Assembly (NCBI GenBank): GCA_028684065.1 | Contig: JAQUGO010000003.1 | Coordinates: forward strand, 60,171 to 124,170 | Length of the DNA: 64,000 bases | Reading direction: 5' to 3' | Source: Sulfurospirillaceae bacterium | Lineage (GTDB): Bacteria; Campylobacterota; Campylobacteria; Campylobacterales; Sulfurospirillaceae | Shown here: positions 1 to 64,000 of the stretch, piece after piece | Numbering within the stretch: the first letter of the stretch is position 1 | Layout: each line of letters opens with the position of its first letter | Notes under the pieces: generated by a model | Databases searched by the model: none | Seen by the model: only the letters and a program-made list of their open reading frames with translations | Told to the model about the DNA's origin: nothing | Program-made: the position numbers and the translations under genes

Positions 1-4
1 GCTT

Positions 5-184
5 CTATCTTCGTTCTCTATTAGGCAAAGAGTTTACTGATGCATACTTATGAACTGGTATTGACAATCTCTCTATTAAGCGTGTACACTCGCTTTCTAA
101 GGTACCTATTTTTTGTATTGATTCTTGAGAGTCTTGAGTAATTTTTTCTATATACTCATTGAAAATTTCTTGAAATGTTTTCAT
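5..184 (-). CDS. small hypothetical protein (59 aa)
   Basis: An ATG-started frame of 59 codons ends with TAG at the left window edge. The product would be a soluble, charged, probably helical peptide (MKTFQEIFNEYIEK start, SLPNRERR end). A weak purine-rich stretch (AAAGAA) precedes the start. I recognise no family. It lies in the spacer downstream of msrQ on the same strand. It could be the 5' end of a cassette continuing outside the window, or a chance frame. Confidence 0.3.
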   Translation of the reverse strand: MKTFQEIFNEYIEKITQDSQESIQKIGTLESECTRLIERLSIPVHKYASVNSLPNRERR

Positions 185-243
185 GGTGATTCTTTAGAAA
201 TGATTTTGAAGAGTATAACGAAAATAGTTTTACATGAAAGACT

Positions 244-780
244 CTAAGCTCTCTTCCACGCCCAAACTCTCTCCCCTAAAAGTACCACGCCAACGGCAAC
301 GACGCTGTACTCAAACACTCCAGCGACCTTTTGCGCCCAGAAGCTATGAAAGAGTGCAAGTGCTAAGGCGAGGTAGACCGCTTTGTGGTACGTGGAAAAC
401 TTGGCAAAGAGTTTTTTAAATGAGGTGAGTGCCATGAAAAGAAGAATAACAAAGGCGATAGCACCAATGTAGATAAAGGGTTTTTTGAGGCTTTTTTCGA
501 TGAGAAAAGTGAGGTCGAGTTCAGCATCTAGGATGACAAAAGCGCTTACATGAAAGAGTGTATACATAAAGGCAAGGAGGCCTAAAGTTTTGCGGTATTT
601 GATAAAATTAAAATGGCAAAGGCGTTTACATGTAGAGGGTAAAAGTGAGATCAAAAGCAAAACGATTGCGCCAACGCCAGTGACATTTGAGAGCATTTTT
701 ATCGGGTCAATTGCGCTTGGCAAGGTATATCCTGCCCACATAAGTGGTAAAAGCGCTAAAAAAATGAGTAAGATTTTCAA
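244..780 (-). CDS. msrQ: MsrQ, haem-b membrane subunit of the periplasmic methionine sulfoxide reductase
   Basis: This 178-aa integral membrane protein has about five to six hydrophobic helices and the ferric-reductase-like pattern of MsrQ/YedZ, including a His in '[10 protein letters not shown]' and another in '[22 protein letters not shown]', the usual haem-ligand region. MsrQ passes quinone or flavin electrons to MsrP. The TTG start overlaps the stop of msrP (TTGA), so the two are translationally coupled, which fits the two-component enzyme. The length is slightly shorter than the E. coli protein (about 211 aa). The family call is strong; the electron donor in this organism is not visible. 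Confidence 0.85.
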
Positions 781-1712
781 AAATATTTCCTTAAATCCAT
801 TCCCGCATACAGTGAAGCGACCTCTTTTTCGTAGCCATTGAATTTAAGGGTAGGTTGTTTAAAGAGTTTGCCCAAAACGCGCTCTTTAGCTTGTGTCCAA
901 CGAGGATGGTCAACTTCGGGGTTAACATTGGCATAAAAACCGTATTCGTCAGGGTTTTGGTCTTGCCATGTATTGCGAGGCTCTTCTGTAACACATTCGA
1001 TTAAATCAAGGGATTTTATAGATTTAAAGCCGTATTTCCACGGTACTACAAGACGCATTGGTGCGCCATTTTGTGGAAGTAGACGTTTACCGTACATGCC
1101 AACAGCGATAAAGGTTAAAGGATGGCGTGCTTCATCCATACGTAAACCTTCAACATAAGGGTGCTTGATGGAAGCAAAGATACCTTTGGCTTGGTCTGGA
1201 AACATCGCAGGTTCATGGCGGGTGGTAAATTTGACGTATTTAGCATTACTGTTGGGTTCTAAATAGTCCAATAGCTTATACAATGGAAAACCAATCCATG
1301 GTACGACCATCGACCAGCCTTCGACGCAGCGAAAACGATAGATGCGCTCTTCCAAACCAAATTTAGCAATCAGCTCATCGACTTCGACCATTTGTTCTGT
1401 TTTGATTTCACCAAAAAAGCCCAAGCTCCACGGACTTGTTTTCATCTTTTGTGACATTTTAACAGGGGCTACTTTATCGGTGGAAAATTCATAAAAATTG
1501 ACATAATTAGTCGCTTGCTCCTCAGTATTGAGAATCAATTTATCAGGATTAGTGCTAGGGGTATAATGTAAGGCATTTTGTTTGGGAAGTTCTGCCATAA
1601 GGTGTGTTAGCGCAGAGCTACTCACTAATGCACCGGCACCGAGTTTTAAAAAATGTCGTCTAGCATTGAAAAGCTCTTCTGGGGTAATATCTTCAAGGTT
1701 AAAATTTTGCAT
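777..1712 (-). CDS. msrP: MsrP, Tat-exported molybdopterin methionine sulfoxide reductase
   Basis: MsrP reduces methionine sulfoxide in periplasmic proteins with a mononuclear molybdopterin cofactor. The 311-aa product starts with a twin-arginine signal ([12 protein letters not shown]) and has the sulfite-oxidase-fold core. The '[15 protein letters not shown]' segment carries the expected molybdenum-ligating Cys, and '[28 protein letters not shown]' is typical of the family. I chose the ATG at 1712 because AAAGGAG sits five bases upstream; a TTG further upstream overlaps that ribosome-binding site. It heads the msrP-msrQ pair, transcribed away from the TonB receptor gene. Confidence 0.92.
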
Positions 1713-1922
1713 TTTGGCTCCTTTCAAAACTTTTGATGAAGTATCATAATCACATTACGTGTAGCGAATGTGTAGTGATAGACTTTTATGGTGTGATTTA
1801 AAGACTCTATTGTAACACCTTTGTTCCATCTTAACATATTTTATTAAACAGTGATGCTAATTAACATAAATTTAACACGAGCTTGTAACAATGCTTTCAA
1901 AACTTTTAGAAGGATGATTGTT

Positions 1923-4004
1923 ATGGTGAAATATTATTCTATTCCTGCTCTTTTGCTGCTACTGCCTCTGAGCCTTATTGCAGAGAACGTACAACTTGAT
2001 AGTATCAGTGTGACAGCTACTAAGATAGCTACGGGGACTAAAGAAGTTTCGCAGTCTATCGCTGTTGTTAACGCACAAAGTATTGAAGATAAAAATGTTC
2101 TTGATGTCAGTAGTGCATTGGAAAATATTCCTGGGGTCAATGTAGAAAGTTCTAGTAATTCTCCAAGTCCTAGACTGATTATCCGAGGGGCAGGGTTAAA
2201 AGCGAGTTATGGGGTACGTGAAATCATGGTTATTAAAGACGGTGTACCTATGACTGACCCTGATTCGTTTACACGGTTTGATTATATTGATATGCAAGAT
2301 GTACAGAGTATAGAAGTGCAAAAAGGGCCTGGTTCTATCAATGCGGTTAACACAACGGGCGGTGTTATTCAGTTGATTACCAAATCAGTTTTTGATGAAG
2401 ATAGCAACAGTATTAAAGTAGGTTTAGGTAATGATGGGCAACGTAACTTAAATTTAAAACTTAGAAGTAAAATAGATGATAATGATTTTGCATCAATGAC
2501 TTTTTCAAAACGTACGATAGATAATGATTGGCGTGATAATAATGCTTTTGATTCGACACAAGTTAGTTTTAAATATGGGCATATTTTTGATGATGATGCG
2601 ACACTTGAAAGTGAGCTTGCATATACTGAATCAAACCTAAAACTCCCTGCTTCAATGACGAAAGAAGAGTTTGAAATTTTTAAATCAACGGGCGAGCAAC
2701 ACAATACCTCAAGTCCATGGCAATACACTGCCCGCGATTCTAAAATTCTCTCATTTAATAGCAAATATGAAAAAGAGGTAGGGGCTTGGACGTATAAACC
2801 ACGCTTTTACATCAACAAATGGGAGCATTTTCATCCCGTAACGGGCATCATTAACGATGCAGACCAAAACTATGTTTATGGGGTTGATTTGGAAACAGAT
2901 TATGCGCATAAGTTCTTCGATAGAGAGGCTACACTGGTTATGGGTGTGACCGCCAAGCAAGACAGAAGCGATGATGCGAAAAAGTACCAATATGCAGATG
3001 TTATTACTTCTGGAACAGGGCGTATATTACAAACACTTTCTAATACTAAAGGTTCTCTTGCCAATACAGAAGATAGCCGTGCAACGTTATATGGGGTTTA
3101 TGCAATGGAAACATTTTCACCATTTGATAAAACTACCATTGACATCAGTAGTCGTATTGACAAGTTAAATTTTGACATCAGTGGTAATGAAATCAGCTAT
3201 TTTAACTACTCTACAGGTAAATATGCAACAGGAGAGGGTGATTATGCTATCGATAAAAGCTATACACTGCTCTCATCAAAACTTGGCATTACCTATGCAC
3301 TGACTGATACAACCAATATCTATACCTCAGTCGCCTTTGCCAATCAAGCGCCAACAACCAGCGAACTTGGCGATAATGAAAATCTAGATAAAACCAAAAG
3401 TATTAACTACGAAGTAGGTCTAAAAACACGTACGGAAAACTTCTCGTACGATATGGCCATTTATCAAAATGATGTCAAAGATGAAATTATCCAAATCAAA
3501 GATGCCGGTGGCACTACCATCTATGACAATGCAGGCGAAACTCAAAAAAGAGGTTTTGAATTTTTAGGTACGTATGCGGTCAATAGAGCCTTAAGTTTTG
3601 GACTCTCCTATGCTTATAGTGATTTTAAATACAAAAGCTTCCAAGAAAAAGTGGGTGCAGCTTTTGTAAGTCGTGATGGAAACTATCTACCCTATATCCC
3701 CAAACATCAATATGGTTTAGAAGCGAACTATAAAATGGACAATGGTTTTAAAGCACGTATTCAAACCAAATCTTGGGGAAGTTACTATCTTGATAATGCC
3801 AATAGTGACAAATACGAGGGCTACGAGTTTGTAACAGATTTAATGCTTGGGTATGAATTTAAAGAGCATTTAATTCAACTCAATATTTACAACATTTTCG
3901 ATAAACACTATGCAATGCAAGCGGATAAAAGTGTTTACGGAGTAGAGAGTTATAAAGCAGCAGCTCCACGAAGTGCTATGGTTAGTTATCGTTATAAATT
4001 TTAA
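1923..4004 (+). CDS. TonB-dependent outer-membrane receptor
   Basis: The 693-aa product is a TonB-gated outer-membrane barrel. It has a signal peptide (VKYYSIPALLLLLPLSLIAE), a TonB-box-like segment soon after the cleavage region (SISVTATK), a plug domain (from 'SQSIAVVNAQSIEDKNVLDVSSALENIPGVNVES') and a beta-barrel ending in aromatic Phe (SYRYKF). The start at 1923 is preferred over upstream frame starts because AGAAGG lies nine bases before it and it begins directly with the signal peptide. It is followed by a polyferredoxin-NosL fusion and exbB-exbD-tonB, which make a complete energised uptake locus. The substrate is not readable from the sequence; the NosL-like partner makes copper one possibility, and iron chelates or cobalamin are alternatives. 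Confidence 0.88.
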   Translation: MVKYYSIPALLLLLPLSLIAENVQLDSISVTATKIATGTKEVSQSIAVVNAQSIEDKNVLDVSSALENIPGVNVESSSNSPSPRLIIRGAGLKASYGVREIMVIKDGVPMTDPDSFTRFDYIDMQDVQSIEVQKGPGSINAVNTTGGVIQLITKSVFDEDSNSIKVGLGNDGQRNLNLKLRSKIDDNDFASMTFSKRTIDNDWRDNNAFDSTQVSFKYGHIFDDDATLESELAYTESNLKLPASMTKEEFEIFKSTGEQHNTSSPWQYTARDSKILSFNSKYEKEVGAWTYKPRFYINKWEHFHPVTGIINDADQNYVYGVDLETDYAHKFFDREATLVMGVTAKQDRSDDAKKYQYADVITSGTGRILQTLSNTKGSLANTEDSRATLYGVYAMETFSPFDKTTIDISSRIDKLNFDISGNEISYFNYSTGKYATGEGDYAIDKSYTLLSSKLGITYALTDTTNIYTSVAFANQAPTTSELGDNENLDKTKSINYEVGLKTRTENFSYDMAIYQNDVKDEIIQIKDAGGTTIYDNAGETQKRGFEFLGTYAVNRALSFGLSYAYSDFKYKSFQEKVGAAFVSRDGNYLPYIPKHQYGLEANYKMDNGFKARIQTKSWGSYYLDNANSDKYEGYEFVTDLMLGYEFKEHLIQLNIYNIFDKHYAMQADKSVYGVESYKAAAPRSAMVSYRYKF

Positions 4005-4014
4005 AGGATAAGTG

Positions 4015-5838
4015 ATGGTTGATCAGCAAAAACGGGATAAAATGGATCTTTTTGCCCATGTAGTAACAGCTTTTCTCTTTAAAAATAAATTCTTTTTAAC
4101 CACCCTTCGTTGGGTGGTTTTAGGATTGTTTGTTTATGCGATTTTTTTAGGTATAAGCGTGCCGGATAAAGCGCATAATAGTTTTACAACGACACTCTTT
4201 TGGTCACTCTTTTGGCCACTGTTTATGGTCGTAACGCTCTCTACGTTTGGGCGTTTGTTTTGTGGTATCTGCCCGCATGCCTTTGTTGGTAAATACCTCA
4301 GTAAAATCGGACTCAATAAAACACCACCAAAATGGCTTAAACAACCTCTTATCGGTGTTTTATTACTCTTTTTTGGTTGGTGGACGGTCTATTATATCTA
4401 TCCACCTGCGTTTAGAACACCTTTGAGTACGGCCCTATTTTTTACGGTCATGAGTATCGTCGCGCTTATCTTCTTTTTTGTGTATAAAGAGATGAGTTAT
4501 TGCAAATACATTTGCCCTATCGGTACCTTAACACGCTCTTTTTCAAAAGTTTCCTTTACATGGCTTGGAACGTATGAGCAGAGTTGTCAAAATTGTAAAA
4601 CATTTGATTGCTCTAAAGCGTGTTCGTACAATCTAAAGCCTTTTGCGTTTAACAAAAAAGCGTCTATGGATGATTGTACCTTGTGTATGGATTGTGCACA
4701 GGCCTGTGAATCGGTGAGTTTTAAAGTGACCAAACCATCCTCTTCATTGTTTCAAAAATTTCAAAGTTCAACCGCTGAAGTCTGGGCGATACTCCTTATC
4801 ACCGCTGCTATCACCATTACGATGAGTTTCCACCACGCTCTTAGTCGTGTGGCGATTAGTGATAGCTATGTGTGGGTGCAAGCTGGGGCTTGGCTTCAAG
4901 CCAATATAGGTATTAAAGGGCTTGATTATGTTGGGTTTAGCGCGCTTGTTTTAGCGGTTATCTGTACGGTTGGTTTAGCGGGTGGGGGAATTTTTATCGC
5001 TTCAAAACTCTTGCATGTAAACTTTAAATCCGCATTTTATACCCTCTCTTATGCGTTTATTCCTCTCTTTATCATCGGCGGGTTATCGCATACGTATGAG
5101 TTTTTCTTTGTACATCATTACAGCAATATCGTTAATGGTTTTATTCAAGGATTTCATCTAGGAATTGAGCCTGTTGCGCCACTTGCAACAAAAGCTGATA
5201 CATGGACGCATATCTTTGGCGTCATGAATTATATTGCCGTTATTTGGGCATTACTGATTATGGCTAAACGCATCACTTTTTTTGAGGCAACACGTCTTAA
5301 AAAGATAGCGGCATTTAGTTTTGCTTCTTTATTGATTCTCTTTTATCTAGGGCTCAATCTTTATCGTGGATATGCTTTTGCAACATACGGTGTTAAAAAA
5401 GGTGGTCATAACCATGGTGCAAGTAGCAACAAAGAGTTATTCCAAAGTGTCCCTAAAGACAAGGCTATTTTAATGCAAGAAAGCACTGGTGGCGTGGTAT
5501 GTGGTATGAATTTAAATACCTATTTTAAAACCAATCACTATGCAAGTTTAGAAGGTAAAGTGCGTCAATACTGCTCATTGCACTGTTTAGCGGAAGATTT
5601 GCTTATTAAAAAACTACCACTTGAAGAGATTCATGTAGTGGATGTGACAAGTTTACAGTTTGTGGATGCTCATAAAGCTCATTATGTTGTTGGTAGTCGC
5701 ATTAAAGGTACAATGAGTGAAAAAAGTAAATATGCTTTTGCATCCATAGAAGAGGCTAAAGCTTTTGCGGCTAAAAATGGAGGTGTTATTAAATCATTTA
5801 ACGAAGCTCTACAAAGTGCGGGAGAGGATTTTCAATGA
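4015..5838 (+). CDS. membrane polyferredoxin (NapH/NosR/CcoG-like) with C-terminal NosL-like domain
   Basis: This 607-aa protein combines several parts. About the first 170 residues hold membrane helices with the NapH/NosR-type motifs CGICPHAF and CKYICPIG. A double [4Fe-4S] ferredoxin region follows (CQNCKTFDCSKAC, then CTLCMDCAQAC). Further helices come next, then a periplasmic tail from about residue 460. The tail has a His-rich linker (GGHNHGASS), VCGMNLNTYFKTNHYAS and YCSLHC, which resembles the copper(I)-binding NosL/YHS-type metallochaperone fold. AAGGA precedes the ATG at 4015; a GTG one codon earlier is less well placed. It lies 10 bp after the TonB receptor and overlaps exbB. I infer reduction or handling of the imported metal (copper?); the substrate is unproven. 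Confidence 0.75.
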   Translation: MVDQQKRDKMDLFAHVVTAFLFKNKFFLTTLRWVVLGLFVYAIFLGISVPDKAHNSFTTTLFWSLFWPLFMVVTLSTFGRLFCGICPHAFVGKYLSKIGLNKTPPKWLKQPLIGVLLLFFGWWTVYYIYPPAFRTPLSTALFFTVMSIVALIFFFVYKEMSYCKYICPIGTLTRSFSKVSFTWLGTYEQSCQNCKTFDCSKACSYNLKPFAFNKKASMDDCTLCMDCAQACESVSFKVTKPSSSLFQKFQSSTAEVWAILLITAAITITMSFHHALSRVAISDSYVWVQAGAWLQANIGIKGLDYVGFSALVLAVICTVGLAGGGIFIASKLLHVNFKSAFYTLSYAFIPLFIIGGLSHTYEFFFVHHYSNIVNGFIQGFHLGIEPVAPLATKADTWTHIFGVMNYIAVIWALLIMAKRITFFEATRLKKIAAFSFASLLILFYLGLNLYRGYAFATYGVKKGGHNHGASSNKELFQSVPKDKAILMQESTGGVVCGMNLNTYFKTNHYASLEGKVRQYCSLHCLAEDLLIKKLPLEEIHVVDVTSLQFVDAHKAHYVVGSRIKGTMSEKSKYAFASIEEAKAFAAKNGGVIKSFNEALQSAGEDFQ

Positions 5839-6284
5839 TAAGTATTACACTGTTGCAAGATGTGGTGGACTATGGAATTATCGGACTCTTGGGAATCATG
5901 AGTTTTTTGAGCTTCTTTTTTTGGATAGAGCGTTTACTTTTTTATCGAGCCTTAAAGGTTGAAACGTATCAGTATAAGGAGGCGCTAGAAATGGATGTGA
6001 GCAATCACATCCATATCATCTCATCATTTGGTTCAAATGCACCTTATATTGGACTTCTTGGAACGGTATTCGGCATTATATTAACCTTTTATACGATGGG
6101 ACTGAGTGGCGAGATTGATGTGAAGCACATTATGAGCTCCCTTGCTCTTGCGTTAAAAGCAACCGCGATGGGACTTGTCGTTGCCATTCCGGCTATTTTC
6201 TTATACAACCATTTGGTGCGAAAAATTGAGAAAATTTTGGTGCAATGGGACTTAGCACATAAGGAGCCAAAACGTGCAGCTTAG
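5835..6284 (+). CDS. exbB: ExbB, TonB-complex proton channel subunit
   Basis: The 149-aa membrane protein has three hydrophobic segments and the MotA/TolQ/ExbB signature 'APYIGLLGTVFGIILTFYTMG', followed by 'SSLALALKATAMGLVVAIPAIFLYN'. With ExbD it turns proton flow into motion of TonB. It is short for ExbB but normal for the compact Campylobacterota form. Its ATG overlaps the stop of the polyferredoxin gene, and exbD starts within its 3' end, so the locus is translationally coupled. Confidence 0.92.
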   Translation: MISITLLQDVVDYGIIGLLGIMSFLSFFFWIERLLFYRALKVETYQYKEALEMDVSNHIHIISSFGSNAPYIGLLGTVFGIILTFYTMGLSGEIDVKHIMSSLALALKATAMGLVVAIPAIFLYNHLVRKIEKILVQWDLAHKEPKRAA

Positions 6285-6651
6285 ACGGTTTGATGCGATT
6301 AATGTCGTTCCGTTCATAGACATTATGCTTGTACTTTTGGTGATAGTGTTGACTACATCTACCTTTGTAGCACGAGGTATGATTCCTGTAGATTTAAGTA
6401 AAGCAGGCTCTTCTGATGCTTTACAAATTCATAAAGAGCTAATCATTACAATTACCAAAGAAGGAAAGTATTTTTTCAATGATGTTGCCGTTGAAAGCTC
6501 AGCTTTAAAGGAAGCATTAACCAAAGTTGAGAAAGAAAGTACCGTCTTTATTAACTGTGATAAAGCCTCTTCGTTTGAGCCGTTTGTGCATATCTTAAAT
6601 CTTTTGAAAGAGAACAATTTTACAAAATTAAGTGTGGTCACTCAGCAATGA
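6274..6651 (+). CDS. exbD: ExbD, TonB-complex accessory subunit
   Basis: The 125-aa single-span protein has the ExbD/TolR pattern: a short cytoplasmic N-terminus (QLRRFDAINVVPFID), one helix (IMLVLLVIVLTTSTFVA) with the Asp of 'FIDIML' as the proton-relay residue, and a periplasmic domain. It uses a GTG start with AAGGAG seven bases upstream and overlaps the end of exbB by 11 bases. It is followed by an overlapping tonB. Confidence 0.92.
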   Translation: MQLRRFDAINVVPFIDIMLVLLVIVLTTSTFVARGMIPVDLSKAGSSDALQIHKELIITITKEGKYFFNDVAVESSALKEALTKVEKESTVFINCDKASSFEPFVHILNLLKENNFTKLSVVTQQ

Positions 6652-7337
6652 ACAGGTATGTGAGTTCGTTTGGTATAGCCGTATTGCCTTATTTATTTGG
6701 ATTAGGTTTGTATGCTTACATGCAAAGCATTGCACCTTCATTGCTTGAGCCAAAAACGACTCCCCAAGCGATGGCTATTCAAATAAGTTATCTTCCACCA
6801 AAAACAGTTGAACCTGTTATCAAAGAGCCAGAAGCCAAAGTCGAAGAACCCAAAGAGCTTCCAATCATTGAAGAAAAACCTGCACCAAACCCCCTTAAAG
6901 TTAAGAAGAAAATTGTGCAAAAAAAGCTTGAACAACCAAATGAACAGACTGTGCAAGCTCCTGTTGTTATGGAGAAAATTGTGCCAAGTCAAGAAAAAAA
7001 AGATGTTGTATCCGAAAAAAGTGTTGAAACTAAAATGGCACAAGAAACCTTACATGTGAAGAAAGTACGGTATCTCTCAGAACTTAAAAATCGTATTGAT
7101 ACCAATAAAAGCTATCCCAGATTGGCGCGTGAGCGTAATATCGAAGGATGCGTTGTGATTGAGTTTACAATTTCACCTGAGGGAAATTTGATTGCTTTTA
7201 CCATAATAGAAGGGAAACAAGTGTTTCATAAGTCTGTGAAAGAAGCCATTATAAAAAGTTTTCCTTTCCCTATGCCTGAGCCAATCTTTGCCTCAAATCT
7301 TACGATTCAGCTTACGATAGAGTATGCGCTTATTTAA
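6648..7337 (+). CDS. tonB: TonB energy-transducing protein
   Basis: The 229-aa protein has one N-terminal membrane anchor (GIAVLPYLFGLGLYAYMQS). A Pro/Lys/Glu-rich spacer follows (PEAKVEEPKELPIIEEKPAP and similar). The C-terminal TonB fold includes 'YPRLARERNIEGCVVIEFTISPEG' and 'AIIKSFPFPMPEP'. It spans the periplasm to the receptor plug. The start overlaps the exbD stop. It ends convergently with the YwbE gene, with a 4-bp overlap of the two 3' ends. A dedicated tonB beside a receptor suggests a private energiser for that receptor, although it may also serve others. Confidence 0.92.
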   Translation: MNRYVSSFGIAVLPYLFGLGLYAYMQSIAPSLLEPKTTPQAMAIQISYLPPKTVEPVIKEPEAKVEEPKELPIIEEKPAPNPLKVKKKIVQKKLEQPNEQTVQAPVVMEKIVPSQEKKDVVSEKSVETKMAQETLHVKKVRYLSELKNRIDTNKSYPRLARERNIEGCVVIEFTISPEGNLIAFTIIEGKQVFHKSVKEAIIKSFPFPMPEPIFASNLTIQLTIEYALI

Positions 7338-7525
7338 CCAATTTCTTTGACACGTCCTACGTCGCCACTGGTAAGCCTTACTTTAATGCCATGGGGATGA
7401 GAGGGAGAATTAGTAAGAATGTCTTTGACGATTCCTTCGGTTAATTTTCCACTGCGTTGGTCTGCTTTGAGGACAATTTTTACGTTGAGTCCTGCGTGAA
7501 TGTTTGCTCGTGTAGTGCCGTTCAT
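7334..7525 (-). CDS. YwbE family protein (63 aa)
   Basis: This small soluble protein matches the YwbE (DUF2196) family across its whole length: 'GLNVKIVLKADQRSGKLTEGIVKDILTNS' followed by 'HPHGIKVRLTSGDVGRVKEI'. The family has a KOW-like beta-barrel appearance and no established function that I know of. It is monocistronic on the minus strand and converges on tonB. Length and start agree with the family. Confidence 0.85.
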   Translation of the reverse strand: MNGTTRANIHAGLNVKIVLKADQRSGKLTEGIVKDILTNSPSHPHGIKVRLTSGDVGRVKEIG

Positions 7526-7591
7526 AAAGTACCTTTGATAAAGAGATATTGAAATGTATTATAGCTATTTTGTTGAATGTAATTAAAAAGA

Positions 7592-7597
7592 TATAAT
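7592..7597 (+). promoter_or_regulatory. TATAAT -10 element
   Basis: A perfect TATAAT lies about 35 bp upstream of the zinc-ribbon membrane protein gene, after an A-rich stretch. This suits sigma70 promoters of Campylobacterota, which depend little on a -35 box. Transcription would begin near 7604. Confidence 0.45.
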
Positions 7598-7631
7598 AGA
7601 CTTCATTCATAATCATAGAAAAGGGAGCACT

Positions 7632-8924
7632 ATGTTTAAACTATTGGACAAAATAAAATTTTTCTATAAACTCAAACTAAGTTATCAGCACGATAGTAAA
7701 AATATTGAAAAGCTTACACGATGGTCTTTGTTATTTATTATTATCTTAGATATTTTTGTTTACAGTGCTATTGAAATGGGCATACGATTTCAAACGGCAA
7801 CACTGAATAATCCTGAGACAAAAATTACCTATCAATGTCGCAATAGTGTCAAAAATCCTGCATTAATTCAAGATTATAATTGGTATGAGTATCGCTCAAC
7901 GAGTAAAAAGAACTATGTCAATGATAATACGATTTATACGAATGGCACGACTGCTGGAAGCCAAAAAGTGTTAAGAGATATTCGACATAAAGAGTTAGAT
8001 ACTCGCTGTTTAGAGCTTCAAAATCGTATAGAGAGTATTGCTAATTCTAAAGAGTTAAACACAGTTAAAAGCAGTATAGAAACTTTGCAAAAAAACCTTT
8101 CCAAATATACAACAGACTTGCGTTACATCCAAAATAATTACAACACGGTTTTATTTGAAAAAATCGCTCAGCAATCAGAATCCAAGTCCATTTTGGAGAT
8201 GGATTTAGAATCTAAAAATATTAAAGTAAAGTATGATGACTTACAACAAAAAATTGCCTCGACACAAAAGACCATTGATGATTTGAAGCTTCAATTTAGC
8301 TCTAATACCCTTGTAACAAGTTTGTTTGAATTGGCAACACAGCAAAAAGAGACAATTTTAAAAGATTATGAAAAAGCAACCAGTCGGTATTTTTTAAAAC
8401 GAGCAGGTATCATTATCTTATTTTTATTACCTATTGTTGGGATATTTTATTGGCAGATGAATAGTCAAAATATCAAACGAAATTACACCAAATACATCAT
8501 CTTCAAAAATATTTTTGTTATCGGTATGGTTTTTCTTGTATTGAACACCATTAAAATCGTTTACAATTATATCCCACATGTTTTTATTCAAAATGTGCTG
8601 ATGTTTTTTTACAGTATTCAAATTCCTTTTATAGCATATTATATCTTATTAGCCCTAGGCATTGTGCTCTTTAGTTTTATCATCTTAAAATTGCAAAGTG
8701 CCACCAAAAATAAAAAACGAACCACCATTACCTTTATCGACAGTTATAAGCTTAATAAATGTGATGCGTGCGGCGTGAAAGTGGATTACGTTCAGATGAA
8801 TTTTTGCCCTAATTGTCGCAATATTTTAAAAATAAAATGCGAAAAATGTGGTCACTATACCATCGCAAAATTAGATTTTTGCTCTTTTTGTAGTGAAAAA
8901 GTAGGCATACAAAAGGAGATTTAG
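7632..8924 (+). CDS. membrane protein with coiled coil and C-terminal double zinc ribbon, function unknown
   Basis: The 430-aa product has a membrane helix near residues 30-50 and a long extracytoplasmic region rich in Lys/Glu/Gln. That region is predicted coiled coil (for example around 'SSIETLQKNLSKYTTDLRYIQNN' and 'YDDLQQKIASTQKTIDDLKLQF'). Three further helices follow at about 255-355. The cytosolic tail has paired CxxC motifs (CDACGVKVDYVQMNFCPNC, CEKCGHYTIAKLDFCSFC), typical of double zinc ribbons. I do not recognise a named family. It abuts the UPF0316 gene with no spacer, so they are likely co-transcribed. A role in envelope assembly or signalling is only a guess. Confidence 0.65.
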   Translation: MFKLLDKIKFFYKLKLSYQHDSKNIEKLTRWSLLFIIILDIFVYSAIEMGIRFQTATLNNPETKITYQCRNSVKNPALIQDYNWYEYRSTSKKNYVNDNTIYTNGTTAGSQKVLRDIRHKELDTRCLELQNRIESIANSKELNTVKSSIETLQKNLSKYTTDLRYIQNNYNTVLFEKIAQQSESKSILEMDLESKNIKVKYDDLQQKIASTQKTIDDLKLQFSSNTLVTSLFELATQQKETILKDYEKATSRYFLKRAGIIILFLLPIVGIFYWQMNSQNIKRNYTKYIIFKNIFVIGMVFLVLNTIKIVYNYIPHVFIQNVLMFFYSIQIPFIAYYILLALGIVLFSFIILKLQSATKNKKRTTITFIDSYKLNKCDACGVKVDYVQMNFCPNCRNILKIKCEKCGHYTIAKLDFCSFCSEKVGIQKEI

Positions 8925-9506
8925 ATGAGTGAATTTTTCAAAAGTGAGGCTTTTATCCTTTATGGTATTCCTGTGTTGATAGCCTTAGCACGTGTTTTAG
9001 ATGTTAGCATTGGAACATTACGTATTATTTTTGTGGCTAAAGGGCTTCGTTATTTAGCACCCATTTTGGGATTTTTTGAAGTGAGTGTTTGGCTTAGTGC
9101 TATTACTCAAGTGATGGAAAATTTAACCAATCTAACCAACTTTTTTGCTTATGCTGTAGGTTTTTCATTGGGTAATTATCTTGGCATGTATATTGAGACA
9201 CGTTTGGCTCTTGGTATGGTTGTTGTGCGTATTATCACAAAACGCGATAGTCAAGCATTGGTGGAAGCCTTGCGTAATATGGGCTATAGTGTCACTGTCG
9301 CTGATGCTGAGGGGAATAAAGGGCCAGTGAGCATCGTCTTTACTGTTGTCAAACGTTCCGATGTCACTTTAATTACGCCACTCATTTTAAAATACAATCC
9401 ATTAGCGGTTTATTCTATCGAAGATGTGAGGCACGCTAGTGACCCAGATTTTCCCATTAAATCTCCTCGTGCGGTCAAAGGATTTAGTCAGTTACTGCGT
9501 AAATAG
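8925..9506 (+). CDS. UPF0316/DUF2179-type membrane protein
   Basis: The 193-aa protein has three hydrophobic segments at the N-terminus ('ILYGIPVLIALARVLDVSIGTLRIIFVAKGLRYLAPILGFFEV' region). A soluble domain follows with 'AEGNKGPVSIVFTVVKRSDV' and 'YSIEDVRHA'. This arrangement is characteristic of UPF0316 (DUF2179) proteins. No biochemical role is established. It starts directly after the stop of the preceding gene and ends in a strong hairpin shared with the convergent TRAP operon. Confidence 0.8.
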   Translation: MSEFFKSEAFILYGIPVLIALARVLDVSIGTLRIIFVAKGLRYLAPILGFFEVSVWLSAITQVMENLTNLTNFFAYAVGFSLGNYLGMYIETRLALGMVVVRIITKRDSQALVEALRNMGYSVTVADAEGNKGPVSIVFTVVKRSDVTLITPLILKYNPLAVYSIEDVRHASDPDFPIKSPRAVKGFSQLLRK

Positions 9507-9509
9507 GAG

Positions 9510-9537
9510 GGTTAACCTTCAAAAAAGAAGGTTAACC
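9510..9537. terminator. bidirectional hairpin terminator
   Basis: Perfect 11-bp inverted repeat (GGTTAACCTTC / GAAGGTTAACC) around an A6 loop, lying between the stop of the UPF0316 gene and the end of the TRAP permease gene on the other strand. The trailing U tract is weak in both directions. Confidence 0.7.
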
Positions 9538-9541
9538 AAGT

Positions 9542-11338
9542 TTATAATGGAAAGAACAGAACTACAAGTGCGCCAGAAACCATTCCTATACGAAGTAGCG
9601 TAGAGAGTTTGTCATTCACCAAAGCTCGCGAGATAAGAAACAACCCAATAGCAATTTTAATAAACGAAAGTAACGCCATCAAAAAGTGTGTTTGTGGAAA
9701 AATAAGCTCTGGATTAACAATAAAGGCAAATGGGATGATATAAAGCCCGATACCTAATTTCATAGACTTTTCGGCTACTTGAAGCCATGGCGTTTGTGCC
9801 ATACCTGCGGCGATAAAGACCGTTCCACACACGGGAGGCGTGATGGTTGAAAGGAGGGCAAACCAAAAGATAAACAGATGCGCATGTAACGCAGAGAGAC
9901 CGTATTCTTCTAATATAGGCCCAGCAACGGAAACACAGATAATATACGCCGCTGTGGTAGGGACTTCCATACCTAAAATGAGACATGCAAAGGCGGTCAA
10001 AAGAAGGGCTATCCATAAATGACCGTGCGCTAGGAAAAGAATCGCTGAAGTAATTTTTACACCTACACCTGTAATGTTTAAAACCCCAATGACGATACCC
10101 GCACAGATAATAACTGAAGCGATAGAAGCTATCTGATACGATGCAGTGATATTGGCTTCTAGGAATTTTTTGACAAATTCTTTGAGTGAAAAGTGCCATT
10201 CTCTATTCACAAAAAGAAGCGCTATACTCATAAAAATGGCTAATGCCGCGGCAAATTGGGGAGTTCTGCCAATAACGATAAGCGCATACAGTAAGACACC
10301 AAAAGGCAAGATGAAAAAAGGACTAAGGCGAAGTACGAAGTTAAGAGCAGGAATTTCTTCCTTACTCATTGCAACCAGTTTATATTTTTTGGCAAAAACA
10401 TCCACACCTATCCATACGGTAAAGAAAAATAATGTAGCAGGGAATATAGCCGCGGCCATAATATTGGCATATTTAATGCCTAAAAGTTCCGCCATAATAA
10501 ATGCACCTGCTCCCATGAGTGGAGGCATGATTTGTCCACCTGTTGATGCAACGGCCTCAACAGCTGCAGCAAGGCTTGCGGGATAGCCTAATCGTTTCAT
10601 CGTCGGAATGGTAAAAGCTCCTGTGGAAGCAACATTGGCAGAGGCTGAGCCTGAGATAGAGCCAAAAAAAGCTGAGGCTAAAACTGAAACTTTAGCCGCA
10701 CCACCTTGAAGACGACCTGCTAGTTTCGTAGACATCGACATAAATGCATTGCCACCTTCTCCAGCTCCCACGTAAGCACCTAAGATAACAAAGACGGCCA
10801 CAACATTGACAGAAATGCCCGTAAGGGCGCCATAAATACCACCTTCAGCAATCACCAAAGTGCCTAAAAAACTCTCTATTGGAATTTCTTGATGACCAAA
10901 ATAACCAGGGATATAGTGCCCAAAGATACCATAGGCTAAAGCGATAGTCGCCGTGAGGGGAAGGGCAAGTTTTATGGAGCGACGTGCCATTTCTAGGACA
11001 CCAGCAAGAAGCGAAAATGCCACAAGGTATTGTACTTTTCCCTCAATAGAACCGTATTGGTCACTGAGTTCACTTTGAAAATAAATGATATAAAAAGATG
11101 CCCAAAGTGCTAAAACCAAGAGAATATAGCCAAGGTAGCGTGTAAAAGGGCGTACTTTGTCATTGTCTTGCAGTAAAAAAACCCATGGTAAAACAAGGGC
11201 TAAGTGCAAAGGGCGGCTGATGAGATTAGGGATGAGTCCCGTAAAAATCAAATAAACATGAAATGAAACCGTAAAAATTGCCAGAAGCGATACCATCCCA
11301 AAACGAAGGGATGGTACCATAAGACGAAAATTCTGCAT
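9542..11338 (-). CDS. TRAP transporter, fused small and large permease subunits (TAXI type)
   Basis: This 598-aa polytopic protein has the fused 4-helix and 12-helix layout of TAXI-associated TRAP permeases. Family patterns include 'GAYVGAGEGGNAFMSMSTKLAGRLQGGAAKVSVLASAFFGSISGSASANVASTGAFTIP' (read in segments), 'GGQIMPPLMGAGAFIMAE' and 'GMEVPTTAAYIICVSVAGP'. It drives Na+- or H+-coupled uptake of a solute delivered by the binding protein encoded just upstream (9-bp gap). TAXI systems transport organic acids or amino acids; the substrate cannot be inferred here. Confidence 0.9.
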   Translation of the reverse strand: MQNFRLMVPSLRFGMVSLLAIFTVSFHVYLIFTGLIPNLISRPLHLALVLPWVFLLQDNDKVRPFTRYLGYILLVLALWASFYIIYFQSELSDQYGSIEGKVQYLVAFSLLAGVLEMARRSIKLALPLTATIALAYGIFGHYIPGYFGHQEIPIESFLGTLVIAEGGIYGALTGISVNVVAVFVILGAYVGAGEGGNAFMSMSTKLAGRLQGGAAKVSVLASAFFGSISGSASANVASTGAFTIPTMKRLGYPASLAAAVEAVASTGGQIMPPLMGAGAFIMAELLGIKYANIMAAAIFPATLFFFTVWIGVDVFAKKYKLVAMSKEEIPALNFVLRLSPFFILPFGVLLYALIVIGRTPQFAAALAIFMSIALLFVNREWHFSLKEFVKKFLEANITASYQIASIASVIICAGIVIGVLNITGVGVKITSAILFLAHGHLWIALLLTAFACLILGMEVPTTAAYIICVSVAGPILEEYGLSALHAHLFIFWFALLSTITPPVCGTVFIAAGMAQTPWLQVAEKSMKLGIGLYIIPFAFIVNPELIFPQTHFLMALLSFIKIAIGLFLISRALVNDKLSTLLRIGMVSGALVVLFFPL

Positions 11339-11347
11339 CGTGTTTAA

Positions 11348-12301
11348 TTACTTTAGATTTTCAGGAATAGTGGCGTGAATCTCATTGTAATATTTAAGTG
11401 CACCTGGGTGAAGTTTTGTTTTAAACATCGTAAGATTGGCAGGGGTAATTGCTTTCCACCAAACATTTTGTGCTTCAAGTTTTGGCTTTGACTCCCAAAA
11501 GGCTTTAGTGATTTTATACGCTAATGCATCACTCATCGCTGTTGTGGTATAAAGACCTACCGGAAGTGTTGTTGTTGCAACATCGACATCAACATCGGCA
11601 TATGTACCTGATGGAATAATGATTTTATCTTGTTTTGTCAATGCAATTTGGGCATCGCTCATCGTAAGTAAGCGTATTGGCATACTAGCGGCCGCTTCAA
11701 TGACATTGGGAGCAGGGAATGAGCCAGAGGTTGCAAAGCCATCAATTTGACCATTTTTAAGTGCTGTAACTGCACCCGAGAGTTCAGCATCAATGAGTTT
11801 TGTTTTATCTTTTAAGCCAAAAAGTTCAACATATTTTGCCGCTTCTTTAGCACCGAAACTGCCTTTGCCAATTAAAAGTGATTTACCCGCTAAATCATCA
11901 AAGCTTTTAATGTCTGAGTCCGCTTTAACGACAAAATGCATTGTAAGGTAAGGAATTGGAAAAAGGGATCTTACTGAATCATAAGATTTTGGGTCATCTT
12001 TTTCAAACATCGCTTTGCCTGATTGTGCAAGCGTGATAAGACTTGGAGGTGTTGTGAAGATATAGTTTCCAGTACGCTTTGGAGCTTCTTTGACATTTTG
12101 AACGGAGCCTTGGCTCTCTTCAATTGTCATCATAACCGCTTTATTGGTTGCTTGAGAGATACTCTCACCCACTTGAACAGCCATCTGGTAGTAGGATGAA
12201 GATGATTTTGCCGCTTTAAAGGTGACACGCTCATCACTTGCGGATGCACTAAGGGCTAGTGTACATGTAAGTAATGCAACTAAACTTTTGGATAGCTTCA
12301 T
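11348..12301 (-). CDS. TAXI-family TRAP solute-binding protein
   Basis: The 317-aa protein has a cleavable signal peptide (MKLSKSLVALLTCTLALSASA) and the TAXI fold. Markers are 'FKAAKSSSSYYQMAVQVGESISQAT' at the start, 'GKSLLIGKGSFGAKEAAKYVELFGL', and 'GQIDGFATSGSFPAPNVIEAA' around the ligand cleft. It is the first gene of the two-gene transport operon and would deliver the solute to the fused permease. A good -10 element lies about 30 bp upstream. Confidence 0.9.
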   Translation of the reverse strand: MKLSKSLVALLTCTLALSASASDERVTFKAAKSSSSYYQMAVQVGESISQATNKAVMMTIEESQGSVQNVKEAPKRTGNYIFTTPPSLITLAQSGKAMFEKDDPKSYDSVRSLFPIPYLTMHFVVKADSDIKSFDDLAGKSLLIGKGSFGAKEAAKYVELFGLKDKTKLIDAELSGAVTALKNGQIDGFATSGSFPAPNVIEAAASMPIRLLTMSDAQIALTKQDKIIIPSGTYADVDVDVATTTLPVGLYTTTAMSDALAYKITKAFWESKPKLEAQNVWWKAITPANLTMFKTKLHPGALKYYNEIHATIPENLK

Positions 12302-12329
12302 AAATTTCTCCTAATGTAATATTCTAAAG

Positions 12330-12335
12330 ATTATA
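12330..12335 (-). promoter_or_regulatory. TATAAT -10 element for the TRAP-TAXI operon
   Basis: Perfect TATAAT on the minus strand about 30 bp before the TAXI gene start, with A/T-rich sequence upstream. No matching -35 is obvious. A purine-rich ribosome-binding site follows before the ATG. Confidence 0.5.
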
Positions 12336-12401
12336 GCTTTAAAAAAATAAAATTTCTCCCAAATGACTTAATGTTTTTAATTACATTCTTTATTTAGGAG
12401 C

Positions 12402-13166
12402 TTATAAATCGATTTCAATCCCCACAGGACAATGGTCTGAGCCTTCGATGGACGCTAAGATAAAGGCGTCTTTGAGCTTGTCTTTAAGCTCATCTGAAAT
12501 GAAAAAATAATCAATCCTCCATCCCACATTGCGCTCACGTGCTCCCGCTCGGTACGACCACCACGAATATGCATCCACAATATCACCGTGGATATGCCTA
12601 AAGGTATCGATATAGCCGTGCGCTAAAAGTTTATCTATCCATGCACGCTCAATGGGTAAAAAACCTGAGGTATCTTGATTGGCTTTGGGGTTTTTAAGGT
12701 CGATTTCACGGTGAGCGGTGTTGACATCGCCACAGATAATGATGCCTTTTCCTTCGCTTCTTAGCGCCTGCGTATACGCTAAAAAATCGCTGTAAAATTT
12801 CATCTTATGTGCCAAACGCTCTTCGCTTTGTTGACCATTGGGAAAATAGACATTGAACAAAACCACATCCCCAAAATGATGCTCCAATATACGTCCCTCA
12901 ACGGTGTGGTCGATGTGCAAAGCCGTATCTGTTTTATCAAACGCCCGTGTCGAAAAGCTCATCGTCCCCGAATAACCTTTCTTCGTGGCAGAGTTGACAT
13001 GCTTACATGTAAAGGCAAAATCAAAAAGAGGCTCAGGAATCTGCTCCGCCTCTGCCTTAATTTCCTGCAAACAAAGCACATCAGGCTGAACCTCGTCCAC
13101 CCAAGCAAACGCATTTTTTTTAGCCACAGCACGAATGCCATTTACATTCCATGAGATTAGTTTCAT
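12402..13166 (-). CDS. xth: exodeoxyribonuclease III / AP endonuclease
   Basis: The 254-aa Xth family enzyme cuts abasic sites and degrades DNA 3' to 5'. All catalytic blocks are present: 'WNVNGIRA', 'CLQEIKAE', 'YSGTMSF', 'ICGDVNTAHREIDLKNP', 'RNVGWRIDYFF' and 'GSDHCPVGIEI'. The ATG overlaps the stop of the unknown protein upstream (ATGA), which itself follows the DpnI-like gene by two bases, so xth is the last gene of a restriction-linked operon. This linkage is unusual for a housekeeping repair gene. Confidence 0.95.
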   Translation of the reverse strand: MKLISWNVNGIRAVAKKNAFAWVDEVQPDVLCLQEIKAEAEQIPEPLFDFAFTCKHVNSATKKGYSGTMSFSTRAFDKTDTALHIDHTVEGRILEHHFGDVVLFNVYFPNGQQSEERLAHKMKFYSDFLAYTQALRSEGKGIIICGDVNTAHREIDLKNPKANQDTSGFLPIERAWIDKLLAHGYIDTFRHIHGDIVDAYSWWSYRAGARERNVGWRIDYFFISDELKDKLKDAFILASIEGSDHCPVGIEIDL

Positions 13167-13612
13167 CGGGTTGACTCCATTGTATTTTGTACGATTTCTA
13201 AGGCTTCTTCAAATCCTTCAGCTTTGCCACCAAAGTATTCATTTTGACCAAATTCTTCGATGTTGGTGGATTCCCAAAGTTCCTCTTTCCATCTCACGCG
13301 CCACTCTTTGGCACGTGCTTGGATTTGATTTTCAATCGATGCGCCAACAATCTTTTCAATAAAGCCTTTTGACATCAATTGAAGCGTTTCAAGATGCAAA
13401 TTTTGTAAATTTTCCCATAGTTCAAAGGTGTTATACTGTGTGTTGTCAAGCAAATTTTCAAAATCATCTATGGGAATAATTTCCACAAAATCTTTGTCTT
13501 CTTCCTTTTGGCTTGCATAGCCTTGACACATTATATGAAAGGGAAAATAAAACGATGGATTATCTAAAAGATATTTGAGAATAATAAGGGCAAGTTCGCG
13601 AGATATTCGCAT
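13163..13612 (-). CDS. unknown protein coupled to the DpnI-like gene
   Basis: This 149-aa soluble, acidic protein has no family I recognise. Features are an N-terminal helix (MRISRELALIILKYLLDNP), an aromatic stretch (SFYFPFHIMC), an acidic middle, and a C-terminal helical segment (KAEGFEEALEIVQNTMEST). Its start is two bases after the dpnI-like stop, and its own stop overlaps the xth start, so the three must be made together. The pneumococcal DpnI locus also has a second gene of unknown role (dpnD), but I see no resemblance to it. Possible roles are a partner or modulator of the restriction enzyme. Confidence 0.65.
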   Translation of the reverse strand: MRISRELALIILKYLLDNPSFYFPFHIMCQGYASQKEEDKDFVEIIPIDDFENLLDNTQYNTFELWENLQNLHLETLQLMSKGFIEKIVGASIENQIQARAKEWRVRWKEELWESTNIEEFGQNEYFGGKAEGFEEALEIVQNTMESTR

Positions 13613-13614
13613 GT

Positions 13615-14379
13615 TTAATTCAATTCGTAATTACCACGAGCGGTAAATTTTAAAAAGTTTTTGTCTCGTAAAACTTGTAATTGTTGTGAAATTTTAAACT
13701 CAATATGGTGATTGTTTGGGTATTTCGTTTCAAGATAAGGAATAAAGCTTAAGAGTTCTTGCCGTGTAAAATTTTTCTTATTTAATTTTTCAATGCATAG
13801 CATAATATCTAAAAGCCAACCCTTTTGCTCACTTTTAGCCTCTTTTAAAAAGAGCGTTTTTGCCCAATTTTCAAAAATTTTATCCTTGTTCTCGACTTCT
13901 TTATTTTTGACATAAAAGATTTTTCCACTGCTTGGGAGATTGTTGATTAAGATATTGCATCCAATCCAGCCAGCTCTTTTTGCAGTATCCGATAAAGGCT
14001 TTCTTTTCTCAATGATTTCAGAAGTAAAAAAGTGTTTAGGAATGATGATAAAATTTGATACTTGAAGAGTTTTAAGCTCATAGTTTAAAAAAAAGAAATG
14101 AGGGTTTTTGTTACTTTGAAGTCTTTCAATCATCGTTGCATATGCACCATCTACAATTTTTTTACCCATTGCATTTTGTTTGCTTTTTAACTCAAAATCC
14201 TCTTTACATACAAAGCAATAAAAATCCGCAACAGGCTTGTTATTTTCATAGTTATTTAAAGGGTTTCCACAGTTGGGACAAAATATATTTTCTTCAACCC
14301 AACTTTCAGTTAAAATTCGTGCAATTTGTGAATTGCTAGTGTACCCATTAGTTAAATTGCGATTAAGCGCTAACTTCAT
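13615..14379 (-). CDS. DpnI-type methyl-directed (G6mATC) restriction endonuclease
   Basis: The 254-aa protein resembles DpnI over its full length. The N-terminal catalytic domain has a zinc site (C34, C37, C55, C58) and the PD-(D/E)xK residues D52, E63 and K65 in 'PVADFYC' and 'EDFELKSK', one residue offset from the known D53/E64/K66. 'DGAYATMIERLQSNKNPHFFFLNY' and 'KRAGWIGCNI' follow. A C-terminal winged helix (QQLQVLRDKNFLKFTARGNYELN) would read methylated DNA. DpnI cuts GATC only when adenine is methylated, so it needs no partner methylase and would attack DNA from Dam+ sources. It is the first gene of an operon with an unknown gene and xth. Confidence 0.92.
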   Translation of the reverse strand: MKLALNRNLTNGYTSNSQIARILTESWVEENIFCPNCGNPLNNYENNKPVADFYCFVCKEDFELKSKQNAMGKKIVDGAYATMIERLQSNKNPHFFFLNYELKTLQVSNFIIIPKHFFTSEIIEKRKPLSDTAKRAGWIGCNILINNLPSSGKIFYVKNKEVENKDKIFENWAKTLFLKEAKSEQKGWLLDIMLCIEKLNKKNFTRQELLSFIPYLETKYPNNHHIEFKISQQLQVLRDKNFLKFTARGNYELN

Positions 14380-14450
14380 CTTTTCTTTTTGCCTTAGAAG
14401 AGTGTATTTAAAATTGGATTGATCTTAGCAAATGAATGGTGTATTTTTTC

Positions 14451-15296
14451 TTAATGAGAACGTCCTTCCTTCCACGCTTGTATCATCCGATAGGCGATGC
14501 TGGTGGAGTAGGGTGGTTGGGGCATGGTTTCTTTGGTGAACCATTTGGCGTCTTCTATCTCGTCTTCTTGTAAGCACAGCTCACCGCTTTCGTATTCGGC
14601 GAAGAAGCCTATCATGAGGGAGTGGGGGAATGACCATGATTGGGTGGCAAAGTAGCGGAGATTTTTGATGGTGATGCCTACTTCTTCTTTGGCTTCTCGA
14701 ATGGCGCACGCTTCGGCACTTTCTCCTGCTTCCACAAATCCTGCGATGAGGCTGTAGACGCCTTGGGCAAAATGGGGTGAGCGTGCTAGTAAGATTTCAT
14801 CGCCTCTTGTGATGAGCACGATGGAGGCTGGGCAGAGTTTGGGAAATGTCATGTAGCCACATTGGGTGCATTTGAGTGAGGACATCATGGGCGAGTAGGC
14901 TAGTGGTGAGGCGCAACGTCCGCAAAATTGGTTGTCTTGAAGCCAATGCACCAATTGTTTTGCACGGTTTAAGGGCTCGAAAAGCTCTTCTGGTACGTTA
15001 CTTAAAACGCTTCTTAGGTTTGTTTTTTGTAAAGATTCTGGTACAAGCGTATTTTCTTCCCATAGATGTAGGCTAAAAGTGTGGCGTTCACTTTTGGCGA
15101 TATCATAGGTGTGCAAAGGCTTTCCTAGGCGTGCAAGTTCTTCTTTGCTTGGAAGTTGGATGGTCGCTTCTAGGGTGAGCAACATGTCGCCTACAAAGGC
15201 TAAAACAATGCTTTCGTGATGGTTCTTGGTCGGTATAAAAAAAGGAGTAATTGAATGATCCAAGATGATTTTCCTTTGAAAAAGATAGGATGACAT
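14451..15296 (-). CDS. nudC: NudC NAD(H)/NAD-RNA pyrophosphatase
   Basis: This 281-aa Nudix hydrolase has the NudC layout: an N-terminal domain, a four-Cys zinc ribbon (CGRC ... CTQC, around residues 118-138), a Nudix box (GFVEAGESAEACAIREAKEEVGI, with REAKEE catalytic) and the NudC-specific 'TQSWSFPHSLMIGF' motif. It hydrolyses NADH and removes NAD caps from RNA. It is monocistronic; a -10 element lies about 30 bp upstream, and its 3' end faces the dpnI-like gene on the same strand after a 71-bp gap. Confidence 0.93.
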   Translation of the reverse strand: MSSYLFQRKIILDHSITPFFIPTKNHHESIVLAFVGDMLLTLEATIQLPSKEELARLGKPLHTYDIAKSERHTFSLHLWEENTLVPESLQKTNLRSVLSNVPEELFEPLNRAKQLVHWLQDNQFCGRCASPLAYSPMMSSLKCTQCGYMTFPKLCPASIVLITRGDEILLARSPHFAQGVYSLIAGFVEAGESAEACAIREAKEEVGITIKNLRYFATQSWSFPHSLMIGFFAEYESGELCLQEDEIEDAKWFTKETMPQPPYSTSIAYRMIQAWKEGRSH

Positions 15297-15324
15297 GCAC
15301 CTTCTATCTGTTTATCGAAAAACG

Positions 15325-15330
15325 ATTATA
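15325..15330 (-). promoter_or_regulatory. TATAAT -10 element for nudC
   Basis: Minus-strand TATAAT about 30 bp before the nudC ATG, in the spacer that also holds one copy of the TTACATGTAA palindrome (15378-15387). Confidence 0.45.
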
Positions 15331-15390
15331 GCGAGATAAGGCTTAAGAGTTTTATGCCATTTTAGGGCTTTTTTTTCTTACATGTAAAGA

Positions 15391-16644
15391 CTAAACAAGG
15401 CTTAAAAGTACGATGAGAAGAATCGGGGGTGTGACTAAAAGGCCGAATTTTGAATACTCCCAAAACCCTATTTTGACTCCTTTTTTTGCCATGACATGAA
15501 GCCACAATAGGGTGGCTAATGAGCCAAAGGGTGTCATCTTGGGTCCTAGATTACAGCCGATGATGTTAGCGTAGGCGAGGGTGGAATTGGGAATGTCGTG
15601 CAGGGCGATATCCATAATCATCACACTAGGCATATTGTTCATGATGGCACTTAAAATGGCAGAGATAAAGCCTGTACCGACGACTGCGATGGTATGACTT
15701 TGCGTATTGAGTGCTTCTAAGATATGCGTAAGATACGTGGTCAGACCCGCGTTTTTAAGCCCGTAAACGACGATGTACAATCCGATGCTAAACCAGACCA
15801 CTTGCCAAGGAGCAGTTTTGATGGTCATCCAAGGTTTGCATGCTTTAAAATAGGTCGCAATGCCTAAAAATAGGAGCGCACCACCAAGGGCAAAAAAGGA
15901 AATGGGCAGATGATACGCATCACCGATAAAGTAGCTTCCAAACAGTAGCGCCATAAACGGCCAAGCGAGGTAAAAAAGCGTTTTATTTTTAAGCACATCG
16001 TTAGGATTTTTTAAAAGAGAAATGTTGACATGTAAGGGTATATTTTTGCGCAATACAAGCCACAAAACACCGATAGACACGAGAGTGCTTACAACATAGG
16101 GAACAAACATGACCAAAAGATAATTTGCAAAGCCGATGTGAAAATAGTTCGCCGTTACAATGTTGGTGAGGTTTGAAAAGACAAAAGGAAGGGATGCACT
16201 ATCAGAGATAAATCCACCTGCGAGCAAAAACGCCACGATGGTTTTAGGTTCTAGTTTTAAGATACGCATTTTGGCGAGCAAAATGGGGGTTAAAATCAGC
16301 ACAGCCCCATCATTGGCAAATAACGCAGAGATAAATGAGCCTAAAAGAAGGCTATAGATAAACATCAAATGTCCATTACCACAAGAGAGTTTTGCCATAT
16401 GCAAGGCGCACCATTCAAAAAAACCAATTTCATCAAGCACCAAAGAAAGTAAGATAATCCCGATAAACGCTAGCGTTGCATCCCACACGATGCTTGTCAC
16501 TACGCTCACATCATGAAAATTGACCACACCTAAAAGCAGGGCAAAAACTGCGCCTATAAGTGCACTCGTACCAAATTGCAATCCTTTGGGTTGCCAGATA
16601 ACAAAGGCAAGGGTGATGAGGAAAATGGAAGTGGCGAGTATCAT
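15391..16644 (-). CDS. arsB: ArsB arsenite efflux permease
   Basis: This 417-aa protein of about 11-12 helices belongs to the ArsB/NhaD (ion transporter) superfamily. It has the typical 'LFANDGAVLILTPILLAKM' and 'ILSAIMNNMPSVMIMDIAL' duplicated motifs and 'GCNLGPKMTPFGSLATLLWLHVM'. It exports arsenite or antimonite using the proton gradient. It overlaps the arsR stop by 4 bases and follows it in the same operon, which supports the arsenic assignment over other family members. No arsA ATPase gene is adjacent. Confidence 0.92.
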   Translation of the reverse strand: MILATSIFLITLAFVIWQPKGLQFGTSALIGAVFALLLGVVNFHDVSVVTSIVWDATLAFIGIILLSLVLDEIGFFEWCALHMAKLSCGNGHLMFIYSLLLGSFISALFANDGAVLILTPILLAKMRILKLEPKTIVAFLLAGGFISDSASLPFVFSNLTNIVTANYFHIGFANYLLVMFVPYVVSTLVSIGVLWLVLRKNIPLHVNISLLKNPNDVLKNKTLFYLAWPFMALLFGSYFIGDAYHLPISFFALGGALLFLGIATYFKACKPWMTIKTAPWQVVWFSIGLYIVVYGLKNAGLTTYLTHILEALNTQSHTIAVVGTGFISAILSAIMNNMPSVMIMDIALHDIPNSTLAYANIIGCNLGPKMTPFGSLATLLWLHVMAKKGVKIGFWEYSKFGLLVTPPILLIVLLSLV

Positions 16645-16955
16645 GAGGAGATTTTACAGGCGTGTTCTGTGGATAGAGCCGCGATGTCGAGATAGTTTAT
16701 CTCTTCTAAACAAGCGAGCCTAAAGCTATCTAAGGGAGCACGAATGGAGTAATATGCCCATTTGCCACGTCGTTCTACTTTGAGAAAGCCTGCATCTTTG
16801 AGGATTTTGAGATGGCGTGAGATGCGGGATTGAATCATCGAAAATGCTTCTTCAATGGCGCAGACGCACACTTCACCATTTTGGTGAATAAAATGAAGGA
16901 TTTTGACACGTGTTTCATCATTGAGCGCACCTACGGTTTTGAGAAAAATATCCAT
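16641..16955 (-). CDS. arsR: ArsR arsenic-responsive repressor
   Basis: The 104-aa winged-helix protein has the ArsR arsenite-binding motif in the alpha-3 region (GEVCVCAIEEAF; the E. coli form is ELCVCDL). The recognition helix 'QSRISRHLKILKDAGFLKVERRGKWAYYSI' follows. Extra Cys residues near the C-terminus (ACLEE, HACKIS) may supply a third ligand. Arsenite binding should release it from its operator. It heads the arsR-arsB operon, and its probable operator is a 20-bp palindrome 247 bp upstream. An identical copy lies in front of arsC 12 kb away. Confidence 0.95.
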   Translation of the reverse strand: MDIFLKTVGALNDETRVKILHFIHQNGEVCVCAIEEAFSMIQSRISRHLKILKDAGFLKVERRGKWAYYSIRAPLDSFRLACLEEINYLDIAALSTEHACKISS

Positions 16956-16969
16956 GCGTTTATCCTTTT

Positions 16970-17165
16970 TTTATTAGAGTTCTTCCAGAACTCTGTTCAC
17001 ATCTTTAAAGCAAAGCTTTAAGGATTACGTTAACACTGGGTTTTCCTCGGCAGAAAGCCCACGCACCCTTGGTGTTTTTACTTCAGACTTTTTGCAAAAC
17101 TATATCGTGAGGCTCAGACCGAAGGGAGGATTTGTCCTCTAAGAGTATAGTTTTGCAAAAAGTCT
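16970..17165 (-). ncRNA. structured leader of arsR-arsB mRNA (unassigned)
   Basis: The predicted arsR transcript starts near 17173, leaving about 215 nt of untranslated leader. It contains a perfect 20-bp inverted repeat with arms at 17085-17104 and 17146-17165 around a 41-base loop. The loop holds a small GAGGA/TCCTC hairpin. A CTTTAAAG/CTTTAAGG repeat lies at about 17004-17022, and a GAGTTCT/AGAACTC hairpin just before the arsR ribosome-binding site. I could not match it to a known riboswitch class. It may be an RNA regulator, a transcriptional attenuator or a remnant repeat element; on the plus strand it would lie upstream of the Crp/Fnr gene. Confidence 0.4.
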
Positions 17166-17179
17166 TTTCAAGTATAAGT

Positions 17180-17221
17180 ATTGTAACTAAAATATCAATA
17201 TATATCAAGATATATTGATAT
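17180..17221 (-). promoter_or_regulatory. arsR promoter with ArsR operator
   Basis: On the minus strand TTGATA (17203-17208) and TACAAT (17180-17185) are separated by 17 bp, a near-consensus sigma70 promoter. The -35 lies inside the inverted repeat ATATCAA-N6-TTGATAT (17202-17221), the geometry expected for an ArsR/SmtB dimer. The same 20-mer, same orientation, precedes arsC at 29274-29293. The operator could also affect the divergent Crp/Fnr gene. Confidence 0.7.
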
Positions 17222-17333
17222 GAAAAAAATTGATACAATTGCATCATGTGGTGTTATCGGCGACGATGAGGCGTTGATTTTTGGCTAAAATAGCGTTACA
17301 TGTAAAGCTTAAAAAAGAGGAAGCCTAGACAAA

Positions 17334-17927
17334 ATGAGTGACCAATACTCTATAATCCTATATCCGATACTCAATGCCATTTCACCGATATCGCAAGAGT
17401 TGTGGAATCACGCTAAAGGACATTTTAAAGTACGCCATTTAAAGCAAGGGGAGCATCTCTTTCGTGTGGAAGATGCGGTTGAGGATTTTTATTTTTTAAT
17501 TGATGGTTTGGCGCGTTATTATTATCTCAAAGAAAATGGCAAAGAGTTCAATAAATCGTTTGCCGAAAAACCAGGACATCTTTTAAGCAGTATATCCGCC
17601 GTTTCCAAAGGTGAAACCTCGCCTTTTAGTGTTGAAGTGCTGAGTGATTTTACGGCTCTTGCCATCTCCTATAAAGATTTTTTGGACTTAGGAAGCAAGC
17701 ATGAAGCGTGGCATCGTTTGCATTTGCGGATGTTTGAAAATCTTATCATCAAAAAAGAGCGCAGAGAAGCGGATTTTTTACTGTTAAGTGCGACTCAGAG
17801 GTATGAGAAATTTTTAAAAGAGTACGCCATGATTTCCAATGTCGTTCCAAACTATCATATCGCCTCGTATTTGGGCATCACAGAGGTTGCATTATCACGC
17901 ATACGAAAGAAGATGAAATTAACCTAA
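17334..17927 (+). CDS. Crp/Fnr-family transcriptional regulator
   Basis: The 197-aa protein has an N-terminal cyclic-nucleotide-binding-like beta-roll ('LKQGEHLFRVEDAVEDFYFLIDGLARYYYLKENGKEF'). A long dimer helix and a C-terminal helix-turn-helix with 'HIASYLGITEVALSRIRKKMKL' follow. It lacks the Cys cluster of FNR and is not an obvious cAMP binder; the effector is unknown. A GNAT gene and a PhzF gene follow on the same strand, with a 7-bp inverted repeat in the intervening promoter that could be its operator. Confidence 0.85.
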   Translation: MSDQYSIILYPILNAISPISQELWNHAKGHFKVRHLKQGEHLFRVEDAVEDFYFLIDGLARYYYLKENGKEFNKSFAEKPGHLLSSISAVSKGETSPFSVEVLSDFTALAISYKDFLDLGSKHEAWHRLHLRMFENLIIKKERREADFLLLSATQRYEKFLKEYAMISNVVPNYHIASYLGITEVALSRIRKKMKLT

Positions 17928-17941
17928 GTTAATGACAATAG

Positions 17942-17960
17942 TATAGAAAAGTTCTATAAT
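17942..17960 (+). promoter_or_regulatory. inverted repeat overlapping a -10 element
   Basis: TATAGAA-AAG-TTCTATA is a perfect 7-bp inverted repeat (17942-17958) and overlaps TATAAT (17955-17960), about 25 bp before the GNAT gene. This arrangement would suit repression of the GNAT-phzF pair, perhaps by the Crp/Fnr protein encoded immediately upstream. Confidence 0.4.
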
Positions 17961-17986
17961 TTCTCCAAATTTAAGGAGAGAGAGTT

Positions 17987-18562
17987 ATGAGGTTAAAAGT
18001 TGCTGAGCTTAGCGATATAGACGCTATATTAAAACTGCACAATAGGTATCAAGTCGATACTATCCCTGCAGAGGATAAAAAAGATGGCTTTGTCACCACC
18101 GCTTTTACGAAAGAACAACTAACTGACATCATTATGCAAGAAAACGGCGTGTTTATCGCCATTGAAGAGAGCACGGTCGTTGGCTATGTGATGTCTGCCT
18201 CATGGCAGTATTGGTCAGCATGGCCGATATTTGCCGTGATGATAAAAGATTTGCCAAAGTTACGTTATCTGAATCAAAACATCACCGTCAACAACTCCTA
18301 CCAGTATGGTCCTGTTTGTATTGACAAAAGTGTGCGAGGCAGTGGCGTTTTGGAGCGGTTATTTGATTTTGCTTTAGAGTCAATGTCTAAACGTTATGCG
18401 ATTCTGGTGACCTTTGTCAATAAAATCAACACGCGCTCTTATGCGGCACATAGTCGAAAACTTGGGCTTGAGTTGATTCATGAGTTTCAGTTCAATGGCA
18501 ATTCCTACTATGAACTCGCTTTCGATACCTCCAAAAGAGTGCTCAACAAAGAGGTGGTTTGA
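17987..18562 (+). CDS. GNAT-family N-acetyltransferase
   Basis: This 191-aa protein has the GNAT layout: a beta-strand start (MRLKVAELSDIDAILKLHNRYQ), 'GVFIAIEESTVVGYVMSASW', and an acetyl-CoA-binding segment 'GPVCIDKSVRGSGVLERLFDFALE' in place of the classical Q/RxxGxG/A. The acceptor substrate is unknown. AAGGAG precedes the ATG. It overlaps the PhzF start by 4 bases, so the two are coupled. Confidence 0.82.
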   Translation: MRLKVAELSDIDAILKLHNRYQVDTIPAEDKKDGFVTTAFTKEQLTDIIMQENGVFIAIEESTVVGYVMSASWQYWSAWPIFAVMIKDLPKLRYLNQNITVNNSYQYGPVCIDKSVRGSGVLERLFDFALESMSKRYAILVTFVNKINTRSYAAHSRKLGLELIHEFQFNGNSYYELAFDTSKRVLNKEVV

Positions 18563-19356
18563 TGAAGTTAAAACTCTATCAAGTGGATGCTTTTAGTGAT
18601 AAAGTCTTTGGCGGAAATTATGCGGGTGTTGTCATCCTTGATGCGTGGTTAAGTGATGCCTTAATGCAAAATATTGCCACAGAGAACAATGTATCGGAAA
18701 CGGCCTTTGCCAAAAGAGTCAATGAAAATACCTATGAAATTCGTTGGTTTTCACCGATGAGTGAAATAGACTTTTGTGGTCACGCGACTTTGGCAACGGC
18801 CTATGTCATTTTTAGGTTTGAAAATACTCTTAAAGAGAAGATAACCTTTGTGACTAAAACCGTGGGGGATTTAAAAGTTTCTAAGGTAGAGAATGATTAT
18901 ATTCAGATGGTATTTCCCAATCGAAAACCCAAAGAGATAGCCGTTATTCCTTCCGAGATAACGGGCGGACTTTCCATTGCACCCAAAGAAGTTATGCTCA
19001 ATCAACAAGCCTATTTTGCCATTTATGACAATGAAGAGGATGTTTACAATGTGAGTCCCAATTTGGAGGAGCTTAAAAAATTAGCCCCTTATGATGTTGT
19101 GGTAACAGCACCCTCAAGCACATATGATTTTGTATCGCGCTATTTTTGGCCAGCTAATGGTGGGGTTGAAGATCCTGTAACAGGTTCTATTCACGCAGGG
19201 CTTGCCCCTTTTTGGGCGCAAAGACTTGGCAAAGATACTTTAGTAGCCTTTCAAGCATCTAGTAGAGGAGGCATTCTTACATGTGATGTTTTAGAGGAGC
19301 ATGTGATGGTATCAGGTCAGGCTGTTTTGTATCTACAAGGCGAGATAGAAGTCTAA
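18559..19356 (+). CDS. PhzF-family isomerase/epimerase
   Basis: The 265-aa protein shows the PhzF fold: 'LYQVDAFSDKVFGGNYAGVVIL', the catalytic-Glu region 'NNVSETAFA' and 'EIRWFSPMSEIDFCGHATLATAYV' near the N-terminus, and 'DPVTGSIHAGLAPFWAQRLGK' in the second half. PhzF proteins isomerise small hydroxy/amino acids; outside phenazine synthesis the substrate is usually unknown. It is co-transcribed with the GNAT gene and ends before a strong bidirectional hairpin. Confidence 0.9.
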   Translation: MMKLKLYQVDAFSDKVFGGNYAGVVILDAWLSDALMQNIATENNVSETAFAKRVNENTYEIRWFSPMSEIDFCGHATLATAYVIFRFENTLKEKITFVTKTVGDLKVSKVENDYIQMVFPNRKPKEIAVIPSEITGGLSIAPKEVMLNQQAYFAIYDNEEDVYNVSPNLEELKKLAPYDVVVTAPSSTYDFVSRYFWPANGGVEDPVTGSIHAGLAPFWAQRLGKDTLVAFQASSRGGILTCDVLEEHVMVSGQAVLYLQGEIEV

Positions 19357-19382
19357 AAATTAAGCCTTACATGTAATGAGTA

Positions 19383-19407
19383 CAAAAGAGGCTTTAGGCC
19401 TCTTTTG
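19383..19407. terminator. bidirectional hairpin terminator
   Basis: Perfect 10-bp stem CAAAAGAGGC / GCCTCTTTTG around a TTTAG loop, serving the phzF and RND genes, which converge here. It overlaps the last codons of the RND gene. Confidence 0.75.
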
Positions 19408-22400
19408 GTTTAAAAATTTTAGCTTTCAATCGCATAATCAGATAGAAAAAGAGTGGTACAAAAAAGACACCGATAAGGGTTAAGGTTATCATTCCACCTA
19501 CCACCGTTGTACCGATGATGTGGCGACTATTGGCTCCTGCTCCACTGCTGAGTGCTAAGGGAATGGTTCCTGCGATAAACGCAAACGATGTCATGATGAT
19601 AGGGCGAAAACGGATTTTGGCTCCTTCTATGGTCGCTTCAAGTAGTGTGTGACCTTCTTCGAGTTTATTCATCGCAAATTCCACCATCAAAATGGCATTT
19701 TTAGCGGACAATCCTACTAACGTTACCAATCCGATTTGAAAGTACACATCATTTTGAAGGCCTCGAAGCCAGACAAAAAGTGTCGCGCCAAAGATGGCAA
19801 AGGGTACGGCTAAAATGATAGCAAAAGGAATCGTCCAACTCTCATATAAAGCAACTAAAATCAAAAAGATAAATACGATGGCATAAACAAATGCCATATT
19901 ACCTGATTCTGTGAGTTTTTTCTCTTGCAGTGATGCGCCGCCCCAAGAGATAGCATAGCCATCAGGCAAGACTTCATTAGCGATTTCTTCCATAATGTTC
20001 AGCGCTTCTCCCGAAGAGTAACCGATATTGGCTTCACCTAAGACTTGTGCGGAAGGAAACATATTAAATCGTTTGGTGATGCTTGGGTTGGTGATACGCG
20101 TTAAGGTTGCAAGTTCACTGACAGGAATAAAGTAGCCTTCATTGGATTTGATAAAGATATCGTTGTAGTTATTAATATCATCACGGTAGACACCTTTGGA
20201 TTGAACATTAACACGGTAGTTGCGCCCAAAAATATTAAAGTCATTGACATAGACATTACCAAAAGTCGCTTGCAGTGTTGTATAGATATCAGCGATTTCA
20301 ACACCGTAGGATTTGGCTTTAGCCGTATTGACTTTGATGAGGTATTGAGGAACATCGGTATTGAGCGTGGAGCGAACCGATTTAAGCTCAGGGCGTGTTA
20401 GAGAGCGTTGGATAATTTCTTTGGCATACGCACTCAAAGCCTCATAACTTCCACCTGTCCTATCTTGCACGTACATCTCAAATCCACCAGCGCCTCCGAG
20501 TCCGCTAATGGCGGAAGGTGTCACTGCAACGATGCGCGCTTCTTTATTGCGGTTGAGTTTGGCAATCACATCTTTGGCAATGGCATCGACACTTTGATTG
20601 GCATCTTTACGCTTGCTCCAATCACGTAGTCGCACATAACTGTAACCAGCATCCGTGGTATAAGAGCGACTGCTAAAATCTGAACCTGAAAAACCACCTA
20701 CTTTAGCGACAGAAGGGTTTTTAAGTGCCACTTCGCCTACGGCGATATTAACCTCATGCGTACGACTAAGTGATGCACCTGAAGGCAAAGAGATAACTGT
20801 AAAAAAAGTTCCTTTATCTTCTTTAGGAATGAGGGAGTGAGGAATAAATTTGAGTATCTGTGTCGTTGCAAAAATCATAATGGCAAAGAAAAGAAGGTTA
20901 AAAAGGCTAAAACGAATTGTCTTATTAACGACAGAACCAAAATGTTCGGTTAGATAATCAAAAAAAGCATTGAACTTGCGGATAAACCACAATGGTGGTT
21001 CTTCTTCTTTTTTTAAAAGCATGGCACATAAAGCAGGTGTTAGGGTCAATGCGACAAGCCCAGAAATAGTGACAGAGATAACAATGGTAATAGCAAATTG
21101 ACGTGAAAGAGTACCACTAAGGCCTCCCATGAATGCCGCAGGAATAAAAACAGCCGATAAGACTAAAACGATGGCGATAACAGGCCCCGTAATCTCTTGC
21201 ATAGCTTTAACCGTCGCCTCTTTTACACTAATAGCCTCTTTGCGTAAAATTCGCTCCACATTTTCAATGACGATAATCGCATCGTCGACGACAAGTCCAA
21301 TGGCTAAGGTTAAGCCAAAAAGGGTGAGCAGATTGATGGAAAAACCTGTAGCGTAAAAGCCTGCAAAGGTTCCAATAATCGAAACAGGCACAGCAAGTAG
21401 TGGAATAAATGTTGCGCGAAGGTTTCCTAAAAAAAGATAAATGACAAAGATAACCAAAGCGATAGCTTCTAAAAGCGTATAAACCACCTCATGAATGGAA
21501 GCGCGCACAAAGGTCGTTGGGTCGTAAGTTGTATCAATGTTCATACCTGCAGGGAATTTTTTGGAAATTTCTTCAATTTTTTTATCAAGTAAATCAGCTG
21601 CTTCAAGCGCATTGGCTTTAGAATTTAAAACAACTCTAATAGCGGCCATCGGTTGTTTGTTAAAGATACCTTTGAAAAAGTAGCGTTCCGTTCCAAGCTC
21701 CACATCGGCTACATCTTTGAGCATCAAGGAAGAACCATCAATAGTGGTTTTAATCAAAATTTCGCCGAATTCTTGCGGTGTTTTAAGACGACCCTCTGAG
21801 GTAACATTATAAGTAAAAGCGGATTTACTCTCGATTGGTTCTTGTCCTATTTGTCCAACGGGATACTGCTCATTTTGGCTTTTAATCGCATTGATAACTT
21901 CAGATGTCGTTGTTTTGTAATGGGATAGCTTTTGGGGATCTAGCCAGACACGAATCGAATAATCTTGATTGCCTAAAATGGTTGCTTCTGCCACACCCGG
22001 AATACGTTTAAACTCTTCTAATATATTGTTAATCGCATAATTCGCCATGTATGTTGAGTCGTACACATTATCTTTGGAGGTAAGCGCTAGCATACGTAAG
22101 ACTTCAGTTGAGCGCTCCGTTACGTCGACGCCTTGGCGTTTAACCGCTTCTGGGAGTTTGTTGGTAGCAATTTGAACACGGTTATTGACATCAATCTTGG
22201 CTTGACCAATGTCTGTATCCACTTCAAAAAAGAGGCTCATACTTAGCCCGCCACTAGGAGAGGTTGTTGAAACCATATAGAGCATATTGTCAACCCCATT
22301 AAGTTGTTGCTCTAAAGGTGAGGCTACGGTTTCTTCTAAGGTTTTAGCATCCGCTCCTGCATAGGAAGTTGAGATAACAATTTGGGGAGGAATGACATCA

Positions 22401-22510
22401 GGATATTGTTGAACAGGAAGGGTTTTAATCGCAAGAATACCCGCAAAGATAATGATGAGCGAGATAACCATTGCAAAGTTAGGACGATTGATAAAAAACT
22501 TGGAAAACAT
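19394..22510 (-). CDS. RND efflux pump inner-membrane transporter (HAE1 type)
   Basis: This protein of about 1038 aa matches AcrB/MexB-type hydrophobe pumps: 12 helices, two large periplasmic loops, the proton-relay pair 'GLVVDDAIIVIENVERIL' in helix 4 and Lys in 'SAKNAILMVEFAMNKL' in helix 10. I chose the start at 22510 (MFSKFFINRPNFAMVI, AAAGGA upstream) because the longer frame adds an unrelated Cys-rich leader. HAE1 pumps normally sit beside a periplasmic adaptor and often an outer-membrane channel gene; neither is next to this gene. It may borrow an adaptor encoded elsewhere. Confidence 0.93.
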   Translation of the reverse strand: MFSKFFINRPNFAMVISLIIIFAGILAIKTLPVQQYPDVIPPQIVISTSYAGADAKTLEETVASPLEQQLNGVDNMLYMVSTTSPSGGLSMSLFFEVDTDIGQAKIDVNNRVQIATNKLPEAVKRQGVDVTERSTEVLRMLALTSKDNVYDSTYMANYAINNILEEFKRIPGVAEATILGNQDYSIRVWLDPQKLSHYKTTTSEVINAIKSQNEQYPVGQIGQEPIESKSAFTYNVTSEGRLKTPQEFGEILIKTTIDGSSLMLKDVADVELGTERYFFKGIFNKQPMAAIRVVLNSKANALEAADLLDKKIEEISKKFPAGMNIDTTYDPTTFVRASIHEVVYTLLEAIALVIFVIYLFLGNLRATFIPLLAVPVSIIGTFAGFYATGFSINLLTLFGLTLAIGLVVDDAIIVIENVERILRKEAISVKEATVKAMQEITGPVIAIVLVLSAVFIPAAFMGGLSGTLSRQFAITIVISVTISGLVALTLTPALCAMLLKKEEEPPLWFIRKFNAFFDYLTEHFGSVVNKTIRFSLFNLLFFAIMIFATTQILKFIPHSLIPKEDKGTFFTVISLPSGASLSRTHEVNIAVGEVALKNPSVAKVGGFSGSDFSSRSYTTDAGYSYVRLRDWSKRKDANQSVDAIAKDVIAKLNRNKEARIVAVTPSAISGLGGAGGFEMYVQDRTGGSYEALSAYAKEIIQRSLTRPELKSVRSTLNTDVPQYLIKVNTAKAKSYGVEIADIYTTLQATFGNVYVNDFNIFGRNYRVNVQSKGVYRDDINNYNDIFIKSNEGYFIPVSELATLTRITNPSITKRFNMFPSAQVLGEANIGYSSGEALNIMEEIANEVLPDGYAISWGGASLQEKKLTESGNMAFVYAIVFIFLILVALYESWTIPFAIILAVPFAIFGATLFVWLRGLQNDVYFQIGLVTLVGLSAKNAILMVEFAMNKLEEGHTLLEATIEGAKIRFRPIIMTSFAFIAGTIPLALSSGAGANSRHIIGTTVVGGMITLTLIGVFFVPLFFYLIMRLKAKIFKPKEA

Positions 22511-22675
22511 AAGGGTGCGTCCTTTGAATAAGGTGCCGAAAAAAATAGCCATCATTTTAGCACATTTGCTGCAAAACAATGCTAAATTTAGTCGCTATTC
22601 TAAAGGAGAAAATTTTTATTTTTGACGTAAAAAGTTATAAATAAGTTATCTTGGTGTGTTACTATTCTTTTGATT

Positions 22676-22681
22676 TATAAT
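22676..22681 (+). promoter_or_regulatory. TATAAT -10 element for the porin-rhodanese operon
   Basis: A perfect TATAAT lies about 25 bp before the porin ATG, within an A/T-rich spacer that separates it from the divergent RND gene. AAGGAAG gives the ribosome-binding site. Confidence 0.55.
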
Positions 22682-22706
22682 TAAAAATTCATCTTAAGGA
22701 AGTTTT

Positions 22707-23966
22707 ATGAAATTAGATAGATTAAGCTTGGCGGCTATGATGGTGGTGGGTGCATTAACTTCAGTAAATGCAGCAGATACATTAGCAGATGCATTTAAAA
22801 ATGGAACAGTTAAAGGCACATTAGAGGCGTGGTACTGGGATAGAGATATGCAAGTTAATGGAAAACATGAGGATTTACTCAACCTTGGTCTTAAATTATC
22901 GTATACGACTGACACCTTTTATGGTTTGTTTGGTGGTGTAACATTACAAACATCTAATTCTCCTTTTGCCTCTACTATTGCAAAGACAATTGTCTTTAAA
23001 GCAAATGAATACGGTCCAGGCGCTATACTTTCTGAAGGCTATATTGGCTATAAAATGGACAAAACTGTAGCAAAAATTGGACGTCAATATATCGCAACAC
23101 CTTTGATTGCATCAAGTCCTAATCGTATTATTAAACAATCTTTTGAAGGTATGACAGTTGTCAATACGAATCTTCCACAAACAATGATTTTTGGTGGTTA
23201 TGTTAATAAGTATCAAAACCGTACAGATTTAAATGGTGGTATGGCAGAATTTACCAATAACTTTTGGATAGGATCACCGCTTCCAGGCTCACAATCAGCC
23301 ATTGCAGGTAATACAAAAGCATGGAAAACTCTTGATGGCGAAGCATACAGTTTAATGGCCGTTAATCAATCTATCCCTGGTGTAAAACTTACGGGTCAAT
23401 GGGTTGGTATTACAGACTTGGCAAATCTTTATTATGCAGAAGTAGCGTACAGTGGTAAAGCAAGTCATTTTACATATGGTTTAGCAGGTCAGTATCAAAT
23501 GACTGATTTTGATAGTAGTATGAATTCCAATGACTCAGGTTACTATGGTTTAAAAGCGAGCCTTGGAATTGATGCCTTTAAAACCTATGTAGCATACTCT
23601 AAAATTGACGAAGATACCACTGCTATTCCTGGTGTTGGTGGCGGACCATATGGTACCATTTATACATCTCAGATATGGTTAACTCCTGGTACATTTAATG
23701 CAGGCACTAAAGCTTATGCGATTGATGCTAACTATAACTTTAAATCACTCAATGTAAAAGCAGGTGTTCGTTATTCGAATGTTGATATTCCTGTTGGCAA
23801 TGGAACAGCAACAGCGACTGAGATAGATTACACAACGCTTTATGTAAACTATCAATTTATGGGTGCTTTGAAGGGCTTAAGTTTAGATATTGGGTATGAA
23901 AAAGCTGATTGGAATACGGCAACGGATACAAAAGAACTCAGATTTAACGTTAATTATAACTTTTAA
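22707..23966 (+). CDS. outer-membrane porin (OprD/Campylobacterota major-porin-like)
   Basis: The 419-aa protein has a signal peptide (up to about 'SVNAA') and alternating amphipathic strands. It ends in a terminal aromatic residue (LRFNVNYNF), the mark of a trimeric or monomeric porin. The start 'DTLADAFKNGTVKGTLEAWYWDRDM' is typical of OprD-like porins of this phylum. It is followed after 11 bp by a three-domain rhodanese lipoprotein, so it may serve uptake of sulfur compounds; that link is inference. Confidence 0.82.
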   Translation: MKLDRLSLAAMMVVGALTSVNAADTLADAFKNGTVKGTLEAWYWDRDMQVNGKHEDLLNLGLKLSYTTDTFYGLFGGVTLQTSNSPFASTIAKTIVFKANEYGPGAILSEGYIGYKMDKTVAKIGRQYIATPLIASSPNRIIKQSFEGMTVVNTNLPQTMIFGGYVNKYQNRTDLNGGMAEFTNNFWIGSPLPGSQSAIAGNTKAWKTLDGEAYSLMAVNQSIPGVKLTGQWVGITDLANLYYAEVAYSGKASHFTYGLAGQYQMTDFDSSMNSNDSGYYGLKASLGIDAFKTYVAYSKIDEDTTAIPGVGGGPYGTIYTSQIWLTPGTFNAGTKAYAIDANYNFKSLNVKAGVRYSNVDIPVGNGTATATEIDYTTLYVNYQFMGALKGLSLDIGYEKADWNTATDTKELRFNVNYNF

Positions 23967-23977
23967 GGAGATATACA

Positions 23978-25252
23978 ATGTATAAAAAAATTGGTTTAGC
24001 CCTTATAGCGGCAACATTTTTAATGACAGGATGTGCTACAGCAACACAAGCACCAGTGAAAACAGACCCAACAGTGAAGGCTGAGGACATGCCTTTTGAT
24101 GCCAGTAAAATTAATATAGCAAGTCTAACAGCACCGCTTCCTCGTGTTGTAAAATACTTGGAAGAGAAAAATATTCCATCCAGTATGTTGGTTGAATATC
24201 CACAAGTGAGAGAAGCGATTGGTAATGGTACAAAGCAAGGAGCTAAAGCGCTTTTATTAGATGCAAGACCTACGAAGAGTTATCTTGTAATGCCAGGCAT
24301 TCCAGCGAGTTTAAATGTTCCAGGTACTGCGCAAGATGCATTTGATTCAGCATACCCACAGATTGAGAAAGTAGCTAAAGATGCTCCTATTATCGTTCAT
24401 GGTGGTGGTTATCAGTGTCTATATGGCCCACGCTTAGTGACTTTTTTGCAAGCAAAAGGTTTTACCAATGTAAAACTATATTTAGGTTCTACGCCTGAAT
24501 ATATTCAAAAGCCAGATGCATACAAAGATATTACTGTTTATATGGCAAGAGGGATGTTTACTAAAAATGAAGCTGTATTCCTTGATGCAAGACCATATGC
24601 TATGTTTATGAAAGAGACCATTCCTGGTGCTCAGTATATGAACGATACAGAATTTGAAAAGCTTAAAGGACGATTACCTGTAGATTTAAAAACACCAATT
24701 GTTGCCTTTTGTGGTGGCTATGAGTGTGCAAAATCACACAATGTTGCCAAAGAATTAAAAAAGCTTGGCTATAAAAACGTTAGCACATTTTCTGGCGGGC
24801 TTCCTGCATGGAAAGAGTTAAAACTTCCAACTACAGGCGGTGCGCAAGCAGAAGCTCCTAAAGTTGCTGTTGCGGACAAGTTTTTAGATGGTGTTAAATT
24901 GGGTTTAGATGAGGGAACCGTGGATGGTGAATGGTATAAAGCAGCTATTTTAAGTGGAAAATTACCTGCCAATGTTGCTGTTGTAGATGTACGCACGCCA
25001 TCAGAATATAAAAGTGGGCATCTTCCAGGTGCGATTAATATTGAAGCGGGTGAATTAAGTGCGGATGCATTTTTGGCAAAACTTCCTAAAGATAAAATCG
25101 TTGTCTTTAGTTGTGCTACAGGTGGTCGTGCAATGGAAGCATGGATGAAACTCAATAAAGCAAAACTTGCAGGTAAAGCACTGTTCTTTGATGCGAATCT
25201 TAAATGTGGTGCTGATAAATGTGATATTAAAGTGAATGAGCCTTTAGGTTAA
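23978..25252 (+). CDS. triple-rhodanese periplasmic lipoprotein
   Basis: The 424-aa protein starts with a lipoprotein signal whose lipobox ends LMTGC (Cys19). Three rhodanese domains follow, at about residues 75-190, 190-285 and 300-415. Each has an active-site Cys loop: 'GGYQCLYGPR' (about C147), 'GGYECAKSHN' (about C250) and 'FSCATGGRA' (about C379). Domain 3 has the standard 'VAVVDVRTPSEYKSGHLPGAINIE' entry. Rhodanese domains carry sulfane sulfur; a periplasmic version could bind polysulfide like the Sud protein of Wolinella. It is in an operon with the porin. Confidence 0.87.
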   Translation: MYKKIGLALIAATFLMTGCATATQAPVKTDPTVKAEDMPFDASKINIASLTAPLPRVVKYLEEKNIPSSMLVEYPQVREAIGNGTKQGAKALLLDARPTKSYLVMPGIPASLNVPGTAQDAFDSAYPQIEKVAKDAPIIVHGGGYQCLYGPRLVTFLQAKGFTNVKLYLGSTPEYIQKPDAYKDITVYMARGMFTKNEAVFLDARPYAMFMKETIPGAQYMNDTEFEKLKGRLPVDLKTPIVAFCGGYECAKSHNVAKELKKLGYKNVSTFSGGLPAWKELKLPTTGGAQAEAPKVAVADKFLDGVKLGLDEGTVDGEWYKAAILSGKLPANVAVVDVRTPSEYKSGHLPGAINIEAGELSADAFLAKLPKDKIVVFSCATGGRAMEAWMKLNKAKLAGKALFFDANLKCGADKCDIKVNEPLG

Positions 25253-25260
25253 ATACCTCG

Positions 25261-25287
25261 CATGCAAGTCCAAATAGGGCTTGCATG
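25261..25287. terminator. hairpin terminator between convergent operons
   Basis: Stem CATGCAAGTCC / GGGCTTGCATG (one G-U pair) with an AAATA loop, between the rhodanese lipoprotein stop and the end of the minus-strand regulator gene. Confidence 0.6.
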
Positions 25288-25289
25288 TA

Positions 25290-25961
25290 TTACTCTGGTA
25301 TATCTCTGCAAATACGATATCCTACTCCTTTAATGCATTTTATTAAGTGCTTTCCACATTTATCACGAATACGTTTGATATGCATTCTTACCGTTGAGCA
25401 ATTGACCTCTTTATCTTCTGAAAGAAACTCTGCAATTTCTTCAACCGTACAGCAACGACAAACCCTTTTGACAAGATACTGAATGATTTTATTTTCTTTA
25501 GAAGTGAGGTTGATGGTCAAGTTGTTTTTACTGAGTTGATATTTATTAAGATCATAAATGAATTTATCATTCAAATAGAGAATGTTTTCATCCGTATCAA
25601 AGTGGCAATGGCGTGCGGATTGAAAGAGGCGATATCGTAATTCTTCAAGTTCAAAAGGCTCTCTTAAATAATCACTACAGCCAAACTCATAGCCACATTT
25701 GAGATAATCAAAATCCAGTAATTTCGTAATCAGTATAATGGGGATACGAATTTTATTTTCACGTATTTGCTTAGTAATCTCAAGTGCTGAAAAATCGGGA
25801 GCTTCAATCGTTAAAATGACGACATCATAAATTTTTTCATAAATGGCATCAAAAACTTTTGAAGCATCCGTAAAGACATCTATAGAACAATCACATGGTT
25901 TAAAATGCTTTACGATTTTTGCAGTTAGTTCTTTTTCTATGCGCAGTAATAATATTCGCAT
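25290..25961 (-). CDS. OmpR-family regulator with degenerate receiver domain, cysteine-rich
   Basis: The product (223 aa from ATG 25961; a GTG two codons earlier is possible) has a receiver-like domain and a winged-helix output domain (about 130-223, 'EVNCSTVRMHIKRIRDKCGKHLIKCIKGVGYRI'). The phosphoacceptor Asp is Thr51 ('VVILTIEAPD'). The N-terminal acidic pair is missing ('LLLRIEKEL'), and the conserved Lys is Arg ('DYLREPF'). It carries twelve Cys, including CDC near residue 23 and CRCC in the output domain. It should not be controlled by ordinary phosphorylation; a thiol, metal(loid) or sulfur signal is plausible. Last gene of the arsC operon, translationally linked to the thioredoxin gene. 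Confidence 0.8.
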   Translation of the reverse strand: MRILLLRIEKELTAKIVKHFKPCDCSIDVFTDASKVFDAIYEKIYDVVILTIEAPDFSALEITKQIRENKIRIPIILITKLLDFDYLKCGYEFGCSDYLREPFELEELRYRLFQSARHCHFDTDENILYLNDKFIYDLNKYQLSKNNLTINLTSKENKIIQYLVKRVCRCCTVEEIAEFLSEDKEVNCSTVRMHIKRIRDKCGKHLIKCIKGVGYRICRDIPE

Positions 25962-25963
25962 GT

Positions 25964-26194
25964 TCACCCTAATAAAGCGATAATCTCATCAACACTTAAG
26001 AGTTTTCCACTACTTTTAACTATACCATCAATCACCAATGCGGGTGTTGAGGTTACTCCATAACTCATGATTTTCATAATGTCTTCGACTTTTTCTACTT
26101 GAGCAAAAATACCTTTTTTAGCGATAGCTTCTTTAACATGCAAAGTTAATGCTTGACATTTGGCACAGCCTGTTCCTAAAATCTCGATTTTCAT
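25964..26194 (-). CDS. minimal thioredoxin-fold protein (redox-active disulfide protein 2 type)
   Basis: This 76-aa protein contains little more than a thioredoxin core: 'MKIEILGTGCAKCQALTLHVKEAI' with the CAKC redox pair, and 'YGVTSTPALVIDGIVKSSGK' with the cis-Pro loop. Proteins of this type often lie beside ArsP/permease genes, where they may reduce or hand over thiol-bound metal(loid)s. It overlaps the BFD-like gene stop by 4 bases. Confidence 0.88.
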   Translation of the reverse strand: MKIEILGTGCAKCQALTLHVKEAIAKKGIFAQVEKVEDIMKIMSYGVTSTPALVIDGIVKSSGKLLSVDEIIALLG

Positions 26195-26466
26195 TTTTTT
26201 TCCTTGTAATAATGTAGGATTGCTATGATATCAATGGCACAGCAACGCTGATTTGGGTTCATCTCTTGGCAGAATTCTGAGCTTTGACATGCCCCCGTGA
26301 TACTTGCTACTTCTTTGAGGGTTGTAGCGCCTCGTTCGATTGCTTTTTTAATAGTCTGTTTTGTCACCTTTTTACAATAGCAAATCATCGCATCTTCACT
26401 CAGTTGACTGATGTCCATGGCATTTTCATTGCGCTGTTGGGTTGTCCAAGAGTGATGTGTTATCAT
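26191..26466 (-). CDS. BFD-like [2Fe-2S]-binding protein
   Basis: This 91-aa protein has the BFD-like domain pattern: 'MICYCKKVTKQTIKKAIERGATTLKEVASITGAC', then 'FCQEMNPNQRCCAIDI', giving four Cys ligands for a [2Fe-2S] cluster. Its role here is probably electron supply within the operon. The ATG overlaps the rhodanese stop; an internal Met (MDISQ, residue 17) is an alternative start but lacks a ribosome-binding site. Confidence 0.78.
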   Translation of the reverse strand: MITHHSWTTQQRNENAMDISQLSEDAMICYCKKVTKQTIKKAIERGATTLKEVASITGACQSSEFCQEMNPNQRCCAIDIIAILHYYKEKK

Positions 26467-26921
26467 TTCATTGTGTTCGTTTTATATTCTTCTAAAAAGT
26501 CTTTAGCGTTGTCCCCACGTAAAAAATCGGCTACTTTCAACAAACCATCGTTTAAATATTTGGCATTGTAGCCATTAAGGGTGAGATACATACGTGCGAT
26601 ATTGGCTCTATCATTATGTGGGCATGCCGTGATGATAAGTTTATCTTTAGGCAGTTCATTAAGACGCTTTGGAAGTTCATTTAAAGGAATATTCTTAGCA
26701 AAACTCATATGCCAAACTTCAAATTCCTCTTTGAAACGAATATCCACCAAAATGGCTTTACCTTCTTCAACGAGTACCAACATATCAGGTGTTTTGATTT
26801 TCATATTGCTACGTTCTTGATAGTCAAAATGTGAGAGATATTCATCAAAACTTATTTTTTTAAGTTCCCCTGCGTATAATAATCCAGCGATTGTCAAAAC
26901 AATAAAAAGCACTTTTTTCAT
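26463..26921 (-). CDS. exported single-domain rhodanese
   Basis: The start at 26921 (six bases after AAGGA) gives 152 aa with a signal peptide (MKKVLFIVLTIAGLLYAG). One rhodanese domain follows ('AILVDIRFKEEFEVWHMSFAKNIPLNEL') with active-site Cys in 'ITACPHNDRA'. It is therefore a periplasmic sulfur-carrier candidate. It lies between the ArsP-like permease (9-bp gap from ATG to stop) and the BFD-like gene (4-bp overlap). A sulfur transferase inside an arsenic operon suggests thiolated arsenic or persulfide chemistry. Confidence 0.85.
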   Translation of the reverse strand: MKKVLFIVLTIAGLLYAGELKKISFDEYLSHFDYQERSNMKIKTPDMLVLVEEGKAILVDIRFKEEFEVWHMSFAKNIPLNELPKRLNELPKDKLIITACPHNDRANIARMYLTLNGYNAKYLNDGLLKVADFLRGDNAKDFLEEYKTNTMK

Positions 26922-26930
26922 GTTCATTCC

Positions 26931-27890
26931 TTATAAGATTGTATTGAACAGATACCCTACGCCCATAATACCAAGCGCTACAATACCAAAAAAGGTAGTA
27001 ATAAGCCTGACATGTAAGATGCGCTTTAAAATCATCGCTTCGGGTAAACTAAGGGCTGTTATCGCCATCATAAAACTAAGCGCTGTTCCAAGAAGCATCC
27101 CTTTGCCTGTAAGCACTTCAATCAGTGGCATCACACCTGCCGCATTGGAGTACATTGGAACACCCATGATGACGGCTAATGGGACACTATACCATGTATT
27201 GCTTCCTGCATAGTGGACGATAAAATCCGTTGGTACATAGCCATGGATAAATGCACCAATACCCACCCCAATCAACACATAAAGATAAATTTTTTCTAAA
27301 ATATCATAGGTGTAGTTCCACGAATCTTTGCTTCTTTGCTTAAACGTGAGTTTAATCTCCACATTGTCCAAATCACCACTCATCGGAACAACAGGAATGA
27401 GCACGTATTTCTCCATTCCCATTTTTCCTACAGCAAAACCACCAATAATGGCAACGAGTAAGCCAAAACCGATGTACAGTGCCGTAATTTTCCAGCCAAA
27501 AAGACCAAAAAGTAGGGCGATAGCGATTTCATTGTTCATGGGGCTTGAGATGAGAAAGCTAAAGGTAATGCCAAGAGGGATTCTTGCTTGCATAAAGCCT
27601 AGAAAGAGGGGAATGGCTGAACAGCTACAAAAAGGAGTGATGATGCCAAAAAGGGCCGCTAAGATATTGCCTGTAAATTCGCTTTTCCCTTGCAGATAAA
27701 CTCTTACTTTATCGGTGTTAAAGTAGGTTCGTAAAAAACTTACTACAAAAATAATCACTACTAAAAGAATATAAATTTTAATCGTATCGAAAATAAAAAA
27801 GTGCAATGAACTCCCCATAGCAGAATCTTTATCCATACCAAATAACCCATAGACTAAATAATCGACACACTTTTCCCACAAATTAAACAT
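26931..27890 (-). CDS. arsP: ArsP/SO_0444-type permease
   Basis: The 319-aa membrane protein (about eight helices) belongs to the PF03773 permease family: 'GIITPFCSCSAIPLFLGFMQARIPLGITFSFLISSPMNNEIAIALLFGLFGW' (read in segments) is the diagnostic double-Cys motif, repeated in a weaker form later (VPMYSNAAGVMPLIEVL). ArsP of Campylobacter exports trivalent organoarsenicals; SO_0444 relatives export copper or zinc. Its place downstream of arsC favours the arsenical role. Overlaps the CDF gene by 8 bases. Confidence 0.78.
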   Translation of the reverse strand: MFNLWEKCVDYLVYGLFGMDKDSAMGSSLHFFIFDTIKIYILLVVIIFVVSFLRTYFNTDKVRVYLQGKSEFTGNILAALFGIITPFCSCSAIPLFLGFMQARIPLGITFSFLISSPMNNEIAIALLFGLFGWKITALYIGFGLLVAIIGGFAVGKMGMEKYVLIPVVPMSGDLDNVEIKLTFKQRSKDSWNYTYDILEKIYLYVLIGVGIGAFIHGYVPTDFIVHYAGSNTWYSVPLAVIMGVPMYSNAAGVMPLIEVLTGKGMLLGTALSFMMAITALSLPEAMILKRILHVRLITTFFGIVALGIMGVGYLFNTIL

Positions 27891-28821
27891 GATGGCATCC
27901 TTGGTTATACACTAAATCTTTATGGTCATCTTTATCAAACTCTGCTTGCAACGTTACGTGTGTAATGCCAAAGTGCTCTTCTAGCTCTTCTTCGATTGTC
28001 TCTACAATGCGTGTTGCCTCGCTTAAAGGCACATCATTTTTAAAATCAAGATGCGCCTCAAGATGAATCTCTTTATCATTCAGTCTCCAAAGATGGACAT
28101 GGTGAAGGTTTTTGATTTCTACAAATTCTAAAACCATAGCTTCGATCTCTTTAACATGTAAATGTTTGGGGCTAAATTGCATCAAAATAGATGTCGTCTC
28201 TTTAATCAGTGAAAAAGAGGTTTGAATCAAATAAAGTGCAATAACAATTGTGATAAGCGGGTCAATCCAAAAAGCGCCAAAATATTTCATGCCAAGACCA
28301 CCCATAAGCACTGCGACAGAAGTCATAACATCGCTGATCATGTGCATGTAAGCCGCTTTCATATTGAGGTTATCGTGGGCATCTTTTTGAATGAGCAATA
28401 CACTTCCAAAGTTGAAGATAATGCCTAAAATGGCTAGATAGATAACAATGTCTGAATCGATAACCTCAGGATGGATAAATTTTGAAATACCCTCAACGAT
28501 AAGATAAATTCCAGTACCTGTTAGCACCGAAGCGTTAAAGAGTGCGGCAACGATTTCGGCACGTTTGTAGCCAAAGGTTTTTTCAGCACTACTGGAACGT
28601 GAAGAGACTTTATTGGCCCACCATGCAATCAGTAAGGCCATAACATCAGAAAAATTATGGAGTGCATCGCTTAAGAGTGCGAGTGAGCCTGAAATGATTC
28701 CACCAATAATTTGTGCGACGGTGATGAAAACATTGAGGATAATGGTAATGAAAAGATTTTTACCTGTCACCTCGTGATGGTGGTGATGGTCGTGGTCATG
28801 GTGTTCGTGATGATGTTCCAT
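27883..28821 (-). CDS. CDF-family metal exporter (ZitB/CzcD-like)
   Basis: This 312-aa protein has a His-rich N-terminus (MEHHHEHHDHDHHHHHEV), six helices and the H-x3-D pairs of the metal site ('SDALHNFSD' in helix 2, 'MHMISDV' in helix 5). A C-terminal dimer domain with further His residues follows. It exports Zn2+, Cd2+ or Co2+. Its start shares a base with the arsC stop (TAATG), so it is co-translated with arsC, an unusual pairing for a divalent-metal exporter; it may provide protection when metals co-occur. Confidence 0.9.
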   Translation of the reverse strand: MEHHHEHHDHDHHHHHEVTGKNLFITIILNVFITVAQIIGGIISGSLALLSDALHNFSDVMALLIAWWANKVSSRSSSAEKTFGYKRAEIVAALFNASVLTGTGIYLIVEGISKFIHPEVIDSDIVIYLAILGIIFNFGSVLLIQKDAHDNLNMKAAYMHMISDVMTSVAVLMGGLGMKYFGAFWIDPLITIVIALYLIQTSFSLIKETTSILMQFSPKHLHVKEIEAMVLEFVEIKNLHHVHLWRLNDKEIHLEAHLDFKNDVPLSEATRIVETIEEELEEHFGITHVTLQAEFDKDDHKDLVYNQGCHHV

Positions 28822-29219
28822 TAACGTAATTTCTCCTCAATAATGGGTAATAGTTCTGCTTCAATAGCTTTATAAGTAAGGATAAAAGCGCCATAATCTT
28901 TGCCATCAGGGTCTGAAAAACCGACATGTATTTTAGGGTAGGGCTTAGGAAACATAGGGCATGTTTCATGGGCATGGTCACACACTGTCACGACCAAATC
29001 AAAATCAATATGGCTAATTTCATCAATTGTTTTGGAGTGATAAGACTCTTTCCACATACCTTCTTCTTCTAACACTTGTTTGGCATATGCATTGACTTTA
29101 CCACTCGCTTTCACGCCGGCACTGTAGGCTTCAATGTTTTTTAACCGAGCATTTACGAGTGCTTCAGCGATAATACTTCGACAACTATTGCCTGTGCATA
29201 AAATCAGTACTTTTTTCAT
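28821..29219 (-). CDS. arsC: ArsC arsenate reductase, thioredoxin-coupled (low-MW phosphatase type)
   Basis: The 132-aa protein has the phosphatase-like P-loop 'LCTGNSCRS' near the N-terminus and the relay Cys pair in 'TVCDHAHETCPMFP', about residues 82 and 89, as in the S. aureus enzyme. It reduces arsenate to arsenite, with thioredoxin restoring the C82-C89 disulfide. It is the first gene of a seven-gene minus-strand operon. A strong promoter with an ArsR operator lies immediately upstream. Confidence 0.94.
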   Translation of the reverse strand: MKKVLILCTGNSCRSIIAEALVNARLKNIEAYSAGVKASGKVNAYAKQVLEEEGMWKESYHSKTIDEISHIDFDLVVTVCDHAHETCPMFPKPYPKIHVGFSDPDGKDYGAFILTYKAIEAELLPIIEEKLR

Positions 29220-29251
29220 TCAAATGCCTTTACATGTAAATCTTTTAAAGC

Positions 29252-29293
29252 ATCATAGCGAAAAACACATAACATATCAAGATATATTGATAT
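29252..29293 (-). promoter_or_regulatory. arsC promoter with ArsR operator
   Basis: On the minus strand TTGATA (29275-29280), a 17-bp spacer and TATGAT (29252-29257) make a near-consensus promoter. The -35 is inside ATATCAAGATATATTGATAT (29274-29293), identical to the arsR-upstream site at 17202-17221. Bound ArsR should block polymerase. A TTACATGTAA palindrome (29230-29239) lies just downstream in the leader. Confidence 0.72.
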
Positions 29294-29306
29294 GTTATGT
29301 GTTTTT
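29261..29306 (-). terminator. 20-bp perfect hairpin: terminator embedding the arsC operator
   Basis: Arms AAAAACACATAACATATCAA (29261-29280) and its exact complement (29287-29306) flank a 6-base loop. The hairpin starts four bases after the stop of the outer-membrane gene on the minus strand and ends in a T run, so it should terminate the upstream operon. The inner part of the stem is the ArsR operator of arsC, so one DNA segment appears to have both jobs. Confidence 0.65.
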
Positions 29307-29309
29307 ATC

Positions 29310-30416
29310 TTAAAAATACCAATATAATTTACTCCATAAGGTGTTTTGTACGAGTTTTGAGCCGTACTCTGAGGTTTTTCGTCCTTCATTGATAGTATAG
29401 GAGATATCCAAAAGCATATTATTTTTAAAGCTATAGGTAGCTCCAAGGGCATTTTGCATAGAGTGGTCAGCAAGATTGTAGATATTTTTATAGTAAAGTG
29501 AACTGTATAAAATATCTAAAGGTTCTTTTTGTGAGAGTTTATGCATCAAGTATTGATGGTCGTAAAAAGGCTCCGTTTTGCTTTGAATGTTTTTTTGGTA
29601 AAAGTATTCACTGGTAATGGTAAGCTCAAACTCTGTTAAGTATTTTAAACCAACAAGGTAAGCGTAATCATCCATTCCTAGTGTATTGGCAAATTCTCCG
29701 TGAATTTCAAGGTTGGTGAGAAGATTTTTGGCAAAATCAAAGCCGATTTTATCATGTCCCGTATCTTTGTACTGATAGATGATATCTATGTCCGTGTCAA
29801 GGTATAAAAAATAGGCTTTAAGACCAACATTGTTAGCTTCTTCTGAAGCATAATCATGATTTAAGTGGTTATCATTTTGCATTACAATGACATCGAGTGA
29901 GAAATTTTTAATATCACCATTGTAGCTTTTATTGTAACGATAATTGGCCATGACAAAACCTTCACGGGAAGCCTCAGGATCATTAGGGTCTTTTTTCCGA
30001 TCAAAAAATGCGATGGGGTTTACAAAATATCCTTTACCCCATTTAGGCGCTTTTTTACCCACTTCGATAAGATTATTTGGGTCAAATTTATACTGTACAA
30101 AAAGTTGCGATACAGTGTATTTATCACTGTAAATGCCATCAATATCATTATAATTAACCATCATTTCGGAGTCAATTTTCCATGCGTCTTCAAAGTAGGC
30201 AAATTTAAGATTGCCTTCGCTCGCGTAAGTTTTCATACTATCTTTGTTTTTAGTATGAAATAAAGGCGAGTCGTCATTAAGACTTTGAAGTTTATTTTCG
30301 CCTTTAAGATAACCACTGAGGGTATAAGGTTTAACCTCAATGGCGCTTAAGTCAAAGTCATAATCTCCCGCATACACCAAAGAGGTTATAAGAAGGCTTA
30401 CATGTAAAGCTTTCAT
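29310..30416 (-). CDS. outer-membrane beta-barrel protein of the LolA-like/ABC cassette
   Basis: The 368-aa product has a signal peptide (MKALHVSLLITSLVYAG), many alternating amphipathic strands and a terminal aromatic residue (LWSKLYWYF), as expected of an outer-membrane barrel. Features such as 'FVQYKFDPNNLIEVGKKAPKWGKGYFVNPIAFFDRKKDPNDP' (read in segments) resemble the porin-like proteins found beside LolA-like (PF17131) and FtsX-type permease genes. It directly follows the LolA-like gene. Probably the outer-membrane end of that export system; the cargo is unknown. Confidence 0.65.
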   Translation of the reverse strand: MKALHVSLLITSLVYAGDYDFDLSAIEVKPYTLSGYLKGENKLQSLNDDSPLFHTKNKDSMKTYASEGNLKFAYFEDAWKIDSEMMVNYNDIDGIYSDKYTVSQLFVQYKFDPNNLIEVGKKAPKWGKGYFVNPIAFFDRKKDPNDPEASREGFVMANYRYNKSYNGDIKNFSLDVIVMQNDNHLNHDYASEEANNVGLKAYFLYLDTDIDIIYQYKDTGHDKIGFDFAKNLLTNLEIHGEFANTLGMDDYAYLVGLKYLTEFELTITSEYFYQKNIQSKTEPFYDHQYLMHKLSQKEPLDILYSSLYYKNIYNLADHSMQNALGATYSFKNNMLLDISYTINEGRKTSEYGSKLVQNTLWSKLYWYF

Positions 30417-31133
30417 CTATTTTCGAAGCTCTTGTACTTTGCCTATATTTTCGATAGTAAAAGTCTCATCAGTTAATTTTCGCTCAGTTAATTTTCCATA
30501 AACCATAATAGATTTATAGCCTTTGTACAAAGGAGAGTCTGTTTCTATAACGGCTGGTCGAACGATGCCACCTCCAAAATCCTTAATATCTTTATAATAG
30601 AGTGTTTTAATCAACATATCGGTTGAAGTATAACACGCGATTTGCGTGGGTGTTGTTGTCTTTTTATCAATCACCATAACCAGCCTATCATACGCGACAC
30701 TCTCGCTTTTGGCTTTTAAATCCAAGATGATGGTTTCACCTTCTTCTTTTTGCGTTTTGATGTCGTATTCAGCCGAAAAATCAAGTTGCATAATATCGCT
30801 GTTGTTAAACACGCCTCCCACAACACTTTGCATGGAGGTAATACGAATAGGCTTGCCTACATCGGGTAAATAAAGCCACATATTATCACCTAAACGAAGG
30901 GTACTTCGACCTTTTTCGCTATCGGGCTGTAAAAATAAAGAGATAATTTTGTCTTTGTCTTTTTTCAGTTGATAGAGCAAAAATTCTTTTTTACTTCCAT
31001 CAGGCTCAATGTTAATGAGCTTTTTATAACTCTCAGCAGAACTGGGACTTAGCTTTTTATCGACTTGTTCTAAGATGTTGTCTGCGGCAAAAAGTGCTAT
31101 GGCACTAAGTAATAGTAGGATGCTCTTTTTCAT
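30417..31133 (-). CDS. LolA-like outer-membrane lipoprotein-sorting protein
   Basis: The 238-aa protein has a signal peptide (MKKSILLLLSAIALFAA). It resembles the PF17131 'outer membrane lipoprotein-sorting' family, with 'DKIISLFLQPDSEKGRSTLRLGDNMWLYLPDVGKPIRIT' (in segments) and 'SDIMQLDFSAEYDI'. The fold is expected to bind lipid or lipoprotein and carry it through the periplasm. The flanking MacB/LolC-like permease and LolD-like ATPase suggest a second, dedicated Lol-type route. The general lolA of the cell is presumably elsewhere. Confidence 0.78.
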   Translation of the reverse strand: MKKSILLLLSAIALFAADNILEQVDKKLSPSSAESYKKLINIEPDGSKKEFLLYQLKKDKDKIISLFLQPDSEKGRSTLRLGDNMWLYLPDVGKPIRITSMQSVVGGVFNNSDIMQLDFSAEYDIKTQKEEGETIILDLKAKSESVAYDRLVMVIDKKTTTPTQIACYTSTDMLIKTLYYKDIKDFGGGIVRPAVIETDSPLYKGYKSIMVYGKLTERKLTDETFTIENIGKVQELRK

Positions 31134-31141
31134 TTTATCTC

Positions 31142-32377
31142 CTAATACGAACGTAAAGCTTCGACTGGGTCGAGCCTTGAAGCCTTGAAGGCCGGTGAAA
31201 TGGAAGCAATTAACGATATGATGATGACGATAATGCTGACACTGAGTATCTGGTTTATTCCAAGATGAGGGGTGAGTATAAGTCCTGTTTGTTGTCCAAA
31301 ATTGTAGGTGATTTTAATAATGCCTAATACATAAATAATACCCATAGAAACGATGCTTCCTAAAACTGCTCCAAAGATACCTAGCATCAATCCTTCGCTC
31401 AAAAAGAGTTTAACGATGGTGAGAGGAGGTGTTCCGATAGCTGCAATGGTTCCTATTTCGCGGATACGTTCAAAAACACTCATCATCATGACATTTAGAA
31501 TGGAGATGAGGACAATGGAGATAAGAATAATTTGAATTGAGATATTCATAAGGTCAATCATTTTAATAATATTGTAAAAAGGTGTGAGCTGTTGCCATGT
31601 ATGAATTTCAAAAACAGGTTTACCCATTTTATTCATTTTTTCAAGTATAGGTTGAAGCGATTTTTCAGCCTGTTTAAGTTGCTCGACATCTTTAAGTTTT
31701 AGCACGATTTCGCTGACTTCAACTTCATTCATACGCAGCGCTTTTTTGGCATCATCAATGTGAATATACCCATCTCTGCCACCAGGTCCCATCACTTGGC
31801 CAAGGATGCCTGCCACTTTTAGATTGATACCATTGACGGAGCCATTTTTATTGTTGGCTACTAAAACAATCGTATCACCGACTTTGACATCCATTCCTTT
31901 GATAAGTAACTCAGGAACGATGATTTCCCCTGGCTTTAAAGTGCCATTCATATCAGTAATACGGTCTTTTAAAAGAGGTAATGTTGCCAGTTCATCTTCT
32001 GGGTTAACAGCATTGAGTCTAATATTGGTTGTGCTCGTGAAATTTGAAAACATCGCACCAAATTTGATGCGGTAAGAATGACTAGCAATGAAGGGGTTGT
32101 CTTTAATTTGCGATTCGACAAATTCGAGCATTTTGGCATTAAGATTTTTATCTAAAGGTAGATTGTCTACAGAGGCCACATAGCCTTTTTTATGGATTTG
32201 GATATGTCCTAACATCGAATCTGTAATTTGCCCTACCGTATAGCTTTTAAAGCTACCAGAAAGTGCTGTATAGATAAGAACAAAGATAACACCGATGGTA
32301 ATCAATGAAGCCGTGAGTAAGGTTCTTCGGTAATTGCGTTTTAAATTACGAAAGGAAATTTTAAGTATATTTTTCAT
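31142..32377 (-). CDS. FtsX/MacB-type ABC transporter permease
   Basis: This 411-aa membrane protein has an N-terminal helix (RRTLLTASLITIGVIFVLIYTAL), a large periplasmic domain (about 45-265) and three C-terminal helices. These include 'MNISIQIILISIVLISILNVMMMSVFERIREIGTIAAIGTP' (in segments), the FtsX/LolC signature. It overlaps the ATPase gene by 4 bases. By family it would extract a lipid or lipoprotein or use a mechanotransmission cycle rather than move substrate across the membrane. Confidence 0.88.
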   Translation of the reverse strand: MKNILKISFRNLKRNYRRTLLTASLITIGVIFVLIYTALSGSFKSYTVGQITDSMLGHIQIHKKGYVASVDNLPLDKNLNAKMLEFVESQIKDNPFIASHSYRIKFGAMFSNFTSTTNIRLNAVNPEDELATLPLLKDRITDMNGTLKPGEIIVPELLIKGMDVKVGDTIVLVANNKNGSVNGINLKVAGILGQVMGPGGRDGYIHIDDAKKALRMNEVEVSEIVLKLKDVEQLKQAEKSLQPILEKMNKMGKPVFEIHTWQQLTPFYNIIKMIDLMNISIQIILISIVLISILNVMMMSVFERIREIGTIAAIGTPPLTIVKLFLSEGLMLGIFGAVLGSIVSMGIIYVLGIIKITYNFGQQTGLILTPHLGINQILSVSIIVIIISLIASISPAFKASRLDPVEALRSY

Positions 32378-33060
32378 CTTACAATCCTTTTATCTTCAAC
32401 AATTTCCCCATCGATAAGTGTGATAAGTCTATCCACATTAGCGACAATTTTTTCATCGTGGGTGGCAAAAACAAATGTTGTTTGGTGTTCTTTTTGGATT
32501 TTTTTCATTAACTCAATAATCATATGCGCTGTTTTGCTATCAAGATTTGCCGTAGGCTCATCCGCAAAAATAATTTTAGGATTGGTGACAAGAGCTCGTG
32601 CAATGGCAACACGTTGCATCTGCCCACCTGAGATTTTATCGGGAGTTTTATCTTTGTGTTCTAGCATGCCTACTTCTTCAAGTAGTTTCAAAATACGCTT
32701 TTTTCGTTCACTTTCATCAAGGTTTTGTACCATAATAAGAGGGTATTCGATATTTTCATAGACACTGAGAACGGGGATGAGGTTGAAGCTTTGAAAGATA
32801 AAGCCTATATTTTCACCTCTAAAATTAGCCCTTTGCGTACGGTTTAGAGAGGTTACAGATGTATTGTTGATGATGATTTGACCCGAGGTCGGTGTGTCAA
32901 GACAGCCAAGCATATTTAGTACGGTACTCTTACCACTGCCACTAGGTCCGACTAGGGAGATAAACTCACCTTCCTTAATTTCCAAAGAGAAGTTTTTGAT
33001 GACTTCAAGCGATACTTCACCTGAAGTATAGACTTTTTTAAGACTGACAGCTTTGAGCAT
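32374..33060 (-). CDS. LolD/MacB-like ABC transporter ATPase
   Basis: This 228-aa ATPase has Walker A 'GPSGSGKST', signature 'ISGGQMQRVAIARAL', Walker B 'IIFADEPTANLDS' and the H-loop 'FVFATHDEKIV'. The overall form (EYPLIM, GFIFQSFNLIPVLSVYENI) is the LolD/MacB subgroup. It powers the overlapping permease. The gene starts 70 bp after the end of the sigma54-activator gene on the same strand, so it may be read through from the regulator operon. Confidence 0.92.
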   Translation of the reverse strand: MLKAVSLKKVYTSGEVSLEVIKNFSLEIKEGEFISLVGPSGSGKSTVLNMLGCLDTPTSGQIIINNTSVTSLNRTQRANFRGENIGFIFQSFNLIPVLSVYENIEYPLIMVQNLDESERKKRILKLLEEVGMLEHKDKTPDKISGGQMQRVAIARALVTNPKIIFADEPTANLDSKTAHMIIELMKKIQKEHQTTFVFATHDEKIVANVDRLITLIDGEIVEDKRIVR

Positions 33061-33129
33061 ATATTCCGCCTTTAGAGTTTATTTTATGACAGTATAGAGT
33101 GCCTATGTGAATGAAATATTAACATTTTT

Positions 33130-34515
33130 TTACTCTTGTGACGTATCTGTATAAAGGGAAAATTCTTTCAGTTGCTTTTTAAGCGTATTACGCGAAATAC
33201 CAAGGGCAGAGGAGAGTTGTGTAATATTAGGGCAGAGGGAAAAAGCAGAAATTAAAAGTTCTTTTTTCATCAGATTCTCAAGTTCTTTTGCGTGTTCGAT
33301 ACCGTGTTCTTTAAAAAAAATTTGACATAATTGAGCAATATCATTTTTTGAAGTGTTTTCAGAGTTGTCTAACTCTTTTAAGTCATCACTACTGATACGC
33401 TCATCTCTAGCATTGAGACATGCACTATAAATGGTATTGCGTAATTCTCTTATATTGCCATTCCATGTGTGTTGTTGTAGTTTTAAAAGAGCATCTTCCG
33501 CAATAGTTGTAATATTGGTTTGTAAATCACGATTGGCGCGAGAGATAAAATGTTCACATAAAATAGGTATGTCTTTTTGACGTTCTTTGAGTGTCGGCAA
33601 TGAAATACTGAGCATCGAAAGTCTAAAATACAAATCTTCTCTAAAAGTGTGTTTAAGTATATTCTCTTTGAGATTAGCATTGGTGGCGCAAATGACACGG
33701 CCATTAAACGATAACTCTTTGGTACCTCCCACACGTCTAAATTTTTTTGTTTCTAAGAAACGCAAAAGTTTACTTTGCAATTCACTATCGAGCTCGCCTA
33801 TCTCGTCTAAAAAGAGCGTTCCATCCCCTGTTTGTTCAGCATAGCCGATATGTTGTTTATCGGCACTGGTAAAAGAGCCTTTTTCATGCCCAAAGAGTTG
33901 TGATTCAAAAAGCTCTTTTGGAATAGAAGCGCAGTTGATAGCGATAAAATCAGATTCATGGTGCAAACAATTGGTATGGATAAGCTTTGCAATAAGTTCT
34001 TTGCCTGTCCCTGTTTCGCCATAAATAAGCACACTGAGCATATTATTAGCCGCAATACCTATTTTTTTATAAATATCTTTCATGGTTTCAAAAGAGCCAA
34101 CAAACTCCTCAGCCCCTTGTTTGATTAAAGGGTGCGCTTTTTTATCTTTGTGTGTGGGCGAAAGATATTGGTTGACTAAGAGCATAAGCTCAGATTCATC
34201 AAATGGTTTTTGTAAGATATCTTTAATCCCTATCTTGGATGCTTCAATCATATTGGTAGGCGTTGTATAGGCTGTCATAAGTATAATAGGGGTCGTAATA
34301 GCATGGCGTTTAAATCTTTTAATTAAATCAATACCCGTCACATTATCGCTGAGCATAATATCGACAATGAGCAGTTCAATACCTTGTTCAAGAATAGACT
34401 CTTCAATATGGCTCTCTTCACCATTATATTGAAATGTTGTGTGGTGGTGGCGTTGTAGAATTTTCGCTACGGAGTAACGTATTTCTTGTTGGTCATCAAT
34501 AATGGCTATTTTCAT
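33130..34515 (-). CDS. NtrC-type sigma54-dependent response regulator of the arr cluster
   Basis: The 461-aa protein has a receiver domain with intact acidic residues (IIDDQQ) and phosphoacceptor Asp ('LLIVDIMLSDN'). The AAA+ domain has Walker A 'GETGTGKELIAKLIH' and Walker B 'GTLFLDEIGELD'. A Fis-type helix-turn-helix follows ('LSSALGISRNTLKKQLKEF'). The sigma54-contact loop reads GSFTSA instead of GAFTGA. It likely activates the arrCAB promoter, where a TGG-N10-TTGC sigma54 site is present. With the kinase and binding protein it resembles the regulatory trio reported for arr loci (and AioXSR/TtrSR). Confidence 0.9.
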   Translation of the reverse strand: MKIAIIDDQQEIRYSVAKILQRHHHTTFQYNGEESHIEESILEQGIELLIVDIMLSDNVTGIDLIKRFKRHAITTPIILMTAYTTPTNMIEASKIGIKDILQKPFDESELMLLVNQYLSPTHKDKKAHPLIKQGAEEFVGSFETMKDIYKKIGIAANNMLSVLIYGETGTGKELIAKLIHTNCLHHESDFIAINCASIPKELFESQLFGHEKGSFTSADKQHIGYAEQTGDGTLFLDEIGELDSELQSKLLRFLETKKFRRVGGTKELSFNGRVICATNANLKENILKHTFREDLYFRLSMLSISLPTLKERQKDIPILCEHFISRANRDLQTNITTIAEDALLKLQQHTWNGNIRELRNTIYSACLNARDERISSDDLKELDNSENTSKNDIAQLCQIFFKEHGIEHAKELENLMKKELLISAFSLCPNITQLSSALGISRNTLKKQLKEFSLYTDTSQE

Positions 34516-34551
34516 CTTGCAAAATCCTTTTTATAACATGAAACAAAGTGC

Positions 34552-35925
34552 TTAAGAAGTGGTTTCTTCGGTTGGAATATAAAGGCAAAATTGTGTTTTT
34601 CCCTCTTCGCTTTTAAATTCAATGTAACCACCTGAAAGATAAACAATTTTATAGATACTAAATAGTCCTAATCCTGAACCATCTTTTTTGGTCGTAAAAA
34701 AAGGTTTAAACAAGCTCTCTTTGGTTTTATCATCCATCGTTTCACCTTCATTTTTAATACACAATAAGGAGAGCCCAATAGCATCACATTTTGTCCATGA
34801 AATGTCAATGATACTATGCTGATAAGCAGCATCAATAGCATTATTGAGTAAATTGATGAGAATGAGTTCAATCGCATTGGCATTGAGTTTAACGAGAAAA
34901 TTTTCTTCAACAAAGCTCTTTATCGTGAGTTTTTTTTCTCCTAGTCGAGATTTTAAAATAGTGATGGATTCATCCACAAAAGGCTTGACATGTAAAGGTG
35001 TTTCACGATGAAAATCGGCAGGTTTAGCCAGTGCTAAAAAGTCAACAACCTGATGGTCAATACGTGTTAAGGCATTGCGAATAATGGGCATATCCTCTTT
35101 ATCGGGTACTTTTTTGGCAGGAATAAGTAGTTTGAGAGGCTGAAGCAAATTTTTTATCTCATGGGCAAAGGAGGAGCTTATCTCGCCTAAGATAATCAAA
35201 GAGTGTGAAATACGTGCATTTTTTTCTTCTTTTTCAATGGAGCTGCGCAATTCATGCATCAGTTGAGTGGTTGTTTCAATGATTTTGGTAATCTCATCAT
35301 TTTCTTTGCCCTTATATATCGTGATGTCTTCCCATCGCTTTTCAATCATCGCAGAGGCATTGTTTGAGAGTAAATGCAAGCGTTTTAAGAGTTTTCCCAT
35401 AAAAATATTGGCGATAATCAATGAGATAAGAGCCACCATAAGCAATAAAAAGAGTTGCACTAAGAATGTATCTTTAATGACACTTGCAATGGTCTGATTT
35501 TGAACTTTAAGAATAAAAGAGCCAAATATGACACCATCTTGAACAAAGGGAACAATATTGTATGATTTAAATTCCGTAAAAGTATCGCCAATGCGATAAT
35601 GTGTTGTATCGGTATGTGCCACAATGATGTTTTCTTTATTGATGAATCCAGAACTTTCAATTAAATTACTGGCGCTGAGTGTTTTGAGAAATTTGTATAA
35701 CTCCCATTGATTGTGTGTCAAGATAAATTCACTTACAAAGGCTTTGTTGGAGTTGATATTGGTTTTAATGAGTTCGTCGATGATTTCATTAGTATGGTTT
35801 TTATGAATATCAATATTAATTAAAATGGAGACTGAAGAGATAGAAAGAGCAACAAAGAATATCAGAATAGCCAGTTTAATTTGAACCGAGAGGGAAAAAA
35901 GATAATTAAGAAATTTTTGTATCAT
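34552..35925 (-). CDS. membrane sensor histidine kinase of the arr cluster
   Basis: The 457-aa protein has two membrane helices (about residues 15-37 and 155-175) flanking a periplasmic domain. A HAMP-like linker, the phospho-His box 'SFAHEIKNLLQPL', N-box 'LINLLNNAIDAA' and G-boxes 'KDGSGLGLFSIYKI' follow. Its ATG overlaps the stop of the periplasmic binding protein gene, and the response regulator gene follows by 36 bp. The periplasmic domain probably senses the ligand-bound binding protein. Confidence 0.92.
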   Translation of the reverse strand: MIQKFLNYLFSLSVQIKLAILIFFVALSISSVSILINIDIHKNHTNEIIDELIKTNINSNKAFVSEFILTHNQWELYKFLKTLSASNLIESSGFINKENIIVAHTDTTHYRIGDTFTEFKSYNIVPFVQDGVIFGSFILKVQNQTIASVIKDTFLVQLFLLLMVALISLIIANIFMGKLLKRLHLLSNNASAMIEKRWEDITIYKGKENDEITKIIETTTQLMHELRSSIEKEEKNARISHSLIILGEISSSFAHEIKNLLQPLKLLIPAKKVPDKEDMPIIRNALTRIDHQVVDFLALAKPADFHRETPLHVKPFVDESITILKSRLGEKKLTIKSFVEENFLVKLNANAIELILINLLNNAIDAAYQHSIIDISWTKCDAIGLSLLCIKNEGETMDDKTKESLFKPFFTTKKDGSGLGLFSIYKIVYLSGGYIEFKSEEGKTQFCLYIPTEETTS

Positions 35926-36791
35926 AGCTGCTCTTCTATCACTTCCACCATTTTAGCCACATCTGAAAAATCTTGATTGGTAGGGATATCAAATCTATCG
36001 AGGGAAAGCTTCTGCAAGATACTTTGTCCATAGGTATCCATATGCATGGTGACAAATGATTTTTGTAAGGCTTTAAACTGTTTTTCGGATAGATTTTTAC
36101 GCACCACAATGGGAGAATTAGTATAAGGTCCTAATGTTTGAATAATTTTTAATTTTTCAATTTGTGTAGGATTTTTTTGTGCAAAGCGTGTAAAGACAAT
36201 GCTATCAACACTCGCACCATCAACAAAACCATCCAAAACCGCTTTGATGGATTCACCGTGTTCATAGGTATAAATAAAAGATTTAAAAAATGTTTTTGGA
36301 TTGAGCCCATGTTGTAACATATAATACATTGGGGCTATAGCTCCAGAGTTACTTTCAGGATCAGTAAAAGCAAAAATAGCACCTTTGAAATCGGCTAATT
36401 GATTATAGCGAGAACTTTTCTTTGCAATGATATACGAGTAGTATTGGTCACTTCCATCGACGATGGGGATAGCAAGTAGTTTGCCCGTCTTATCTTTATC
36501 TAATTTGGTATAACTTGAATTACAAACATACGCAACATCCACACGATTTTCTTTAATAAGAGCATTCATCTCCGCATAGGTTTTTGAAAAGCGTATTTGG
36601 ACATCAAAATCATTTTGACTCTCCAAATAGTGTTTCCAGTCCATAAAATTTTTTAAATCATCTTTAAAGACAGTCCCTGTAAGACCAAGTACAATTTTTT
36701 CTTTTGCTTGAAGAGGAGAGAGCAAGGTAAGCAGTAAAAAAAAGATGGTAAATATTTGATTTTTACTGGTCAAAATTTGATAGATTTTCAT
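35922..36791 (-). CDS. PhnD-like periplasmic oxyanion-binding sensor protein
   Basis: The 289-aa protein has a signal peptide (up to 'LQAKEK') and the PhnD/TtrS-N fold: 'VLGLTGTVFKDDLKNFMDWKHYLE', 'RVDVAYVCNSSYTKL', 'AIFAFTDPESNSGAIAPMYYML' and 'VDGASVDSIVFTRFA'. No PhnC/PhnE transporter genes are adjacent; instead a kinase and a sigma54 regulator follow. It is therefore a sensor like AioX or the N-terminal half of TtrS, likely binding arsenite, arsenate or a related oxyanion. The ligand is inferred, not seen. Confidence 0.82.
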   Translation of the reverse strand: MKIYQILTSKNQIFTIFFLLLTLLSPLQAKEKIVLGLTGTVFKDDLKNFMDWKHYLESQNDFDVQIRFSKTYAEMNALIKENRVDVAYVCNSSYTKLDKDKTGKLLAIPIVDGSDQYYSYIIAKKSSRYNQLADFKGAIFAFTDPESNSGAIAPMYYMLQHGLNPKTFFKSFIYTYEHGESIKAVLDGFVDGASVDSIVFTRFAQKNPTQIEKLKIIQTLGPYTNSPIVVRKNLSEKQFKALQKSFVTMHMDTYGQSILQKLSLDRFDIPTNQDFSDVAKMVEVIEEQL

Positions 36792-36845
36792 GCATTTTTT
36801 CCTTTAAAACCATTTTAAACACCGTATTTTAGGGATTTTAGAAAC

Positions 36846-36860
36846 TGGTACGATTGTTGC
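36846..36860 (+). promoter_or_regulatory. sigma54 promoter of arrCAB
   Basis: TGGTACGATTGTTGC matches the sigma54 consensus TGGCACG-N4-TTGC with one substitution and exact GG-to-GC spacing (12 bases from GG to GC start). Transcription would begin near 36872, 42 bp before the arrC start. It fits the adjacent NtrC-type activator gene. No clear enhancer palindrome was seen upstream. Confidence 0.75.
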
Positions 36861-36913
36861 GTTGAGAGCATTGTACTTAAAGAAAAGTTCAAAAATCTTT
36901 AAAGGAGTCCGTA

Positions 36914-37750
36914 GTGTATTTATTGTGGGATATAAGGGTCTCGTTAGACCTTTTTCTAGGCGGTTTAGGAGTAGGTGCTTTCTTAATGGGAGCTGTGCTT
37001 TACTATATTGATGCCAAAATTTATGAGGGCATTGTCAAAAAGGCGTTTATATTTGCACCACTTTTAGTGATGGCTGGATTGGTATTACTCTTAAGTGAGT
37101 TGGGTCGCCCGATGAATGTAATAAAAACACTTTATGCAATCAATCCAACATCCTTTATGTCTGTTGGAATATTTTTACAATTGACATTTGTTGCATTGTC
37201 ATTGTATATTGCTTTTAGTGTATTAACCAAGGGTACAGTTATTTTATGTGCCAAAGTTGTCTATACATGTGCTATTTTAGCAGGCTTAGTTGGTTTGTAC
37301 CATGGCTTTTTACTCTCAGGTATAGCAAGAGAACCGTGGAATAATGCGATGCCCGTTATATTCTTTGTATCTTCAATTTTAGCAGGCTCATCTTTAATCT
37401 TACTTCTTAACATCAATAGTGCTGAAGAAGTGGCAAAGAAATTTAAACTTCCCATTGTTATCAATATGGTTTTAACACTTGAACTGGCTGCTATCTTTGC
37501 ATGGGTTTACAATCTAGCCCTTACGACAGCATCATCAAAACATATCTATGACGTACTTATGAGTAGTTTTGGTGTAGAGTTTTGGGGTTTAAGTATTGTT
37601 GTTGGTTTAATCATCCCTTTGACACTTTTTACGCTTGTTTTATTAGGAAAAACTACCTTTAAATCGGTTTTTGTTCTTGCCTCTATTGCGATTGTGGTAG
37701 GCAGTTTTTTCCTCAAAAATTTAGTAGTTTATCTCGGTCAAATGGCATAA
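36914..37750 (+). CDS. arrC: NrfD-type membrane anchor (ArrC-like)
   Basis: The 278-aa polytopic protein (eight or nine helices) belongs to the NrfD/PsrC family: 'LWDIRVSLDLFLGGLGVGAFLMGAVLYY', 'LSELGRPMNVIKTL' and a paired second half 'YHGFLLSGIAREPWNNAMPVIFF'. It would oxidise menaquinol and pass electrons to the Fe-S subunit. GTG start with AAAGGAG at 36901-36907. It heads the arrCAB operon under a sigma54 promoter. Confidence 0.87.
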   Translation: MYLLWDIRVSLDLFLGGLGVGAFLMGAVLYYIDAKIYEGIVKKAFIFAPLLVMAGLVLLLSELGRPMNVIKTLYAINPTSFMSVGIFLQLTFVALSLYIAFSVLTKGTVILCAKVVYTCAILAGLVGLYHGFLLSGIAREPWNNAMPVIFFVSSILAGSSLILLLNINSAEEVAKKFKLPIVINMVLTLELAAIFAWVYNLALTTASSKHIYDVLMSSFGVEFWGLSIVVGLIIPLTLFTLVLLGKTTFKSVFVLASIAIVVGSFFLKNLVVYLGQMA

Positions 37751-37760
37751 GGAGAATATG

Positions 37761-40322
37761 ATGAGTATAAATAGAAGAGATTTTTTAAAAACAACAGCCG
37801 CAACAGCAGCGGTAGCAACTACAGTATCCGTTTTTACACCTCAAGCAGTGGAAGCCAAAACGGGAGAACTTGCCTATGAAGGTGAAAGTGGTAAATGGAT
37901 ATCTTCTACATGTCAAGGATGCACAAGTTGGTGTAGCATTCAAGGCCTCGTTCAAGATGGCCGATTGATTAAAGTTAGAGGCAATCCTAATTCTGCCAGT
38001 GGTGGACGTATTTGCCCACGACCACACTTAGCGATTCAACAAGCGTACGACCCTGATCGTGTTAAAACACCACTTAAACGAACCAATCCTAAAAAAGGGC
38101 GCGGTATTGACCCAAAATTTGTTCCAATCTCATGGGATGAAGCGATTGATACGATTGCCGATAAAATTATGGAACTCATTAATGCAGGTGAAACGCACAA
38201 GTTTTTATTAGCACGTGGTCGTTATACGTATATGAATGAGATTATGTATGGAACATTCCCCAAATTAATTGGAAGTCCGAACAATATCTCTCACAGTGCT
38301 TTATGCGCAGATGCGGAAGAATTCGGACGTGAACAAGCTGAAGGGTACCCTGGTTACGCTGATTTTGATTTGGATCATACACGTTATATTTTAGGGTGGA
38401 GTTCCGATATGGTAGCCTCAAATCGACAAGTTCCATGGTTTATCAACCAATTTGGCAAAGTCAAAGATAGAGCTAAAATTACCACGATTGACCCAAGGCT
38501 TTCTGCAACCGCGGCTAAATCACACCGATGGTTACCTATTATTCCCGGAACTGATGGCGCTTTAGCCATTGCCATTGCCCATGTTATTTTAAGTGAAGGG
38601 AAATGGAATAAAGAATTTGTAGGTGATTTTGCTGATGGGAAAAATTATTTTGTCCCAGGGGTTGAAGTTCCTAGCGAGATTATTGTTGATGAAAAACCAT
38701 TGCCGGTTATTTTCAATGAAATACATACCCATGGTGTTGTTTCATGGTGGAATTTAGAGCTAAAAGAGCGTACCCCTGAATGGGCGGAGTCAATAACAGG
38801 AATTAGTGCTCAAGAGATAAAAGAAGTAGCACGAGAATTTGCAGAGGCTGGCAATCGTGCCATTTCATGGACAAGCCCAGGGTCTGCCATGCAAATTAGA
38901 GGCGGTATTTCTTCTTTTGCCTGTCATGCACTCAATGGATTGGTTGGTTCGGTTGACCATGCCGGTGGCATCTTACAACAAGGCTCAGCGCCGACGGCTA
39001 AAACACCAGATGTTAAACCGTACATCGACCCACGTTTTGCGGCTAATTTAAAACAACAAAAGATAGATCAACGTGGTACCAAAGGATTTCCAGCACTTGA
39101 GCATATGAAATCAGGTGGATTTGTTTGTACCTCACGTGTGGCTCAAGCGATGCTCGATAAAGACCCGTATGATATTAAAGTTGCTATTGGGTATTGGAAT
39201 AACTGGGTGTTCTCTTCTATGGGAACAAAACAATGGGAAGAGGCAATGTCAAAACTACCATTTTTTGCACATATCACAACCAATATAGCAGAGATGAGTA
39301 TGTTTGCTGATATTGTTTTACCCGCAAAAATACACCTTTTTGAGCGTTATGGGTTTGCAAAAAACAAGCAAAATTTGCATGCATATCTATCGATGCATCA
39401 ACCTATGATTAAATCGATTGCCGATGCTAGAACTGATGAGACCGAAGTACCTTTTATGTTGGCACAAGCATTGGCCAAAAAAGGCTTTGATGCACCATTG
39501 CGCTATTTCCAAGATAATTTCAAAGACCCTGAAACGGGTAAAACACCTGAAACGCCTGCTGAGTTTGACCTCTTTGCTGTAAAGTTTTACACCAAACCTA
39601 TTTGGGATGGTAGTAGCAATAGTAAAGGTGACACGATTAATAGTTGGAATGAGCTTCTTGAAAAAGGTGTATGGAAAACAAAACGTTACAAAATTGGTGA
39701 AAAAATAGGTCATTTCCATACGGCAACGCATAAGTTTGAGTTTTTCAGTGAAACACTCAAAGCGGGACTCCAAAATCATGCAGATAAACATAAGATGAGC
39801 TTGGATGAAGCGATTGCAGCAGCTAATTATACTGTAATGGGCGAGCAGTTTTTTGTTCCGCATTATGAGCCAGCGGTTCGTTATGGTGACGAAAAAGTTT
39901 ATCCTTTTATTTTTACAGAACATCGTTCACGTTTGAACCGTGAAGGTCGTAGCCAAAATACGCCATGGTATTACACCACTAAAAATGTTGACCCAGGTGA
40001 TGAAAATGAAAAAGATGTTACCAAGGTCAATCCATTGGATGGTGCAAAATATGGTTTAAAAACAGGTGATAAAGTACGCCTTGTCTCCATGTTTGGAACA
40101 ATTGAGAGTGAAATCAAACTGTGGGAAGGTGTGCGCCCTGGTACGGTTGTAAAATGTTATGGCCAAGGTCACTGGGCTTATGGACGAGTCGGAAGTGAAG
40201 TGTTTGGCTCTAAGCCACGAGGTGGCAATAACAATGAACTTTATTGTTATGACTGGGAGCGCTTAAGCGGATCAAATCCTAGACATGGTGGACATACACG
40301 TGTTAAAATCGAAAAGATATAG
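37761..40322 (+). CDS. arrA: Arr-type molybdopterin catalytic subunit (respiratory arsenate reductase-like)
   Basis: The 853-aa protein has a Tat signal (NRRDFLK). A [4Fe-4S] motif with Cys at 51, 54, 58 and 85 and 'TPLKRTNPKKGRG' follow. The Arr core has RGRY (152-155), 'SPNNISHSALCADAEEFG' with molybdenum-ligand Cys182, and the C-terminal 'EHRSRLNREGRSQNTPWYY'. From memory of Shewanella ArrA (R165, Y166, H189, S190, K198, Y210 line the arsenate pocket), the matches here are R154, Y155, H178, S179 and Y199. The Lys position is Glu187. Start at 37761 has ideal spacing to AAGGAG. Between arrC and arrB, so an electron-linked periplasmic enzyme; reduction of arsenate is likely but not certain. 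Confidence 0.82.
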   Translation: MSINRRDFLKTTAATAAVATTVSVFTPQAVEAKTGELAYEGESGKWISSTCQGCTSWCSIQGLVQDGRLIKVRGNPNSASGGRICPRPHLAIQQAYDPDRVKTPLKRTNPKKGRGIDPKFVPISWDEAIDTIADKIMELINAGETHKFLLARGRYTYMNEIMYGTFPKLIGSPNNISHSALCADAEEFGREQAEGYPGYADFDLDHTRYILGWSSDMVASNRQVPWFINQFGKVKDRAKITTIDPRLSATAAKSHRWLPIIPGTDGALAIAIAHVILSEGKWNKEFVGDFADGKNYFVPGVEVPSEIIVDEKPLPVIFNEIHTHGVVSWWNLELKERTPEWAESITGISAQEIKEVAREFAEAGNRAISWTSPGSAMQIRGGISSFACHALNGLVGSVDHAGGILQQGSAPTAKTPDVKPYIDPRFAANLKQQKIDQRGTKGFPALEHMKSGGFVCTSRVAQAMLDKDPYDIKVAIGYWNNWVFSSMGTKQWEEAMSKLPFFAHITTNIAEMSMFADIVLPAKIHLFERYGFAKNKQNLHAYLSMHQPMIKSIADARTDETEVPFMLAQALAKKGFDAPLRYFQDNFKDPETGKTPETPAEFDLFAVKFYTKPIWDGSSNSKGDTINSWNELLEKGVWKTKRYKIGEKIGHFHTATHKFEFFSETLKAGLQNHADKHKMSLDEAIAAANYTVMGEQFFVPHYEPAVRYGDEKVYPFIFTEHRSRLNREGRSQNTPWYYTTKNVDPGDENEKDVTKVNPLDGAKYGLKTGDKVRLVSMFGTIESEIKLWEGVRPGTVVKCYGQGHWAYGRVGSEVFGSKPRGGNNNELYCYDWERLSGSNPRHGGHTRVKIEKI

Positions 40323-40336
40323 GTGAAGGATAAACA

Positions 40337-41035
40337 ATGACAAAAAAATATGGAATGATTATAGACCTACATCGTTGTGTAGGATGCGGCGCGTGTAATT
40401 TAGCATGTAAGAGTGAAAATAATACGCCCGTTGGAATTGATTGGGCAAGTCATAAAATCGAAACGTATGGTGTTTTCCCTAAAGTTACATATACCCATAC
40501 GCCAACTTTATGTAACCATTGTGAAGACGCACCGTGTGTAAGAGTCTGTCCAACGCATGCAATGCATAAAACAGAGGAAGGCTTTGTCGTGCATGACCCA
40601 AGTATTTGTATTGGTTGTAAAAGTTGCATGCTTGCTGATCCTTATGGCGTGATACATTTTAATACGAAAGATGCCTTTATCGAATTTGCTACGGATACAA
40701 GCAGTGAAGTCAAAGATGGTACTTTTTCTAAGAAAGAACTAAGTGATAAAAGCAAAGCGCCATTTCCAAACTTTAATGCTGAACGAGGTGCTGGAGGTTA
40801 TGAAGCCATTCGTCGGGCAGGAGCTGTTGAAAAATGTACTTTTTGTAACCATCGTGTAGCAAAAGGACTCGCACCTGCATGTGTGGTAGCATGTCCAGCC
40901 GATGCACGTATTTTTGGTGATATGAATGATCCAAAAAGCCAAATAACAAAGGTATTAAAGGAAAACAAACCAACCGTCTTACTTCCTGAAAAAGGTACTA
41001 ATCCCAAAGTCTTTTATATCGGAAGTTACAACTAA
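40337..41035 (+). CDS. arrB: four-cluster Fe-S electron-transfer subunit (ArrB-like)
   Basis: The 232-aa ferredoxin-type protein carries four Cys motifs: C14-C17-C20-C24, C59-C62-C67-C71, C91-C94-C97 and a last motif 'CTFCNHRVAKGLAPACVVAC'. In the third motif the expected fourth Cys is Asp101 ('SCMLADPYG', codon GAT), so one cluster may be [3Fe-4S] or Asp-ligated. It passes electrons from the NrfD-type quinol oxidase to the Mo subunit and is probably exported by riding with the Tat-targeted partner. Ends at a strong terminator. Confidence 0.88.
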   Translation: MTKKYGMIIDLHRCVGCGACNLACKSENNTPVGIDWASHKIETYGVFPKVTYTHTPTLCNHCEDAPCVRVCPTHAMHKTEEGFVVHDPSICIGCKSCMLADPYGVIHFNTKDAFIEFATDTSSEVKDGTFSKKELSDKSKAPFPNFNAERGAGGYEAIRRAGAVEKCTFCNHRVAKGLAPACVVACPADARIFGDMNDPKSQITKVLKENKPTVLLPEKGTNPKVFYIGSYN

Positions 41036-41065
41036 AGAAAAGGCCCTCTTTGAGGGCTTTTTCTT
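41035..41065 (+). terminator. terminator of the arrCAB operon
   Basis: Stem GCCCTC / GAGGGC with a TTT loop, extended by an A-rich 5' arm pairing with the following T run, starting directly after the arrB stop. A classic intrinsic terminator. Confidence 0.85.
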
Positions 41066-41084
41066 CATAAGATGAAAATATAGC

Positions 41085-41090
41085 TATAAT
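41085..41090 (+). promoter_or_regulatory. TATAAT -10 element for the LysE-family gene
   Basis: Perfect TATAAT 24 bp before the LysE-family ATG, separated from arrB by the terminator. Confidence 0.5.
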
Positions 41091-41113
41091 TCTTCAAAAA
41101 CAAAGGTTTTTGG

Positions 41114-41746
41114 ATGGATTTTCATACATGGCTTTTATACACAACCGTAGCATTAGTGGCTATCATTAGTCCAGGACCAGCTGTACTGCTTGCAATCAAT
41201 AACTCAATCAAATATGATTTACGCTCAACAGCTTTTTCTACTTTGGGCAATATTTTAGGTCTTTTTATCCTCTCCGCGGCAGCTATGCTAGGACTGGGTG
41301 TTGTCCTTAATACTTCCTTGATTCTTTTTACCGCCTTTAAAATTATTGGAGCGTTCTATCTTATTTACATCGGGTGGAAACAGTTACGCAATATCAACAA
41401 TATTTTTGCTAATGTCAATTTAGAAGGTCAAAAAAGTAAAAAAGAGTACTTCTCTATCTTTAAACGAGGGTTTTTGGTGTGCATCACCAATCCAAAACCG
41501 ATTATTTTCTTTACGGCCCTTTTTCCGCTTTTTTTAAATCCTGAAAGCTCTTTGGTAAGCCAATTTTTCATTTTAACCTTTACCTTTATGATTCTTTCAT
41601 TTAGTACGCTGATGAGCTACGCCTTTTTTGCCCGAAGTCTTAAAAAATGGTTTTCAACGCATCATCGAGCGCGTTGGTTTAACCGTGTCAGTGGCGCTAT
41701 CTTTGTTGCTCTTGGCCTTGGTATGTTAGGATTGGAGAGAAGATAA
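41114..41746 (+). CDS. LysE/RhtB-family exporter
   Basis: This 210-aa protein with about six helices starts with the family signature 'FHTWLLYTTVALVAIISPGPAVLLAINNSIKYDLRSTAFSTLGNILG' (in segments). It also has 'GAFYLIYIGWKQLRN' and 'KRGFLVCITNPKPIIFFTALFPLFL'. These proteins export amino acids or derivatives. It is followed after one base by the ABC ATPase gene, likely co-transcribed but functionally unlinked. Confidence 0.88.
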   Translation: MDFHTWLLYTTVALVAIISPGPAVLLAINNSIKYDLRSTAFSTLGNILGLFILSAAAMLGLGVVLNTSLILFTAFKIIGAFYLIYIGWKQLRNINNIFANVNLEGQKSKKEYFSIFKRGFLVCITNPKPIIFFTALFPLFLNPESSLVSQFFILTFTFMILSFSTLMSYAFFARSLKKWFSTHHRARWFNRVSGAIFVALGLGMLGLERR

Positions 41747-41747
41747 C

Positions 41748-42536
41748 ATGAAAATAGTTGAATTTAAACATGTGAATGTCGCCTATGAAGATGAGAATGT
41801 TTTAAAAGATATTTCTTTAGCGATTGAAGAGGGGGAACATACGGCCATTATTGGGGCCAATGGTTCTGGAAAATCGACGTTGATTAAACTTTTTTCCAAT
41901 GACTTGTATCCTCGTTTTTCACTCGATATGGTGAAAGAGGTTTTTGGAAAAAAGGTGTGGGATATATGGGAACTTAAAAAGCATTTGGGCATTATCACCA
42001 ATGAGTTGCATTATGAATTTACCCAGCGTGCGGGTTTTTTAAATGCCTTTGAAGTGACACTTTCGGGATTTTACAGCAGTTTTCACATCTATGAACATCA
42101 AGAATTTTCACCTTTACATGTCAACAAAGTCAATGAGGTTTTAAGCTTTTTAGAAATTGAGCATTTGCGCCATAAACGCATCTCTGAAATGTCTACGGGT
42201 GAGATACGAAAATGCATTATTGCTCGTGCTCTTGTGCATAACCCCAAAGCGATGATACTCGATGAACCAACCGTAGGGCTCGATATCAAAGCGCAAATCA
42301 ACTTTGTCTCCATGATGCGAAAACTTTCTACTCAAACCACGATTATTTTAATTACACACCATTTAGAAGAAATTTTTGAAGAGATACAAACGGTTGTGAT
42401 GATTAAAAGTGGAGAAATTTATCAGTGTGGTAAAAAAGAGGACCTTTTAAACGATACGCAACTTTCATATCTGTTTGATATCCCTTTACATGTAAGCTGT
42501 GATAAAGGGCGTTATAGCATTGCAAACATCAATTAA
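41748..42536 (+). CDS. stand-alone ABC ATPase (ModF/COG1119-like)
   Basis: The 262-aa ATPase has Walker A 'GANGSGKSTLIKLF', a degenerate signature 'MSTGEIRKCIIARALVHNP' (MSTGE for LSGGQ), Walker B 'AMILDEPTVGLD' and 'LITHHLEEIFEEIQ'. No permease gene is adjacent. The sequence is closest in feel to ModF-type ATPases. Its partner is unknown. The 3' part contains a TTACATGTAA palindrome (42486-42495). Confidence 0.8.
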   Translation: MKIVEFKHVNVAYEDENVLKDISLAIEEGEHTAIIGANGSGKSTLIKLFSNDLYPRFSLDMVKEVFGKKVWDIWELKKHLGIITNELHYEFTQRAGFLNAFEVTLSGFYSSFHIYEHQEFSPLHVNKVNEVLSFLEIEHLRHKRISEMSTGEIRKCIIARALVHNPKAMILDEPTVGLDIKAQINFVSMMRKLSTQTTIILITHHLEEIFEEIQTVVMIKSGEIYQCGKKEDLLNDTQLSYLFDIPLHVSCDKGRYSIANIN

Positions 42537-42541
42537 ACTTT

Positions 42542-42570
42542 TTGACAACCCTAATTTGCTAAAATATGTC
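42542..42570 (+). promoter_or_regulatory. candidate promoter of the leuD operon
   Basis: TTGACA (42542-42547) lies 17 bp upstream of TATGTC (42565-42570), and AAAGAGG follows as the leuD ribosome-binding site. The -35 is perfect but the -10 is weak; the overlapping TAAAAT is an alternative -10. Confidence 0.3.
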
Positions 42571-42596
42571 ATTCAAGTCTTTTAAAGAGGAACAAT

Positions 42597-43085
42597 ATGA
42601 GTACTATAAGCGGAAAAGTGTGGCATTTCGGTGATAATATCGATACCGATTTGATTATTGCAGCACGTTATTTAAATACATCAGACCCTAAAGAATTGGC
42701 CAAGCATGTCATGGAAGATGCAGATCCTGAGTTTGTCAACAAAGTTAAAGCAGGCGATATCATCGTAGCAGGAGAAAATTTTGGTTGTGGTAGTAGCCGT
42801 GAACACGCACCCATTGCGCTTAAAGCTGCTGGCGTGAGCGCTGTTGTGGCAAAAAGTTTTGCACGAATTTTTTACCGCAATGCTTTTAATATGGGCTTGC
42901 CTATTTTTGAACTAAGCCAAACTGACACTATTAAAGAAGGCGATACGATTAGTATCTCTATGGAAAGTGGTGAAGTGAAGAATGGTGCAACCGTTTATAA
43001 ATTTACACCGATTCCTCCTTTTATGCAAGAATTATTGGCGTGTGGTGGATTGATGAATTATGCAAAAGCAGAGATGAAAAAATGA
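42597..43085 (+). CDS. leuD: 3-isopropylmalate dehydratase small subunit
   Basis: The 162-aa protein is LeuD: '[29 protein letters not shown]', '[42 protein letters not shown]' (in segments). With LeuC it isomerises isopropylmalate in leucine biosynthesis. leuC is not adjacent, unlike many genomes. Overlaps leuB (ATGA). Confidence 0.95.
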
Positions 43086-44155
43086 AAAAAATCTATAAAA
43101 TAGCAGTGATTAGAGGCGATGGTATAGGACCGGAAATTATAGATGAAGCGATTAAAGTGCTTGATAGTGTCTGTGCCAAAGAAGATTTTACCTTAAGTTA
43201 TGAAGACTATTTGATGGGTGGTGTGGCGTATGATATGACAGGTTCACCGCTTCCTGATGCAACTATTGAAGGCTGTTTACAAAGCGATGCTGTTTTATTT
43301 GGTGCTATTGGTGGTGAAAAATGGGACAGTTTACCACGTGAATTTCGTCCCGAATCGGGGCTTTTAAAACTTCGTAAAGCATTAGGTTTATTTGCCAATT
43401 TTCGTCCCACAACAGTTTTTGATGAACTTTTAGATGCGAGCACACTCAAACCTGAGATACTACAAGGCGTTGACCTTTTTGTCGTGCGTGAACTCACAGG
43501 CGGCATTTATTTTGGTGAACCTCGTGCCAATGATGGTGAAAAAGCGTATAACACGATGGTTTACAGCAAATTTGAGATAGAGCGCATTGCACGGGTCGCG
43601 TTTGAATCAGCAATGAAACGACGAAAACAAGTCTGTTCTGTCGATAAAGCTAATGTTCTTGAAGTCAGCCAATTGTGGCGTGATACCGTTATCGAAATAG
43701 CAAAAGAATACCCAGAAGTTACATTGACACACATGTATGTGGACAATGCTGCGATGCAACTCGTGCGCAATCCTAAGCAATTTGATGTTATCTTGACAGG
43801 TAATATTTTTGGCGATATCTTAAGTGATGAAGCGAGTATGATCAGTGGTTCTATTGGGCTCTTGCCTTCAGCTTCTATCGGTGGTAAAGTGGGACTCTAT
43901 GAACCCATTCATGGGTCTGCACCTGATATTGCAGGGCAGGGCATTGCCAATCCTTTAGCAACAGTTTTGAGCGCTGCGATGATGCTTCGTTTTGCTTTGG
44001 CTGAAGATAAAGCAGCGGATAGAATTGAAAATGCGATTAAAAAAGTGCTCAGTGATGGGTATCGAACAAAAGATTTAGCACGTTATGGTGCTAAAGAAGT
44101 ATGCACAACAACACAGATGGGTTCTATCATCGCGGATTATGTAGCTAAAATATGA
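43082..44155 (+). CDS. leuB: 3-isopropylmalate dehydrogenase
   Basis: This 357-aa decarboxylating dehydrogenase shows '[22 protein letters not shown]', '[12 protein letters not shown]', '[16 protein letters not shown]' and '[30 protein letters not shown]' (in segments), the metal and NAD sites of LeuB. I chose the ATG overlapping the leuD stop; the longer frame starts inside leuD. Also coupled to the small TPR-like gene downstream. Confidence 0.95.
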
Positions 44156-44400
44156 AGACATTAACCTTAGCGTCCATTTATGAATTACAAGGTCTCAAAA
44201 GCGAGGCTTTAGAAATTTACAAAGAGCTATTACGTGCCAATCCTGATAACAAAGAGGCGAAAATTGCTATCAAGCGACTCTCCGGCATTCGTAAAAAATA
44301 TTTGAGCGTGGATGAAGAGATGAAAAAGTTTTTTTTAAATATGAACAGTGAAGTAGAATTTTTAGAATTTGAAAGATGGTTGGTGAAACTATGGAATTAA
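44152..44400 (+). CDS. small TPR-like protein
   Basis: The 82-aa product starts with a TPR-like helical pair, '[38 protein letters not shown]', followed by a charged helical tail. Probably a scaffold or accessory protein; no specific role is known. Its start overlaps the leuB stop and its end overlaps the CiaD-like gene start, so it is in the same transcriptional and translational chain. Confidence 0.7.
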
Positions 44401-44777
44401 AAGAGATGATTCTTTCGACGCTTGCAGAGCTCGATGAAGTCAGTAAAAAAGAGACGCAGAGCAATGAGGTGCGCACACCTACCAATACCATCGCTTCCTT
44501 TCATGAAGAGCGTATTTATCGTGAAGAGAGTGTGCATGTGAAAGAAGAGGTTGAAGAACTTGAAGAGGAAAGTGCCCCAGTTGATGATCAAAAACAGTTC
44601 TTTTTGAATTTACGGGAGCGTATCTTAGTCCTTTTTGAGGGATTTCAATCACCTAATAATAAAAATATTGAAGCCAAAATTGATTTGACTCTTAATTTTT
44701 TAGAGTATCTTTTAGCAACGATTGATGAGCATTTGGAGAGTATGGACAAATCAAAACATGAATCTGCTTCACACTAG
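44391..44777 (+). CDS. CiaD-like domain protein
   Basis: This 128-aa acidic protein (start at 44391, overlapping the previous stop) has a Glu-rich centre (KEEVEELEEESAP) and a conserved helical C-terminal part, 'DQKQFFLNLRERILVLFEGFQSPN' plus 'KIDLTLNFLEYLLATIDEHLE'. In Campylobacter jejuni, as I recall, the cca and purU genes follow the invasion-effector gene ciaD; the same order occurs here, which supports a CiaD-like domain. In a free-living organism the role is probably not host invasion. It also overlaps the cca start. Confidence 0.6.
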   Translation: MELKEMILSTLAELDEVSKKETQSNEVRTPTNTIASFHEERIYREESVHVKEEVEELEEESAPVDDQKQFFLNLRERILVLFEGFQSPNNKNIEAKIDLTLNFLEYLLATIDEHLESMDKSKHESASH

Positions 44778-45873
44778 CACTGCCTATGATAATGAAATTC
44801 AACACGCTGTAACACTGTTACGTCCGTATACAAAGCGGGCTTACATTGTAGGCGGTAGTGTTCGTGATTTGCATTTAGGTATTGCACTGCATGATGTGGA
44901 TATTGAAGTGTACGACATTGAGCCTTCAGCGTTTGATGTGTTGATGCGTGAAGTGGGTGCTGTAGGTGTGGGTAAAAGTTTTTTTGTTTATAAATTAGGC
45001 AATATTGATTTTGCTTTGCCTCGTGTTGAGCGAAAAGTTGGTTTGGGACATAAGGGTTTTGAAGTCTCTTTATGTGAGAATGAAAAAGAAGCCTCTAAGC
45101 GTCGTGATTTTTCGATGAATGCGATGATGCTCAATATCTTTAATGGTGAGCTACTTGATCTTTGGGGTGGCTTGGAAAGCTTGAAGGCCAAGCGTATTGA
45201 ATTGATTGATGAGCAAAGTTTTAAAGAAGATTCTCTTAGGGTCTTTCGTTCGGTTCAATTTAGCGCTCGATTGGGTTTTAAGATAGAGCCAAAAACCTTA
45301 CAGGTTATGCGTAGTATTGATGTGAGTGATTTAAGTAAACCGCGCATTTTATGGGAGTTTGAAAAGCTTTTCAAGGCCACATATTTACATTATGGGCTGT
45401 ATTATATGTACCGGTTAGATTTGTTTGAAAAATGCTTTGCATGTAAAGTTGACAATCGCTTTTTGGGTATTGCAAGAGCCTTGCTTCGATGTAAGAAAAA
45501 TTTTGAGGAAAGCACCTATTCTTACTATTTTTTTTACATCGTTGCAAATATGCTTGGATGCAATCCTTTGGCGTGGTTCAAAACATTGCAAGCACCCAAT
45601 CATTACGTGATTTTTTTTAAAAACCAACCCTTTTTTGAGGGTGAAGTGAGTGATTATGAGCTTTTACATGTAGCCCTTGATATGCCGATTAAAAACTGGT
45701 TAGGGCACTGCAAAGTGGGCATAAAAGAGCGAGCCATTCGCTTAGGTATTTGGGAAAGTGCATTTAGCGGCGGCGTAGATGTACAAGAAGTGATACGTGA
45801 TGGGTTTACTCATGCTGCCATTGCACAAGAGCTAAGAAGACGAAAAATGGAGAAGATAACACAATGGAAGTAA
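44758..45873 (+). CDS. cca: CCA tRNA nucleotidyltransferase / poly(A) polymerase family protein
   Basis: The 371-aa class II nucleotidyltransferase has 'AYIVGGSVRDLHLGIALHDVDIEVYDIE' with the catalytic Asp pair, the RRDFSMNAMM motif and 'EDSLRVFRSVQFSARLGFKIEP'. It adds or repairs the CCA end of tRNA. The ATG at 44758 is used because upstream frame starts fall deep inside the CiaD-like gene. Followed by purU with 10-base overlap. Confidence 0.88.
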   Translation: MNLLHTSTAYDNEIQHAVTLLRPYTKRAYIVGGSVRDLHLGIALHDVDIEVYDIEPSAFDVLMREVGAVGVGKSFFVYKLGNIDFALPRVERKVGLGHKGFEVSLCENEKEASKRRDFSMNAMMLNIFNGELLDLWGGLESLKAKRIELIDEQSFKEDSLRVFRSVQFSARLGFKIEPKTLQVMRSIDVSDLSKPRILWEFEKLFKATYLHYGLYYMYRLDLFEKCFACKVDNRFLGIARALLRCKKNFEESTYSYYFFYIVANMLGCNPLAWFKTLQAPNHYVIFFKNQPFFEGEVSDYELLHVALDMPIKNWLGHCKVGIKERAIRLGIWESAFSGGVDVQEVIRDGFTHAAIAQELRRRKMEKITQWK

Positions 45874-46706
45874 CAAAAAATTATATTTTAAAAATTGATT
45901 GTCCTGATGAAAAAGGATTGATTTATCGCATTTCGGATGTGGTGTTTAAATACCAGCTCAATATCATTAAAAATGATGAGTTTGTTGATAGAGAAAATGG
46001 CAAATTTTTTATGCGTGCAGAGCTTAGTGGTGATATGGATTTGAAAGCCTTTAAAGGGACACTTGAAGCCTATTTGCCTGCAAAATCAGACATTTATGTG
46101 GCAGAATCGCGCAAAAAAGATATTATTTTAATGGGAACCAAAGAAACACATTGTTTAGGTGATATTTTACTTAAACACGATAGTGATGATCTTAATGCCA
46201 ATATTTTGGCGATAGTGTCTAATTATGAAGATTTAAAAGGGTTGAGTGAAAAGTTTAATATTCCGTTTCATTGTGTGAGCCATGAAGGGTTAAATAGAGC
46301 TGAGCATGAAGCAAAAGTGTTAGACGTTTTGAGTGGCTATAATGTAGATTATATTGTTTTGGCAAAGTATATGCGTATTTTATCCAGTGAATTTGTAGGT
46401 CATTATGAGGAGCGAATGATTAATATTCACCACTCCTTTTTACCTGCTTTTATTGGTGCAAACCCTTATAAACAAGCTTTTGCACGTGGTGTAAAAATCA
46501 TCGGTGCAACAGCGCACTTTGTCAATAATAATCTTGATGAAGGACCGATTATTTCGCAAGATGTCATTCATATTAACCATGAAATGACATGGAAAGATAT
46601 GCAAAGAGCCGGTAGAAATGTTGAAAAAAATGTTCTTTCTAATGCCCTTGATTTGGTTTTTGAAGAGCGTATTTTTGTGCACGACCACAAAACGATTATA
46701 TTTTAA
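45864..46706 (+). CDS. purU: formyltetrahydrofolate deformylase
   Basis: The 280-aa protein has an N-terminal ACT domain (LKIDCPDEKGLIYRISDVVF) and a C-terminal formyl-transfer domain. 'AKYMRILSSEFVG', 'MINIHHSFLPAFIGANPYKQAFARGVKIIGATAHFV' (in segments) and 'DEGPII' carry the catalytic Asn-His-Asp set. It releases formate from 10-formyl-THF, balancing one-carbon units. Coupled to cca by overlap. Confidence 0.95.
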   Translation: MEVTKNYILKIDCPDEKGLIYRISDVVFKYQLNIIKNDEFVDRENGKFFMRAELSGDMDLKAFKGTLEAYLPAKSDIYVAESRKKDIILMGTKETHCLGDILLKHDSDDLNANILAIVSNYEDLKGLSEKFNIPFHCVSHEGLNRAEHEAKVLDVLSGYNVDYIVLAKYMRILSSEFVGHYEERMINIHHSFLPAFIGANPYKQAFARGVKIIGATAHFVNNNLDEGPIISQDVIHINHEMTWKDMQRAGRNVEKNVLSNALDLVFEERIFVHDHKTIIF

Positions 46707-46727
46707 TTTTACACACTTTTTCACGGG

Positions 46728-46838
46728 AACTTTGTTTTGCAAAGCCCTAAAAGCTACTTGCACTAGGCGCTAAAGTTGCCAGCTTATGAGGCAGAAAAGA
46801 TTTTTTATGCGCTGTAAAAGCAAAACGAAAAGTTTTGC
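46728..46838 (+). ncRNA. structured spacer upstream of trmL (unassigned)
   Basis: A segment at 46728-46740 (AACTTTGTTTTGC) can pair with 46820-46834 (13 bp, two-base bulge). The same 3' strand can instead form a local hairpin GCAAAAC-GAAAA-GTTTTGC (46820-46838) directly before the trmL ribosome-binding site. Such mutually exclusive pairing is typical of leader regulators. The middle part (46737-46800) resembles the plus strand of the segment at about 17008-17060. No known RNA family was recognised; no gene is seen here. Confidence 0.35.
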
Positions 46839-46854
46839 ATGAGGAGATTTTTTT

Positions 46855-47325
46855 ATGTTTAATATTGTTTTAGTTCACCCCCAAATTCCTCAAAACACGG
46901 GAAGTATTGGAAGAATGTGTGTCAATGCAGATTGCGCTTTACATATCATTAAACCTACGATGTTTGAGATTAGCGATAAAACGGTGAAACGTGCAGGGCT
47001 TGATTATTGGCCTTTATTGGAAGTTCATGTTTGGGAAAATTTAGAGGCTTTTTTGGAGGCCCATCGAGATAAACTGGATCGTTTTTTCTTTGCAACGACA
47101 AAAACAAAAAAACCATATTTTGAAGCGACTTTTAAAAAAGGTGATTTTCTTTTTTTTGGTGGGGAGTCGACAGGACTTCCAATGGAGCTGATGCAGATGA
47201 AATGGGAAAATGCCATTACGATTCCGATGGGGAAAAATGGTCGAAGTCTCAATCAAGCCACCTCGGCGGGGATCATTCTTTACGATGCGATTCGTCAAAA
47301 TTTTGGAGATTTTAACCAAGCGTGA
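46855..47325 (+). CDS. trmL: tRNA (cytidine(34)-2'-O)-methyltransferase
   Basis: This 156-aa SPOUT methyltransferase shows 'MFNIVLVHPQIPQNTGSIGRMCVNADCALHIIKP' (in segments), 'DRFFFATTKTKKPY', 'FLFFGGESTGLP' and 'IPMGKNGRSLNQATSAGIILYDAIRQN', the knot and SAM-binding parts of TrmL. It methylates the wobble base of tRNA-Leu species. Overlaps the flavoprotein gene start. Confidence 0.93.
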   Translation: MFNIVLVHPQIPQNTGSIGRMCVNADCALHIIKPTMFEISDKTVKRAGLDYWPLLEVHVWENLEAFLEAHRDKLDRFFFATTKTKKPYFEATFKKGDFLFFGGESTGLPMELMQMKWENAITIPMGKNGRSLNQATSAGIILYDAIRQNFGDFNQA

Positions 47326-48458
47326 AAATCCATGATATTGTTTTCATTGGAGCAGGTGCAAGTGCTTTAATGGCAGCTTCGTTTATCAAAGGTAAAGACG
47401 TTGCGCTCATTGATTCCAATACAAAAATCGGTGCTAAAATTCTTATTTCAGGCGGTGGTAAATGCAATCTTACCAATCGTTTTGCCTGTGCTAATAACTA
47501 TTTAGCAGATGCTTCCTTTATGAAGTATTCTTTTGAAAGATGGAGTCCAGAAGATACTATCTCTTTTGCTTCTAAACATCAAATTGCACTTGAAGAGCGA
47601 GGTTCTGGGCAACTTTTTTGTGCACACAGTGCTAAGGATTTGGTGAGTGTTTTTTCACATCTTACACGACAGCACACTTTCTATTTCTCCACAAAAGTCT
47701 TACATGTAACGTTTGCAGAACACTTTATTATACAAACAGACCATGGTGCGATTGGTGCTCAAAAAGTTGTTGTCGCCAGTGGAGGGTTGAGTTATACAAG
47801 CATTGGTGCGAGTGGAATTGGGTATGAGATAGCCAAAGATTTTGGGCATGAAATTATAACACCTCAGCCAGCATTAGTAGGATTTACCTTACAAAAAGAG
47901 CAATTTTGGATGAAAGAGCTTAGTGGTATTGCAATACCTGTTAGTATTGAGATTGAAGGCAAAACTATACAAGGCAATCTTCTCTTCGCTCATAAAGGAA
48001 TCAGTGGGCCTGCTGTTTTGACCGCCTCTTTGTATTGGAAAAAAGGTAAAATTCGCATTGATTTTCTACCTAATGTATCACTTCCAGTTCTTTTCAAACA
48101 AAACTCTAAGAAGCAGATATCCTCTGTCTTACCGTTACCCAAACGTTTTATCAAAGGTTTTTTAGATTCTTTACGGGTTGAGGATAAAGTGATTTCTAAA
48201 CTGACGTTGGAAGATAAAAAAAATTTGGAAACATTGAAAGCTTATGATTGTTCACCCGCTGGAAATTTTGGTTTTACCAAAGCAGAAGTTACCAAAGGTG
48301 GTGTCTCTACAGCCCAAATTAATCCTAAAACATTTGAAAGTCTATTATGTCCCAATCTCTATTTTTTAGGTGAAGTGTTAGATGTTACCGGAGAGTTGGG
48401 TGGTTTTAATTTTCAATGGGCTTTTGCTTCTGGCTATAGTATGGTTCAGCATCTTTAG
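47322..48458 (+). CDS. HI0933/YhiN-family flavoprotein
   Basis: The 378-aa protein has an N-terminal FAD Rossmann motif 'IVFIGAGASALMAASFI', the family motif 'GAKILISGGGKCNLTNRF' and a C-terminal 'LGEVLDVTGELGGFNFQWAFASGYSM'. It is a probable NAD(P)/FAD oxidoreductase with unknown substrate. GTG start overlapping the trmL stop (GTGA). Confidence 0.9.
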   Translation: MKIHDIVFIGAGASALMAASFIKGKDVALIDSNTKIGAKILISGGGKCNLTNRFACANNYLADASFMKYSFERWSPEDTISFASKHQIALEERGSGQLFCAHSAKDLVSVFSHLTRQHTFYFSTKVLHVTFAEHFIIQTDHGAIGAQKVVVASGGLSYTSIGASGIGYEIAKDFGHEIITPQPALVGFTLQKEQFWMKELSGIAIPVSIEIEGKTIQGNLLFAHKGISGPAVLTASLYWKKGKIRIDFLPNVSLPVLFKQNSKKQISSVLPLPKRFIKGFLDSLRVEDKVISKLTLEDKKNLETLKAYDCSPAGNFGFTKAEVTKGGVSTAQINPKTFESLLCPNLYFLGEVLDVTGELGGFNFQWAFASGYSMVQHL

Positions 48459-48502
48459 TACAAATATGTTACAATAATTTATATAATATAAGAGGAAAAG
48501 CA

Positions 48503-51097
48503 TTGAAAGAGTCTTTATCACTAAATGTAAAATTTTCAAATTATATTTTTATTGCTATTTTTTTTATTATGTTCACACTTTTTTCTTTCTTTGCTTTTTA
48601 CCTTCAAAAAATACAGTTTAATGAGCAAAAAGCGGAAGTTTTAAATGCAGCTACTTACTTTAGCTATGATTTGAAAACACGGCTTGAGAGAGCACTTTCA
48701 GCTAGTTATGCCATAGCAGCTTTAATTAGTCAAGGTGATGGAGTTATTCGAAATTTTGAATCCGTTACCGAAGATATTTTACCCTTTTATCCTGGTGTTA
48801 TTGAATTAGCCATTGCGCCTCTAGGTATTATCCAGCAAGTAGCTCCTTTAAAAGGAAATGAAAAAGCCCTTGGGCTCAATCTTTTTGAAACAGCAAATCA
48901 AAAAAAAGAAGCCTTACTCGCACGGGATAGCGGAAAATTAACATTAGCGGGGCCTCTTGTACTTGCTCAGGAAGGTATGGGCCTTATTGGTCGATTACCA
49001 ATTTTCTTAAACAAAGACAATAAAGAGAGTTTTTGGGGTTTTGTATTGGTCGTGATTGATATAGCACAACTTTTTGAACCTGCTAAATTGCAGCACTTAA
49101 ATAACAAAGAATTAGCATTTGAGTTATGGCGAATACATCCTGATACTAAAGAAAAGCAGATTATTATACAATCGGAACATAAGCCATTGGCTCATCCTAT
49201 AGAGTATGCCTTTGATGTCCCAAATGCTGTTTGGACACTCAGTTTGGCTCCCAATACTGTATGGGAAAAAGATCAAGCTATTTTTCTTTTAAGAATGATG
49301 AGTGCCTTTTTTGCTGCCATGCTTTTAGCCTATCTTGCTAAAGTTGTTTTTGAGCTTAAAAAAGCCAAGTTATTATTGGAAAGTCAAGTGATTCAAACGA
49401 CGGGTGAAAAATTACTGGTCAAAAAACAGTTAGAAGTGCTCTTAGATGCGATACCTGATTTAATTTGGCTGAAAGATACCGAAGGGAAATACCTTTTTTG
49501 TAATCGAGCCTTTGAGCGTTTATTCGGCGCACAAGAGAGTGAAATTATTGGAAAATACGATTATGATTTTGTAGATTTTAAATTAGCTGATTTTTTTAGA
49601 GCCAATGATTTGATAGCCTTAAGTGCTAGGCATGCTGTTACGAATGAAGAAGAGTTGCATTTTAAAGAAGATGGTTACCAAGGATTTTTTGAGACCATCA
49701 AAGTGCCAGTATACGATAGTGTTGATAATGTCATTGGTATCTTAGGAATAGCGCGAGATATTAGTGTGCGTAAAGCAAATGAAGAAAAAATTGAAAAACT
49801 AGAGTATTTTGATGCGTTAACAGGACTGGCAAATAGAGCGATGCTTAATTTACGTATGATCCATGATATTAGTATTGCCAGTCGTAAAAAAGAGCAATTC
49901 GCTATTTTAATGTTGGATTTTGACCACTTTAAAAATATAAATGATACTCTTGGACACGCCATTGGGGATATTCTTTTAGTTGAAGTTTCAAAACGTCTCA
50001 AGCATCTTGTTCGTGAAGAGGACATGCTTTCTAGGCAAGGTGGTGATGAGTTTATAGTCCTTCTACCAGGTCTTTCTGCAGATGGTGCAGCCCATGTTGC
50101 CAAAAAACTGTTGCAAGCGATAGAACAGCCTTTACTTATTAAAGAGCATGAATTAACGATTACTGCATCTATTGGTATTGCTCTGTATCCTGATGATGGA
50201 ATGAATATGGAAGAGCTTATTAAGCGGGCAGATGCAGCAATGTATTTAGCCAAACAAAATGGGCGCAATAATTACCGCTTTTTTACCGCTGAGATACAAC
50301 AGCATTCTTCACGTGTCTTAATGTTAGAAAATGCTTTGCGTTATGCTTATACTCGTGGAGAGCTTAGTATTCATTATCAACCACAAATTTCTTTACACGA
50401 TGGGAAGCTTATCGGTGTAGAAGCACTCATTCGATGGAATCATCCTGAAATGGGAGCTATTTCTCCTAATGAGTTTATTCCCATTGCTGAAGAGAGTGGA
50501 CAAATTTTATTATTAGGTGAATGGGTGATGCGTCATGCAATGCAACGGATGAAACAATGGATTGATATGGGATTCCCTCCTATGAAACTTGCCATTAACC
50601 TTTCCGCAGTTCAATTTCACCATGAGCATCTCGCCCAATTAATCGATACCATTTTAGAAGAAGTTGGATTTCCTGTAGAGTATCTTGAACTTGAGTTAAC
50701 TGAAAGTGTTGCAACACAAAATCCAAAACGGGCTATAGAAATTATGAATACGTTACATGAGAAAGGTATTCGTCTTTCCATTGATGATTTTGGTACGGGA
50801 TATTCTTCCTTTAGTTATTTAAAACGTTTCAAAGTCTATAAGCTCAAAATTGACAAGTCATTTATCGAAGATGTGACAACTGATATGGATGATAGAGCCA
50901 TTGTGAAAACCATTATTACTTTGGCTAAAAGTTTAGGCTTGGTGAGTATCGCTGAAGGTGTTGAGACAAAAGAACAGTTAGATTTTTTATTGGCAAGTGG
51001 CTGTGATGAAGTTCAAGGGTACTATTTTAGTAAGCCCTTGAACGTTGAAGATTTTGAACGTTATGTCGAAAATTATTTAACGTATGAGCAGCAATAA
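48503..51097 (+). CDS. CHASE-PAS-GGDEF-EAL cyclic-di-GMP protein
   Basis: The 864-aa membrane protein has a TM helix (about 15-35), a periplasmic CHASE-like domain ('[26 protein letters not shown]'), a second helix (about 255-275) and a PAS domain ('[25 protein letters not shown]'). The GGDEF domain has an intact active site ('[13 protein letters not shown]'), and the EAL domain has an intact motif ('[14 protein letters not shown]') and '[10 protein letters not shown]'. It could make and degrade c-di-GMP. TTG start after AGAGGAAAAG. Its 3' end overlaps ppnP on the other strand by 25 bases. Confidence 0.92.
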
Positions 51098-51387
51098 TCA
51101 GCTGGAACACTGACGTGTAAGCTAAAGCTTGAGTTTGCTGGTACTTCAAATGTTGCTTCCCCCTCAATTCGTAAAGGCTCTTTTTGGTTTGGCAATGTGA
51201 CGGTTAACGTACCACTTAAAAACTCCATTATTTCAGCAGCATCGGTCTTAAAAGTATAATCACCCACTTGCATAAATCCTAAAGTTTTTGTTGTTCCATC
51301 TGCAAATTTGATGGTACGGCTTGTAACTTTACCATCAAAATAGACATTCGCTTTTTTGACAATTGTTACATTATTAAATTCTGACAT
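51073..51387 (-). CDS. ppnP: pyrimidine/purine nucleoside phosphorylase PpnP
   Basis: This 104-aa cupin protein matches PpnP (DUF1255): '[26 protein letters not shown]', '[30 protein letters not shown]' and '[23 protein letters not shown]'. It phosphorolyses several nucleosides. Monocistronic on the minus strand; its 3' end overlaps the end of the GGDEF/EAL gene. Confidence 0.92.
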
Positions 51388-51523
51388 GATGTTTCCTAAT
51401 GATAATTTTGGTGGTAAAATTGTAGCTTAAAAAAGGCTCTTTGAGTGTTGGTTTATGATGAAATATTCTCTCTTTTTCATCTACTTTAAGTATAATTATT
51501 AAAATTATGAGGACATTGAAATT

Positions 51524-52168
51524 ATGAAAATAGCTGATTTAATCCAAGGTTATGAACAATTTAAAGATACAAAGTTTAAAAAGTATGAAAACAAGTTTTT
51601 AGATTTAGTTAAAAATGGTCAAAGCCCTAAAGTACTTTTCATTGCATGCAGTGATTCACGCATTGACCCCTCTTTGATTATGAACTCTTCACCAGGAGAT
51701 TTGTTTATTTTACGAAATATCGGTAATTTTGTACCTCCTTTTGCTCCCGATAATGACTATCATGCAACTGCAGCAGGCATTGAATATGCCACATCAGTCT
51801 TAGGTGTGACGGATATTATTATTTGTGGACACTCACATTGTGGTGCTATTGAAGCAATGTATACCAAAATAACGGATATTAATTTAATTCATGTTAAAAA
51901 GTGGTTGGAATTAGGTATGGATGCTAAAAACTATGTGATGCATAAACTAAGTCACGACTTAAGTCATGAAGAACGTCTTGAATTAACTGAGAAAATTTCA
52001 CTCCTCTTTCAATCCAAAAATCTCTTAACCTATCCTGATGTTCAACGCCGTGTCAATGAAGGAGAGCTTTTTATTCGAGCGTGGTATTATCGTTTAGAAA
52101 CAGGAGTATTAGAGTATTTTAATACAGAAACGGGTGAGTATGAACCAATGTTAGGAAGCGAAAATTGA
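51524..52168 (+). CDS. beta-class carbonic anhydrase
   Basis: The 214-aa enzyme has the zinc ligands Cys in 'IACSDSRIDPSLI' and His/Cys in 'IICGHSHCGAIEAM', with 'GDLFILRNIGNFVPPF'. It interconverts CO2 and bicarbonate, important for a chemolithotrophic or CO2-fixing lifestyle. Its stop overlaps the TTG start of the downstream nuclease-like gene. Confidence 0.93.
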   Translation: MKIADLIQGYEQFKDTKFKKYENKFLDLVKNGQSPKVLFIACSDSRIDPSLIMNSSPGDLFILRNIGNFVPPFAPDNDYHATAAGIEYATSVLGVTDIIICGHSHCGAIEAMYTKITDINLIHVKKWLELGMDAKNYVMHKLSHDLSHEERLELTEKISLLFQSKNLLTYPDVQRRVNEGELFIRAWYYRLETGVLEYFNTETGEYEPMLGSEN

Positions 52169-53103
52169 TACGATTTTCATTGCTTTTACTTGTTCCTTTC
52201 GTTGCTTTTTGTTTCGAATTTAAAGTGGCAACATATAATGTTGAGAATTTATTTGATGCACATTATGATGGGGGCGAATATGAAGAGTATATCCCTAACA
52301 CAAAGCATCACTGGGATGAAGCAAAATTGCACCAAAAAATAGTCAATCTGGCACGTGTTATTCGTGATATGGATGCTGATATTATTGCACTTGAAGAAGT
52401 TGAAAATGAAAAAGTGCTACGACTACTCAATCAAGAATTGGGTGAAAAGGCTTATCCTTATCACTTTTTCCCTCTTAAAAAAGAGCGTGTTTCTGTAGAA
52501 AGTGCTATGTTGTCACGATTTCCAATAAGCCAAACCAATTCGATGCTTATAAAAAATCAACCCAGAGGTATTCATCGTATCGTCGTAACCGTGGATAAAT
52601 TACCGTTGGTACTCTTTCTCAATCATTGGCCCGCACAAAAAGAGCGCGTTGAAGAGCGTATGGCATATGCTTTGGCACTTAAGAGCATGTTACGTCTCGA
52701 AAGTAAGAGTGAATATATCATCTTGGGGGATTTCAATTCGCCATATCAAATTCACAAGGATGACTGGGGTACAGCTCTTGTTAGGCTTTTACAAACAGGA
52801 GATAAAGATGCGTTGCATTACAATCTTTGGTATGAACTTCCTGAAGATAAACGCTTTTCACATGTCTATGGCAAACATAAAGAGGCGTTGGACCATCTCT
52901 TGATATCACGGTCGCTGAGGGATTCTCAAGGCATTGACTACAAGGTACACTCTTTTGAAGTCTTTAAACGCTCCTATATGTTTGATGAAAAAGGTAATCC
53001 AATGCGCTGGCAGATTAGCGATAGAGGTAAAGGAGAACATCTTGGATTTGGTTTTTCTGATCACCTGCCGATAACTGCAATTTTCCAAATAATAACGCAT
53101 TAG
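52165..53103 (+). CDS. exported endonuclease/exonuclease/phosphatase-family protein
   Basis: The 312-aa protein has a signal peptide (MIRFSLLLLVPFVAFCFE) and the EEP fold: 'ATYNVENLFDAHYDGG', 'DIIALEEVENEKVL', 'LFLNHWPAQK', 'ILGDFNSPY' and 'SDHLPITAIF'. The substrate (DNA, phospholipid or phosphate ester) is unknown. TTG start overlapping the carbonic-anhydrase stop (TTGA). Confidence 0.85.
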   Translation: MIRFSLLLLVPFVAFCFEFKVATYNVENLFDAHYDGGEYEEYIPNTKHHWDEAKLHQKIVNLARVIRDMDADIIALEEVENEKVLRLLNQELGEKAYPYHFFPLKKERVSVESAMLSRFPISQTNSMLIKNQPRGIHRIVVTVDKLPLVLFLNHWPAQKERVEERMAYALALKSMLRLESKSEYIILGDFNSPYQIHKDDWGTALVRLLQTGDKDALHYNLWYELPEDKRFSHVYGKHKEALDHLLISRSLRDSQGIDYKVHSFEVFKRSYMFDEKGNPMRWQISDRGKGEHLGFGFSDHLPITAIFQIITH

Positions 53104-53139
53104 CCCAAAAAAATAACAGCCGTTTAAGTGAAAGAACTT

Positions 53140-53145
53140 TATACT
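53140..53145 (+). promoter_or_regulatory. TATACT -10 element
   Basis: TATACT 32 bp before the small YgaP-like membrane gene, with A/T-rich flanks. Weak evidence without a -35. Confidence 0.35.
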
Positions 53146-53176
53146 AAATAATAATATTTATTATAAGGAATCAACA

Positions 53177-53380
53177 ATGTTATGTGCAGAAAAACTACAA
53201 CGCTTAATGATGGCAGGCGTATTAATTATTGCTTATTTTCTAATGAGTATTGGCTCAATTTATGGCAATATCCTTCTATTTTTTGTGATTGCAATGATTG
53301 TTTTATGGGCAATTACAGATTTTTGTCCCTCTATTTGGACATTTTCAAAATTATTTGGACACTGCAAAAATTATCGCTAA
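53177..53380 (+). CDS. YgaP-like (DUF2892) small membrane protein
   Basis: The 67-aa product has two hydrophobic helices (LMMAGVLIIAYFLMSIGSIYG and LLFFVIAMIVLWAITDFCPSI) and ends in a basic, Cys-containing tail. It resembles the YgaP transmembrane domain, which in some proteins is fused to rhodanese. Here the membrane part stands alone. It may bind or pass sulfane sulfur, but that is inference. Confidence 0.75.
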   Translation: MLCAEKLQRLMMAGVLIIAYFLMSIGSIYGNILLFFVIAMIVLWAITDFCPSIWTFSKLFGHCKNYR

Positions 53381-53394
53381 GCTACATGTCACCT

Positions 53395-53459
53395 TTACAT
53401 GTAAAAGGTCAAATTAACGCACTCTTTGATAAAATAGGCATAAATTAACTTACATGTAA
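53395..53459. repeat. paired TTACATGTAA palindromes before glyS
   Basis: Two exact copies (53395-53404 and 53450-53459) lie 55 bp apart centre to centre in the 89-bp spacer before glyS, each extended by further palindromic bases (CCTTTTACATGTAAAAGG-like flank at the first). These are two of the twelve copies in the window. Confidence 0.8.
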
Positions 53460-53469
53460 AGGTCAATTA

Positions 53470-55521
53470 ATGATCAAACCACTCTTAATAGAAATAGGCG
53501 TTGAAGAACTCCCTGCCATTCCTTTCCTCAAAGAACTCCCAAATATTGAAAATTTATGGTTGAGTATTTTAGAAAAGAATGCTCTTGGGTGCGAGTTTGA
53601 GTTTTATTACACTCCTCGTCGTTTAGTTCTTTGGCATACAGAATTTCCAATAGCGCAAAATGCTCGTGAAGAAGAATTCTTTGGAGCACCCTTAAGCGTT
53701 GCCTTAAAAGAGGGGAAACCCACAGCTGCGGCACTTGGCTTTGCCAAAAAATGTGGTGTTGATTTTTCGGATATCACTACCACAATGAAAGATGATAAAG
53801 AAGTTCTTTATTATAAAAAAATGCTTCAAGGTGCAGAATCTAAAACATTAATCCCAGAGATGATTGCTGAGTTCATTAAAGGACTTAATTTTGGAAAATC
53901 TATGCGTTGGGGATTTTTAGAGGAGAGTTTTATCCGCCCCATTCGTTGGTTTGGGTGTATGCTTGGCGATGAACATGTCCCTTTTTCCCTTTTTGGCGTA
54001 GAATCCACAACCTTTTCATACCCACATAGAAGTGTTTCATATGAGCCATTTGCCTACATGTTTGCAGGAGATTATTTTGAGCGGCTGGCCAATCGTGGTG
54101 TTATCCTTTACCCTAACAAGCGACGTGAACTTATTTTAGAGCAGTTTAAAGCCATTGAAGTACAAGAAGACGTTCATATCGAAATAGATGAAGACTTATT
54201 GGCTGAAGTCGTTGCCATTACAGAATCCCCCAAAGCATTAATAGGAAGTTTTGAAGAGCGTTTTTTACGACTTCCTCCTGAAGTGATTATCACCTCTATG
54301 AAAGAGAATCAACGCTATTTCCCTGTCTTTAAAAATGGCCTTTTAAGTAATCATTTTATTGTTGTTTCAAATGCGATTAGTGATGATTATAACTTAATTG
54401 TTAAAGGTAATGAAAAGGTATTACGTGCGCGTTTGAGTGATGCTCTTTTCTTTTTAGACAATGATCTTAAAAATGGTCTTTCTTTTGAAGGGCTCAAAGA
54501 TGTCGTCTATCTTGATGGTTTGGGTTCTATTTTTGATAAAGAGTTCCGTGAAAAGAATATCGCTGTCTACTTAGCTAAAAAATATATGCCACAATTGCAT
54601 CGTGAAAATGGTTCGTTTGAACCTCTTAAAATAGAAGCGCTTATGAATCGTGCTGTATTATTAAGTAAGTGCGATTTACTGAGTGAAATGGTTTACGAAT
54701 TTACAGAACTACAAGGACTTATGGGTTACTACTATGCCAAAGCAATGAACGAAGAAGCGATTGTATGTGAAGCGATTAAGGAACAATATCTACCAAAAAG
54801 TGAAGAGAGTGAGCTTCCAAGTAGCTTATTTAGTGCTATCGTAGCGCTTTCGTATAAACTTGATACATTGATGGCTCTTTTTAGCATTGATAAAATTCCT
54901 ACAGGTACCAAAGATCCTTATGCACTCAGACGTGCTGTTAATGGTGTTATTAAAATTGTATTAGAGAAGAAAATCAACTTTGATATTAAAAATGATTTGT
55001 TAGCACTGAGTACACACTATAAAGTATTTGACCTTAGTTCACTAGAAACATTCTTTTTAGAGAGAATGTATCAATTTTTTGATGTGAACCCTTCTATTAT
55101 TAAAGCAGTTATTAATAGTGGCGAGCGAGATATTGTTATTTTATCCGATAAAATTAATGCGTTGTCAACCATTGTTGCTAGTGCTGGTTTTAAAGAGATG
55201 TTTTCAACGTTTAAACGCGTTGCCAATATTATTAAAAGCCTTGAAATAACAGATACTCTCAGTGTAGATGAATCTTTATTTGAGACAACATTTGAAAAAG
55301 AGTTGTTTGCTGCCTTTACGAAAGTAACACAGGTTTCTTATGGAAGTTTTGAAGAAAATCTTGATGCTCTTTTTGCATTGAAGCCTTATATTGATGGCTT
55401 TTTTGATAATGTTATGGTCAATACTGAAGATTTACATGTAAGGGCCAATCGACAAAACCTTATTGTTTCTATTTATGCTGCATTTAAGTCTATCGCTGAT
55501 ATTAAAGAAATTAGTATTTAA
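53470..55521 (+). CDS. glyS: glycyl-tRNA synthetase beta subunit
   Basis: This 683-aa protein is GlyS: 'LLIEIGVEELPAIPF', 'GKSMRWGFLEESFIRPIRWFGCMLG', 'ITSMKENQRYFPVFKNGLLSNHFIVVSN' (in segments), 'KVLRARLSDALFFLDND' and 'GTKDPYALRRAVNGVIKI'. It is one half of the alpha2beta2 enzyme; glyQ is not adjacent in the window. Contains a TTACATGTAA copy (55432-55441) and ends at an intrinsic terminator. Confidence 0.96.
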   Translation: MIKPLLIEIGVEELPAIPFLKELPNIENLWLSILEKNALGCEFEFYYTPRRLVLWHTEFPIAQNAREEEFFGAPLSVALKEGKPTAAALGFAKKCGVDFSDITTTMKDDKEVLYYKKMLQGAESKTLIPEMIAEFIKGLNFGKSMRWGFLEESFIRPIRWFGCMLGDEHVPFSLFGVESTTFSYPHRSVSYEPFAYMFAGDYFERLANRGVILYPNKRRELILEQFKAIEVQEDVHIEIDEDLLAEVVAITESPKALIGSFEERFLRLPPEVIITSMKENQRYFPVFKNGLLSNHFIVVSNAISDDYNLIVKGNEKVLRARLSDALFFLDNDLKNGLSFEGLKDVVYLDGLGSIFDKEFREKNIAVYLAKKYMPQLHRENGSFEPLKIEALMNRAVLLSKCDLLSEMVYEFTELQGLMGYYYAKAMNEEAIVCEAIKEQYLPKSEESELPSSLFSAIVALSYKLDTLMALFSIDKIPTGTKDPYALRRAVNGVIKIVLEKKINFDIKNDLLALSTHYKVFDLSSLETFFLERMYQFFDVNPSIIKAVINSGERDIVILSDKINALSTIVASAGFKEMFSTFKRVANIIKSLEITDTLSVDESLFETTFEKELFAAFTKVTQVSYGSFEENLDALFALKPYIDGFFDNVMVNTEDLHVRANRQNLIVSIYAAFKSIADIKEISI

Positions 55522-55525
55522 CCCT

Positions 55526-55553
55526 AAAAAAGGCACGCTTAAGTGCCTTTTTT
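55526..55553 (+). terminator. glyS terminator
   Basis: Perfect 11-bp stem AAAAAAGGCAC / GTGCCTTTTTT with a GCTTAA loop and T tail, five bases after the glyS stop. Confidence 0.9.
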
Positions 55554-55672
55554 AACACACTATTATAAGTTAAAATAATTATAGTAAAGATTAAATTAAG
55601 TTTATTTTAGGCACAATTCGTGGTAAAATAATTTTTACCTAATTATTAAATCAATATAAGAAAAACACAGCA

Positions 55673-57367
55673 ATGTCATCACATAGACGTATCAAGTATT
55701 TTAAACAGTTAGCTATTGTGTTAACTTTTTTTTGGACTGTACTAACCTCTACTTTTGTAGGCTATCAACTCTATAATGAAAAGCAGCATATTTTAGATAG
55801 TAGTAAAGAAAAAATTAAAAGTGTCAGTGCTGAATCTGCTGCCTTTATTTATTGGGCTTATGAAGAAAAAGCAAAGATGCTTAACAGCCAGCAAAAATAC
55901 AATATAAGAAATAATTTTTCACTTAAAGATCTTTTGTCTACATTAGCTGAGGCATCAGGAACTGAACTTGATATTAAATCGTGTGTTGAAGATCAAGAAA
56001 AATGCACTTTACCTTCTGATATTAAAAATGCTATTACGACGCTTCAAGAAACTAAAAAAGATAGCTATTCAACGTTTATCAACGAGAAAGATGGGAAATC
56101 GCATCTTTTTTATGCCAAACCTTTGATTGCTAATAGTGGTTGTATTTCGTGTCATGTACATGATGATAGAAAAGTAGGCGATTTATTAGGCTATGTCAGT
56201 ATTAAAATGCGCATTCCTACGTTACAAGAATATAATTCTCAAGGGTATTATTCTTTACTCATCATGTATTTCTTCACATGGTGTTTAGGAGTTTTTACTA
56301 TTTGGTGGATACATCTAAAAGGTAAAAATTATCTTAATGAAAAAGCACGCATGTATGAAGAGAGTATGTATGCGTTGATTGATATGGTTGAAAAGCGTGA
56401 TCGCTATACTGCTGGGCATAGCCAAAGAGTTGCTGAATATGCCAAATTACTTCTCCAAGCAATGCATTATTCTGTGGATGATATTGATTTAATTTACAAA
56501 GCAGGCATGTTGCATGATATTGGTAAAATTGAAATACCTGATGCCATTTTACTGAAGCCTGAAAAATTATTACCTATTGAATATTCACTCATTAAGCGTC
56601 ATTCTCAAGCAAGTTACGAATTATTATGCAGAGAACCTTTTTCAAATTTAGCTGATATTGTGTTACATCATCATGAAAGATTTGATGGAACAGGTTATCC
56701 TAGTGGACTTAAAGGTACGAAAATACCATTCTTTTCTCAAGTGATAGCAGTAGCTGATGCCTTTGATGCGATGACAACCAATCGGTCTTATCGTAAAGGC
56801 TTGTCGAAAGAAGCTGCGATGGCTATTTTAAATGAAGAGAGAGGTAAACAATTCAATTCATATATTATAGATTTTGCTCAAGATGTTTTTAGAGATGTGA
56901 TACTTCCAACAGATACAACGCAAATGCCGCGAGACTTATTAGAAGAGATGCGTTTTGCATACTATTTTAAGGACCAGTTAACAGGTTATTATAATCTTAA
57001 TTATTTAAAATTTATTTTTGCGCACTTAGATGATTGTAAGTCAAAATTATTACGAATAGATCATCTTAACTGTTTAAATTTTTCTGCATACAACAAAAAG
57101 CATGGATGGAAAAAAGGGGATGAACTTTTATGTGCCATTGCCAAAGCCATAGAAGAAACGTATCCAAAAGCTATTATTATGCGGGTTTACAGCGATAATT
57201 TTTTCATTTTACATTTAGATTATTTTACGCCTATGAGCTGTGTAAAAGTTTATTCTATCTTGGAATCAAACGGCCTGGAGGTCGTATGTAAGCATTTGGA
57301 TTTAGAGACAGAAGAACAGATTACTTTTGATATTTTAGAGGATAAATTACTTCATTTAGATAACTAA
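55673..57367 (+). CDS. haem-c sensor (Tll0287-like) HD-GYP c-di-GMP phosphodiesterase with degenerate GGDEF
   Basis: The 564-aa protein has a TM helix (about 12-32) and a periplasmic Tll0287/DUF3365-like domain with a haem-c motif CISCH ('NSGCISCHVHDDRKVGDLLGYVSI'). A second TM helix (about 195-215) and an HD-GYP domain follow ('GMLHDIGKIEIPDAILLKP', 'HHHERFDGTGYPSGLKG'). The C-terminal domain looks like GGDEF with a destroyed signature ('YSDNFFILH'). Binding of a ligand or redox change at the haem likely controls c-di-GMP hydrolysis. First gene of a four-gene run. Confidence 0.87.
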   Translation: MSSHRRIKYFKQLAIVLTFFWTVLTSTFVGYQLYNEKQHILDSSKEKIKSVSAESAAFIYWAYEEKAKMLNSQQKYNIRNNFSLKDLLSTLAEASGTELDIKSCVEDQEKCTLPSDIKNAITTLQETKKDSYSTFINEKDGKSHLFYAKPLIANSGCISCHVHDDRKVGDLLGYVSIKMRIPTLQEYNSQGYYSLLIMYFFTWCLGVFTIWWIHLKGKNYLNEKARMYEESMYALIDMVEKRDRYTAGHSQRVAEYAKLLLQAMHYSVDDIDLIYKAGMLHDIGKIEIPDAILLKPEKLLPIEYSLIKRHSQASYELLCREPFSNLADIVLHHHERFDGTGYPSGLKGTKIPFFSQVIAVADAFDAMTTNRSYRKGLSKEAAMAILNEERGKQFNSYIIDFAQDVFRDVILPTDTTQMPRDLLEEMRFAYYFKDQLTGYYNLNYLKFIFAHLDDCKSKLLRIDHLNCLNFSAYNKKHGWKKGDELLCAIAKAIEETYPKAIIMRVYSDNFFILHLDYFTPMSCVKVYSILESNGLEVVCKHLDLETEEQITFDILEDKLLHLDN

Positions 57368-57402
57368 TGTATAATAACGTATACTTAATTTTAAGGGATA
57401 TG

Positions 57403-58203
57403 ATGCGATACATTGGTTTACTTTTTATATGCTCTTTTTCTTTACATGCTGGAATCTATTATGCAAAGGTTGAGCCTTTTTTAAGCTATACGCTTAAAGC
57501 TTCATATAGTGCTGAAGTGACAACTTCAATCATTGAGCTAGAAGGTAAGCTTGCTACGGGTGGCTTGATTGTACAACTTGATGATGGTCTCGATAAAAAA
57601 GAGCTTAAATCTTCACAAGATAAACTCATCGCTTTGTCTAAAACAGCGAAATTAATGCAACGAAATATTGCTAATGCTCAAGAAATTGTTCGTGTCAAAG
57701 AGGATAATTATGGGCGAATTAAAGAGTTGAAAACAAAATCAAAAGTTGATAAAGATAATGAGCTCATTAATTTTATTACAGCTCAAAATCAACTACTTTC
57801 TCTTGAGCAATCTTTGGAAAACATTCATGTACAAGTAAGTGATTTGGAATATCACATCGCTTTATTAAACGATAAAATAGATAAAAAAAACTTTCACGTT
57901 AGAAAAGGAAACTTGATTTACAAAATTTATGTTTCTAAAGGTGATTATGTGATGGCTGGTTCACCCGTTATTGATGTTTATGATGTCAGTGAAGGGAAAT
58001 TGACACTTTATCTTTCAAAAGAAGACAAAGTATTAGCAGAGCGTGGAGTTTTATATATTGATGGACAAAGAAGTGATAGTAAAGTACATAAAATTTGGAG
58101 TGTTGCTGATACCCAAAATATTTCAGCGTATCGTTGTGAAATTTTATTAAACAAGCCACATGATTTTTCAGTATTGAAAAAGATAGAATTTAAGGAAAAA
58201 TAA
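57403..58203 (+). CDS. periplasmic adaptor-like (HlyD/MFP) protein
   Basis: The protein (266 aa from the second of two tandem ATGs, after TAAGGGA) has a signal peptide (MRYIGLLFICSFSLHAG). A barrel-sandwich start ('YSAEVTTSIIELEGKLATGGLIVQLDDGLDKKEL', in segments), a coiled-coil hairpin (about 70-150, 'QRNIANAQEIVRVKEDNYGRIKELK') and the return half 'IYKIYVSKGDYVMAGSPVIDVYDVSEG' follow. It resembles membrane-fusion proteins but no pump gene is adjacent. Its stop overlaps the molybdoenzyme start (TAATG). Partner unknown. Confidence 0.75.
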   Translation: MRYIGLLFICSFSLHAGIYYAKVEPFLSYTLKASYSAEVTTSIIELEGKLATGGLIVQLDDGLDKKELKSSQDKLIALSKTAKLMQRNIANAQEIVRVKEDNYGRIKELKTKSKVDKDNELINFITAQNQLLSLEQSLENIHVQVSDLEYHIALLNDKIDKKNFHVRKGNLIYKIYVSKGDYVMAGSPVIDVYDVSEGKLTLYLSKEDKVLAERGVLYIDGQRSDSKVHKIWSVADTQNISAYRCEILLNKPHDFSVLKKIEFKEK

Positions 58204-59945
58204 TGCGACAGACCACATGCCCCTTGGATTGTTTTGATGGATGCAGTATCTTAGTCAATGAAGACAATTCCCTCAAAGGAAACAAAGAACATCCCATTAC
58301 AAAAGGCTATTTATGCCATCATCTAAATCATTACCATAGTTTTAAGCGCATTACGGAGCCAAAACTTAACGGTGTTTCTATCAGTATGGATGATGCAATT
58401 GCTCTTCTCGTGAAGGCATTACATCAGGGAGAGCCCTCAAAGACACTCTTTTTTAAAGGAAGTGGTAATTTAGGAATAATGCAAAGTGTTACAAAACTTT
58501 TTTTTGCTCAATATGGTGCGATATTGGCATCAGGTTCACTCTGTGATGAAGCGGGTGATGCAGGTATTGTTGAAGGACGCGGAGCCAATCTATCGCTTTC
58601 CCCTTTACATGTAGCCAAAAGTGAAGTAGTCATTTTGTGGGGTAGAAATCCTAGCATAACAAATTCTCATATGTTGCCAGCTTTAAAAGGCAAAACACTC
58701 ATCGTTATTGATCCAGTTAAAACTGATTTAGCCAAAAAAGCAGATTTGCATATTCAAATCAAACCACGCTGTGATATCTATCTTGCGATGTTATTAGCAC
58801 GTATTGCGTATATGGAACAGATGGAAGATACCGTTTTTATCGAAGAACACTGTGAAAATTTTAAGTATTTCAGTGATTTTATTTGTGGCATCCCTATGCG
58901 TGATTTAATGCAAAAATGTGGAAGCTCATTAGATGATATTGGCTTACTTCTTTCCATGATTAAAGGTAAAAAAGTTTCCATTCTTGTTGGTATTGGAGTT
59001 CAAAAATACAGCTTTGGACATAGTGTTTTACGTGCTATTGATTCATTTGCAGCGCTGCTTGGGTTATTTGGAAAAGAGGGGTGTGGTGTTGGTTACCTTT
59101 CCAATAGTGGCTTTGGATATGACGCACCTTTTAAAGTCAAAGCAAAAACAACACCACTACCTATTGTTGATTTTGGAAAATTTGATACGATTTTTATTCA
59201 AGGAGGGAATCCTCTTTCGCAAATGCCTTGTACCAATAAAGTAGAAGAAGGTATTGCTAAGGCAAAATTTGTAGTCTATTTTGGATTACACGAGAATGCT
59301 ACATCGGCAAAAGCTCATTTAGTTATTCCCGCTAAAAGTTTTTTAGAAAAAGAAGATTTAAAACTGAGTTATGGTCATGAATTTGTAGGGCGGATGCCTA
59401 AACTTATAGACAGCGTGTATGGTATAAGCGAATATGAATTGTGTCATGCTCTTATAAGCGCTTTTGGATATGAGTCTTTAGAAAACGAAAAAGAGATTAT
59501 TGAGCGAGTTATTGCCTCACATTCAATTTTAAAGGATGGTTTTCTTATTTCAAAGACATATGAAAATCTTCCTTACAGTCAAGGGTTTTACACACCATCA
59601 AAAAAGTTTCAATTCTTTGATGAATTGGATGATGAATTTGAAGATATTGAGGGGTTTTATCTGTTAGCATGCAAACAAAATAAATCACTCAATTCACAGT
59701 TTATTACCGATGATTATCTTTATGTCCCTTTGTGCTTAGGGCTTCAAAAAGATGATAAAGTAACACTTTTTAATGACAATGGTAGTTGTCAATTTAGCGT
59801 TATGCCAACGGATACACTAAGAGATGATTGTGTGATGCTCTACAGTGGTGCTTGTAATGCAAATCGCCTAACACCTTTTAAAATGAGCCAAGAGGGACAG
59901 TGTGCCACCTACCAAGAGATAAAAGTTAAACTTAAAAGAGACTAA
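58203..59945 (+). CDS. short cytoplasmic molybdopterin oxidoreductase
   Basis: This 580-aa DMSO-reductase-family protein lacks a Tat signal, so it is cytoplasmic. The N-terminal [4Fe-4S] motif 'TCPLDCFDGCSI' plus 'GYLCHH' is present, and 'ASGSLCDEAGDAG' offers Cys as probable molybdenum ligand. 'VVILWGRNPSITNSHMLPALKGKTLIVIDP' (in segments) and 'IFIQGGNPLSQMP' are typical pterin-binding segments. It is short for the family (usually 700-900 aa). Substrate unknown; no adjacent electron-transfer subunit apart from the HEPN-like gene. Confidence 0.82.
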   Translation: MRQTTCPLDCFDGCSILVNEDNSLKGNKEHPITKGYLCHHLNHYHSFKRITEPKLNGVSISMDDAIALLVKALHQGEPSKTLFFKGSGNLGIMQSVTKLFFAQYGAILASGSLCDEAGDAGIVEGRGANLSLSPLHVAKSEVVILWGRNPSITNSHMLPALKGKTLIVIDPVKTDLAKKADLHIQIKPRCDIYLAMLLARIAYMEQMEDTVFIEEHCENFKYFSDFICGIPMRDLMQKCGSSLDDIGLLLSMIKGKKVSILVGIGVQKYSFGHSVLRAIDSFAALLGLFGKEGCGVGYLSNSGFGYDAPFKVKAKTTPLPIVDFGKFDTIFIQGGNPLSQMPCTNKVEEGIAKAKFVVYFGLHENATSAKAHLVIPAKSFLEKEDLKLSYGHEFVGRMPKLIDSVYGISEYELCHALISAFGYESLENEKEIIERVIASHSILKDGFLISKTYENLPYSQGFYTPSKKFQFFDELDDEFEDIEGFYLLACKQNKSLNSQFITDDYLYVPLCLGLQKDDKVTLFNDNGSCQFSVMPTDTLRDDCVMLYSGACNANRLTPFKMSQEGQCATYQEIKVKLKRD

Positions 59946-60659
59946 ATGACTGATACTGAAACGTTACTCGATGATGCGTTGTTACTGGTAGAGCAAAATT
60001 TTTATTTTTTACATATGGGTGAATTTTTTGGAAAGCTTTCAAAAACAGAAAATTTTACCGATAGAAGTCTTTTTGTTGTCAAAAAGTACGAAAATGAAAG
60101 AGCGTATTACTTTAACGCAGAGATTATCCATGAGCTTTTACTTAATGCTCAAAAAACAAAAAAAGAAGATATTTCATTATTTGAATATTTTGTAGAGTTT
60201 AATGCCTTCCGTGGTATTTGTATGGCTACGGTAGAGAGCCTACGTTTTGAAAGCCCTTTTAAGGAGTTTATGCAAAATCTTTTTAAAGAACAGTATGAAA
60301 ATTTCTTTGATATTATTTCTTTTGTTCGTAATGTTCTTTCCCATAATATTCACTCCGAAATTCGTCTTAATGCAAAAGATTACGATGGAACACTTAAGCG
60401 CATTAGGCGTATGCACCGTGATAGTAATATTGTATTTGCTTTTCAATATGCCCTTAATCTTCCAGAAATTGGTGCCCCAAACGATGCTTATACCTTTACA
60501 TGTAAGATTGATTTTGAAAGTTTAGAAGAAGGTATGCCTTTTTTAGAAATTCTTTCCATGTGGGATTTGATGATGTTGAGTGAGCTGTGTTTTAATTTAG
60601 TGATGACGTATCGTATGAAAGAGGAGCAAAAAATAAAGAGAGAAATCGGGCAGGGATAA
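59946..60659 (+). CDS. HEPN-like helical protein, function unknown
   Basis: This 237-aa, all-helical soluble protein starts directly after the molybdoenzyme stop. It carries 'FFDIISFVRNVLSHNIHSEIRL', which fits the HEPN R-x4-H pattern (RNVLSH) at about residue 130. HEPN domains are often RNases or toxin components, but others are inactive helpers. The rest of the protein gives no family match. Its place at the end of a c-di-GMP/molybdoenzyme run argues more for an accessory role than a toxin; undecided. A TTACATGTAA copy lies inside (60496-60505). Confidence 0.55.
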   Translation: MTDTETLLDDALLLVEQNFYFLHMGEFFGKLSKTENFTDRSLFVVKKYENERAYYFNAEIIHELLLNAQKTKKEDISLFEYFVEFNAFRGICMATVESLRFESPFKEFMQNLFKEQYENFFDIISFVRNVLSHNIHSEIRLNAKDYDGTLKRIRRMHRDSNIVFAFQYALNLPEIGAPNDAYTFTCKIDFESLEEGMPFLEILSMWDLMMLSELCFNLVMTYRMKEEQKIKREIGQG

Positions 60660-60680
60660 TAAAATCCCCACCCAATATGA

Positions 60681-61022
<342 letters not shown>

Positions 61023-61037
61023 TTATCCTTTACTCTA

Positions 61038-62351
61038 TTATCTAATATTAAATGATTTTTCGCCGTGAGCGACTTCATCTAAACCTTGAGATTCTTCGTC
61101 TGCTTCAACTCTAGCACCAGCTGTAAGGATAGAAGCTATTTTAAATACAATGGCTGTTGCAATAGCTGTATACACAATGGTCACAACGATACCCTCGACT
61201 TGAATTAAAACTTGATCAGGGTTTCCATAAAGAAGACCTTTGCCTAGTTCATTGACTTCTGGGTTTGCAAAAATACCTGTCGCAAGAGCACCCCAGATAC
61301 CTGCAATACCGTGGATACCAAATGCATCAAGTGAATCATCATACTTAAGTGCTTTTTTAAGTCCATTCACACCGTAAAATGCTACGATACCTGCAATGGC
61401 ACCTATAATAAGAGCAGCACTTGTATCGACAAAACCTGCAGCTGGAGTAATGGCAACAAGACCAGCTACGATACCTGAGGCGATACCAAGAAGTGTGAAT
61501 TTTTTATAAGTAACATACTCAACTAACATCCAAGCAAGTGCGGCAATAGCTGCTGCAGTATTAGTGACTAAGAATGCGCTCGCAGCAATACCATCAGCTC
61601 CAAGTTCACTACCTGCGTTAAAGCCGAACCAGCCGAACCATAGCAGACTTGCACCAAGTACTGTCAATGTAACAGATGAAGGGAACATTGCTTTGCCAAA
61701 ATCTGCACGTTTACCAAGCATTAAACACATAACAAGACCAGCAACACCTGCATTAATATGAACAACAGTACCACCAGCAAAGTCAAGTACACCTAGAGTT
61801 GATAGGAAGCCACCGCCCCATACCCAGTGTGCAATTGGTGCATAAACAACAAGGACCCAAATAGCCGCAAAAATCATCCAAGTCGAGAACTTTAAACGTT
61901 CAATAATGGCACCACTAGCAAGTGCTACAGTAATACCTGCAAAGGTCATTTGAAATGCCGCAAAAAGAAGCACAGGAATATTACCTGTAGCCCAAATATC
62001 AGTTACTTTGATACCACTCATAAACAGACTATCAAAACCAATTACACCATTAATATCTGTACCAAATGCCAATGTGTAACCAGCAATAACCCATACGATA
62101 CTCGCAACAATATAACCCATAACACTCATTGCAATAGTGTTAAGAAGGTTTTTGGAACGTGACATACCACCATAAAAAAGTGCTAGGCCAGCGGGTGTCA
62201 TTAACATAACAAGCGCAGTTGCTGTTAATACCCACGCTGTATTTCCAACGTCAAGGGTTAAGACCTTTTCGGCAGCCTCAGCAGCCGCTTCTTCCGCTGC
62301 AAAGATTGATACTGGCAACAATGTTGCGAGTGCAAGTAGTTTGTTTCTCAT
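61038..62351 (-). CDS. amtB: ammonium transporter AmtB
   Basis: The 437-aa protein has a signal-like N-terminus with an Ala/Glu-rich extension, then 11 helices. 'LTATALVMLMTPAGLALFYGGMSRSKNLLNTIAMS' (in segments), 'GAIAGIVAFYGVNGLKK' and 'DDSLDAFGIHGIAGIWGALATGIFA' carry the twin-His pore region. It imports ammonium and is coupled to the PII protein downstream. Confidence 0.95.
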   Translation of the reverse strand: MRNKLLALATLLPVSIFAAEEAAAEAAEKVLTLDVGNTAWVLTATALVMLMTPAGLALFYGGMSRSKNLLNTIAMSVMGYIVASIVWVIAGYTLAFGTDINGVIGFDSLFMSGIKVTDIWATGNIPVLLFAAFQMTFAGITVALASGAIIERLKFSTWMIFAAIWVLVVYAPIAHWVWGGGFLSTLGVLDFAGGTVVHINAGVAGLVMCLMLGKRADFGKAMFPSSVTLTVLGASLLWFGWFGFNAGSELGADGIAASAFLVTNTAAAIAALAWMLVEYVTYKKFTLLGIASGIVAGLVAITPAAGFVDTSAALIIGAIAGIVAFYGVNGLKKALKYDDSLDAFGIHGIAGIWGALATGIFANPEVNELGKGLLYGNPDQVLIQVEGIVVTIVYTAIATAIVFKIASILTAGARVEADEESQGLDEVAHGEKSFNIR

Positions 62352-62403
62352 TGAATCCTCCTAATGTTTTAAACTGATGAAATTGTATCACTAGTCAGTT
62401 TTG

Positions 62404-62436
62404 ATTATATGCATTATTATGATTAAAATTTAATCA
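62404..62436 (-). promoter_or_regulatory. amtB upstream promoter and palindrome
   Basis: TATAAT on the minus strand (62404-62409) lies about 55 bp before the amtB ATG. Directly upstream is the palindrome TGATTAAA-A-TTTAATCA (62420-62436), spanning part of the -35 region. It could bind a Crp/Fnr-type or nitrogen regulator. Confidence 0.4.
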
Positions 62437-62524
62437 ATTAAAGCGTAAGGTAATTTTTACTGCAAACGTATCACAAAGAGATATAATTCGATTTTAGTCT
62501 TATCTCTTGTTAGGAATAAATACA

Positions 62525-64000
62525 ATGAATATCTATTTATGGCTCTCTCTGACTCTTTTTATTTTGGCACTTTTTTTATCGCGCAATCGTACACGAAACA
62601 AGTACAGCCTCTTTTTAGGGGCATTTATCATTTACCTTTATATTCTTTTAACCGGTGCTTATGTAGTTGCGGATTACTTCACGGGTGAAGGTATCAATGA
62701 TGCTGTTCTCTATCATCTACGTTATGGCTTGGAAGGTTCAGGGTTTGGTGATTATTATTTAATCATGACAATTGGCTTTGGATTTTTTATTGCGAGTTTT
62801 ATTATTGCTTATTTTTATTATCGTCTTTTGAAAAATGATATTTTTCCTAAAGAAAAGCGCATTAGAAGGATTTTGTCGACTTCTTTACTCATTGCTTCGA
62901 TTGCTTTACACCCCACGATTGTAACTTTTTATGGTGATGTATCAGAAGCTGTTGGGATTAAAAATGAGTTAAGCCTTCAAAATAATTTTGCAGATTATTA
63001 TAAAACACCTACCATTCAAAGTATAAGTGATGAGCATCCTAATTTAGTTTACATCTTTGCTGAGAGTTTTGAAACGACCTATTTTGACGAAACGCTTTTT
63101 CCTTCTTTAGTAACACATTTACGCAGTTTTAAAGAGCAAAGTACCTATTTTACAGATATTCGTCAAGTGAAAGGAACGAGCTGGACGATAGCGGGGGCTA
63201 CGGCTGTTATTTGTGGATTACCTCTTGTCACCCCTTCTTCAAGCTCTAAGACTTCGCAGGGTAATTCTATGTCAAAAATGGATTCATTTTATTCGGGTGC
63301 GACATGTATGAGTGATTTATTGCATAAAGAAGGTTATAGGATGGTCAGCCGAAGGGGTGCTTCGTTAAAATTTGCAGGTACCGATAAATTGTATCGTACA
63401 CATCATTTTGATGATATTAAAGGTCTTGATGAATTAAAACCTCTCCTAAAAAATCAAAGTTACCAAACGGCCTGGGGATTGTATGATGATACTTTGTTTG
63501 ATATTGCGCTGAATGATTTTAAAAAGCTCTCCACGTCAAAGCGTAAATTTGCCATGTTTATTTCTACGATGGATACGCATCATCCATCAGGGCATGTCTC
63601 TAAAAGTTGTGAGCATAATAGTTACCAAGATGGAAGCAATAGCATGCTCAATGCTGTATATTGTTCTGATGAACTGATTACAAAATTTATCAAGAATATT
63701 CAAGAGTCACCTTATGGAAAAAACACAGTTATTGTGGTTGCTTCCGACCACTTAGCTATGCACAATTTAGCCATTGATACCTTAAATAAAGGGGAGAGGC
63801 GAGATCAATTGATGATTCTTGACCCTCGTCGTAAAAGTGAAAATAAAGTTGAAAAAATGGGTTCAACACTAGATATTAGTACAACATTGCTACCTTTTTT
63901 AGGCTATAAAGCCGATGTTGGGTTAAGTCGTAACTTATTAAGTGATGATAAATCTTTAGTACAAGTGTTTGATGATTTTGATGAGCAGCTTGATGCATGG
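62525..64000 (+). CDS. OpgB/MdoB-like phosphoglycerol transferase, truncated by the window edge
   Basis: The gene runs off the right edge (about 492 residues seen). It has four N-terminal helices (up to about residue 140), then a sulfatase/phosphoglycerol-transferase domain: 'LVYIFAESFETTYFDE' (metal Glu), 'VKGTSWTIAGATAVICGLPLV' with the nucleophilic Thr/Ser region, and 'VASDHLAMH' with metal Asp/His. These match OpgB more than LtaS. It would add phosphoglycerol to periplasmic glucans. No ORF end can be given. Confidence 0.85.
   Translation, partial: MNIYLWLSLTLFILALFLSRNRTRNKYSLFLGAFIIYLYILLTGAYVVADYFTGEGINDAVLYHLRYGLEGSGFGDYYLIMTIGFGFFIASFIIAYFYYRLLKNDIFPKEKRIRRILSTSLLIASIALHPTIVTFYGDVSEAVGIKNELSLQNNFADYYKTPTIQSISDEHPNLVYIFAESFETTYFDETLFPSLVTHLRSFKEQSTYFTDIRQVKGTSWTIAGATAVICGLPLVTPSSSSKTSQGNSMSKMDSFYSGATCMSDLLHKEGYRMVSRRGASLKFAGTDKLYRTHHFDDIKGLDELKPLLKNQSYQTAWGLYDDTLFDIALNDFKKLSTSKRKFAMFISTMDTHHPSGHVSKSCEHNSYQDGSNSMLNAVYCSDELITKFIKNIQESPYGKNTVIVVASDHLAMHNLAIDTLNKGERRDQLMILDPRRKSENKVEKMGSTLDISTTLLPFLGYKADVGLSRNLLSDDKSLVQVFDDFDEQLDAW

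Follow-up and report, generated by a model that had tools for sequence, protein, structure and literature searches.

Genetic organization of the arr locus

The window analysed here is a stretch of 64,000 nucleotides from a Sulfurospirillaceae bacterium (contig JAQUGO010000003.1, positions 60,171 to 124,170), and all coordinates below are positions within it. It contains an arr locus with two divergent groups of genes: arrXSR on the reverse strand and arrCAB on the forward strand. The first group comprises arrR (33130-34515), which encodes an NtrC-type sigma-54 response regulator, arrS (34552-35925), which encodes a sensor histidine kinase, and arrX (35922-36791), which encodes a PhnD-type periplasmic arsenic-oxyanion sensor. 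The second comprises arrC (36914-37750), arrA (37761-40322) and arrB (40337-41035), which encode an NrfD/PsrC-type membrane anchor, a catalytic subunit of 853 amino acid residues and a four-cluster iron-sulfur subunit, respectively. Genes for ArsB, ArsR and ArsC are found inside the window within about 22 kb of the operon. A MacB/LolD-type ABC transporter and a LolA-like protein are encoded next to arrR (30417-33060), and several relatives keep parts of this gene group beside their arr locus. The window also carries a gene for a DpnI-family (Dam-replacing) restriction enzyme (13615-14379, reverse strand).

Scored against its solved relatives, the window sensor reached 144 bits with ArrX, 111 with AioX and 65 with PtxB. 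The residues that form the arsenic-binding pocket of ArrX/AioX sensors (PMC5908839), including Cys106, are kept, the Y131 column being ambiguous by one residue. Moreover, the sensor pocket residues are identical between Sulfurospirillum operons carrying either of the two ArrA types described below, E and K. A probable -24/-12 sigma-54 promoter, TGGTACGATTGTTGCG, precedes arrC on the forward strand (36846-36861). The window copy carries two mismatches, and sequences fitting this well arise frequently by chance, so that the promoter call was made on its place, about 66-69 bases upstream of arrC in E and K types alike, which is conserved across species of the genus. In relatives, a palindrome resembling CCCTA-TTTT-AGGG lies just before the arrC promoter and is possibly the binding site of ArrR; it is degenerate in the window (36800-36845).

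In ArrB, Asp stands in for the final Cys in one of the cluster motifs, CIGCKSCMLADPYG. A tblastn comparison of 89 ArrB shows Asp at this site in 19 (one of them a Firmicutes MAG) and Cys in the other 70; Cys is also found in the ANA-3 structure. The replacement may lead to a [3Fe-4S] or an Asp-ligated cluster. It was considered as a trait of the E-type and discarded, because E and K types both have Asp.

Identification and predicted structure of ArrA

The arrA product shows a Tat signal, an N-terminal [4Fe-4S] motif and the Mo-binding cysteine (Cys182), and a second in-frame ATG of the open reading frame is located at 37758. The [4Fe-4S] motif is formed by C51/C54/C58/C85 with the spacing C-X2-C-X3-C-X26-C, the last spacer being X27 in PMC2500031. 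The gene order arrC-arrA-arrB places arrB directly beside arrA, as expected of arrA genes, which may or may not also have arrC. Residues 44-853 align with ArrA of Shewanella sp. ANA-3 (6cz7_A) with 950 bits and 51% identity. The predicted structure used here had a pLDDT of 86, compared with 48 for an earlier model built from a shallow alignment, and it matched 6cz7 with a Z of 56.3 over 798 residues (1.7 A rmsd), while the runner-up reached a Z of 36. In the numbering of the 6cz7 entry, the structure alignment pairs model residues 41 to 853 with residues 51 to 854, giving an offset of 11. In a phylogenetic tree rooted on ArxA, the window ArrA branches within the ArrA clade and separately from ArxA. 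No viral relatives were found.

The NCBIfam model NF041714 gave a score of 1082 bits, below its curated cut-off of 1600. The same cut-off was missed by the K-type ArrA of S. barnesii-like (1072) and Wolinella-like (1083) genomes and by ArrA of Mesobacillus selenatarsenatis SF-1 (1120); therefore it does not tell these sequences apart, and the idea of a new family, raised by the low score, was dropped. The idea that the genome carries an ordinary ArrA as well was also dismissed, as only one full-length ArrA was found per genome. The locus is most likely a genuine arsenate-respiration operon.

Substrate pocket and remodelled loop

An earlier note on this DNA had matched five residues of the arsenate pocket with a constant offset of 11 and had proposed that the equivalent of Lys198 is a Glu. 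Sequence and structure alignments with 6cz7 bore out both points and upheld the residue map. R154, Y155, H178, S179 and Y199 of the window ArrA correspond to R165, Y166, H189, S190 and Y210 of ANA-3, side chains which presumably contact arsenate. The Mo ligand is likewise kept (C182, ANA-3 C193), and Lys198 is replaced by Glu187 (codon 38319-38321, forward strand).

To place this replacement we compared 97 ArrA-family sequences from Campylobacterota genomes, from 80 loci of named genomes of many phyla and from ANA-3. The Lys198 site holds Lys in 80 sequences, Asn in 10, Glu in six and a gap in one, making Lys a common, non-defining feature of ArrA. All six Glu carriers are Sulfurospirillum: the genome of the window and G404, G379, G248, G229 and G146. 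Within this set, Glu at this site is thus confined to a single clade, and the condition that the earlier note named against itself, that Glu might be common in proven ArrA, does not apply. Asn was observed in two separate groups (L014, L033 and loci L065-L092): relatives of Sulfurospirillum, and mostly Desulfobacterota-type MAGs.

The Glu is accompanied by other replacements. The six sequences, named here E-type, share the package E195D, K198E, Y202E, Y203Q, W208P and Y384I (ANA-3 numbering), which no other sequence in the set carries. The changes that accompany K198E, together with further E-clade changes at 447-454, are missing from each of the 87 non-E sequences compared; Trp208, which is Pro in the E-type, is present in 87 of 87, and the Tyr384 site (Ile383 in the window, codon 38907-38909, forward strand) holds Tyr or Phe in all of them. 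In the window, D184, E187, E191, Q192 and P197 all belong to the loop that follows the Mo cysteine and comprises residues 184-197 (38310-38351, forward strand). This 14-residue loop holds 5 of the 16 clade-specific sites (p of about 2e-6, for a segment picked post hoc). Because the changes form a linked package and the clade-specific sites cluster, the sequence comparison identifies the real object as a coordinately remodelled substrate loop and not as a lone charge reversal.

Phylogeny and selection of the E-type clade

The phylogeny called for in the earlier note shows the six E-type ArrA as one clade (support 1.0), nested in the Campylobacterota ArrA beside the Asn-bearing sequences. All E-type copies are open and intact. 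The dN/dS values range between 0.02 and 0.04 within the main E group, and reach 0.05 between the genome of the window and G248, where dS is near saturation. Purifying selection on the clade is therefore strong. Chance, a sequencing error or a pseudogene was rejected, since the same changes recur in six genomes with a dN/dS of about 0.03.

Exchange of the catalytic core between sister species

On a species tree built from rpoB and gyrB, three pairs of sister genomes differ in ArrA type: G248 (E) and G235 (K), G229 (E) and G272 (K), and G146 (E) and G182 (K). At least five changes of type are needed on this tree, a number that is not unusual compared with random labels; the count shows repeated switching and not selection. 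DNA identity between G248 and G235 is mostly 84-96% in the regulators, arrC and arrB, and drops to 67-78% in the arrA core. At third codon positions, identity in all three pairs is 49-52% in the core and 55-86% elsewhere in the locus. The exchanged segment has the same boundaries in each pair, one near 38180 (about codon 141) and the other near 40300 (the end of arrA). In the window, the core thus extends approximately from residue 141 up to the C-terminus (38181-40300, forward strand; boundaries approximate, from 60-base windows).

Topology tests agreed with this picture, with 5000 resamplings, which is below the program's advice for the AU test. The core rejects the species topology with a log-likelihood difference of 643, and the regulators, arrC and arrB prefer the species topology over the E-clade topology. 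Divergence between E cores is similar to that of their flanks, while G182, G235 and G272 have K cores that differ from one another almost as much as they differ from E. This pattern fits a putative direction of exchange, with the E core resident in this subclade and K cores acquired anew from different donors.

Strains and phenotypes

Strain assignments of the relative genomes were inferred, partly from gene content. G248 and G235, sisters on the species tree, both have reductive dehalogenase genes and fit, by this indirect evidence, S. halorespirans and S. multivorans, respectively. G265 fits S. barnesii and G146 fits strain UCH001. Within the pair G229 and G272, tetrathionate reductase is found in G229 and is absent from G272; the strains described with this enzyme do not include S. 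arsenophilum, and G272 therefore fits S. arsenophilum better than G229 does. Among isolates on arsenic or selenium oxyanions that could be placed by gene content, the fitting genomes carry the K-type (G272, S. arsenophilum; G265, S. barnesii). Both a table of PMC11406935 and PMC4794192 give S. halorespirans as arsenate-positive. Since G248 carries the E-type ArrA only, the E-type probably still reduces arsenate. Such growth reports are imperfect evidence, because S. cavolei is listed as arsenate-positive, yet G209, which fits this species, has no ArrA.

Proposed function of the E-type ArrA

Most likely, the E-type still works as a reductase in arsenate respiration, its pocket having been re-tuned. 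ArrXSR would control ArrCAB, a menaquinol-linked periplasmic respiratory reductase of arsenic oxyanions, in which electrons of the quinone pool would pass through ArrC and the clusters of ArrB to the [4Fe-4S] cluster of ArrA. Substrate reduction would then take place at the Mo-bisPGD centre, with arsenate most likely being converted to arsenite. The joint loss of Lys198, the Tyr-Tyr pair and Trp208 most likely alters binding strength, product release or the selectivity between arsenate, phosphate and related anions, and does not abolish activity. This explanation is favoured by the ArrA fold, the nesting inside Campylobacterota ArrA, the kept pocket residues, an NF041714 score like that of the S. 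barnesii- and W. succinogenes-like genomes, the ArrX-like sensor, the promoter, the ars genes, purifying selection, the arsenate growth listed for S. halorespirans and the core swap. The loss of Trp208 and Tyr384 together with Lys198 goes beyond conservative change and argues against mere tuning, and the K-type of genomes fitting isolates on arsenic or selenium oxyanions also weighs against it. From the charge reversal, the earlier note had suggested altered affinity, direction or substrate. The altered pocket stands and extends beyond the lone Glu, whereas the operon, the sensor and the growth of S. halorespirans fit continued arsenate reduction, and Asn is also tolerated at the site.

Within Sulfurospirillum, E and K cores would replace each other at one chromosomal locus by homologous recombination, with the Fe-S-binding N-terminus of ArrA staying in place together with ArrB, ArrC and the regulators. 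These core swaps may have a functional reason. A bolder reading, less likely than not, is that the genus holds two functionally different ArrA cores, the ordinary K-type and an E-type specialised for another arsenical or concentration range, and that catalytic cores recombine repeatedly and on their own into a fixed operon.

A possible but doubtful alternative is that the main substrate of the E-type differs, probably an arsenic or antimony oxyanion of sulfidic, organic-rich settings such as thioarsenate or methylated arsenate, with arsenate as a side activity or unused. Six linked replacements at sites near-invariant across phyla, two of them new acids in the substrate loop, agree with this explanation, as does the K-type in genomes fitting strains isolated on arsenic; the type changes, at least five with three of them between sister species, would also fit two jobs. 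However, sensor and promoter are alike in both types, S. halorespirans is reported to respire arsenate, and there is no positive evidence for any named substrate.

An improbable reading takes the changes in the loop as near-neutral drift within one lineage, and the core exchanges as ordinary recombination of no functional meaning. The Asn found in 10 of 97 sequences would suit drift, as would a number of type changes not above random labels, within-E divergence close to that of the flanks, and the open pan-genome of the genus with its strong potential for horizontal transfer (PMC11406935); but the changes cluster in one loop (the post hoc segment above), affect residues that are invariant elsewhere, and were exchanged in core-only swaps with shared boundaries in three pairs. 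Very unlikely is an enzyme running mainly in reverse as an arsenite oxidase: in two ArxA the E195 site is likewise Asp, the K198 site is Val or Glu and Trp208 is missing, but they lack the Arg165-Tyr166 pair kept in the E-type, which is only 33% identical to them and is nested in ArrA; beside arrA, neither a second arxB2-type gene nor a TorD-type gene was seen.

ArrA drives arsenic release into groundwater, and the control of substrate and affinity by its pocket has been little tested. Because the sister species have different ArrA cores in an otherwise retained locus, they provide a natural and nearly controlled experiment on pocket residues that hardly vary elsewhere. Surveys using arrA as a marker gene may lump two functional types.

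Comparison with known systems

The window ArrA resembles ANA-3 ArrA (PDB 6CZ7) in fold, full length, Mo cysteine and the five kept pocket residues, and differs from it by the six replacements of the package, at 51% overall identity. CymA serves the ArrA of Shewanella ANA-3, whereas the window ArrA is anchored by ArrC. The K-type ArrA of Campylobacterota (S. barnesii-, S. multivorans- and W. succinogenes-like) shares with the E-type, within Sulfurospirillum, the arrCAB order, the divergent arrXSR and the promoter; in the sister pairs, the N-terminus of ArrA and ArrB are also the same. The K-type is 70-77% identical to the E-type over the whole ArrA and, unlike it, shows the ordinary Lys, Tyr-Tyr and Trp loop. 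The window sensor is like the ArrX/AioX sensors in its arsenic-binding residues, and the response regulator is of the sigma-54 type, as in Aio and Arx systems, in contrast to the CitB-like ArrR of C. arsenatis.

Two ArxA were compared, encoded in the arxXSR-arxB2ABCD clusters of Cereibacter azotoformans ORIO and Sulfuricella denitrificans plasmids. They share with the E-type the fold family, the XSR regulators, the His-Ser pair, the Mo cysteine and a loop without Lys or Trp, but their clusters carry extra arxB2 and chaperone genes. Membership of the E-type in ArxA was rejected, as it lacks the arxB2ABCD order and the ArxA active-site sequence (GRGW for GRY). By these comparisons the E-type is not an ArxA, the likeness of the loops being partial and seen in two sequences. 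The E-type ArrA is a variant form of the known enzyme ArrA.
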